Shown here: in pieces, positions 1-29,367 of the stretch
Position numbering within the stretch: the stretch's first letter is position 1
Layout of the letters: every line of letters starts with the position of its first letter
DNA from: a virus
Length of the DNA stretch: 29,367 bases
Reading direction: 5' to 3' (one strand)
Virus record (IMG/VR): IMGVR_UViG_3300020421_002173
Coordinates: 1-29,367 of that record
Notes under the pieces: model-generated
Seen by the model: only the letters and a program-made list of their open reading frames with translations
What the model was told of the DNA's origin: nothing
The model's database searches: none
Made by a program: the position numbers and the translations under genes

Positions 1-160
1 ATGCTTGCCAATAAACGCCTAGACTTTGAACTCGCAAGACTTAAAAACTGTGGTCAATTGATGAAGGAAGGAATTATTTTCCACCCTGCCAGCCCTTACA
101 GAAAAATATGTGCTGATGTTGTAGTACGAAATGTTAATACAATACCACAACATAGGCACT
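1..160 (+). other. Window edge; possible end of a plus-strand reading frame, unassigned
   Basis: No minus-strand gene is convincing here: the minus frames are broken by stops or give low-complexity, antisense-looking peptide. The plus frame starting at base 1 is open and its first ~55 codons look protein-like (a segment around residues 24-40 contains GIIFHPASPYRK), but it has no stop until base 388 and so would overlap the minus-strand gene at 161-970 by about 230 bases. It may be the 3' part of a plus-strand gene cut by the window, or chance. I recognise no family. Confidence 0.2.
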
Positions 161-970
161 CTATCCCTTCGGTTTCAGTGCCGAACGTAGAATCTTTATC
201 GCCCGGTTCCGATCCCGTTGCTCCGCCCTCTTCTGCGACACCGACAATACAGGGGGAGTCTTACCCCGTAAGGTCGCAATCTTCTTTATCACCTTCTTCA
301 CAGTCGGTTTCACAACCTTTAACAAAAGATCAGCAAGAGGCTTTGCGAGCAGTGCAGAGGTCGTCGCGACTACAGCAATTGAGGCGGTAACAGTTACAGC
401 ACCTGGTGATGGTAAGTTAGCAACAATCTGATCTGGTATATTTAAATTCTCAAATACAGGAAGACATTCTTTTCCTACTGTCTCATACCTGACTATCTTT
501 TTATTATTTTGTAATACTTTTCCAACAGGATTCTTTAACTCCTGCTCTCTTGTAGGGCACTTTGCCAATACCGCATCAGTCTTAGGGGTTGGTGGTGACT
601 CAGGAGTTGATGGAGTATCCTTTTCTGTTTCTGGAGATTTAATGGGAGGAGGTGGTGGAGCCTTTGTTGTTACTTCCAACCTGCGTGGATCATAATCTAT
701 TGGGGTATAACTAGGAGTTCCTGCATCACAGAATACTCGGACACCATCACTATCATCCTCTTTTAGTGCTTGATTTTCATTACTGTCTTTATGCGATTCA
801 ACACATCCAGGTATATTGACAATAGGAATACCCACCTGTGTAGTCACGGGTGGGTATATTGGTATTGCCTCTGGTGGTGTCTTTAACCAATCGGGTGTAT
901 CATTAATAAACAAATTATTAACTTGATTAATTCCAATATCAATATCACCTAACTGTATTTCTGGAATCAT
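161..970 (-). CDS. Conserved cyanophage protein of unknown function, proline-rich with C-terminal membrane-like segment
   Basis: This 269-residue protein has an acidic, proline-rich first half (a PPPPPI run near residue 107 and a PESPPTP stretch) and one hydrophobic segment near residues 190-215 (VTVTASIAVVATTSALLA), followed by a very basic C-terminus ending in LKPKG. No signal peptide or enzymatic motif is visible. The layout suits a virion or membrane-associated protein with an extended linker, but that is inference. The ATG at 970 lies 10 bases after the stop of the upstream small membrane protein, suggesting one transcript. It resembles conserved hypothetical proteins of T4-like cyanophages. 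Confidence 0.8.
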   Translation of the reverse strand: MIPEIQLGDIDIGINQVNNLFINDTPDWLKTPPEAIPIYPPVTTQVGIPIVNIPGCVESHKDSNENQALKEDDSDGVRVFCDAGTPSYTPIDYDPRRLEVTTKAPPPPPIKSPETEKDTPSTPESPPTPKTDAVLAKCPTREQELKNPVGKVLQNNKKIVRYETVGKECLPVFENLNIPDQIVANLPSPGAVTVTASIAVVATTSALLAKPLADLLLKVVKPTVKKVIKKIATLRGKTPPVLSVSQKRAEQRDRNRAIKILRSALKPKG

Positions 971-980
971 TAACTTTTAA

Positions 981-1247
981 CTAAAATGGAATTGCAGGGC
1001 CAGTTGTGGCAGGCATAGCAGGAGCGACAGGAACGACTCCTCCAGTGGTCTTGGGCAGTTCAGGCATGGCACTATCCATCATATCAGGAAGTGCCCCTGC
1101 AATGGCTTCTGCTGCTGCCTTAGCAACGTTTTCTTTTACCTGTTCAACAATAGCATCTCGACGAAGATAAACAACTGTTCCTCCACCGATGATACCAGCA
1201 GTTCCAACAAATGATAGAACTGCTAATACGTTAATTACTTTTTGCAT
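981..1247 (-). CDS. Small single-pass membrane protein, unknown function
   Basis: The 88-residue product has an N-terminal hydrophobic helix (about residues 5-28, rich in G, A and V), then a charged stretch (RRDAIVEQVKENVAKAAAEA) predicted helical, and a proline/alanine-rich tail. The helix could be an uncleaved anchor or a signal sequence; no clear AxA site sets one apart. It lies directly upstream of the proline-rich protein with a 10-base gap, and a 10-base gap separates it from the gene before it, so the three probably share a transcript. No known domain is recognised. Confidence 0.75.
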   Translation of the reverse strand: MQKVINVLAVLSFVGTAGIIGGGTVVYLRRDAIVEQVKENVAKAAAEAIAGALPDMMDSAMPELPKTTGGVVPVAPAMPATTGPAIPF

Positions 1248-1257
1248 TTAAATTACC

Positions 1258-1455
1258 TCAATCTATAAAAAACTCATCAGCAAAAGTTTTCTTACTATTT
1301 ACACTAGGAACTATTTGATATGCCATTTTATCTCTCAGTTTATTAATACGCTCTTCATCATACTTCTTGAAGTTTCCTCGCTTCTCAACTTTTTTATAGT
1401 AATGTAATGCGTTAAGGATGATTGTGTAATCATCCATTGTAAGTTCAAAGTTCAT
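1258..1455 (-). CDS. Small conserved cyanophage protein (MNFELT...), unknown function
   Basis: A 65-residue soluble protein starting MNFELTMDDYTIILNALHYY, mostly helical and charged. A GTG at 1467 would add four residues, but the ATG at 1455 is preferred because related phage proteins begin MNFEL and because it overlaps the end of the upstream small gene (stop 1445-1447), a usual coupling arrangement. An AAGGAG lies about 29 bases upstream of this ATG, too far to be its own ribosome site, so reinitiation after the upstream stop is likely. No function can be assigned. Confidence 0.75.
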   Translation of the reverse strand: MNFELTMDDYTIILNALHYYKKVEKRGNFKKYDEERINKLRDKMAYQIVPSVNSKKTFADEFFID

Positions 1456-1618
1456 GGTTAATATCACATGTTAGTTCGCAATTGTCTCCTTGAAACTCGG
1501 AGTCTGGAATAAATGGTGCAGACCCACAGATTGCACTTCTACACCATCGTGCCGTGCGATCTTCTAATTTCTCTGAGTGCTTCAAGGTCCATGTTTTTTG
1601 TTCCTCCGTCGTATGCAT
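1445..1618 (-). CDS. Small cysteine-rich protein read in an alternative frame over the nuclease 3' end
   Basis: A 57-residue frame from ATG 1618 (alternative ATG 1624) to a TGA at 1445-1447. Its N-terminal half lies in a different frame inside the 3' end of the nuclease gene; its C-terminal half fills the otherwise empty gap 1456-1538 and runs 11 bases into the next gene. The gap half has two cysteine pairs, WCRSAIC and CELTC, suggesting a small metal-binding or disulphide-bonded fold. A GAGG sits 9 bases before ATG 1618. The overlap pattern and the filled gap are the main support; the function is unknown. Confidence 0.65.
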   Translation of the reverse strand: MHTTEEQKTWTLKHSEKLEDRTARWCRSAICGSAPFIPDSEFQGDNCELTCDINHEL

Positions 1619-1997
1619 GAGCATAACCCTCAGTAATCATTTGTTCGTTAAGGGACAAAGATTCATCCCCGATATAAAGCCAACCGAGAAGACGGCCATA
1701 TTTACCGACGCCACCAACAAGTTCAGTCCTAACAGACAACTCATCGTCACCAGCGATAGTACTCTCCAGTTTCTCTTTGAGCCAGTTGGTTGCGTCGATT
1801 CCAAGTGCTTTCTCTTCTAAGTTTTTCGTCCTTTTCTCTGGCGTATCAACTCCCGCAACTCTAACTCTTTCTTTCTTGTATAGATCAAACCCCAGATCAA
1901 TGGTGACATCAATAGTATCGCCATCAAGTACACGATTGATCTCCGTTACTCGGAAGTTGTAGCAGCTCTTCCTGCTCGGCGGTGTTAGTGCTCCCAT
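1539..1997 (-). CDS. Thermonuclease (SNase-like) nuclease
   Basis: A 152-residue protein of the staphylococcal nuclease (TNase) family, which cleaves DNA and RNA phosphodiester bonds with Ca2+. The catalytic set is complete by comparison with SNase D21, R35, D40, E43 and R87: DGDTID at residues 25-30, R46, D51 and E54 in RVAGVDTPE, and R102 in KYGRLLGW. No signal peptide is visible, so it should act in the infected cytoplasm, perhaps in degrading host nucleic acid (inference). The ATG at 1997 lies inside the end of the upstream membrane-protein gene (74-base overlap), and no later methionine precedes the fold. Its own 3' end overlaps a small gene in another frame. Confidence 0.9.
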   Translation of the reverse strand: MGALTPPSRKSCYNFRVTEINRVLDGDTIDVTIDLGFDLYKKERVRVAGVDTPEKRTKNLEEKALGIDATNWLKEKLESTIAGDDELSVRTELVGGVGKYGRLLGWLYIGDESLSLNEQMITEGYAHAYDGGTKNMDLEALREIRRSHGTMV

Positions 1998-2133
1998 CTG
2001 ATAACTCGATATAGGATATGTTTAATATGTATGCAACATATCCTAATGCCAATCCAACAGCAATGATCACGCATATGATTACTGACCACACAGGATCAGC
2101 AACATTATCAAGAGGACGCAATATTAAATTCAT
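1924..2133 (-). CDS. Small single-pass membrane protein, unknown function
   Basis: A 69-residue protein with one strong membrane helix (about residues 15-38, VWSVIICVIIAVGLALGYVA) and a polar, acidic C-terminal tail. The start at ATG 2133 is chosen over an ATG at 2160 because it forms an ATGA overlap with the stop of the upstream small gene, the signature of translational coupling. Its last ~74 bases overlap the nuclease start. No family is recognised; it belongs to a run of tiny membrane proteins. Confidence 0.65.
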   Translation of the reverse strand: MNLILRPLDNVADPVWSVIICVIIAVGLALGYVAYILNISYIELSDGSTNTAEQEELLQLPSNGDQSCT

Positions 2134-2291
2134 TTCCCAAATGGCTCCCAGTGTTGCCAACTATAAGTATGAACAAGATGAATACCAATAATAGGCACAA
2201 CAACTAGTGCAAGACTTAATGTACCAATCCCAAAAGGATTATTGAGTGCAACTGCAGCAAAGTGTGCTGCTTTATGTGCTAAAATATTCAT
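2130..2291 (-). CDS. Tiny membrane protein (53 aa), unknown function
   Basis: This frame starts MNILAHKAAHFAAVALNN, has a hydrophobic segment (TLSLALVVVPIIGIHLV, about residues 29-45) and ends in an aromatic tail (YSWQHWEPFGK). It fills a stretch that would otherwise be empty. Both ends form ATGA overlaps: its start with the stop of the gene at 2288-2530, and its stop with the start of the gene at 1924-2133. That double coupling is strong support for a real gene in spite of its size. The function is unknown. Confidence 0.75.
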   Translation of the reverse strand: MNILAHKAAHFAAVALNNPFGIGTLSLALVVVPIIGIHLVHTYSWQHWEPFGK

Positions 2292-2530
2292 AGATATCCT
2301 CCCCAGATATTCCAGAAATCTCTAAAATAAAAATCAACATCAGTCAAAGATCCAGTAGGAGCAGTTTTATCATCTTCCTTTGCCCATTTGATGCAGAATC
2401 TACCGATATCTTCAGAACTCAATACACGATTCACTCCATACATTCTAGAAAATGAACTCATAGCAAAATTGTAACGTGCTCTAATGTGCGGTTCCATTAC
2501 CATCATATTTGTCAGAGTCATAATAAACAT
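2288..2530 (-). CDS. Conserved small soluble protein, unknown function
   Basis: An 80-residue protein starting MFIMTLTNMMVMEPHIRARY and ending in the aromatic FWNIWGGYL. The ATG at 2530 lies three bases after an AAAGGAG ribosome site; the in-frame ATG at 2521 is an alternative with wider spacing. A possible extension to 2551 would need a TTG codon and is not favoured. The first ~50 bases overlap the upstream 42-aa gene in another frame. No domain is recognised. Confidence 0.7.
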   Translation of the reverse strand: MFIMTLTNMMVMEPHIRARYNFAMSSFSRMYGVNRVLSSEDIGRFCIKWAKEDDKTAPTGSLTDVDFYFRDFWNIWGGYL

Positions 2531-2609
2531 TTTCTCCTTTGTAAAATCCAAAAACTATAGTAGTAACTATGAATGGTATAGAAATCCACATCAATATAGT
2601 GCCAAACAT
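2481..2609 (-). CDS. Tiny membrane protein (42 aa), unknown function
   Basis: The frame MFGTILMWISIPFIVTTIVF... has one membrane helix covering most of its first 22 residues, followed by a polar tail (KGENVYYDSDKYDG). It starts 3 bases after the stop of the upstream 29-aa gene, with GAGG about 10 bases before the ATG. Its 3' end overlaps the next gene in another frame and contains that gene's ribosome site. It accounts for an otherwise empty interval. The function is unknown. Confidence 0.6.
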   Translation of the reverse strand: MFGTILMWISIPFIVTTIVFGFYKGENVYYDSDKYDGNGTAH

Positions 2610-2612
2610 AGT

Positions 2613-2702
2613 TCATTTTCCTCTATATTTTAAAGGCCAAGTAACGTGTAATGTATAGCATAATAATGCTATAAAACCGTATACAAATAATCCGCTCATC
2701 AT
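2613..2702 (-). CDS. Tiny membrane protein (29 aa), unknown function
   Basis: A 29-residue frame beginning MMSGLFVYGFIALLCYTLHV, essentially one membrane helix with a short basic tail (KYRGK). Its ATG forms an ATGA overlap with the stop of the 63-aa membrane protein upstream, and the 42-aa gene begins three bases after its stop. Support comes from this spacing and from filling a gap, not from a family match. Confidence 0.55.
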   Translation of the reverse strand: MMSGLFVYGFIALLCYTLHVTWPLKYRGK

Positions 2703-2890
2703 AGTTTTATATTCAACCAAGGTAACAGTGGAGGTATCACTCCAATCAGTCTGAGGAGACCCTCAGCAAATAGAGCGAGAACAAACCAACCCACACACAT
2801 AGAAATAAGTCCAGCATTACGGTTGTGCTTACGAATTGCATCATTAATCATCTCCTGGCATTTTTCTTTAGTTACATAATCTTTTGACAT
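2699..2890 (-). CDS. Small membrane protein, unknown function
   Basis: A 63-residue protein with a charged N-terminus (MSKDYVTKEKCQEMINDAIRK) and a hydrophobic C-terminal half (about residues 27-60) that probably spans the membrane once. Its ATG immediately follows the TAA of the plastocyanin gene, and the GGAG of its ribosome site is formed by the last plastocyanin codon, so the two are translationally linked. Whether it acts with plastocyanin is unknown. Confidence 0.7.
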   Translation of the reverse strand: MSKDYVTKEKCQEMINDAIRKHNRNAGLISMCVGWFVLALFAEGLLRLIGVIPPLLPWLNIKL

Positions 2891-3214
2891 TTACTCCACA
2901 TGAACTACACCAGTCATACCTGCTCCCTGATGGGGACCACAGAAGATATTATAGTCCCCTTTGTCAGCAAATACAACGTCCTGTGTTTCACCAGGAGCAA
3001 ATAATAATGCTTCTCTAGAAAGATCTGGACGTGCCTCTACAATAATATTATGTGGAGGTAGTGCTTCATTGATAAAATGAACTGTCTCACCTGCAGAGAT
3101 TGTAATCTCATCAGGTTCAAATACTAGATTCCCACCGGAACCCATTGAAACATCAACTGCCCATGCTGGCATAGTAAAAAATAGTGTGATTAGAAGTGCA
3201 AAAAAGTACTTCAT
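2891..3214 (-). CDS. petE: Plastocyanin with signal peptide
   Basis: A 107-residue precursor of the blue-copper electron carrier that moves electrons from cytochrome b6f to photosystem I in the thylakoid lumen. Residues 1-19 are a signal peptide (hydrophobic core, cleavage after AWA). The type-1 copper ligands are all present: H55 in PPHN, then C92, H95 and M100 in CGPHQGAGM. The mature part is about 88 residues, some ten shorter than typical cyanobacterial plastocyanins, with the loss between the first His and the last strands. The ATG at 3214 is used; an upstream TTG is not needed. Plastocyanin genes are known in some cyanomyoviruses, where they are thought to support electron flow during infection. 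Confidence 0.95.
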   Translation of the reverse strand: MKYFFALLITLFFTMPAWAVDVSMGSGGNLVFEPDEITISAGETVHFINEALPPHNIIVEARPDLSREALLFAPGETQDVVFADKGDYNIFCGPHQGAGMTGVVHVE

Positions 3215-3298
3215 AATATTTTCAATCAACTACACTATCTATGATATTTCTGCGTTATTATACTTATATTATATCTTGACTTCGTGACTAAGTTTTGA

Positions 3299-3922
3299 TT
3301 AGCAGTCATTAAAAACCGAACCAACTTCACTGCCTATATTAGAACCCATTCTTTGCCCTAATAGAACTGCCCAACCAGATGCTAACCACCCAATATAAGG
3401 AATGCCTACAAGCATTGGAGCAACAGCACCTGTAGCAATGCTAGCGCCTGCTAGAGCACCTTGTGACCGTGCTCCAGCGTCCGCCACTATACACTCTATG
3501 TCCTTTGCAGACTTTCCCTCGCCATCTCCGACAGCACCTCCTCCTATATTACGAGTTCCATTCATAGTATATTGATCACGACGATACTCATCACGCTTCT
3601 CAGTGCCACCACCAAACCATCCTCTCTTTTCTTTATCAAGATTGAGAGATCTCTCAGACTCTAATACTTTAGGATCATTTGCACGATACTCAATCTCATA
3701 TCCATCCTTTCCTGCTTTGATTTTATACGATGAGTAAGGACCACGCGGAAGATTAAATGTTGGTGGTTCTTGGACTTGGGGTTTGGTATCTATGAGATAA
3801 CCCAGTAGTCCTATATGAGCAAACGCAAAGAGTCCTCCCAATGTTAACGCAATCGTCTTAACAGGTGACTTGCTCGGCACATGCTCGGTGACTTGCTCGG
3901 TCGATTTCTTAGAATTTAACAT
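3299..3922 (-). CDS. Conserved cyanophage membrane-associated protein, unknown function
   Basis: A 207-residue protein with an N-terminal membrane helix (about residues 20-44, TIALTLGGLFAFAHIGLLGY), a long charged middle (residues 55-125) and a glycine/alanine-rich hydrophobic C-terminal region (about residues 145-195) of the sort seen in glycine-zipper membrane segments. The ATG at 3922 is chosen over a TTG at 3940. It lies between the plastocyanin promoter region and a two-helix membrane protein. A virion or envelope role is possible but unproven. Confidence 0.7.
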   Translation of the reverse strand: MLNSKKSTEQVTEHVPSKSPVKTIALTLGGLFAFAHIGLLGYLIDTKPQVQEPPTFNLPRGPYSSYKIKAGKDGYEIEYRANDPKVLESERSLNLDKEKRGWFGGGTEKRDEYRRDQYTMNGTRNIGGGAVGDGEGKSAKDIECIVADAGARSQGALAGASIATGAVAPMLVGIPYIGWLASGWAVLLGQRMGSNIGSEVGSVFNDC

Positions 3923-3945
3923 GATTAGAATGGAGACCAATACCG

Positions 3946-4236
3946 TTAATCAATTTTTGCATCTTTCTTCTCCAATGTAGGTGCTTCCTTTGATTCGTCT
4001 TTCTTTTTAGACGCAACGACACCGAACGTCGCAAGCGTTCCCGTGAAGACGCTGGCGATAAAAGTCGGATCGATGTTTTTTTGAGGAATACCAGGAACAG
4101 TTACATAGTTAAGGGTCAGAATTGCTGCTGACCAACCAAGTATGATAACTCGGACAAGAGTTGATACACCCTCGTCCGCCCACTCAAATTTATTTTCCTT
4201 TTTGGATTCCTTTTTCTTTTGTGGATTTGATTCCAT
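3946..4236 (-). CDS. Two-helix small membrane protein, holin-like in shape
   Basis: A 96-residue protein with a lysine-rich N-terminus, two probable membrane helices (about residues 25-42, STLVRVIILGWSAAILTL, and 55-75, TFIASVFTGTLATFGVVA) and a charged lysine/glutamate C-terminus. That layout resembles a class II holin, which would release the wall hydrolase, but no family motif confirms it. ATG 4236 is preferred; ATG 4254 lies only ten bases after the T-tract of a terminator. Transcription reaching this gene must read through that terminator or start at the TCTAAATA just after it. Confidence 0.65.
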   Translation of the reverse strand: MESNPQKKKESKKENKFEWADEGVSTLVRVIILGWSAAILTLNYVTVPGIPQKNIDPTFIASVFTGTLATFGVVASKKKDESKEAPTLEKKDAKID

Positions 4237-4263
4237 TAGAAAAAAGCAACGCATTTCTATTTA

Positions 4264-4290
4264 GAAAAAAAGGGGGTCAATCGCCCCCTT
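4264..4290 (-). terminator. Rho-independent terminator, minus strand
   Basis: On the minus strand a 7-bp stem (AAGGGGG/CCCCCTT) with a 7-base loop is followed by seven T. The 5' arm codes for the last residues (EGG) of the gene at 4277-4405 and the stop codon TGA lies in the loop. The T-run leads into TCTAAATA, one base off the T4-type late promoter motif. Confidence 0.85.
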
Positions 4291-4405
4291 CAAAAACTGG
4301 TCTCATCATACCCTTATCGGGTGGACCATCATCATCATCTGTTGGCATTGTAATGATATAAACAATAGTAAATCCCATTAACAACCATAGATATGTGTTC
4401 ACCAT
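4277..4405 (-). CDS. Tiny membrane protein with acidic tail (42 aa)
   Basis: The frame starts MVNTYLWLLMGFTIVYIITM, a single membrane helix, and ends in an acidic tail (PTDDDDGPPDKG...). ATG 4405 is chosen because the TGA of the upstream hli gene overlaps it (7 bases), giving translational coupling. Its last codons form the ascending arm of the terminator hairpin. It is the last gene of the hli/ferredoxin unit. The function is unknown. Confidence 0.65.
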   Translation of the reverse strand: MVNTYLWLLMGFTIVYIITMPTDDDDGPPDKGMMRPVFEGGD

Positions 4406-4506
4406 AATCCTGGAATCAGGTCGCCAGTAAGGGCATAAGATCCCATTGCGGCAATGACTCCAATCATTGCTGCCCAACCATTAATACGTTCTGCTGTTTC
4501 GTTCAT
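4399..4506 (-). CDS. hli: Short high-light-inducible (Hli) protein, variant motif
   Basis: A 35-residue protein matching the Hli/chlorophyll a/b-binding one-helix pattern: AERINGWAAMIGVIAAMGSY followed by ALTG. The usual motif reads E..NGR.AM.G; here W replaces the R. Hli proteins sit in the thylakoid membrane, bind chlorophyll and carotenoid, and protect photosystems in high light. The start forms an ATGA overlap with the upstream 53-aa gene and its end overlaps the next tiny gene. It is near the minimum length for this family, so it may be a reduced Hli. Function assignment rests on the motif. Confidence 0.75.
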   Translation of the reverse strand: MNETAERINGWAAMIGVIAAMGSYALTGDLIPGLW

Positions 4507-4664
4507 TGTTTTTGCTCCAAAGTTTTATTGTAAATGACAACTCTACCGTTGCCTCTAAGATATTCGATGCTGAATTGCAAATCATCATCATGACCCCAAC
4601 ATAATTCTTCAAAGAGGGCATTTAGTTTTTCCATGTCCTCATAAAGTTGATTGGGATTAGACAT
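4503..4664 (-). CDS. Conserved small acidic protein (53 aa), unknown function
   Basis: A 53-residue soluble protein, starting MSNPNQLYEDMEKLNALFEE, with a WGHDDD acidic patch and a C-terminal strand-like part (GNGRVVIYNKTLEQ). A GGAG lies seven bases before the ATG. It overlaps the upstream 26-aa gene by 8 bases and the downstream hli gene by ATGA. Similar short proteins occur in T4-like cyanophages. No function is known. Confidence 0.75.
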   Translation of the reverse strand: MSNPNQLYEDMEKLNALFEELCWGHDDDLQFSIEYLRGNGRVVIYNKTLEQKQ

Positions 4665-4737
4665 TTTCATCTCCAGATTGTGTCATCATGGCGGCTACAA
4701 GAAAAGCAAGAGCCGTGATAGTAATAGCTGCAACCAT
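4657..4737 (-). CDS. Tiny membrane peptide downstream of ferredoxin (26 aa)
   Basis: A 26-residue frame, [18 protein letters not shown] plus a short polar tail, that is essentially one membrane helix. Its ATG shares a base with the ferredoxin TAA (TAATG) and its stop overlaps the next start. It resembles the 27-aa peptide just upstream of ferredoxin (both begin MVA and are one helix). Evidence is positional. Confidence 0.5.
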   Translation of the reverse strand: MVAAITITALAFLVAAMMTQSGDENV

Positions 4738-5030
4738 TAGTATAGTGCCTCCTCTTGCTCCGTCAACACAGTACAGTCAGATGTTGGATAAGCAACACAA
4801 GTTAGTACAAATCCTTCAGCAATTTGGTCATCATCAAGAAACGATTGATCACTTTGATCTACTGTGCCACTAACAATTTTACTAGCACATGAAGAACAAG
4901 CACCAGCACGACAAGAATAGTTCATATCGATTCCCGATTCTTCTGCTGCATCTAGGAGATACTGATCGTCTGGACACTCTATGGTTTGTGAGGTTCCGTC
5001 TGGAGTTTGAAATGTAATGTTGAATGACAT
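4737..5030 (-). CDS. petF: Plant-type 2Fe-2S ferredoxin
   Basis: A 97-residue ferredoxin that binds one 2Fe-2S cluster and carries low-potential electrons from photosystem I to reductases and other acceptors. The four cluster ligands are C40, C45, C48 and C78 in the pattern C-x4-C-x2-C-x29-C ([11 protein letters not shown] and LTC). Length and the acidic surface match cyanobacterial PetF. Its ATG overlaps the stop of a 27-aa peptide and its TAA overlaps the next start. It is in one unit with two hli genes under a consensus sigma-70 promoter at 5380-5408. Phage ferredoxins are known in cyanomyoviruses, including some supporting phycobilin synthesis; the partner here is not shown. Confidence 0.95.
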
Positions 5031-5113
5031 TAGTACGATTTTAATAATTGTTGTATTTCTTGTATACTATAGGATAGTATTGCAGAAAATGCAATACTAA
5101 TTATAGCAACCAT
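5030..5113 (-). CDS. Tiny membrane peptide upstream of ferredoxin (27 aa)
   Basis: A 27-residue frame, [18 protein letters not shown] plus a polar end (EIQQLLKSY). Its TAA overlaps the ferredoxin ATG (TAATG). It contains a perfect 9-bp inverted repeat. No ribosome site is evident, so this may be a leader peptide coupling translation to ferredoxin, or not a gene at all. Confidence 0.4.
5075..5099 (-). repeat. Perfect 9-bp inverted repeat before ferredoxin
   Basis: TAGTATTGC and GCAATACTA flank a 7-base loop. No T-run follows, so it is not a typical terminator. In the mRNA it would form a hairpin about 45 bases upstream of the ferredoxin start, inside the tiny frame 5030-5113; it could affect stability or translation. 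Confidence 0.6.
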
Positions 5114-5133
5114 AGATTGTCAAAAAATGTTTA

Positions 5134-5352
5134 TCAGAATCCCAACACACCAAAGAAAAATACGCTACCAGAAGTAGCATATGATACAACTGCTGCAACA
5201 AAACCAAGCATGGCAGTGCGACCATTTAGTTTCTCTGCTTTCTCAGCATATGTCTCATAACCATAACGTTCTGCATCAGTTTGAGAGACATACATACGTG
5301 GTTCTTTTGCGAACAAATTTTGTTGTCCGAGCTCATTCGTTGTTACAGTCAT
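5134..5352 (-). CDS. hli: High-light-inducible (Hli) protein
   Basis: A 72-residue one-helix protein of the chlorophyll a/b-binding superfamily. The C-terminal part holds the canonical motif AEKLNGRTAMLGFVAAVVSY followed by ATSG, with the conserved E, N, R and M pigment/stabilising residues; the first ~37 residues are a hydrophilic extension. It would sit in the thylakoid membrane and help protect photosystems in infected cells. It is the first gene after the consensus promoter at 5380-5408, about 20 bases from the likely transcript start, and lacks a clear Shine-Dalgarno. It leads the hli/ferredoxin/hli unit. Confidence 0.93.
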   Translation of the reverse strand: MTVTTNELGQQNLFAKEPRMYVSQTDAERYGYETYAEKAEKLNGRTAMLGFVAAVVSYATSGSVFFFGVLGF

Positions 5353-5379
5353 TTTACAATATGTAATGAATCTTTACAT

Positions 5380-5408
5380 ATTATATATGTTTCTTTAAGA
5401 TTTGTCAA
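5380..5408 (-). promoter_or_regulatory. Consensus sigma-70 promoter for hli-ferredoxin unit
   Basis: On the minus strand TTGACA (5408-5403), a 17-base spacer and TATAAT (5385-5380), a perfect match to both hexamers. The transcript would start near 5373, about 20 bases before the hli ATG. The -35 box overlaps the stop codon of the gene at 5405-5614. Confidence 0.9.
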
Positions 5409-5614
5409 TAGTCCATGTTACCACCATAACGGATGCAGGTCTTTTTGTTTTCTGCTGATGATCTACACCACTGTCTCACATAAGCATCTGCATCTTTATC
5501 CATTGTAAAGTGAGCATAGTTATGAAGCATTCCAATCATAATCAATACTCCAATAGATATCACATTAAAGTGTGTAGCAGGATGATTGACGATCCTTATA
5601 AAATAATCTTTCAT
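5405..5614 (-). CDS. Small membrane protein, unknown function
   Basis: A 69-residue protein, starting MKDYFIRIVNHPATHFNVIS, with one membrane helix (about residues 18-34) and a polar C-terminus with two cysteines (QWCRSSAENKKTC). The ATG lies one base after the T-run of the upstream terminator and no ribosome site is visible, so its expression must depend on read-through or an unseen promoter. Its stop overlaps the -35 box of the hli promoter. No family is recognised. Confidence 0.55.
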   Translation of the reverse strand: MKDYFIRIVNHPATHFNVISIGVLIMIGMLHNYAHFTMDKDADAYVRQWCRSSAENKKTCIRYGGNMDY

Positions 5615-5615
5615 T

Positions 5616-5640
5616 AAAAAGGGGGTGCCGTCGCACCCCC
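5616..5640 (-). terminator. Rho-independent terminator after the beta-barrel gene
   Basis: On the minus strand an 8-bp GC-rich stem (GGGGGTGC/GCACCCCC) with a GACG loop is followed by five T. It lies 38 bases after the stop of the secreted beta-barrel-like gene and ends that transcript. The T-run leads directly into the ATG of the next gene. Confidence 0.92.
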
Positions 5641-5678
5641 ATTATAACATCTACATGTATGATGTGTCTATGTCGTTA

Positions 5679-6050
5679 TCAGAAGCTATACTTCAGACCT
5701 GCCTTAGTGCCATATCCACGGTCGATGTCAGAATCGCCCGAACCAACGAAGGAGACTTCGCCATATGCACCCAGTTTGTCGGTCAGATCAAGACCGATAC
5801 CTGCCTTACCGGAAGGAACAGTGTCACTTTCAGCACCATCAGGAGCAACAATAGTAGCTCCACCCTGAACATAGTAAGAAGAGTTTTCGCCAATAGCGCC
5901 TTCATACCCTACGTGGAGGTCTGTGGCGGTTCCAGAATAATCGGATCCCTGCCAACCTGAGTTAGCTTCGACATTCACGTATGGACCTGCAAGGGCAGCG
6001 CCTGCGGACATGGACAGAGCAGCTGTTGCTGCGAATACAGATTTAAACAT
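5679..6050 (-). CDS. Secreted beta-barrel-like outer-membrane protein
   Basis: A 123-residue protein with a clear signal peptide (residues 1-21; MFKSVFAATAALSMSAGAALA) and a body of short alternating strands rich in G, Y, V and S. It ends in LKYSF, a terminal aromatic as in substrates of the outer-membrane assembly machinery. The pattern resembles small OmpA/OmpW-type barrels, though about 100 mature residues is short for an eight-stranded barrel; it may form fewer strands or oligomerise. It is a stand-alone unit: T4-type late promoter, structured leader of about 100 bases, and a strong terminator, which points to high late expression. Role unknown; surface modification or a virion component are both possible. 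Confidence 0.75.
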   Translation of the reverse strand: MFKSVFAATAALSMSAGAALAGPYVNVEANSGWQGSDYSGTATDLHVGYEGAIGENSSYYVQGGATIVAPDGAESDTVPSGKAGIGLDLTDKLGAYGEVSFVGSGDSDIDRGYGTKAGLKYSF

Positions 6051-6119
6051 TTTTGTTACCTAGTGTATCTCGTAGAGATTAACCTACGGATGAAAAGAAC
6101 CTCGACTTGGTTCTGTTTG

Positions 6120-6159
6120 TAACCTTTTGTTTCAGAATATACAAAAAAACAAAAGGTTA
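6120..6159 (-). promoter_or_regulatory. 5'-terminal mRNA hairpin of the beta-barrel gene
   Basis: A 13-bp perfect inverted repeat (TAACCTTTTGTTT / AAACAAAAGGTTA) with a 14-base loop. It lies immediately downstream of the late promoter, so the transcript should begin at or within its first arm. A smaller AGAACC/GGTTCT hairpin follows at about 6096-6114. The structure could protect the 5' end of the mRNA. Confidence 0.7.
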
Positions 6160-6161
6160 AG

Positions 6162-6169
6162 TATTTATA
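6162..6169 (-). promoter_or_regulatory. T4-type late promoter (TATAAATA)
   Basis: An exact TATAAATA on the minus strand, the T4 late promoter core read by gp55-type sigma, about 110 bases upstream of the beta-barrel gene. A TTGACA lies 20 bases further upstream, so sigma-70 might also use this site (TAGTAT at 17-bp spacing). Confidence 0.8.
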
Positions 6170-6191
6170 CTAGCAGAGTTTTTGAAACCTG

Positions 6192-7004
6192 TCAAGTAGT
6201 TGGCGGTTTACCGTCTTGCCCTGACGTTTCAGTGACTCTACCCAAATAAGGATTGTAGTCCATCAACTCATCAATCGCAATCTGAGCACCTGCATTATTC
6301 CAAAAGTTGGATTGTGCTTCAAAGTTTCCTCTATGGAAAACATCGATGTGTTCAGGATGGATTGATGATCCCAATTCTAACTTATAAAGTAGAAGAGGTA
6401 AAGCATAAGTATTACCTGAGTTGTAGATTAGATCGTCAGCCACTGGACGAGGACGTACCCCGTTATCCAGTTTATACCGATCTTCTCGAATATGCAAGTC
6501 AAGCATTTTCTTAGCATGATGTCTGGTAATCAAGTAACACGCAGTAGAGAATTCGTTTACGAATCTCTTGTGAATCTTGATGTGTACGTCACCAGTCGCA
6601 ATGATAGCGATCTGGCAAACGTCCCAGTCATAAGGTATTCTACAATAAAAATCCTTCCATGTAAAGTTCCAGCACTTCACCAAGTCCAGATTGCAGTCAT
6701 CCTCCATCATCACAGCATAAGGAGCATCAGTCTCTTCATAGAAATGCTTGATTGCTTTGAGGTGTGATGTAACACATCCAATCTCTCCACTAGTTACCAT
6801 CTCAGGGTATCTACCTTTCAAGATCTCACTCAGATCATCCTCTCTACCATCATAAGCAGAGATACGAGTATAGTTATTAATTTCCCAATACTTAAACTGC
6901 TCCTCCATATAATTCCACCTCTCAGGTTGCCCATCAAGATTGATACAATAGATTGGACCGATACCTTTGAGTTTGTATGCGGATTTGTTTTTGTCTCTAA
7001 GCAT
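6192..7004 (-). CDS. GT25-family glycosyltransferase
   Basis: A 270-residue protein of the glycosyltransferase 25 (LPS biosynthesis) family. The N-terminal signature IYCINLDGQPERW (about residues 18-30) and the acidic MMEDDC motif (about residue 101), which holds the divalent metal and nucleotide sugar, are both present, as is GCVTSHLKAI before it. It would transfer a sugar (often galactose) from a nucleotide donor to a glycan or protein acceptor in the cytoplasm. ATG 7004 overlaps the end of the fucosyltransferase gene by 8 bases; an upstream TTG is not used. It is the last gene of the cluster. Confidence 0.88.
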   Translation of the reverse strand: MLRDKNKSAYKLKGIGPIYCINLDGQPERWNYMEEQFKYWEINNYTRISAYDGREDDLSEILKGRYPEMVTSGEIGCVTSHLKAIKHFYEETDAPYAVMMEDDCNLDLVKCWNFTWKDFYCRIPYDWDVCQIAIIATGDVHIKIHKRFVNEFSTACYLITRHHAKKMLDLHIREDRYKLDNGVRPRPVADDLIYNSGNTYALPLLLYKLELGSSIHPEHIDVFHRGNFEAQSNFWNNAGAQIAIDELMDYNPYLGRVTETSGQDGKPPTT

Positions 7005-7797
7005 CAATAATCTCCCACTGTTCAGGATATAAGTCTTTAGTATCTAAGTGTTTGTTATTTGGACCGAACCATTTATCCGGTGCAATGACTCTACCTCTGT
7101 TTGCTAACCATGCTCCCCACCAACTATATGTGCTGTTCGCAATAATAAAGTCAGAACATAATGACATCAAACAAAGGTCAACATAACTTGTGTTGCCTGT
7201 AGCAATCAAGAATCTATCATGGTCAAAAATATCCTGTTGTCTGCACCACTCAGGATCATCTGTAAATATAGCAACATTTCTACGATTGTCAAATAAACTC
7301 AATGCCCTAGCATAATAATCAAGATCTAGATTATAATGATTGCCTGAGTTCCTTAAGAAGTCACCACGTCTGATATGTAGTGCGATTGGATTAGAGACAG
7401 ATTGAATCATCTCTTCGCATGGACTTTTGATACCATCAATGAATGAGAAATCTTTACGAACTTCCTCCTCAATATGTTTGAAGTATTTTTCTGATTGAAA
7501 ATATCCAACAAGACTTATGTTATCTGGACAAGAGTTAAAGATATTTTCATTAAAAGTAAATCCTTCCTCCTGCACATATCCATTTCCTATAATCGAGTTA
7601 TTATTGCACCCGCCCATAATAAAAGGTTCAAACAATTCAATCCTCAAACGATTGCCTAAGATATCAACAATCAGTTCATTATGATTAGGTACACAATATT
7701 CGTGACCATTATTATTCGCAATGCCTTTTAGTGAAGCATACTGGAACATTTGGTTTCCCAACTGTCCCATTTTTCCTAAGTAATCAAATCCAATCAT
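6997..7797 (-). CDS. Alpha-1,2-fucosyltransferase-like (GT11)
   Basis: A 266-residue GT11 enzyme, which adds fucose from GDP-fucose to a galactose 2-OH. Motifs: GQLGNQMFQYA at residues 11-21, HIRRGD at 141-146 (GDP-fucose binding) and ANSTYSWWGAWL at about 220-231, all diagnostic for the family. The donor would come from the Gmd and GDP-fucose synthase genes at the start of the cluster. Its ATG forms an ATGA overlap with the upstream gene. A second GT11 gene lies at 18421-19191, implying two fucose linkages or two acceptors. No membrane segment is visible. Confidence 0.93.
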   Translation of the reverse strand: MIGFDYLGKMGQLGNQMFQYASLKGIANNNGHEYCVPNHNELIVDILGNRLRIELFEPFIMGGCNNNSIIGNGYVQEEGFTFNENIFNSCPDNISLVGYFQSEKYFKHIEEEVRKDFSFIDGIKSPCEEMIQSVSNPIALHIRRGDFLRNSGNHYNLDLDYYARALSLFDNRRNVAIFTDDPEWCRQQDIFDHDRFLIATGNTSYVDLCLMSLCSDFIIANSTYSWWGAWLANRGRVIAPDKWFGPNNKHLDTKDLYPEQWEIIDA

Positions 7798-8057
7798 TTT
7801 TTGCTAAGGTTGTTTTTGTTTATTACATTTATGACATAGATCATTTCATTTTGTAGTCGGTTGATTTTATCATCATGAGACTTTAACCAATCATAATTTA
7901 GAACAGATTCCTCTATTTCTCCATCAGTATTAGTTTCATCATTGAGATTCCACTTTTTTATAGCCCAAGCAGGAGGAGTAGATGTTTTCCAAGGATAGAG
8001 AATATACTCTAGTTCAGCAACTATTCCGTAAATCCATATGTGAATAGATCTAAGCAT
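7794..8057 (-). CDS. Hypothetical protein within the sugar cluster
   Basis: An 87-residue protein with an aromatic N-terminus (MLRSIHIWIYGIVAELEYIL, possibly membrane-associated), an acidic middle and a helical C-terminus (INRLQNEMIYVINVINKNN). It overlaps the SDR gene upstream by 8 bases and the fucosyltransferase downstream by ATGA, so it is translated as part of the cluster. It resembles no transferase and might be an accessory or membrane-tethering factor; this is inference. Confidence 0.65.
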   Translation of the reverse strand: MLRSIHIWIYGIVAELEYILYPWKTSTPPAWAIKKWNLNDETNTDGEIEESVLNYDWLKSHDDKINRLQNEMIYVINVINKNNLSKK

Positions 8058-8943
8058 TTTGTTTAACCCAGTTTTCTAGTTCAACTTTAGGTTTCCAACC
8101 AAATGTGTTTGCCATTCGATCAATATTAGCAAGACTGATTCTTACTTCACCGATACGTGGAGGAATATTGGTTTGATTATCTGAAATCCAATCAGCAATT
8201 TGATTTACTGAATAGTTTTGACCTGAACCTATATTATATACCATGCCAAAGGCATCGTCATCTACCTCTGTTATTGCTGCTAATATATTAGCATTAACTA
8301 CATCAGATACGTGAACAAAGTCTCTACATTGTTCTCCATCACCAACGATTGTAAGTGGTTCTTCCGCATCTCTTTGACGACAGAAGATACCAATCACAGG
8401 AGCATACTGTCCTTTGCGTGGTGCTCTATGTCCATAGACATTGAAGTACCGAAACACTACCGTAGGCAAATCAAACAAGTCAGTATACATCTTGCATAGT
8501 TTTTCTCCAGCAACTTTAGTTACTGAATATGGATTCAAACTATCATCAGGTTGTGTTTCCACATTAGGATAGTCATTGTTACCATAACCAGAAGATGTTG
8601 AAGAGTATATAACTCTCTTCACACCTGCTTCTCTGGCACACTGAAGCACCGTACAAGTGCCTAATACATTCTTCTGGACTGCTGCGATAGGATTTTCAAT
8701 AGCAGGTCCTATACGGGATTCTGCAGCAAGATGAAATACATAATCAACATCATCATAGAATGTACGAGTTGTTTGATAGTTGCTTATATCTTGATTTACA
8801 TAGGTTGCTTTATCATTAAAATAAAACTGTTCAGCATCTGCACTTTGATTATCGATTACAGTAACAGTAAAACCAATTTTAATAAGTTCATCCACAATGT
8901 GAGAACCAATAAATCCTGATCCTCCGGTCACTAATGCTTTCAT
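8050..8943 (-). CDS. NAD-dependent sugar epimerase/dehydratase (extended SDR)
   Basis: A 297-residue extended short-chain dehydrogenase of the UDP-glucose 4-epimerase type. TGGSGFIGSH at residues 6-15 binds NAD; YSSTSSGYG and the catalytic YSVTK (Y-x3-K) follow, then RYFNVYGHRAPRKGQYAPVI and a GDGEQCRDFVHV substrate-binding segment. It would interconvert a nucleotide-bound sugar, for example UDP-Glc/Gal or UDP-GlcNAc/GalNAc; the exact substrate cannot be read. At 297 residues it is slightly short for GalE. It overlaps the HAD-nucleotidyltransferase gene by ATGA, so its product could also act on the heptose-type nucleotide sugar. Confidence 0.9.
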   Translation of the reverse strand: MKALVTGGSGFIGSHIVDELIKIGFTVTVIDNQSADAEQFYFNDKATYVNQDISNYQTTRTFYDDVDYVFHLAAESRIGPAIENPIAAVQKNVLGTCTVLQCAREAGVKRVIYSSTSSGYGNNDYPNVETQPDDSLNPYSVTKVAGEKLCKMYTDLFDLPTVVFRYFNVYGHRAPRKGQYAPVIGIFCRQRDAEEPLTIVGDGEQCRDFVHVSDVVNANILAAITEVDDDAFGMVYNIGSGQNYSVNQIADWISDNQTNIPPRIGEVRISLANIDRMANTFGWKPKVELENWVKQNA

Positions 8944-9680
8944 AATCTATTACTCCTGATGACTGATTCTGCAATGTTAACTTTCAACTTGGTTGTTGAA
9001 TACCCATGTCTTCTAGTAATCCAAACGATAGGAAGACCTAAACCTTTTCCACTATAAGAACCATCAGAATAATCGTCACCTAAAAAACGAACATCATAGT
9101 CACCACTTTCTAGGTAACTAATAAATGTATCTTCTGATTGATAGACAACAATATCATCAATATATTTGATGGACCTTAGAATCTCTTTCCGGTCTTCAAG
9201 TGATTGAACTGGTTTGAGTTTATAAGGACGTGCTAAAGCAGGGTTTTCATGAAGAGCAATCGTAAGATGATTACAATGCTCTTTAGCTTGCTGAAACATT
9301 CTTACATACCCAGGATGGATAATGTCAAATGCCCCAGCAACAATACCTTTCTTCAGTGGTTGTCGCTTCTTCCATTCTTCTACATCAATGCCTTTATCAT
9401 CAATGAAGATATCTGCTGTGGGTTTGTGGAACATTGGTTCCAACTCATTATATTTAACACCCCAGTCAGAAAGCATTTCTTTAGTGAGTGCTGTCCAATC
9501 TTTACCTGACCCTCTACCCCTAGCAGTCATAATAATAATATGATTCCCCTCATCATAAAGACGATTAACTGTCTCTACCATAAAAGGAATAGGTGTAGAG
9601 TCCCAGTATCTTTGTCCATGTCCATCAGGATTGCAAGGAGTATTGCATATTGTACCGTCTAGATCAAAGCAATATTTCAT
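8940..9680 (-). CDS. Fusion: HAD phosphatase plus TagD-like nucleotidyltransferase
   Basis: A 246-residue two-domain enzyme. Residues 1-108 are a HAD phosphatase: nucleophile motif FDLDGT (D6, D8), MTARGR at 51-56 and FIDDKG with D94/D95. Residues 109-246 are a cytidylyltransferase-like domain: GAFDIIHPGY at 116-125, FLGDDYSDG at about 199-207 and a STTK motif at 228-231, close in plan to glycerol-3-phosphate cytidylyltransferase (TagD) and the HldE C-domain. The usual HxGH reads HPGY, losing the second His. With the GmhA-like and HddA-like genes upstream it would dephosphorylate a heptose bisphosphate and activate the 1-phosphate with a nucleotide. ATG 9680 overlaps the upstream stop (ATGA). 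Confidence 0.85.
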   Translation of the reverse strand: MKYCFDLDGTICNTPCNPDGHGQRYWDSTPIPFMVETVNRLYDEGNHIIIMTARGRGSGKDWTALTKEMLSDWGVKYNELEPMFHKPTADIFIDDKGIDVEEWKKRQPLKKGIVAGAFDIIHPGYVRMFQQAKEHCNHLTIALHENPALARPYKLKPVQSLEDRKEILRSIKYIDDIVVYQSEDTFISYLESGDYDVRFLGDDYSDGSYSGKGLGLPIVWITRRHGYSTTKLKVNIAESVIRSNRL

Positions 9681-10207
9681 ACTACTCCATGAAGAAAGAT
9701 TTGATGAACGCATTCTACCACACCATATGATTCACTATCAACATGATAGTCCCATTTAGAATACTTTGAAGTTACGTGTGCATTTCTTCTCATAGTATTG
9801 TGTGGACTGAATCCAGTCAATATCCCATGAGATATACCATTATCCTCGCAGTACCTCTGACAGTTCAACATATTGAGAGACTCACCACTTGAACTCATTA
9901 AAACAACAAGAGTATCATCTTCAACATGGTATTCTAAAAACTTTGTATAAGATTTTTCATATCCATAATCATTTGCAAGCATTGTAAGCATTGAAGGATC
10001 TGAAAATACAGACACCTTCTTCTTATGAAACTTCATATAATCTTGCGATATATGAGAAGCGACAGAATTACTACCCCCATTACCGAGAATAATAATCCTG
10101 TCGTGACTGTTAAATTGATTTTGATACTTTTGAAACTCGTCCTCCATATGTGCGGACTCTAGTGTTTCAATGTAAGGTTTAAAAGGATTCACCTCGTACA
10201 CCATCAT
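9677..10207 (-). CDS. SIS-domain sugar-phosphate isomerase, GmhA-like
   Basis: A 176-residue SIS-domain protein resembling sedoheptulose-7-phosphate isomerase, the first step of heptose synthesis. It has ILGNGGSNSVASHISQDYMK (about residues 40-59), the family's GNGGSAA-type phosphate loop, then the typical SMLTMLANDYGYE and LMSSSGES (second phosphate-binding loop). It would make D-glycero-D-heptose 7-phosphate in the cytoplasm. ATG 10207 or 10204 are both possible; either way the gene overlaps the kinase upstream by about 26-29 bases and the fusion gene downstream by ATGA, tying the three into one set. Confidence 0.87.
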   Translation of the reverse strand: MMVYEVNPFKPYIETLESAHMEDEFQKYQNQFNSHDRIIILGNGGSNSVASHISQDYMKFHKKKVSVFSDPSMLTMLANDYGYEKSYTKFLEYHVEDDTLVVLMSSSGESLNMLNCQRYCEDNGISHGILTGFSPHNTMRRNAHVTSKYSKWDYHVDSESYGVVECVHQIFLHGVV

Positions 10208-11126
10208 AATTAACTTTTATTTTAACAGTATCATATGGAATAGTCAACTTATTATGTTTAGAGAACGTCAAAAAGAACCCTCCATTACCAGCACCACATA
10301 GTTTATGTGATATCACACTACTATTATCTGATAACTCTTTGTCTATTTTACGAATCCTTTCATTCTCTGTGATGATATTACTTGTCTTTTTCTTTTCTTC
10401 CCAAGTATGATTGAGTTCTTTTAAAAACTTTTTACTATCACCGGTCTTTAGATAATCATATGCTTTACTAACAATAGGAAGTAATGGTTTTACTTTCTCT
10501 AGATTCATACTGATATCTCTAAGAACTTCTTTTGAGTTCCTTGTAACTCCAGTAAATACCAACTTGATATCAATATCATCAAATACATCGGTAGAAAGAA
10601 ACTCATGCTTAACACTGCCTGTATCCAAGAACTCTATCCTTTTAAACCCTCCAATACCACAACCATAAGGATCTTGATACCCACAGAAAGGATTAAACTT
10701 AACTTCAATATCATATGCTAATCTACAAATATCAGTATCAGATATTTTCTTATGGAGAAATAGAGAGCAAGCCTTGATCAAACTAATGATATAAGATGAT
10801 GAAGAAGCAAGTCCACTACCCTGAGAGAAAGCATCACTTGTTAATGTGACTTGTACTGGAGGCATATTAAAATGTTCCAATACACCACGAACAACTTCAT
10901 TTTTAATTTCACTAATATGATTTACTTCTTCTCTACGTGAGTAGTTAATAACATACTTATGATCTTTCTTGTTAAATCCAAACTTATCTTGACTGATAGT
11001 TACATAAGTTTTTAAATTAGATGCAAAACTAATCACACTACCATATCCATACTTAGCAACAAAGTATGGATTATCAGTAGATCCACCAAATAAAGATATT
11101 CTTAACGGACAACTAGCAATAATCAT
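10179..11126 (-). CDS. GHMP-family sugar kinase, HddA-like
   Basis: A 315-residue GHMP kinase like D-glycero-D-manno-heptose 7-phosphate kinase (HddA). It starts with the family's PLRISLFGGSTDNP (residues 7-20), has the ATP-binding loop GSGLASSSSYI at about residues 107-117, and a C-terminal GAGNGGFFLTF motif 3. It would phosphorylate C1 of the heptose 7-phosphate, giving the 1,7-bisphosphate that a phosphatase then trims. The gene begins the second half of the sugar cluster, divergent from a plus-strand small gene. The leader is very AT-rich and shows no ribosome site. Confidence 0.87.
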   Translation of the reverse strand: MIIASCPLRISLFGGSTDNPYFVAKYGYGSVISFASNLKTYVTISQDKFGFNKKDHKYVINYSRREEVNHISEIKNEVVRGVLEHFNMPPVQVTLTSDAFSQGSGLASSSSYIISLIKACSLFLHKKISDTDICRLAYDIEVKFNPFCGYQDPYGCGIGGFKRIEFLDTGSVKHEFLSTDVFDDIDIKLVFTGVTRNSKEVLRDISMNLEKVKPLLPIVSKAYDYLKTGDSKKFLKELNHTWEEKKKTSNIITENERIRKIDKELSDNSSVISHKLCGAGNGGFFLTFSKHNKLTIPYDTVKIKVNYDGVRGESF

Positions 11127-11157
11127 ATTATATTAAACGGTAGGTGAAAAATATTAA

Positions 11158-11165
11158 AATAAATA
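11158..11165 (+). promoter_or_regulatory. T4-type late promoter (AATAAATA), plus strand
   Basis: AATAAATA, matching NATAAATA, lies 24 bases before the start of the plus-strand small gene. The AT-rich context makes a chance match possible, but strand and distance fit. Confidence 0.5.
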
Positions 11166-11189
11166 TTACATACTATCATTATATGCAAC

Positions 11190-11330
11190 ATGGGGGATAA
11201 AAAAGTCTGTAAAAAGATTATTAAACGTGCAAAGAAGCATCCTAGTTGGTACACTCCAGAGGAAGTTGCTTATGCAAAGTTAATGAAAAAAACAATTAAA
11301 AAACAAGAAGAGGATCTACAAGATGCCTAA
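11190..11330 (+). CDS. Small basic conserved protein on the plus strand (46 aa)
   Basis: A 46-residue lysine-rich protein, MGDKKVCKKIIKRAKKHPSW..., with YTPEEVAYAKLMKK and an acidic end. It looks like the short CKKIIKRAKKHP-type proteins that recur in T4-like cyanophages. It is the only plus-strand gene I support here, divergent from the HddA-like gene and convergent with the GT25-like gene (9-base gap), with its own late promoter motif. The basic helical composition suggests nucleic-acid or protein binding; nothing more can be said. It divides the sugar cluster into two transcription units. Confidence 0.7.
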   Translation: MGDKKVCKKIIKRAKKHPSWYTPEEVAYAKLMKKTIKKQEEDLQDA

Positions 11331-11339
11331 CAACATTAA

Positions 11340-12017
11340 TTATATTACATTAAGAGGCAGAAAGAAGTTTCTCATATAGTTCATACACTCATGACTTTCT
11401 TGTTCGGAAAGAGGAGCATAAGTAACTCTTTGGTTTCCACCAGAGCTAGTCTGAAAGAAATAGGGATCATCAAAGGCATATACATTATGCCAACGTTGAA
11501 TCTCTGCGAATCCAATATCTGGATGGTCTTCTATATCATATCCAGCATGAAGACAAACTCTTCTCACTAGATCAATATATCTTTTTCGTAGATACATTAT
11601 AGCATGACCACCGAGCATATTATAAACTTGAAGAATTCCAGATTCATACTGCTCCCATTGAACAAAAGGTCCAGAGTGACTATTCATTCTACCCCAACCT
11701 GAGATACCAAGATAGAAAGCATCAGCATTCTCTGGTATCTCAATAATGGGATTCCATCTCTTTACTGCAATGTCATCCTCAAGAACAACAAATGGAGTTC
11801 CGAGTGGAGAAACAACTGGGTTGATAGCACTTTCAATCGCATTTAACATAGAACGAGCAGTTCCTGCCTGTCCTATTTGATGCTTAGTGGCACTGATTCT
11901 TCTTACGTTCTTAATTCCCAGTTCACTGAGAATACCTTTCATCCTTTCATTCCTTTCTACAGCATCATCAAGATTGATATAATAGAAAGGAATATCTCTA
12001 AGATCTAAGCGCAGCAT
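11340..12017 (-). CDS. GT25-like glycosyltransferase
   Basis: A 225-residue protein with the GT25 opening IPFYYINLDDAVERNERM (about residues 9-26) and the acidic FVVLEDDI motif (about residues 76-83), the nucleotide-sugar/metal site. An YLGISGWGR and a GGHAIMYLRKRYIDLV segment follow as in the family. It would transfer a sugar to the growing glycan. Its ATG lies inside the end of the GT6 gene (20-base overlap). It ends the first transcription unit of the cluster, tail to tail with the plus-strand small gene. Confidence 0.82.
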   Translation of the reverse strand: MLRLDLRDIPFYYINLDDAVERNERMKGILSELGIKNVRRISATKHQIGQAGTARSMLNAIESAINPVVSPLGTPFVVLEDDIAVKRWNPIIEIPENADAFYLGISGWGRMNSHSGPFVQWEQYESGILQVYNMLGGHAIMYLRKRYIDLVRRVCLHAGYDIEDHPDIGFAEIQRWHNVYAFDDPYFFQTSSGGNQRVTYAPLSEQESHECMNYMRNFFLPLNVI

Positions 12018-12699
12018 GATTCTTCTTCAGAGCAATAATTTTACCAGGAGAGAAAGGATAATCAGTTCCGATGAACTCCTCAGCATAACAATAGGTTGGA
12101 TCTAGATCTAGAGTAGGAGGATTGTTAATCAGATACCTATTCATATGTGACTCATCATGCCACAGTGCTACAACTCCATTCTCAAGATCAGTATTAACAT
12201 TGTTAGCGATCTTCTCAGACATTGCCATAAAGTTTTCTGTTCTTCCACCATTAAATCCACCAGCATAGTAGGTGACAGTCTTTTCATCTGGTGAAACGAA
12301 AGCACAACTAGTAGGGTTGCGATCAAAGGACTGTTGAGCAGAAGATGCTAGTGATTGATATCCATGTCTAGTGGCAACTAGATCTCCACACACTTCATCT
12401 GGTGTCACAACACCGTCAATACGCATATCTGCATCAAAGTAGAAGCAATAGTCATGCTCCATAATGAAGTCTTTTTCTTTCATGAAATAGTTGTAACGCT
12501 TAAGCGTAGGCATAGGCCAAGGTTCATGATCAATATAATGTACTCTTACATTATCACCTGCCTCTTCAATCTCATGATCAGTAAAAAGAAGACAATTAAT
12601 TTCTGCACCAGGACAAAACTTTTCAGAAATATCTTCATACAGTTTCTCTACAAACTGAATGTATTTGTTTGTAGCAATCGTTAGAATACAGATTTTCAT
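11998..12699 (-). CDS. ABO-like GT6-family glycosyltransferase
   Basis: A 233-residue GT6 enzyme, the retaining alpha-1,3-Gal/GalNAc transferase family that includes the human A and B blood-group enzymes. Diagnostic motifs are YFDADMR (residues 87-93), YYAGGFNGG (144-152) and WHDESHMNRYL (180-190). The metal-binding DxD is kept (DAD at 89-91), whereas most bacterial GT6 enzymes carry NxN. No membrane anchor is present, so it is a bare catalytic domain. ABO-type GT6 enzymes act on fucosylated galactose, and two GT11 fucosyltransferases lie in the same cluster, so an ABO-like epitope is a reasonable inference. A cyanophage GT6 is known from Prochlorococcus phage P-SSM2. Confidence 0.9.
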   Translation of the reverse strand: MKICILTIATNKYIQFVEKLYEDISEKFCPGAEINCLLFTDHEIEEAGDNVRVHYIDHEPWPMPTLKRYNYFMKEKDFIMEHDYCFYFDADMRIDGVVTPDEVCGDLVATRHGYQSLASSAQQSFDRNPTSCAFVSPDEKTVTYYAGGFNGGRTENFMAMSEKIANNVNTDLENGVVALWHDESHMNRYLINNPPTLDLDPTYCYAEEFIGTDYPFSPGKIIALKKNHAALRS

Positions 12700-13316
12700 A
12701 GCACACTTTTCCTCACATAAAGAGCATCGCCCCAGATTTGACCGCCCCAGTCAGTCTCTTTTCTTACCATATCAAATCCTTCTAGGAACTCATCAATCTC
12801 ATAAATCATTGCATTGTTTTCATATACTTCAGCACGATTAACTTCACAGTAAACATAGTCTACTTGTTCTAGAATCTTAGCACCACCTTTCAAAACTTCA
12901 AGTTCATAACCCTGAACATCCATATTAATGAAGTTGTAATCATGACAGTCATAGTTATCAAGAATATCAACTTCCACATCTTCCTTTCCAGGAAATGCTA
13001 CATTAGGATGATGCTCAAGATGAATCTTTGGTTTTAAAATTGAACTACTAATACGATTGTGATCGCTTACATACATTGTTGCCTTACCTGATTCTGAACC
13101 AAGAGCAACATTATATCCTTCAATGTTTGCATTCATCTTACTTGCTTTCTCTGTAAGAAGTTCAAACGTCTCAGACAATGGTTCAAACAACATAATGTTC
13201 TGAATGCCCATCCCAATATAATCTTCAATCTCTTGACCTAGATGAGCACCAATATGAATGATACCTTTCACATCCATATTATACTTCTTCACCATATTAC
13301 GAAAACTAAGCAGCAT
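12696..13316 (-). CDS. FkbM-family methyltransferase
   Basis: A 206-residue SAM-dependent methyltransferase of the FkbM type, which methylates sugar hydroxyls. GIIHIGAHLGQEIEDY (about residues 18-33) is motif I with an Asp/Glu after it, MLFEPLSETFELL is motif II, and NFINMDVQGYELEVLKGG (about residues 128-145) is the diagnostic FkbM block. It would O-methylate a residue of the glycan. It overlaps the GT4-like gene upstream by 11 bases and the GT6 gene downstream by ATGA, so it belongs to the same chain of genes. Confidence 0.9.
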   Translation of the reverse strand: MLLSFRNMVKKYNMDVKGIIHIGAHLGQEIEDYIGMGIQNIMLFEPLSETFELLTEKASKMNANIEGYNVALGSESGKATMYVSDHNRISSSILKPKIHLEHHPNVAFPGKEDVEVDILDNYDCHDYNFINMDVQGYELEVLKGGAKILEQVDYVYCEVNRAEVYENNAMIYEIDEFLEGFDMVRKETDWGGQIWGDALYVRKSVL

Positions 13317-14175
13317 TGAGAATCTCCAAGAGAGTATTTACAGATTTCTTATATGAAAGGTTCTCTTCCACATATTTGCGTGATGTATATATTTTATCAC
13401 AAAACTCACTGAAAGCATAATGCATTTTATGCTCATCATAGAATCGCACACCACATTGATCTGACCAATACGGAATAGATGTAGCAGGCACACGCCATTG
13501 TTCACCTTGATCATTCCATTCCTTGATATCCCATACGAACATGGGCATATCTCTTGCCATCATTTCTTGAACAGCGATGCCTTGACTCTCAGTTCCGTTA
13601 AGAAGAAAACAGAATGCTGATTGATCACACAAACTTTCTAATTCTTTTTGCGCGTATGAACCATACTCAACCAAGTTGTAAGACATTTCATTCTCTTTCA
13701 AGAATTTGATTGCTGCCTCTAGTTCTTCCTTGCTCCTGCGTTTGTAATACAAAAGACAATCATACTTGATGCTGGAGAGATCCTTTTTGAATGGTTTCAT
13801 CTCAATACCAACAGGCCAGACAACTACTTTGCTTTCATCCATTCCAAACTTATTCACATATAGATCTTTGACCCATTGTGAAGGAGCAATCATAGTCTTG
13901 TAGTAGTTTGGATTCTTAAGTAGAAACTGTCCATATTGATCAAACAACCATACTTGAGGACCAATCACACAAGTTTCCTGTTCAATCTTAGAGTGCTTCT
14001 CATGACCCTTCGCATCATATTGAAGTATAAAGTTATGATCATACTTCTCTTCATTTACAGCAAATTCAATGCCCTCTTGCTTGAGAGACTCCAAAAGATT
14101 ATGAATAACCTTTTTAGGTCCATTCATCTTAGCAGTATGTCCCCAATAAGATTCAGAATAAAATAGATTTAACAT
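13306..14175 (-). CDS. GT-B glycosyltransferase (GT4-like)
   Basis: A 289-residue protein with a GT-B two-domain plan. PSQWVKDLYVNKFG and VVVWPVGIE mark the domain junction; the C-terminal donor site has the E-x7-E type segment around NGTESQGIAVQEMMARDMPM (about residues 193-212), typical of retaining GT4 transferases. It is shorter than usual because the N-terminal domain is reduced. It would add a sugar from an unidentified nucleotide donor. It overlaps both neighbours by 7-11 bases. Confidence 0.8.
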   Translation of the reverse strand: MLNLFYSESYWGHTAKMNGPKKVIHNLLESLKQEGIEFAVNEEKYDHNFILQYDAKGHEKHSKIEQETCVIGPQVWLFDQYGQFLLKNPNYYKTMIAPSQWVKDLYVNKFGMDESKVVVWPVGIEMKPFKKDLSSIKYDCLLYYKRRSKEELEAAIKFLKENEMSYNLVEYGSYAQKELESLCDQSAFCFLLNGTESQGIAVQEMMARDMPMFVWDIKEWNDQGEQWRVPATSIPYWSDQCGVRFYDEHKMHYAFSEFCDKIYTSRKYVEENLSYKKSVNTLLEILNAA

Positions 14176-15245
14176 ACTGCCTCTTCAAAAAGTTTGACAT
14201 ACTTATCAATGATAGCATTCATTGAGAAGAGTTCATCATATCTTCTCTTTGCTTCATCAGAGAACTCATCATACTTTTCTTGATCCTCCATCATCATCTT
14301 CATGATAGCAGCATACTCATCTGAGTTATCTACAACAGCACCTGCTAATCCAATCTGTGCTGCCTGACCCATACTAGGGGCACTGTGACTGATTACAGGC
14401 AACCCATGAGACATTGCTTCAATGATAGCACTAGAACACTGCTCTCCGTCCTTTCTACCGTGTGCATAGACAGTCAATGTATTCAAAAACTTATGAATAG
14501 CATCCACATCACCAGTAGCAGGATAGAACTTAATGTTCTTGATACCCAACTGCTCTGCTTGGTTCTTATACTTATTACCGCCACCTAGCATCAAGAACAT
14601 TGTATCACTTGATTCAACCTTAGCATATGCTAGTAGTGGAATATCAGAGAAAATACCATCGTTTTCTCGTTGATGCATACCAAAAATATGATTATAGTCT
14701 TTAAACTCAAGACTACCCTCTACTTCTGGTATCTCAACTGCTGGAGGAATCACCATAGACTTTTCAGAAGGTCCACCTGCTTGAATCCATTTACCACGTT
14801 GTTCTTCAGACATCAATACTGTCTTATACGTGTTTGATTTGTTCTCTGCCATTCCAGATAGATGGATAGTATCAATGATAGGTGTTTTAAAAATAAGATT
14901 AAAAGGATATTCTGGATGACCAGAGCGGCCACTTACAACCAGGTCATAGTTTTTCTCATCAAATAAATCCCAAAGGTTTGTTCTAATCCAATCATGAGTA
15001 TGCACTGTTACATTCTTATGACCTACATGCACAGGAATACAATTTACTCCATGTGCCTTACAGTACTCAACTCTTGTGGGGTCAGTATCAAGATGTCTAT
15101 GATCTGAACCAATGTATGGAGCACCATTAGTATAAAAATAATCTACCTCAAACTTATCTTTAGGTAAGTGAGAAGCAATAGTTTGAAGGAACTTTTCAGT
15201 TCCTCCTGCGGCCATACCACCGAACTTAATGAATGCGATTTTCAT
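14169..15245 (-). CDS. GT4-family glycosyltransferase (group 1)
   Basis: A 358-residue GT-B enzyme. The N-terminus has the acceptor-side glycine loop GGMAAGGTEKFLQTIASHL (residues 9-27); the C-terminus has YAHGRKDGEQCSSAIIEAMS followed by HGLPVIS (about residues 260-290), the E-x7-E donor motif of GT4. It is a retaining transferase acting on the glycan in the cytoplasm or at the membrane surface. The length is standard for the family. One base separates its start from the upstream gene's stop. Confidence 0.88.
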   Translation of the reverse strand: MKIAFIKFGGMAAGGTEKFLQTIASHLPKDKFEVDYFYTNGAPYIGSDHRHLDTDPTRVEYCKAHGVNCIPVHVGHKNVTVHTHDWIRTNLWDLFDEKNYDLVVSGRSGHPEYPFNLIFKTPIIDTIHLSGMAENKSNTYKTVLMSEEQRGKWIQAGGPSEKSMVIPPAVEIPEVEGSLEFKDYNHIFGMHQRENDGIFSDIPLLAYAKVESSDTMFLMLGGGNKYKNQAEQLGIKNIKFYPATGDVDAIHKFLNTLTVYAHGRKDGEQCSSAIIEAMSHGLPVISHSAPSMGQAAQIGLAGAVVDNSDEYAAIMKMMMEDQEKYDEFSDEAKRRYDELFSMNAIIDKYVKLFEEAVC

Positions 15246-15246
15246 A

Positions 15247-16176
15247 TCAGGTATAAGGATTGTTTGGTTCTCTTCCAGTTCTATCTACAAATGCTTTCTT
15301 TAACTGTGGAATATGCCAGATACGAAGACCCTCAAAATATTCAGCACCTTTATCATCAAAGTGCTCAAGAATCTTAGGCATCAAATCTGCTCTAAGGAAT
15401 GTACTTTCATCCCAATTGGGATCAAAGTTTGGAATATTAGGTACAGGCAGACCTTCCAACCACTCATCAGGAATCTTACTCAGACCAACATTGTCATCTT
15501 GGAAGCAGATAGAATACTTTCCAGTGATAGTAGGTAGTGCTCCTGGTCCATGCTGAACTAGTTCACCTACTTGCTTCCATGCTTGCTTCAGATGGAAGTT
15601 ATTGAACATAGCAAACTGATAATGAAGGACACAACCCATATTAGGATCAAGTCTCATCCAGTTCTCTTCATTATTAGGTCCAATGGTTCTACCATCAGCC
15701 ATAAATGTGTAGTGGTAATCTAGTTCAGGACTGTCTGCTACAACAAAATCTTTGAATAGATTGCTCCATACAGTATGATCATTGCGATAGTGATTATAAC
15801 TTTTCCATAATGCTAACCACTGCATCACCAGTTTCTTGCCTGGAGGGATGTTAGAGATTACTTCCCTCGCAATAGGCACGAAGTTATTAGTGAATGTTTC
15901 ATCAGCATCTAAGCAAAGGAAGTGTGTTCCTTTTTGCTCTCTAGCATAGTTAAACAGGTACTGACGGACACGACCAGGATTCCATCCACCACGTATGTCT
16001 GCTGTCTCAGTATAATCTTTGACGATTACACCAGCATTCTCCATAATCTCTCTAGAGTTATCTGTAGAGTTGTCATCAATAGCGATAATCTCATCACAGA
16101 TAGGTTGTACATTCTTCAAGAAGAGAGGAAGATATTGCTCTTCATTCTTGAAAGGCAAAAGTCCAATAATTTTCAT
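15247..16176 (-). CDS. GT2-like glycosyltransferase
   Basis: A 309-residue GT-A protein. The N-terminus LLPFKNEEQYLPLFLKNV and IIAIDDNSTDNSREI (about residues 30-44) is the nucleotide-binding part; FLCLDADETF (about residue 88) carries the DxD that binds the metal and donor. The C-terminal ~150 residues are aromatic-rich and not assigned. Long, cytoplasmic, without membrane segments. It would be an inverting transferase building the glycan. The start overlaps the methyltransferase stop by ATGA. Confidence 0.85.
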   Translation of the reverse strand: MKIIGLLPFKNEEQYLPLFLKNVQPICDEIIAIDDNSTDNSREIMENAGVIVKDYTETADIRGGWNPGRVRQYLFNYAREQKGTHFLCLDADETFTNNFVPIAREVISNIPPGKKLVMQWLALWKSYNHYRNDHTVWSNLFKDFVVADSPELDYHYTFMADGRTIGPNNEENWMRLDPNMGCVLHYQFAMFNNFHLKQAWKQVGELVQHGPGALPTITGKYSICFQDDNVGLSKIPDEWLEGLPVPNIPNFDPNWDESTFLRADLMPKILEHFDDKGAEYFEGLRIWHIPQLKKAFVDRTGREPNNPYT

Positions 16177-16799
16177 AAGTAAATACCGAAACCACTTTGG
16201 TGTGCTGTGCTTGTTACATCAAATTTAATACCAGTCCATTCATCATGAAACTGACCTTTTGTTCTAGGATCAGATGAATCATAATCGCTAACGATATCAT
16301 CAACAACCAAGATACAATCATCCTTCATATAAGGTTTCCACAAATCATACTCTGCTTTGATTTGTTCATAGGTATGAATAGTATCGGCAAACAACATTGC
16401 AATACTATTCTTCTCAAATGTTCTTTCAATCCTCTCAGCATCAAGAGAATCAAAATCATTCTCAATGACTACTCTTGAGTCATTCCAAACCTCTGGAGTA
16501 ATGTATCTACAATCATTCTCAATATCAAATGAATAGAATGATTGCCCTTCCTTCAGGGCATCGTAGATAGCAAGAGTGCTACATCCTCGGCGGTTGCCAA
16601 GTTCAACAACCGTACCATCAACGTGCTCTGTGAGTTTATGTAGATACCAGAAATATCCGTGTGTCCCGTCTTGATTGGTAATATATCCGTGATGCTCAGT
16701 GCCTGGAGCAATAAGTCTTGTAAGATTCGGATCATTCCATTGAACAGTTTTGTTCTTTAGTTTGATGATCTTGTTGATGAAAGTATTATGATCACTCAT
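16173..16799 (-). CDS. Class I SAM-dependent methyltransferase (CmcI/Methyltransf_24-like)
   Basis: A 208-residue methyltransferase. GTVVELGNRRGCSTLAIYDA (near residues 63-82) is the SAM-binding motif I, SFYSFDIEND is motif II and ILVVDDIVSDYD a late acidic motif, as in the CmcI-like family that modifies sugars or small molecules. ATG 16799 is used (8-base overlap with the GT2 stop) in place of a TTG 18 bases upstream. It is the second methyltransferase of the cluster, suggesting a methylated glycan. Confidence 0.8.
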   Translation of the reverse strand: MSDHNTFINKIIKLKNKTVQWNDPNLTRLIAPGTEHHGYITNQDGTHGYFWYLHKLTEHVDGTVVELGNRRGCSTLAIYDALKEGQSFYSFDIENDCRYITPEVWNDSRVVIENDFDSLDAERIERTFEKNSIAMLFADTIHTYEQIKAEYDLWKPYMKDDCILVVDDIVSDYDSSDPRTKGQFHDEWTGIKFDVTSTAHQSGFGIYL

Positions 16800-17574
16800 T
16801 AAAATTTGATGCCTCAATCACTGTATCATTAAACGTAATCTTATTTAGATCATACTCAGAAGATGCTTGAGGCACTAACTTAGAGTCCAGAACACGGATA
16901 TCATAACGAAGTTCAATGACTGTACGCTCTAATGGTTGCCTACTGTTAGGTTTAGTGCTCTGTCCCAATCCTTCATCAAGATAATAACCTAGAATATGAG
17001 GAATGTGAAGACCTTTACCACAACGTGCCATACGCATCGCAAGATCATAGTCAGCACCAGAGATGAGTTGCTCATCAAACCAACCAGTCTTCTCTAGCAA
17101 ACTTCTACGAACCATGAAGAATGGTCCAAGTATCATACCGATCTTCAACCACTCCTCTTTGCCAGTTTCATCTACCAGTTCTCCTTCAGTGCCTCTAAAC
17201 TGTGGAACTTTGATATAGTTACCATATACAAAATCAACATCAGGATTCTCATCCAGTGCTTTCACCATAACTTCAAGTGAGTCTGGTGTACGAAGGTCAT
17301 CAATATTCCAAATGCAGAAATATTCTCCTGTACCATTCTCAATACAGCGATTCATAGAAACGCCAATAGGGTCAACACCCTCTACAACAATGTGAACTAC
17401 ATTGTCTTCTTTCTCATTATGATCCTCAACCTGTTCAATTTCTCTCTTAGTAGGATCATTATGATCCAAAACTACTTCAAAGTCTCTGAATGTTTGTTCT
17501 GAGATACTATCTAAGAATCCATCCAAATACTTTCCAGTTTTATATGATGGGCTGATGCAACTTACTTTAGTCAT
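16792..17574 (-). CDS. GT2-family glycosyltransferase
   Basis: A 260-residue GT-A transferase with a standard GT2 plan: SCISPSYKTGKYLDGFLDSI at residues 5-24, a variant acidic IWNIDDLRTPDSLEVM (about residues 89-104) at the DxD position, and a GWFDEQLISGADYDLAMRMA acceptor/catalytic-base segment (the ED/AD-x2-L region). It is an inverting enzyme with unknown donor. It overlaps the SDR gene upstream by 8 bases. Confidence 0.88.
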   Translation of the reverse strand: MTKVSCISPSYKTGKYLDGFLDSISEQTFRDFEVVLDHNDPTKREIEQVEDHNEKEDNVVHIVVEGVDPIGVSMNRCIENGTGEYFCIWNIDDLRTPDSLEVMVKALDENPDVDFVYGNYIKVPQFRGTEGELVDETGKEEWLKIGMILGPFFMVRRSLLEKTGWFDEQLISGADYDLAMRMARCGKGLHIPHILGYYLDEGLGQSTKPNSRQPLERTVIELRYDIRVLDSKLVPQASSEYDLNKITFNDTVIEASNFNE

Positions 17575-18424
17575 TTAAATACTCCTTTTTCATTTCATTA
17601 AACACCTTTGCAATACCGATGCCTACAGTTGTTTTAGGTATCCACCATCCAGTAATAAAAGTGTCTGGTGCGTTTCTTTTATCAAGTTGAACATTATCTT
17701 TAGCAAGTCCAGGTTTAATTTCAACATCATGCCTACCAATCAATCCAAACTGACCTTGAATCATCATGGCAATTTCTTTAATAGATTCAGATCTAAATGA
17801 TGTGATATGAAGTGGATCTTCTGATTTAAAATCAGTATAGTTTTCCATAACTGTCTCTAATGCTTCACAGCAGTCTTCAGCATAAAGAAACTGCCTTTCT
17901 TCTGTGCCATCAGTCAACATTTCAAACTCACCTTCCTCAAATCCTTTACGAATGAAGTCAGTGATGACGTGTGCTTTTTCATGGTCTTTCTCAATACCAT
18001 ACACATTCCAAAACTTAACAATAAGTCCTTTGAGTGATGTAGTATAAAGTTCACCAACTCTCTTCATTACACCATACGGTGAGTAACTCATATTACTCAT
18101 CTGAGATGATGCAAAGACAAAACGCTTATGATACTTCTCAAGCAGACCAAATGTCTGAGCCATAATACGAGTATTGTTATCAATAAACTGGAAGCTGTGT
18201 TGATACTTTTTAAGGTATCTTGAACCTCCAACATCAAATGCAAGAAAGAATACAAAGTCAGATTCTTTGATTACATGTTCAAGATTAAGATTAGGGATTT
18301 TTGTAAGGTCTTCCCCATCTCCTCTAGCAACATCAAACTCTAGTACATCATGCCCCTTTCCACGCATATACTCAGTCAAATAAGCACCTATCTGACCGCT
18401 TGAACCCAAGATAGCAATCTTCAT
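17567..18424 (-). CDS. NAD(P)-dependent sugar epimerase/reductase (SDR)
   Basis: A 285-residue extended SDR. The N-terminal GSSGQIGAYLTEYM (residues 7-20) is a variant GxxGxxG dinucleotide fold; FASSQMSNMSYSPYGVMKRV holds the catalytic Ser and Y-x3-K (YGVMK); WNVYGIEKDHEK and EERQFLYAEDC are substrate-side motifs. The product may be an epimerised, reduced or dehydrated nucleotide sugar, and the substrate is not readable. It overlaps the fucosyltransferase by ATGA and the GT2 gene by 8 bases. Confidence 0.85.
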   Translation of the reverse strand: MKIAILGSSGQIGAYLTEYMRGKGHDVLEFDVARGDGEDLTKIPNLNLEHVIKESDFVFFLAFDVGGSRYLKKYQHSFQFIDNNTRIMAQTFGLLEKYHKRFVFASSQMSNMSYSPYGVMKRVGELYTTSLKGLIVKFWNVYGIEKDHEKAHVITDFIRKGFEEGEFEMLTDGTEERQFLYAEDCCEALETVMENYTDFKSEDPLHITSFRSESIKEIAMMIQGQFGLIGRHDVEIKPGLAKDNVQLDKRNAPDTFITGWWIPKTTVGIGIAKVFNEMKKEYLND

Positions 18425-19191
18425 ACCTTAATCCATTCGTCTAGTAGAATTTCAGATCCAGTTCCGTCTGCTAACCATTTCTTAGGTCCAATAGTAAACT
18501 CAGAGTTACCAAGAAATGCTGCCCACCAACTGAAAGAACTATTAGCAATTATATGATACTTACATTTAGACATCAAGTGTAAGTGACCAACATCCTTATA
18601 GTCATTATATTTAGAGTCAACAAAAGTGATAGGATTATCTGTTTTAAGATTCTCTTGACACCACTCTACATCCTCAGAAAACACATAGTAATGAACAGAA
18701 GCAAACGTTTCTTCTACAATTTTCATTGCTTTAGAATAGTAACTAGCATCCATAACACCATGATGTGCTAATGCTGTAGGATTTTTGATGTAGTCTCCAC
18801 GTCTTACATGAATAGCAACTGAGTTTTCTGCAGCAAGAATCTCTTTCTCCATTTCTTTTACATCATCGCAAAAGTTAATCTTGAAAGTGAAATGTTCTCT
18901 TACCTCATCAATTACATTGTCAAACTCTTCTACATTTTGAAACCATCCTTCAAGAATGTGTCCACCTGGTGGTACATCCTCACAGCAGTCATACTTGATA
19001 TTAAACAAATCAAGATCAAACTTCCTACCAGTAAGACCATTCTTGATAACTTTTCTTTCTTGTCCTTCATAAAAACCACAATCAAGAATCAAGTTGGTAT
19101 ATTGAGGTGCTTGCTCTAAGGCAGACAATCCTTTGGCGTACTGAAACATTTGATTGCCCAGTCCGCCCATCAATCTTACATATAAGTTCAT
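18421..19191 (-). CDS. Alpha-1,2-fucosyltransferase-like (GT11), second copy
   Basis: A 256-residue GT11 enzyme with GGLGNQMFQYAKGL (residues 9-22), HVRRGDYI at 128-135 and IIANSSFSWWAAFLG near residue 215-229. It uses GDP-fucose made by the genes immediately upstream in the cluster. Its sequence differs widely from the GT11 at 6997-7797, so it is not a recent duplicate and probably serves another acceptor. It overlaps the GDP-mannose epimerase gene by ATGA. Confidence 0.93.
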   Translation of the reverse strand: MNLYVRLMGGLGNQMFQYAKGLSALEQAPQYTNLILDCGFYEGQERKVIKNGLTGRKFDLDLFNIKYDCCEDVPPGGHILEGWFQNVEEFDNVIDEVREHFTFKINFCDDVKEMEKEILAAENSVAIHVRRGDYIKNPTALAHHGVMDASYYSKAMKIVEETFASVHYYVFSEDVEWCQENLKTDNPITFVDSKYNDYKDVGHLHLMSKCKYHIIANSSFSWWAAFLGNSEFTIGPKKWLADGTGSEILLDEWIKV

Positions 19192-20231
19192 TTTTTAGTT
19201 TGTTCAAGAATCCAGTTATATGTGATACGAATACCTTCCTCAAGTGATCGAGTATAATCCCAACCAAGTTTTTCACGAACAAGATCATTGTTAGAGTTAC
19301 GTCCACGAACACCGAGAGGAGCATTCAGTTTATGCACCCTACGAACTACTTTACCTGATACCTTACCAGTAATCTCAGTAAGTTGATTAATCGTTACCAT
19401 TTCTTCTGAACCAATGTTCACTGGTCCAATGAAATCAGAATCCATTAAGCGACGTGTTGCTTCAATACATTCATCAACATATAAGAATGATCGAGTCTGC
19501 TTTCCATCCCCCCACACTTCAATCGAACCGCCAACTTCAGGAAGATTTGCTACCTTTCTACAGATTGCTGCTGGTGCCTTCTCTCTTCCACCATCCCAGG
19601 TCCCCTCTGGACCAAAAATGTTGTGATATCTAGCAATCCTAACAGGAATGCCATGATTACGATTATACGCAAGGTAGAGGCGCTCAGAGAAAAGTTTTTC
19701 CCATCCGTATTCTGAGTCTGGGTTCGCAGGGTATGCTGATTCTTCACGGCAGTCGGGATTATCAGGGTCCAGTTGATTGTGTTCTGGATACATGCAAGCA
19801 GAACCAGAATAGAAAATCTTAGTACTATTTACATCCTTTCTATTATTGAAAGAATGCTGCTCTTCAAGAACATTAAGATTGATACTAACTGAGTTATGCA
19901 TAATCTCAGCATCATTCTCACCAGTAAATACAAATCCTGCCCCACCCATATCAGCAGCAAACTGATAGATCTCATCAAAAGGTTCAATGTATCTCTCAGG
20001 AACAGAGTTATAGAAGTTGCCTTGCTCACCCTTATACTGAATAGCACGACGAACGAAATCTACATCACGTAGATCACCCTGCACAAACTCATTTGCTTCG
20101 GTATCAGAGTATTCGGGATACTTTAGATCAACTCCACGTACCCAGTATCCTTCTGATCGAAGTCTCTTAACCATATGACTTCCAATAAATCCACCCGCAC
20201 CAAGCACTAGTGCTGTCTTTGTATATTCCAT
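19188..20231 (-). CDS. GDP-mannose 3,5-epimerase-like SDR
   Basis: A 347-residue extended SDR resembling GDP-mannose 3',5'-epimerase, which yields GDP-L-galactose and GDP-L-gulose. LGAGGFIGSHMVKRL (about residues 10-24) binds NAD; AADMGGAGFVFT, YSGSACMYPEHNQ and the catalytic YGWEK match GME-type enzymes, as do RYHNIFGPEGTW and WGDGKQTRSFLYV. ATG 20231 is chosen; an upstream GTG would extend into the promoter region. With Gmd and GDP-fucose synthase it forms a GDP-mannose branching set: one precursor, two L-hexose donors. A late promoter motif lies 20 bases upstream. Confidence 0.85.
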   Translation of the reverse strand: MEYTKTALVLGAGGFIGSHMVKRLRSEGYWVRGVDLKYPEYSDTEANEFVQGDLRDVDFVRRAIQYKGEQGNFYNSVPERYIEPFDEIYQFAADMGGAGFVFTGENDAEIMHNSVSINLNVLEEQHSFNNRKDVNSTKIFYSGSACMYPEHNQLDPDNPDCREESAYPANPDSEYGWEKLFSERLYLAYNRNHGIPVRIARYHNIFGPEGTWDGGREKAPAAICRKVANLPEVGGSIEVWGDGKQTRSFLYVDECIEATRRLMDSDFIGPVNIGSEEMVTINQLTEITGKVSGKVVRRVHKLNAPLGVRGRNSNNDLVREKLGWDYTRSLEEGIRITYNWILEQTKK

Positions 20232-20250
20232 AATTTTAGTAAACCCTTCG

Positions 20251-20258
20251 TATTTATT
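20251..20258 (-). promoter_or_regulatory. T4-type late promoter (AATAAATA) before GDP-mannose epimerase
   Basis: AATAAATA on the minus strand, 19 bases before the ATG at 20231, partly inside the end of the GDP-fucose synthase gene. It could give late transcription of the epimerase and downstream sugar genes. Confidence 0.5.
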
Positions 20259-21210
20259 ATACCATATTTTCCATATACCACCTATAGGTATCTTGAACAC
20301 CTGACTTCAAATCAATGCTTGGTTTCCATCCAAGTTCTTTGATTTTATCGATACTCATAACTTTTTTAGGAGTTCCATTAGGTTTTAGAGTATCCCATAT
20401 AATACCTCCCCTGAATCCCACAACACTTGCAATAGTTTGAGCAAGTTCTTTGATGGTTACATCCTCACCTGTTCCGACATTCAGATGCTCACGTCCATCA
20501 TATTCAAGCATAGCAGTCAGACATGCACTAGCAAGATCATCAACGTGAAGGAACTCACGCATTGGAGATCCGTCACCCCATAAAATTATATCTGGAGTAA
20601 ATGGTCCACCCAAATCATGATCAATAACATCTTTGCCTTCATGAAACTTACGAATCATTGCTGGAAGCACATGACTATTATGTAAATCAAAGTTGTCATT
20701 AGGACCATATAGATTACAGGGCATCAAACTGATTGCATTGAATCCATATTGGTCTCGGTATGACTCACACATTTTGATTCCAGCAATCTTAGCAATAGCA
20801 TAAGAATCATTTGATGGTTCTAATGGGCCAGATAAGAGTTGATCTTCTGTAATAGGAAGATTAGGAAACTTAGGATAGATACAAGACGATCCTAAGAATA
20901 AAAGTTTTTCAACTTTATTTTTATAAGCAGAATCAATAATATTATTTTGAATCATAAGATTCTCATAGATCATCTGTGCTTTATGATCTCTATTTCCTAA
21001 GATTCCACCTACTCTAGCAGCAGCAACAAAGACATAATCAGGATTAACTGTCCGCATATAGATTTGAGTCTCTACTTGACTAGTAAAGTCTACTTGCTTT
21101 CTTGTTGCTTCAACAATATTTGTATATCCATTTTTCCGCAAGTGTCTTACGATTGCAGAACCAACCATACCCTTAGCGCCAGCAACTAAGATTCTAGAAT
21201 CACTATTCAT
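20257..21210 (-). CDS. fcl: GDP-L-fucose synthase
   Basis: A 317-residue enzyme that epimerises and reduces GDP-4-keto-6-deoxymannose to GDP-L-fucose with [20 protein letters not shown] (near residues 10-24) is the GxxGxxG fold, AAARVGGI (catalytic-site segment), [12 protein letters not shown] with the Ser, [16 protein letters not shown] with Y-x3-K, and [12 protein letters not shown] are all hallmarks of WcaG/Fcl. Length is normal. ATG 21210 overlaps the Gmd stop by 8 bases; it directly follows Gmd in the pathway and on the DNA. Confidence 0.95.
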
Positions 21211-22201
21211 TTTCACACATGTCCTCAACTAATTGACTAAATGCAATCTCAGGTTCCCACCCAAGTTCTGTTTTGGCTTTAGTATAATCTCCAAGAAGAG
21301 TTTCAACTTCAGCAGGTCTGTAATATCTAGGACTGACACGGACAACAACGTTTTTAGTATTCGTATCAATTCCAATCTCATCTTCTCCCTCACCTTTCCA
21401 TACAATATGCATACCAAAATATGGAGCACACTTCTCAACAAACGTCCTAACAGAGTATTGTTCTGATGTAGCAACTACATAATCATCAGCAGTATCTTGC
21501 TGAAGCATCATCCACATTGCTCTTACATAGTCTTTAGTATGTCCCCAATCTCGTTTTGAATCTAGATTACCAAGAGTAAGTACATCCTGCTTACCATCAC
21601 GTATTGCTTTCAGTGCTCTTGTAATCTTTCTTGTTACAAAGGTCTCACCCCGTCTGGGTGATTCGTGATTAAACAGGATACCAGTACAAGCATACATCCC
21701 ATATGCCTCTCTATAGTTCTTAGTGATCCAGTATCCATATAGTTTTGCTACTCCATAAGGAGAGCGTGGATGAAACGGTGTGGTTTCTCTTTGTGGAATC
21801 TCTTGCACCTTACCAAACATCTCTGATGTAGAGGCTTGATAGATTCTTACTTTATCTTCCATACCAAGAAGACGAACTGCTTCTAAAATACGAAGTGCTC
21901 CAATAGCATCAACGTCAGCAGTATACTCAGGCATTTCAAAGGAGACCTTCACATGACTTTGAGCACCTAGATTGTAGATTTCAGTAGGTTGAACCTTCTG
22001 AATAACTCTTACAATATTGGTGGAGTCAGTGAGGTCTCCGTAATGAAGTTTAATTTTATTGAATATATGATCAATCCTATGGGTATTAATCAAAGAGGCA
22101 CGTCTTACAATACCATGAACTTCATATCCTTTTTCAAGTAAAAGTTCAGCAAGGTAAGACCCATCCTGCCCTGTAATACCAGTAATCAGAGCAACAGTCA
22201 T
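21203..22201 (-). CDS. gmd: GDP-mannose 4,6-dehydratase
   Basis: A 332-residue extended SDR converting GDP-D-mannose to GDP-4-keto-6-deoxy-D-mannose with bound [24 protein letters not shown] (residues 6-25), [39 protein letters not shown] (Y-x3-K) and [15 protein letters not shown] are nearly invariant in Gmd. Length is slightly below the bacterial ~370. It is the first gene of the sugar cluster, with a sigma-70 promoter at 22226-22255. Host GDP-mannose is the likely substrate since no mannose pathway is encoded here. Confidence 0.96.
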
Positions 22202-22225
22202 CAATCAAGGATATATTACCATTGA

Positions 22226-22255
22226 ATTATAGCATCAAAGACGACCCTTTGACAA
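22226..22255 (-). promoter_or_regulatory. Sigma-70 promoter for the sugar cluster
   Basis: TTGTCA (22255-22250), an 18-base spacer and TATAAT (22231-22226) on the minus strand. The -35 lies in the last codons of the upstream coiled-coil gene. The transcript would start near 22219, about 18 bases before gmd. Confidence 0.75.
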
Positions 22256-22516
22256 CCTTTTGATGCCATTTGCTTCATTCATCTTCAGAATATCAAGAAG
22301 CATATTAAATCTTTGCTCAAGTTCAGCATCAGGTCCAGTCTTACCGGTCTCAGTAAGGTCCCCTACTTTGCCTTTCATCCAAGCAATTTCTGCTTCAAGA
22401 ATTTCAATCTTCTTATTTGCTGCTTCAAGTGCTTGAAGTCTGCCTTCTACTTCAACGTCATACTTTGACATTGCTGCTCCAGAAGAAGACTTGGAAGCAG
22501 TTCCTTTGTATGCCAT
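22235..22516 (-). CDS. Small coiled-coil protein, unknown function
   Basis: A 93-residue protein with a serine/alanine-rich start (MAYKGTASKSSSGAAMSKYD) and a long heptad-like helix (about residues 22-52, EVEGRLQALEAANKKIEILEAEI), ending in a basic KRLSKGRL. It likely oligomerises through the coiled coil. ATG 22516 is preferred to a TTG 9 bases upstream. It has a late promoter motif 27 bases upstream, just after a terminator, so it is probably a separately transcribed late gene, perhaps structural. Confidence 0.75.
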   Translation of the reverse strand: MAYKGTASKSSSGAAMSKYDVEVEGRLQALEAANKKIEILEAEIAWMKGKVGDLTETGKTGPDAELEQRFNMLLDILKMNEANGIKRLSKGRL

Positions 22517-22542
22517 GTGTTTCAATCATTGACTATCGTCTA

Positions 22543-22550
22543 TATTTATT
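22543..22550 (-). promoter_or_regulatory. T4-type late promoter (AATAAATA) for coiled-coil gene
   Basis: AATAAATA on the minus strand, starting directly after the T-run of the terminator at 22551-22575 and about 27 bases before the coiled-coil gene's ATG. Confidence 0.7.
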
Positions 22551-22575
22551 AAAAAAGGAGACCCGAAAGTCTCCT
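22551..22575 (-). terminator. Rho-independent terminator, minus strand
   Basis: A 7-bp stem AGGAGAC/GTCTCCT with a 6-base loop, followed by six T. It ends transcription from the two small genes at 22633-23123. About 55 bases between it and the 22633 stop hold no gene I can support. Confidence 0.85.
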
Positions 22576-22632
22576 GATAGGGTATTCATGCCGCGCCACT
22601 TGCTCTTTAACTGGAAGCAAGAAACCAGAGAG

Positions 22633-22908
22633 TCAGCGAGATACTGAATCTTTAACATAGCAAGGAACACCTGAGGGATCCAACCATTTGGAATACTCAA
22701 AGTCTTCTATAGCAAGAAGACATTGATCAGAGTTATCAAAAAGATAGATGTCAGTGTACTTTTTACTATACTCGTCTGCTTTCTGAAGACGCAAGTCGGG
22801 TTTGCCATTGAGTTCAATGTAACCCTTCTGCACATAACGATAGGGATATCGTTCGTGGATAACAGTGGTCTTTGTTGAAGCAACAGACTTTGGATCTAAA
22901 TCGTTCAT
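22633..22908 (-). CDS. Conserved cyanophage hypothetical protein
   Basis: A 91-residue soluble protein with several aromatic residues (HERYPYRYVQKGYIEL, DIYLFDNSDQCLLAIEDFEYSKWL). No motif is recognised. It overlaps the upstream 72-aa gene by ATGA and is followed by a terminator, so the two form a short early unit behind the promoter at 23146-23174. Confidence 0.75.
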   Translation of the reverse strand: MNDLDPKSVASTKTTVIHERYPYRYVQKGYIELNGKPDLRLQKADEYSKKYTDIYLFDNSDQCLLAIEDFEYSKWLDPSGVPCYVKDSVSR

Positions 22909-23123
22909 TGGCCAACTTCAATAGTTTCAAGATCTTGAGAGATACAATCCAAAAGAATATCATAATCATCAAGAGGATCGCCTGAAAATTCAACACCATC
23001 CTTTTCATAATATTTACGAACCTTTTTGTAAAGTTTTGGATTCTTTACATCAAGGAAGAACTCACCATTCGCTGCAGAACGAAGTGTGCTGATGTCTTTT
23101 TTGAACTTAAGAGAAATGGTCAT
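22905..23123 (-). CDS. Conserved small hypothetical protein
   Basis: A 72-residue protein starting MTISLKFKKDISTLRSAANG, with basic helices and an acidic C-terminus (DPLDDYDILLDCISQDLETIE). It is the first gene after a near-consensus sigma-70 promoter (23146-23174), with about 20 bases of leader, and is coupled to the next gene by ATGA. It resembles conserved T4-like cyanophage proteins of unknown function. Early expression is inferred from the promoter. Confidence 0.78.
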   Translation of the reverse strand: MTISLKFKKDISTLRSAANGEFFLDVKNPKLYKKVRKYYEKDGVEFSGDPLDDYDILLDCISQDLETIEVGQ

Positions 23124-23145
23124 TGTCCGTTTTGTTTACCCTGAT

Positions 23146-23174
23146 ATTATAAGTGATTTGACCATAAAGGTCAA
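23146..23174 (-). promoter_or_regulatory. Near-consensus sigma-70 promoter
   Basis: TTGACC (23174-23169), a 17-base spacer and TATAAT (23151-23146) on the minus strand, upstream of the gene at 22905-23123 and downstream of tRNA-Met. Confidence 0.88.
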
Positions 23175-23199
23175 CAGGACAGTCAGAGTTCTGTCTGAG

Positions 23200-23272
23200 T
23201 GCTGGTTACAGGAGTCGAACCTGTTTTTATCCTGTTATGAGCAGGGTGCTATTACCGAATGGCTAAACCAGC
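23200..23272 (-). tRNA. tRNA-Met (anticodon CAT)
   Basis: A 73-base cloverleaf: acceptor GCTGGTT/AACCAGC with discriminator A, anticodon loop CTCATAA (CAT) and T-arm ACAGG-TTCGACT-CCTGT. The D stem is weak and C27:A43 is unpaired. No CCA is encoded. The paired first base pair argues against an initiator tRNA; a tRNA-Ile2 whose C34 is modified to read AUA cannot be excluded. It is three bases from tRNA-Ile. Confidence 0.85.
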
Positions 23273-23275
23273 AAG

Positions 23276-23347
23276 TGGGTCTGCCGGGAATTGAACCCGG
23301 TTCATACACTTATAAGGTGTAGGCATTAACCAATATGCGACAGTCCC
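23276..23347 (-). tRNA. tRNA-Ile (anticodon TAT)
   Basis: A 72-base cloverleaf: acceptor GGGACTG/CAGACCC with one A:A mismatch at position 4, perfect D stem GCAT/ATGC, anticodon arm TACAC-CTTATAA-GTGTA (TAT, reads ATA) and T-arm CCGGG-TTCAATT-CCCGG. ATA is common in AT-rich phage genes and rarer in hosts of higher GC, a usual reason for phages to carry this tRNA. It begins next to the stop codon of the Phd-like gene. Confidence 0.87.
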
Positions 23348-23518
23348 TTAAGATGCATCATCGTGAGTTGTGTGTATTCGTATGAGTTCATCATCCGCCG
23401 GAACCATCACTGCTCTTTCCCCTTTATCGTTCTCTACACCTATCGTCTCTCCGTTCTCCACCTTTTCTATCAAAGTTTTCCAGTTCTTTTGCCAGTATTT
23501 CACCGAATAAAATTTCAT
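23348..23518 (-). CDS. Phd/YefM-like antitoxin-type protein (orphan)
   Basis: A 56-residue protein, MKFYSVKYWQKNWKTLIEKV, followed by ENGETIGVENDKGERAVMVPADDE. This fits the Phd/YefM pattern (N-terminal strand and helix, a V-x-x-GETI turn, then a strand ending in AV-x-VP), a DNA-binding fold that also neutralises a toxin. No RelE/Doc-type toxin gene is adjacent; the flanking features are a fibre gene and a tRNA whose 5' end is next to its stop codon. ATG 23518 is chosen over a TTG upstream. It sits behind a sigma-70 promoter and is probably co-transcribed with the two tRNAs. The C-terminal toxin-binding region is short. Confidence 0.72.
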   Translation of the reverse strand: MKFYSVKYWQKNWKTLIEKVENGETIGVENDKGERAVMVPADDELIRIHTTHDDAS

Positions 23519-23539
23519 AGTCAGATTATGTATAAGAGA

Positions 23540-23568
23540 ATTATATTTCAAATTTCTAGATAAGTCAA
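23540..23568 (-). promoter_or_regulatory. Near-consensus sigma-70 promoter for Phd-like gene and tRNAs
   Basis: TTGACT (23568-23563), a 17-base spacer and TATAAT (23545-23540) on the minus strand. The -35 box lies within the last codons of the 887-aa fibre-like gene. The transcript would start near 23533, about 15 bases before the antitoxin ATG. Confidence 0.85.
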
Positions 23569-26211
23569 CTCCTTCAGGTCAATATTTGAACCACTTGTTC
23601 TAACGTCATTCTGAATGGACATAATACCCATCCTGATTGCGCCACCACCAAGACTGCTATCAGAGGTAGCAATCCTTTCTGGTGCTGATGGATTATCAGG
23701 AGTTACATCCCACCACTGAACTTTATTATCAGATGTTCTATATCTATACTCAAAATGGTGTTCGTAACTATTACTACCATCCCAATTTTTTGATGCATGA
23801 TACTTAGAGTTTGAAGTATTGTATACCCAACCATTAGTAACACTAGTGTCCTCTCCAGTATCCCATCTCCAATACAAATCAGAGCCAGTATCAACATGAG
23901 TTGATGAACCCATATCTTCTGTCTTTCCAGTTGGTCCCTGCCATCCACCAGCAGCAATCCAATAGTAATGATTAGTACCAGATGATGGAATTCTAAACTG
24001 AATCTTTTGTCCAGGAAGTAGATCACGAGTAGAAGACATATTAACAAAAGAACGAGCACCACCATCATCTCTCCAGTTCCAACCTTTTCCAGGATTTTCT
24101 CCAGTATCATATCGGTAAGCAATCATTTCCCATGACTGGTCCCTTTTTGTAAATGTTGGAGCAGCAACTAATGCATTTTTGCCACCCATATAAATCGTCT
24201 GAGCATTAGAGAATGCATTGTTAGATGTACCAAAGGCAACATATCCTTGTGACTCATTAATCAATCGAATCTTGCCATCAGTAGGACTGTAATTCAGTGT
24301 TAAAATCTCACCTTTAGGGAATGAAACTGATGTAGCAGTCGCAACTGTTGTGTTCTTACTGGCATTATCATCACCAGATTCCATATAGTTATCAGCACCT
24401 GATGGATTTACAAAGTTATTAACAGTATCAGTTCCAATGGTATAACACATGTCCCAATTCAAATGGTTGTAAGATCTTGTACCATAAGCATCATCAGTGT
24501 CACCAACCCAAATACCTAAAGTATAGAAATGATTGACAACAGATGAATTCAATGAAGTGAATCTATATTCATAACCTGGTTCTAATACTTGTGGCCAATA
24601 CACAGGATGTAAGTCCCTCTTACCCGAAGTACTGAATGGATTTGCAAGTTCTGTATTTGATGTTACTCCAAAACCAACATACCAAGTGGAAGGATATTCA
24701 TAGTCAGTAACTGTACTAATACCTGGTAGATTACCAGTCGCATTCACACCAAAACTAATCGTTACGGGATTACCATCTTCTGCTGAAGAAGCAGTAGCAA
24801 TGATTTGTCTAGTTCCTGTTATATCGTGCAGTTCTAATTTGTTCGTATGCTTATTATATGCGAGTGCCAGTTCAGTAGAATTTGATGCAATAGTGTAGTC
24901 TGCAGTTGCTCCTGCACTAGGAACAAAACCTTTTGAATCATAAGTACCAGTACCAAATTCAACCTTTGCTCTTTCAAATATTAATGATCTACTCCAATAT
25001 GAAATATTAAATGCATCTGCAGGAGTATAAGTTAAAACACCACCCCATCTACCTAGACCATAATTTTCACCAGTTGCACCACTCACATGAGTCCATCTCA
25101 TCTCCTGGCCAGGTGATAGTTGAGTTCCGTAGTAGTAAGGATTGGTATTATTTGATGGTGTTGCAGTGTAGATTCTAGAACCAGCAGTAGCAGAACCATT
25201 GCCAGGATCATTATACTGTTGGTAATAAGCAAACTCATTCACTGTTACATCAGCAGTAGGTACACCTGATATCATTGTATAGGCAATACCACTGTAAGAA
25301 GTCGCACTAACAATGTTAAATGTTGATGTTCCTGTGGTGTCAATACCAGCAATACTTCCACTACCTCCACCGCCACCACCTAATCCAACACCATAATTTG
25401 TGATGTTAAGAGTAGAAATACCAGTGATGTTTGCACCACTTCCTGTAAAGGATGTGGCAGTAATGATACCAGTGGTGTTGACACTTCCATCTGTTCCAAT
25501 ACCACCACCTCCTCCACCACCACCAGCGGAGTATCCTACAATCTGTGATGTTGTGATACCAGTGATAGCAGAACCATCACCCTGAAATGAGGTGGCGGAA
25601 CAGATACCAGTAATCAGTGCTCCATAACTCTTGGTCTTAAACTTCTCAGCATTACCATAGAAAAAAGAAACATTATAATCACCAAAGACTGCTCTCTTGA
25701 TATTCTTATTTGGATTCCACATCACTGTAAAATCCTGTGAGGAAATGTGTAGGTTACCAGTTCCTTTATCAGCAATATTAGAATCAGTTCCGTCGTGCCA
25801 GATTTGTAAGTCGTTGTCCTCACCAAAGTTGAGGATTACATCATCAGCACGGGTTGTGCCAATACCAACATTACCTACTGCATTATCAGAAGTTTGGAAT
25901 TCAGTGACTATGTTGATACCATTGATAGTATCAGTGGTTGAACCATAAGAGACCTTTGATGAAAGTGTTGTCTTATCACCATTCCAAGTTCTAGTTCTAA
26001 ATTCAGTGTAAGGAATATTATAAAGTAACTTATATTCTACACCAACATCCTCACCAATATCAGTTTGACAAATATCTAGATTGTTTACATCACCACTAGA
26101 TGACATCTTTGCAGAAACAGCACCAACTGCTTCTTTTTTAAGTGCTCTCGCAGCACCACCAAAAACAATCTGGTCGTCTTTTTTGTTTCTTCTAATTACA
26201 TATTGTGTCAT
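23548..26211 (-). CDS. Large fibre-like virion protein with three related C-terminal modules
   Basis: An 887-residue protein. Residues 1-200 are a mixed N-terminal part including NVGIGTTRADD, a segment common in phage fibres. Residues 200-310 hold repeats of the form SATSFQGDGSAITGI / TATSFTGSGANITGI and two glycine runs (8 and 6 G). The rest has three related modules marked by LSPGQEMRW (365), LEPGYEYRF (543) and LLPGQKIQF (731), each ending in a KLELHD-, KIRLIN- or KVQWWDV-type strand and an aromatic GRWGG/GIWVG/GGWQG loop. This looks like a long trimeric fibre or adhesin with carbohydrate-binding modules; receptor binding is inference. It follows the 320-aa partner gene by 4 bases. Confidence 0.85.
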   Translation of the reverse strand: MTQYVIRRNKKDDQIVFGGAARALKKEAVGAVSAKMSSSGDVNNLDICQTDIGEDVGVEYKLLYNIPYTEFRTRTWNGDKTTLSSKVSYGSTTDTINGINIVTEFQTSDNAVGNVGIGTTRADDVILNFGEDNDLQIWHDGTDSNIADKGTGNLHISSQDFTVMWNPNKNIKRAVFGDYNVSFFYGNAEKFKTKSYGALITGICSATSFQGDGSAITGITTSQIVGYSAGGGGGGGGIGTDGSVNTTGIITATSFTGSGANITGISTLNITNYGVGLGGGGGGSGSIAGIDTTGTSTFNIVSATSYSGIAYTMISGVPTADVTVNEFAYYQQYNDPGNGSATAGSRIYTATPSNNTNPYYYGTQLSPGQEMRWTHVSGATGENYGLGRWGGVLTYTPADAFNISYWSRSLIFERAKVEFGTGTYDSKGFVPSAGATADYTIASNSTELALAYNKHTNKLELHDITGTRQIIATASSAEDGNPVTISFGVNATGNLPGISTVTDYEYPSTWYVGFGVTSNTELANPFSTSGKRDLHPVYWPQVLEPGYEYRFTSLNSSVVNHFYTLGIWVGDTDDAYGTRSYNHLNWDMCYTIGTDTVNNFVNPSGADNYMESGDDNASKNTTVATATSVSFPKGEILTLNYSPTDGKIRLINESQGYVAFGTSNNAFSNAQTIYMGGKNALVAAPTFTKRDQSWEMIAYRYDTGENPGKGWNWRDDGGARSFVNMSSTRDLLPGQKIQFRIPSSGTNHYYWIAAGGWQGPTGKTEDMGSSTHVDTGSDLYWRWDTGEDTSVTNGWVYNTSNSKYHASKNWDGSNSYEHHFEYRYRTSDNKVQWWDVTPDNPSAPERIATSDSSLGGGAIRMGIMSIQNDVRTSGSNIDLKELTYLEI

Positions 26212-26215
26212 GTCT

Positions 26216-27178
26216 TTATCCTACGATTGTCATAAACGCAGAGTCAGTGACACTGCAAGTACCATCTGCTCTGACTTCTAATTCCCCATATCCATCTTTA
26301 GAGTCTTGGTCACCAACATAGAAAGTGAGGGTGTACTGTTCTTCGTATTCAATACCTGCACCATCATTTAGGAGAGCACCAGGTGCAACCAAATAAAACT
26401 GGTATCCATCGGGTAGAGTGTAGGCAATCCTTGCCTTTAGTGTAAGATTGTCAACATTGGGAATAACCTTGATACCAAATCTGAAAATCAACCATCCATT
26501 CGTTGGTAGTTGATCCAGTTTGATTCTTTGTGTTGTCGTATCATAGATGCGTGTTACACCTTCTGGTAAATTCTCCCTACTGGTAGAACCTGATGTTCCA
26601 TCATTAGTTACCTTAGTCCAGGTATCAGCACTCAGAGCAATAGGATTACTTTCTAAGTTCTTATCACTGACGTATTCAAATCCATCATTGTTATTTTCTC
26701 CACCTCCACCAACGGTAGAGAGTTGTTGTTGTATTCTATTTAAGAATACATTATAGTGTTTCTGTAAATCATCAAGAGTGGCAAACTTCTGATCCAGTGG
26801 AGTAATAGGATCATCACCCATCTTCTCATCAGATGGTTCAGAAAAAAGACCTAGAGACTTTTCAATTAAAATATTTTTCTCTATCTCCTCAACTTCTGGT
26901 TCAGGTTCTTTAACCTTGAATTCTTCTCTGAATTCTTCTGCTACCTCAGCAATAATCTCTTCCTTCTTTTCTATTGTCTCAGAGAACAACCACGATTCAA
27001 AGGCAACTGCTTGTTTCGTAACCTTCTCAGCGTTCTCTTTATCTTCGACAATAGAATCCTTCACCTGTGATAAGATTGAATCAATATCAACCTCACCGAC
27101 AAGTTCTTTCATCTCATTTTTTTTCTTCTTTTTATCTTCAGCAAGAAGTTTGAAGAAATCTCCTAACCCATCCGACAT
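26216..27178 (-). CDS. Virion-type protein with helical N-terminus and beta C-terminus
   Basis: A 320-residue protein. The first ~155 residues are charged and helical, beginning MSDGLGDFFKLLAEDKKKKK, with long glutamate-rich stretches (residues 90-100); a GGGG hinge at 157-160 leads to a beta-rich C-terminal domain with FRFGIKVIPNVDN and ALLNDGAGIEYEEQYTLTF. The MSDGLGDFFKLLAEDKKKKK opening recurs in cyanophage virion proteins. It sits directly upstream of the large fibre-like gene (4-base gap) and behind a late promoter, so it is probably a baseplate or fibre-attachment protein. The exact role is not known. Confidence 0.78.
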   Translation of the reverse strand: MSDGLGDFFKLLAEDKKKKKNEMKELVGEVDIDSILSQVKDSIVEDKENAEKVTKQAVAFESWLFSETIEKKEEIIAEVAEEFREEFKVKEPEPEVEEIEKNILIEKSLGLFSEPSDEKMGDDPITPLDQKFATLDDLQKHYNVFLNRIQQQLSTVGGGGENNNDGFEYVSDKNLESNPIALSADTWTKVTNDGTSGSTSRENLPEGVTRIYDTTTQRIKLDQLPTNGWLIFRFGIKVIPNVDNLTLKARIAYTLPDGYQFYLVAPGALLNDGAGIEYEEQYTLTFYVGDQDSKDGYGELEVRADGTCSVTDSAFMTIVG

Positions 27179-27197
27179 CTCATTAGGACATTTTATA

Positions 27198-27205
27198 TAT
27201 TTATG
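27198..27205 (-). promoter_or_regulatory. T4-type late promoter (CATAAATA) for virion genes
   Basis: CATAAATA on the minus strand, about 20 bases before the ATG at 27178. Position and the structural nature of the downstream genes both support it. Confidence 0.7.
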
Positions 27206-27214
27206 AGTGTGACC

Positions 27215-27463
27215 CTATCGGACATCAAAGTCCAATCTACGAACCTTACGTTTCCTTCTCTCTTCTTGATAGATAAGTTCCTGACTAGAGAAGTAACTAT
27301 CAATCTTTCTCTCTACGTTATTAGATACCATTACAATTTTATTCAAATCTTTGGCACCAATCTTATTATCCACAATACTCATTTGATTGGGACAACCACA
27401 GAACTGAACTTTGCTAGTGTTTGTTAGTTCTTTTCTACAATCTTTGCATCTAATAGTAATCAT
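27215..27463 (-). CDS. Small zinc-ribbon-like protein, conserved in cyanophages
   Basis: An 82-residue protein. The N-terminus ITIRCKDCRKELTNTSKVQF followed by CGCPNQM has a C-x2-C and C-x-C arrangement, as in a small zinc ribbon; the C-terminus is very basic (EERRKRKVRRLDFDVR). This suggests nucleic-acid or ribosome/polymerase contact. Similar short proteins occur in T4-like cyanophages without known function. It starts 22 bases after the upstream gene's stop. Confidence 0.78.
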   Translation of the reverse strand: MITIRCKDCRKELTNTSKVQFCGCPNQMSIVDNKIGAKDLNKIVMVSNNVERKIDSYFSSQELIYQEERRKRKVRRLDFDVR

Positions 27464-27485
27464 TGGACATACATTGAATTCGACT

Positions 27486-27707
27486 TCATTTTGCGTCGTA
27501 CTCCTTTTTTGTTTTGAAGTAAAGTTTATAATATGGTTTTTTCATTTCATCAAGGATTTTCATATCCTCTTCAAATCCCATATATTTACACAACTGATAG
27601 GAACCTTCTAAATCACTAATCAATCTTAGTATATTGCAAGGATGCCTTTCAAGTCCTCCAAAATCATATTGTGATAAATCATATTCTCGTTGTGGTATTT
27701 GAGACAT
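27486..27707 (-). CDS. Small conserved hypothetical protein
   Basis: A 73-residue protein, MSQIPQREYDLSQYDFGGLE..., helical with a C-terminal lysine/tyrosine-rich stretch (KKPYYKLYFKTKKEYDAK). ATG 27707 is preferred to a TTG at 27725. It begins 25 bases after the 3' end of tRNA-Thr and could be on the same transcript. No family is recognised. Confidence 0.68.
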   Translation of the reverse strand: MSQIPQREYDLSQYDFGGLERHPCNILRLISDLEGSYQLCKYMGFEEDMKILDEMKKPYYKLYFKTKKEYDAK

Positions 27708-27732
27708 AATAACTATTTGATCCAATGGAGAA

Positions 27733-27804
27733 AGCCTAATGTCAGAATTGAACTGACGACCTACGCTTTACAAAAGCGTTGCTCTACCGCTGAGCTAATC
27801 AGGC
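27733..27804 (-). tRNA. tRNA-Thr (anticodon TGT)
   Basis: A 72-base cloverleaf: acceptor GCCTGAT/ATTAGGC (one G:T pair), discriminator T, D arm GCTC...GAGC, anticodon arm ACGCT-TTTGTAA-AGCGT (TGT, reads ACA) and T-arm GTCAG-TTCAATT-CTGAC. No CCA is encoded. Confidence 0.93.
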
Positions 27805-28003
27805 AGGTGGATGGAAGGAATACATTATACCTTCACCGAGTGGGAATCACTAATGTGATAAGTAGGTCACTCAGATTTTCGGACCCCTTGGTATCGGGTT
27901 CTGACCGTAGTCAGCGAGCACCACCTCTGTCCTACTATACATTACCCCGTGCCTCCACAAGGGTTATTCTGTCACATCCTAAGGAGAATGATCAGTTCTC
28001 CAA
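27805..28003 (-). other. Structured, gene-free spacer between two tRNAs; candidate non-coding RNA
   Basis: 199 bases, higher in G+C than its surroundings, with no convincing frame on the minus strand (longest from ATG is 23 codons). Several perfect short hairpins are visible on the transcribed strand: GGAGAA-7-TTCTCC (27983-28001), CTGAC-TACG-GTCAG (27901-27914), an ATCAC/GTGAT stem and a GGTCA/TGACC pair enclosing ACCC/GGGGT. It would be part of the tRNA precursor transcript. It may be a separate small RNA, a decayed tRNA array or processing leader; I recognise no known RNA family. Confidence 0.45.
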
Positions 28004-28076
28004 CGACTCAGGTTGGGGTCGAACCAACGACCGACTGCTTAGAAGGCAGTTGCTCTATCCACTGAGCTACTGAGTC
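28004..28076 (-). tRNA. tRNA-Arg (anticodon TCT)
   Basis: A 73-base cloverleaf: acceptor GACTCAG/CTGAGTC fully paired, discriminator G, D arm GCTC...GAGC, anticodon arm ACTGC-CTTCTAA-GCAGT (TCT, reads AGA) and T-arm GTTGG-TTCGACC-CCAAC. AGA is favoured in AT-rich phages. No CCA is encoded. Confidence 0.95.
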
Positions 28077-28150
28077 AAATGGTAGTTCCTATCGCCGCTA
28101 ACCCTGAACTACCAAGGAGGTCACCGCAGTGGTCTCTCAACCACCTCTTT
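28077..28150 (-). other. Structured leader of the tRNA transcript
   Basis: Between the promoter and tRNA-Arg the transcribed strand can fold into an 8-bp stem GGTAGTTC/GAACTACC (28081-28113) and into competing stems GAGGT/ACCTC and GTGGT/ACCAC (28117-28147). No reading frame is supported. The alternatives could matter for processing or be an independent small RNA. Confidence 0.45.
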
Positions 28151-28179
28151 ATTATAGCAGACCTGAACCAGATTGCCAA
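28151..28179 (-). promoter_or_regulatory. Sigma-70 promoter for the tRNA-Arg/tRNA-Thr unit
   Basis: TTGGCA (28179-28174), a 17-base spacer and TATAAT (28156-28151) on the minus strand. It lies in the last codons of the gene at 28152-28454, and the start would be near 28144, about 68 bases before tRNA-Arg. Confidence 0.82.
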
Positions 28180-28454
28180 CCCTCTTGGAAGTTCTCTGAA
28201 CCACCACCAAAGGGTGGAATGGGATCTAATGCAAGAGTGGTTGCCACATTCTTTGTAGCAATCTCATACATCATTTCATGAATATTCTCTGACTCTATTG
28301 TCTGCATTGACGAAGATCCACTACCAACTCTACTTACAACAATGTCATCATCAGATTCTTCAATAGATTTCTGATGCTTCATTTGAGATTCTGTCAAAAT
28401 TGGTTCACCGAACCACTTATCGTATAATAAAAAGATTGGTGCTGGATAGGTCAT
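28152..28454 (-). CDS. Conserved hypothetical protein downstream of wall hydrolase
   Basis: A 100-residue protein with an aromatic start (MTYPAPIFLLYDKWFGEP), a polar acidic/serine middle and a glycine-rich end (GGGSENFQEGWQSGSGLL). No motif or membrane helix is clear. Its ATG forms an ATGA overlap with the wall hydrolase, so the two are co-translated; a role as a partner or virion component is possible but not shown. Its 3' end contains the tRNA promoter. Confidence 0.7.
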   Translation of the reverse strand: MTYPAPIFLLYDKWFGEPILTESQMKHQKSIEESDDDIVVSRVGSGSSSMQTIESENIHEMMYEIATKNVATTLALDPIPPFGGGSENFQEGWQSGSGLL

Positions 28455-28849
28455 GATTGCCAGTGATAGTGGAAGAAGTTACCTTTTCGATCACACATTG
28501 GATCTTCTGCTACCACACGATATGGCAGCATACTCTGCCCTTTAAAGTCAGTCCTATCTCCAATGATGCTATATGCTTGTAGGAGTTTAGAACGACCAAG
28601 TTCAGATTTAAATTCATTTACCAAAGAAGTGGGAGCAACTGGTCTCCAATAATCAAATCCTTGATATTGACCAGGAGCATATACCACATCAGCAACAGTG
28701 TTGGGGTAATAAGGAGATCTAACACGATTAAGGATAGAAACTGCCACACAGTACTCATCCATAGTGTTAGGTCTTGCCTCGACCTTGACCGCTCTTGCTA
28801 GGTGGTCATAATCAACAGCACTAAGTGCCAGAATTGTTTCCAAAATCAT
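28451..28849 (-). CDS. SleB-type cell-wall hydrolase (Hydrolase_2 family)
   Basis: A 132-residue protein of the SleB/CwlJ hydrolase family, which cleaves peptidoglycan. LARAVKVEARPNTMDEYCVA (residues 17-36, with the catalytic Glu24) and VSILNRVRSPYYPNTVADVV followed by YAPGQYQGF are the diagnostic blocks. No signal peptide is present, so it would need a holin or act from the virion; it may be the endolysin or a virion lysin. The start at 28849 lies 29 bases inside the end of the GIY-YIG gene. Confidence 0.88.
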   Translation of the reverse strand: MILETILALSAVDYDHLARAVKVEARPNTMDEYCVAVSILNRVRSPYYPNTVADVVYAPGQYQGFDYWRPVAPTSLVNEFKSELGRSKLLQAYSIIGDRTDFKGQSMLPYRVVAEDPMCDRKGNFFHYHWQS

Positions 28850-29300
28850 AATAGTCTTTTTTGTAGTACCTGCCTAGAACATTGCTATTATAGAAGGCAG
28901 GAGTCCCATCTGTCAAGCCCTCTGTTAAGACATCATTCAAAAATAACTGACGAGTCTCCTCATAGTTTACTTTCCCAGGCGTTTTATGTAGGCTTAATAT
29001 AAACCTCTTAAAGGACTCCTTTCCATACTTGGCAACATCTGCTGTAAGCTCTGGACAACTTCCATAGTAGTTTTTCCAGTTACTTTCACTCGTAACTCTT
29101 CTCCGCTTTCCAGTATTAGAATTACTTCTAGGCTTTCGTTTTTGCCAGAAATATTTTCTGCCGATGTAGGAACGGTTGGTGGTGCTACAGGTAATCTTGT
29201 AAACAAAACCATAGTTGTCCCCAATAAGGCTCCCGTCAAAAGGGACGCCGTTATATGTCCAGGGATTGGGGTACTCAGGGTACTCTTGAGTTTCTTCCAC
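28821..29300 (-). CDS. GIY-YIG-like endonuclease
   Basis: A 159-residue protein with a variant GIY-YIG core: GFVYKI at residues 31-36 (GIY position) and SYIGRKYFW at 44-52 (YIG plus the catalytic Arg48), followed by a basic patch (KRKPRSNSNTGKRRR) and a later NYEETRQLF with the metal-binding Glu. It makes single- or double-strand DNA breaks with a metal ion; phage members serve as homing or host-DNA nucleases. Similar proteins occur widely in T4-like cyanophages and are usually called endonuclease. The start is GTG 29300; an ATG-started overlapping frame exists but is judged a shadow. A late promoter motif lies 21 bases upstream. Confidence 0.85.
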   Translation of the reverse strand: MEETQEYPEYPNPWTYNGVPFDGSLIGDNYGFVYKITCSTTNRSYIGRKYFWQKRKPRSNSNTGKRRRVTSESNWKNYYGSCPELTADVAKYGKESFKRFILSLHKTPGKVNYEETRQLFLNDVLTEGLTDGTPAFYNSNVLGRYYKKDYYDFGNNSGT

Positions 29301-29321
29301 ATATTCATAATGTTCTTTCCT

Positions 29322-29329
29322 TATTTATT
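29322..29329 (-). promoter_or_regulatory. T4-type late promoter (AATAAATA)
   Basis: AATAAATA on the minus strand, 21 bases upstream of the GIY-YIG start. It directly follows the hairpin at 29331-29352. An AAGGA ribosome site lies between it and the gene. Confidence 0.68.
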
Positions 29330-29330
29330 A

Positions 29331-29352
29331 GGTGGTTCCTCATGAAACCACC
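29331..29352 (-). terminator. Hairpin, possible terminator of the gene upstream of the window
   Basis: A 7-bp stem GGTGGTT/AACCACC with an 8-base loop on the minus strand. No T-run follows; the next bases are the late promoter. It could end a transcript coming from beyond the window or act as an insulator. Confidence 0.45.
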
Positions 29353-29367
29353 AATCATCAATTTGCT

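Follow-up and report, generated by a model that had tools for sequence, protein, structure and literature searches.

Four adjoining genes of a phage encode what we read as a route from sedoheptulose 7-phosphate (S7P) to a nucleotide-activated heptose, most probably one that carries CDP, a reading to which we assign a probability of roughly 60%. The genes lie in a 29-kb fragment of a phage genome (29,367 nucleotides, hereafter the window, to which statements about genes absent from this phage refer) and encode a GHMP kinase, a SIS isomerase, a fusion of a HAD phosphatase with a nucleotidyltransferase (NT) domain, and an SDR. S7P is an intermediate of the Calvin cycle and the pentose-phosphate pathway, and the four genes may form a complete route from it to a modified nucleotide-heptose for a surface glycan of the infected cyanobacterium. 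Here the kinase would place a phosphate onto C1 to give a 1,7-bisphosphate, the HAD domain would remove the C7 phosphate, and the fused NT domain would attach a nucleotide to the 1-phosphate, with CTP as the likeliest donor, yielding a CDP-heptose. The fusion would bring C7 dephosphorylation and nucleotidyl transfer together, the SDR would epimerize the activated sugar, and the adjoining glycosyltransferases would use it. The substrates, nucleotide, product and role named here are those we infer from the homologies and gene contexts described below.

Organization and distribution of the cassette

All four genes are intact, co-oriented open reading frames (ORFs) on the minus strand of the window. 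The kinase ORF (positions 10179-11126, 315 aa) overlaps the isomerase ORF (9677-10207, 176 aa) by 29 nt. Read from its first ATG, the HAD-NT ORF spans 8940-9713 (257 aa); however, its true start is most likely the ATG at 9680 because homologues start at residue 12 of the longer ORF, and the resulting gene (8940-9680) overlaps the isomerase stop by 4 nt in an ATGA at 9677-9680. A further 4-nt overlap (8940-8943) joins the fusion to the fourth gene, an extended SDR of the nucleotide-sugar epimerase type (8050-8943). The three overlapping genes described in an earlier note on this DNA are thereby borne out.

Gene content, order, conservation, homology and predicted folds are the observed part of this reading. 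Of 52 independent viral contigs with the complete gene set, 51 keep the order kinase, isomerase, HAD-NT and SDR on one strand, and phage SynMITS9220M01 has it too. The search for this order in phage genomes that the earlier note had proposed was thus positive, and the SDR, which it had suggested as a partner, adjoins the other three genes in the same 51 contigs. Catalytic residues of the cassette proteins reach >97% conservation across 71-91 relatives. Because both order and catalytic residues are so conserved, the arrangement goes beyond chance, and the four genes are one cassette. The cassette is also found in 5 of 400 Cyanobiaceae genomes, where a recent exchange between host and phage was considered and rejected, since in a concatenated tree (1.0) and in all four gene trees (0.87-0.99) the host cassettes group together in a separate clade.

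Candidate enzymes of the cassette

Scores of the kinase, isomerase and NT domain fall far under the curated NCBIfam equivalog cut-offs, so that these proteins are treated as homologues and not as certified equivalogs. The kinase (10179-11126, minus strand) is HddA/WcbL-like and is proposed to act as a sugar 7-phosphate 1-kinase. HddA is the best of 12 NCBIfam models (103 bits versus a cut-off of 600), and the best PDB matches are the heptokinase-type structures 3k85, 4n3o and 4usm/4usk. Residues essential in WcbL by mutation (R13, D22, S118-120, Q162 and D163; PMC4691232) are all present, as R9, D18, S109-S111, Q151 and D152. Judged by sequence, its nearest kin are the heptokinases, whose essential residues it retains, in agreement with the HddA-like kinase first proposed.

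The isomerase (9677-10207, minus strand) has gmhA as its best NCBIfam model (51 bits versus a cut-off of 209), and the kpsF model gave no match to it in the same search; the enzyme is not of the KpsF/KdsD type. Its AF2 model (pLDDT 88) has GmhA structures as top Foldseek matches at a TM of about 0.8, placing the predicted fold in the GmhA class. Inspection of the metal site reveals a departure from this class. GmhA binds zinc through H64, E68, Q175 and H183, with D61 as relay (PMC5705639), versus H52, D56, E165 and H173 at the ligand positions of the isomerase. That is to say, H-E-Q-H is replaced by H-D-E-H, which is invariant in 43 sequences, and the relay Asp gives way to V49. The GmhA-like isomerase of the earlier note therefore holds for the fold and departs from GmhA in the metal ligands.

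The whole HAD-NT fusion is predicted with a pLDDT of 92.6 and a pTM of 0.87. Its HAD domain (residues 1-104; 9369-9680, minus strand) matches PDB 9iqw (AfhF) at a profile E of 9e-20, and both profile search and Foldseek name AfhF, a phage phosphatase of D-arabinose 1,5-bisphosphate, as the nearest solved relative. The domain is 35% identical to its Mosigvirus homologue, and the EcbF-BcbF model matches 7 of 12 family members. The catalytic residues DxD, T, K and DD are present as D6/D8, T52, K86 and D94/D95, each at least 90% conserved. No GmhB model is found among the NCBIfam matches of the fusion, and the sequence comparison places the domain with the EcbF/BcbF/AfhF kind instead. The proposed HAD/TagD-like fusion is thus supported, with a phosphatase other than GmhB. 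If the reading is right, it would correct a common mislabel, in which cyanophage records name such HAD phosphatases 'phosphoheptose isomerase'.

The NT domain (residues 108-246; 8943-9359, minus strand) matches Pfam CTP_transf_like at 44.6 bits and has the TagD-type fold, not the NTP_transferase (GlmU/RmlA-type) fold of HddC; a plasmid search returned only TagD/RfaE2-type NT matches. The second domain of HldE shares the TagD-type fold, so that fold alone does not exclude ADP. NCBIfam scores were set aside as a test of ADP versus CDP, being practically equal for RfaE domain II (58 bits, cut-off 181) and TagD (57 bits, cut-off 165), and PDB profiles, a tree and a residue tally were used instead. 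Profile search ranks ECT (3.6e-24) and TagD (1.7e-21) ahead of HldC (1.2e-11), the first Foldseek match is TagD, above HldC, and the tree splits the cassette NT domains from HldE/HldC with a support of 0.976. The cytosine-stacking Arg, R223 (9012-9014), equivalent to Arg113 of TagD, is found in 45 of 46 cassette-group domains versus none of 36 HldE/HldC sequences. RTxGISTT is partly kept, as R-x-H-x-Y-S-T-T, and alignment finds none of the HldC substrate motifs TNG, NSD, KG, ExTP, KGG and FExxxSTT (PMC7993394), the motif and R223 comparisons drawing also on PMC8262930 and PMC6060094. The domain thus appears nearer to cytidylyltransferases than to HldE/HldC. HxGH with both histidines is replaced by HPGY (residues 122-125; 9306-9317), with Tyr at the second His in 76 of 82 viral relatives. 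The other nucleotide-binding positions (H122, R164, D203, R223 and S228) are kept. Stand-alone HPGY homologues occur in two bacterial neighbourhoods (L098 and L099) without adjoining sugar-activation genes. HPGY may represent a departure from the HxGH rule for nucleotidyltransferases.

The SDR matches PHROG 540, a nucleotide-sugar epimerase, and its best PDB match is 4zrm, a UDP-glucose 4-epimerase. GalE scores 157 bits, above HldD (heptose_epim) at 117 bits, itself under the cut-off of 274.6. The protein looks like an epimerase by sequence and is without the 4,6-dehydratase dyad.

Substrate, nucleotide and competing readings

Gene contexts of relatives point to a heptose. Each of the five distant loci that contain the kinase (L063, L064, L066, L068 and L070) has a transaldolase gene between it and the isomerase; the one in L070 scores 323 bits versus a cut-off of 282. 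HADs of the cassette family are fused to a GmhA-type isomerase in two cyanobacterial loci (L204 and L203) and, in P-SSM2, adjoin a split kinase of the HldE type. In LR756511 the kinase is fused to the HPGY NT domain and followed by the SDR. The operon transaldolases and HAD-GmhA fusions favor the S7P start that the earlier note had assumed, and a heptose is quite probably the substrate. Should the product be an NDP-heptose, CDP is the best guess, and a somewhat favored one, because the NT domain resembles cytidylyltransferases more and keeps the cytosine-stacking Arg; the HPGY motif speaks against it. The cytidylyltransferase-type domain that had hinted at CDP thus retains its closer kinship, but with a fold that allows ADP and a changed HxGH.

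The same heptose route could instead end in ADP-heptose, if the NT domain has diverged from HldC/HldE-C adenylyltransferases and the SDR from the HldD 6-epimerase. The known heptose enzymes with this fold make ADP-heptose, the RfaE domain II model equals TagD in score and matches 12 of 12 family members, and the SDR of SynMITS9220M01 is annotated as an ADP-heptose 6-epimerase. The missing HldC motifs, the distribution of the stacking Arg, the tree split and an SDR nearer GalE than HldD nevertheless make this outcome unlikely. More improbable still is a nucleotide-arabinose as in the RB69-like Mosigvirus, for DNA or surface, in which ribulose 5-phosphate would pass through arabinose 5-phosphate, its 1,5-bisphosphate and 1-phosphate to NDP-arabinose. 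AfhF, a D-arabinose 1,5-diphosphate phosphatase and 35% identical, is the closest solved HAD relative, and SIS and HAD genes stand together in Mosigvirus too. However, the Mosigvirus isomerase (L206) is KpsF/KdsD-type (110 bits) and gives no alignment with that of the window, the 561-aa Mosigvirus protein shows no relationship to the kinase of the window, cassette relatives carry transaldolase, and the setting is one of glycosyltransferases and host surface-polysaccharide loci rather than DNA-modification genes. Because the HAD alone is homologous, the RB69/AfhF pathway was not taken as the main reading.

There is a similarly small chance that the NT domain is non-catalytic, serving as scaffold or regulator while another host or phage enzyme makes the nucleotide sugar. 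The Tyr in HPGY would fit such a loss, His17 being essential in TagD (PMC8262930), yet the remaining nucleotide-binding residues are all kept, the window holds no HddC-like gene beside the cassette, and the kinase-HPGY fusion of LR756511 is unexpected for a mere phosphatase scaffold. Against the CDP-heptose route itself stand the H-D-E-H ligands with Val for the relay Asp, HPGY, the arabinose-bisphosphate relative of the HAD and the equal TagD and RfaE domain II scores. The HddA product is moreover the alpha anomer, versus the beta anomer taken by HldC/HldE, to our knowledge the only HxGH heptose-1-phosphate enzyme. Analyzed marine Synechococcus LPS is also without heptose (PMC4515613).

Comparison with known systems

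The described routes lead to ADP- or GDP-activated heptose, and a full-text literature search did not find the term 'CDP-heptose'. We tentatively suggest, at somewhat less than even odds, that marine cyanophages and some Prochlorococcus and Synechococcus relatives make CDP-heptose by a third kind of route, in which a fusion of a non-GmhB phosphatase with a cytidylyltransferase, bearing Tyr for the second catalytic His, turns S7P of the infected cell toward a surface sugar absent from analyzed marine Synechococcus LPS. If true, this third route would be common to viruses and hosts among very abundant photosynthetic cells, would explain part of the large cyanophage glycosyltransferase clusters, and would tie viral glycan synthesis to S7P.

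The GDP route of HddA/HddC shares with the cassette a GmhA-fold isomerase, an HddA-type GHMP kinase and a role in capsule or O-antigen heptose. In contrast, the cassette HAD is not GmhB and is fused to its NT domain, the latter is of the HxGH superfamily and not of the HddC fold, and the isomerase metal ligands are changed. The ADP-heptose pathway (GmhA, HldE or HldA/HldC, GmhB, HldD) likewise has a GmhA-like isomerase and an NT of the same fold superfamily (HldE-C/HldC), whereas the cassette kinase is GHMP and not PfkB, its NT domain is cytidylyltransferase-like in motifs and in its place in the tree, and its SDR is nearer GalE. TagD/TarD glycerol-3-phosphate cytidylyltransferases resemble the NT domain in fold, Arg113 equivalent, (R/K)Y(V/I)D motif and SxT end, but the cassette domain differs in HPGY, phosphatase fusion and sugar-nucleotide gene context. 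The Mosigvirus arabinose pathway (AfhF, PDB 9IQW) has a homologous HAD acting on a sugar 1,omega-bisphosphate, together with a KpsF-type isomerase, a GlmU-like nucleotidyltransferase and a DNA-modification setting that the cassette does not share.

Among cyanophages, the P-SSM2/S-CAM/S-SM2 cluster places the cassette's HAD family within a heptose-kinase gene set, but with a PfkB HldE-type kinase, a separate NT that groups with HldE/HldC, a stand-alone HAD and no adjoining GmhA-like gene. SynMITS9220M01 carries all four genes in order at 64-75% identity, and its announcement, which contains no pathway analysis, reports 'Heptose-related LPS genes' (PMC7378029); the fusion is annotated there as 'hypothetical protein' and the SDR as ADP-heptose 6-epimerase. 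Set beside these systems, the cassette is a new combination of enzymes for a probable heptose activation, with a HAD-NT fusion that was previously overlooked.

Conservation and setting of the cassette

The cassette lies on the minus strand of the window and comprises, in order of transcription, a GHMP kinase (11126-10179), a SIS isomerase (10207-9677), a HAD-nucleotidyltransferase fusion (9680-8940) and an extended SDR (8943-8050). The reading frame of the fusion opens at 9713, and its most likely start is 9680, since related proteins start at residue 12 and position 9680 carries an ATGA overlap. This gene order is retained in 51 of 52 independent IMG/VR contigs holding all four genes, with median gaps between matched stretches of 6, 0 and 23 nt, and the flanking glycosyltransferases vary among contigs. 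The three-gene set described in the earlier note is borne out, while its extent is revised: the unit is four genes, with the SDR as the fourth. The isolated phage SynMITS9220M01 has the identical order and proteins 64-75% identical to those of the window. Its genome announcement lists "heptose-related lipopolysaccharide synthesis" genes for a kinase, an isomerase and an epimerase (PMC7378029), and the fusion is labeled "hypothetical protein" in its annotation.

A genome scan showed the Prochlorococcus single-cell genome AG-363-P19 to hold the cassette. The full fusion occurs in 5 of 400 Cyanobiaceae genomes, and the remaining three genes lie beside it in all four of those five that were read in detail. 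Where read, host cassettes sit near clpP, ilvC, a cobD-like gene, a sugar transferase and glycosyltransferases (named by reading translations), neighbors that place them on the chromosomes of cells. Host and phage copies separate in the concatenated tree, where the host cassettes group together with support 1.0, and likewise in all individual gene trees, so any host-phage exchange would be old. The cassette is real, conserved and common to hosts and viruses.

High-light-inducible and ferredoxin genes and many cyanophage DNA matches indicate a T4-like cyanophage origin for the window, a 29,367-base viral record, where the cassette is surrounded by glycosyltransferases of families 11, 25, 6, 1 and 2, methyltransferases, a GDP-mannose 4,6-dehydratase and further SDRs. 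The dehydratase (552 bits, exceeding its cut-off) and GDP-fucose-synthase-like genes at 19188-22204, with two GT11 genes (6997-7797 and 18421-19191), suggest that the same cluster supplies a GDP-deoxyhexose such as L-fucose. The GT6 glycosyltransferase at 11998-12699 (98 bits) is of the same family as the blood-group and alpha-1,3-galactosyl enzymes of animals. An 887-aa protein lacking Pfam or PHROG matches (23548-26211) is located between tRNA genes and adjoins a tail-fiber-like gene (26216-27178).

Kinase, isomerase and phosphatase

The cassette is predicted to encode a variant of nucleotide-heptose biosynthesis in which a non-GmhB phosphatase is fused to a cytidylyltransferase-like domain. 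The GmhA-like isomerase and HddA-like kinase of the earlier note are upheld by comparison with solved structures: GmhA structures are the best matches of the isomerase model, and the nearest solved relatives of the kinase are of heptokinase type (3k85, 4n3o, 4usm/4usk), with fucokinase and galactokinase well below. The kinase also retains the WcbL residues whose mutation abolishes activity (PMC4691232). Sequence comparison revealed no similarity of the isomerase to the enzyme that makes arabinose 5-phosphate in RB69-like phages, an isomerase of KpsF type. A transaldolase gene lies between isomerase and kinase, within the sugar-activation operon, in all five distant relatives having the kinase, which are viral contigs (L063:8732-9439; L070:4337-5035, 323 bits against a curated cut-off of 282; also L064, L066 and L068), separate from the usual cyanophage talC setting. 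Transaldolase produces or consumes sedoheptulose 7-phosphate.

GmhA uses an H-E-Q-H ligand set and a relay Asp (PMC5705639), where the window isomerase has H-D-E-H and Val. The H-D-E-H set recurs in the L063 isomerase, which is linked to a transaldolase, and at comparison loci L003 and L007; at L007 its neighbor is an HddA-type kinase (152 bits). By this recurrence, these proteins look like a second isomerase class rather than decayed GmhA. Classical H-E-Q-H ligands occur in a 299-aa Cyanobiaceae protein (L204:9723-10622; 165 bits to gmhA) that fuses a HAD of the cassette family to a GmhA-type isomerase, and in a second such fusion cut by the locus end (L203, from about 19240). The L204 gene follows a NeuB-like gene.

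By family-model searches of the fusion and its relatives, the HAD domain is not GmhB; instead, the EcbF/BcbF capsule phosphatase model matches several of the relatives. Among solved structures the domain lies closest to 9IQW ("phage HY126 encoded D-arabinose 1,5-diphosphate phosphatase AfhF"), and it is 35% identical to its Mosigvirus homologue. With this kinship and the retained catalytic residues of HAD phosphatases, the most economical function would be to take the terminal phosphate off a sugar 1,omega-bisphosphate. Small HAD phosphatases without a SIS domain are called "phosphoheptose isomerase" in cyanophage records (L004:8086-8430; L008:6983-7294 and 8624-8953) and in PHROG 1238, a mislabel that probably arose through HAD-GmhA fusion proteins.

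Nucleotide specificity and the SDR

HMM scores of the nucleotidyltransferase domain are equal for RfaE domain II and TagD and do not decide the nucleotide. Searching PDB sequences with the family profile gave 3.6e-24 for ECT, 1.7e-21 for TagD and 1.2e-11 for HldC; Foldseek placed TagD and TarD above HldC by a small margin; and a tree with very long branches split cassette domains and CTP enzymes from HldE/HldC (support 0.976). All three agree in siding with the cytidylyltransferases. The cytosine-stacking Arg of CCT, ECT and GCT (PMC6060094, PMC8262930) is found in 45 of 46 cassette-group domains, 3/3 CTP references and 0/36 HldE/HldC; the single exception, L154, appears to be an HldE placed in the wrong group. 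P-SSM2-type domains retain this Arg yet group with HldE, so it is support rather than proof. The HldC substrate motifs (PMC7993394) were absent from the cassette domain on alignment. The CDP hint of the earlier note is therefore strengthened on the cytidylyltransferase side, with ADP-heptose a less likely product; if a nucleotide-heptose is made, the odds that it carries CDP are somewhat better than even.

The SDR carries STSSGYG at the site of the DE/TE pair of 4,6-dehydratases, and 4-epimerases are nearest to it among solved structures; it thus probably epimerizes the activated sugar. The scores lend no support to the ADP-heptose 6-epimerase label from SynMITS9220M01: the window SDR reaches 117 bits for that family against 157 for GalE.

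Alternative readings and known systems

The most serious rival raised by the structure search is a nucleotide-arabinose product like that of RB69-like Mosigvirus phages, given that AfhF is the nearest solved HAD relative; against this, neither isomerase nor kinase is related to the enzymes of Mosigvirus, and the setting is surface glycan rather than DNA modification. A catalytically dead nucleotidyltransferase is less likely. TagD needs both histidines of HxGH (PMC8262930). HPGY takes the place of this motif in 76 of 82 viral relatives and in those host and solitary bacterial domains that are closest to the viral ones, with HAGH/HSGH in distant domains; however, other nucleotide-binding positions are retained, and the 595-kb uncultured phage LR756511 carries this HPGY domain as a 458-aa fusion with an HddA-like kinase (L002:6986-8362), with the SDR just downstream. 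HPGY and the isomerase H-D-E-H count against formal membership of the named families and remain compatible with the same kind of chemistry. Solitary HPGY domains 48-52% identical occur in gammaproteobacterial (L098:6995-7396) and Flavobacteriaceae (L099:7001-7411) MAGs, with no heptose genes adjacent at these loci.

Heptose is absent from marine Synechococcus LPS analyzed so far (PMC4515613), which speaks against a heptose product unless the sugar occurs in other strains or in another surface polymer, or is made only upon infection. Heptose genes in cyanophage are already published in general form (PMC7378029); in the literature examined, we found no account of the fusion or of where it is placed, nor of the transaldolase link or likely CDP activation.

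The predicted nucleotide-heptose route shares a homologous HAD with the Mosigvirus arabinose pathway, which differs in its KpsF-type isomerase and DNA-modification setting. P-SSM2-type cyanophages (L004:6974-8430; L008:1-8953) hold a second, distinct gene set, and the S-SM2 cluster additionally holds transketolase and class II aldolase genes. In P-SSM2, a stand-alone HAD of the cassette family is found together with a separate nucleotidyltransferase and a split, PfkB HldE-type kinase (148 bits to rfaE domain I), in contrast to the GHMP kinase and HAD-nucleotidyltransferase fusion of the window.
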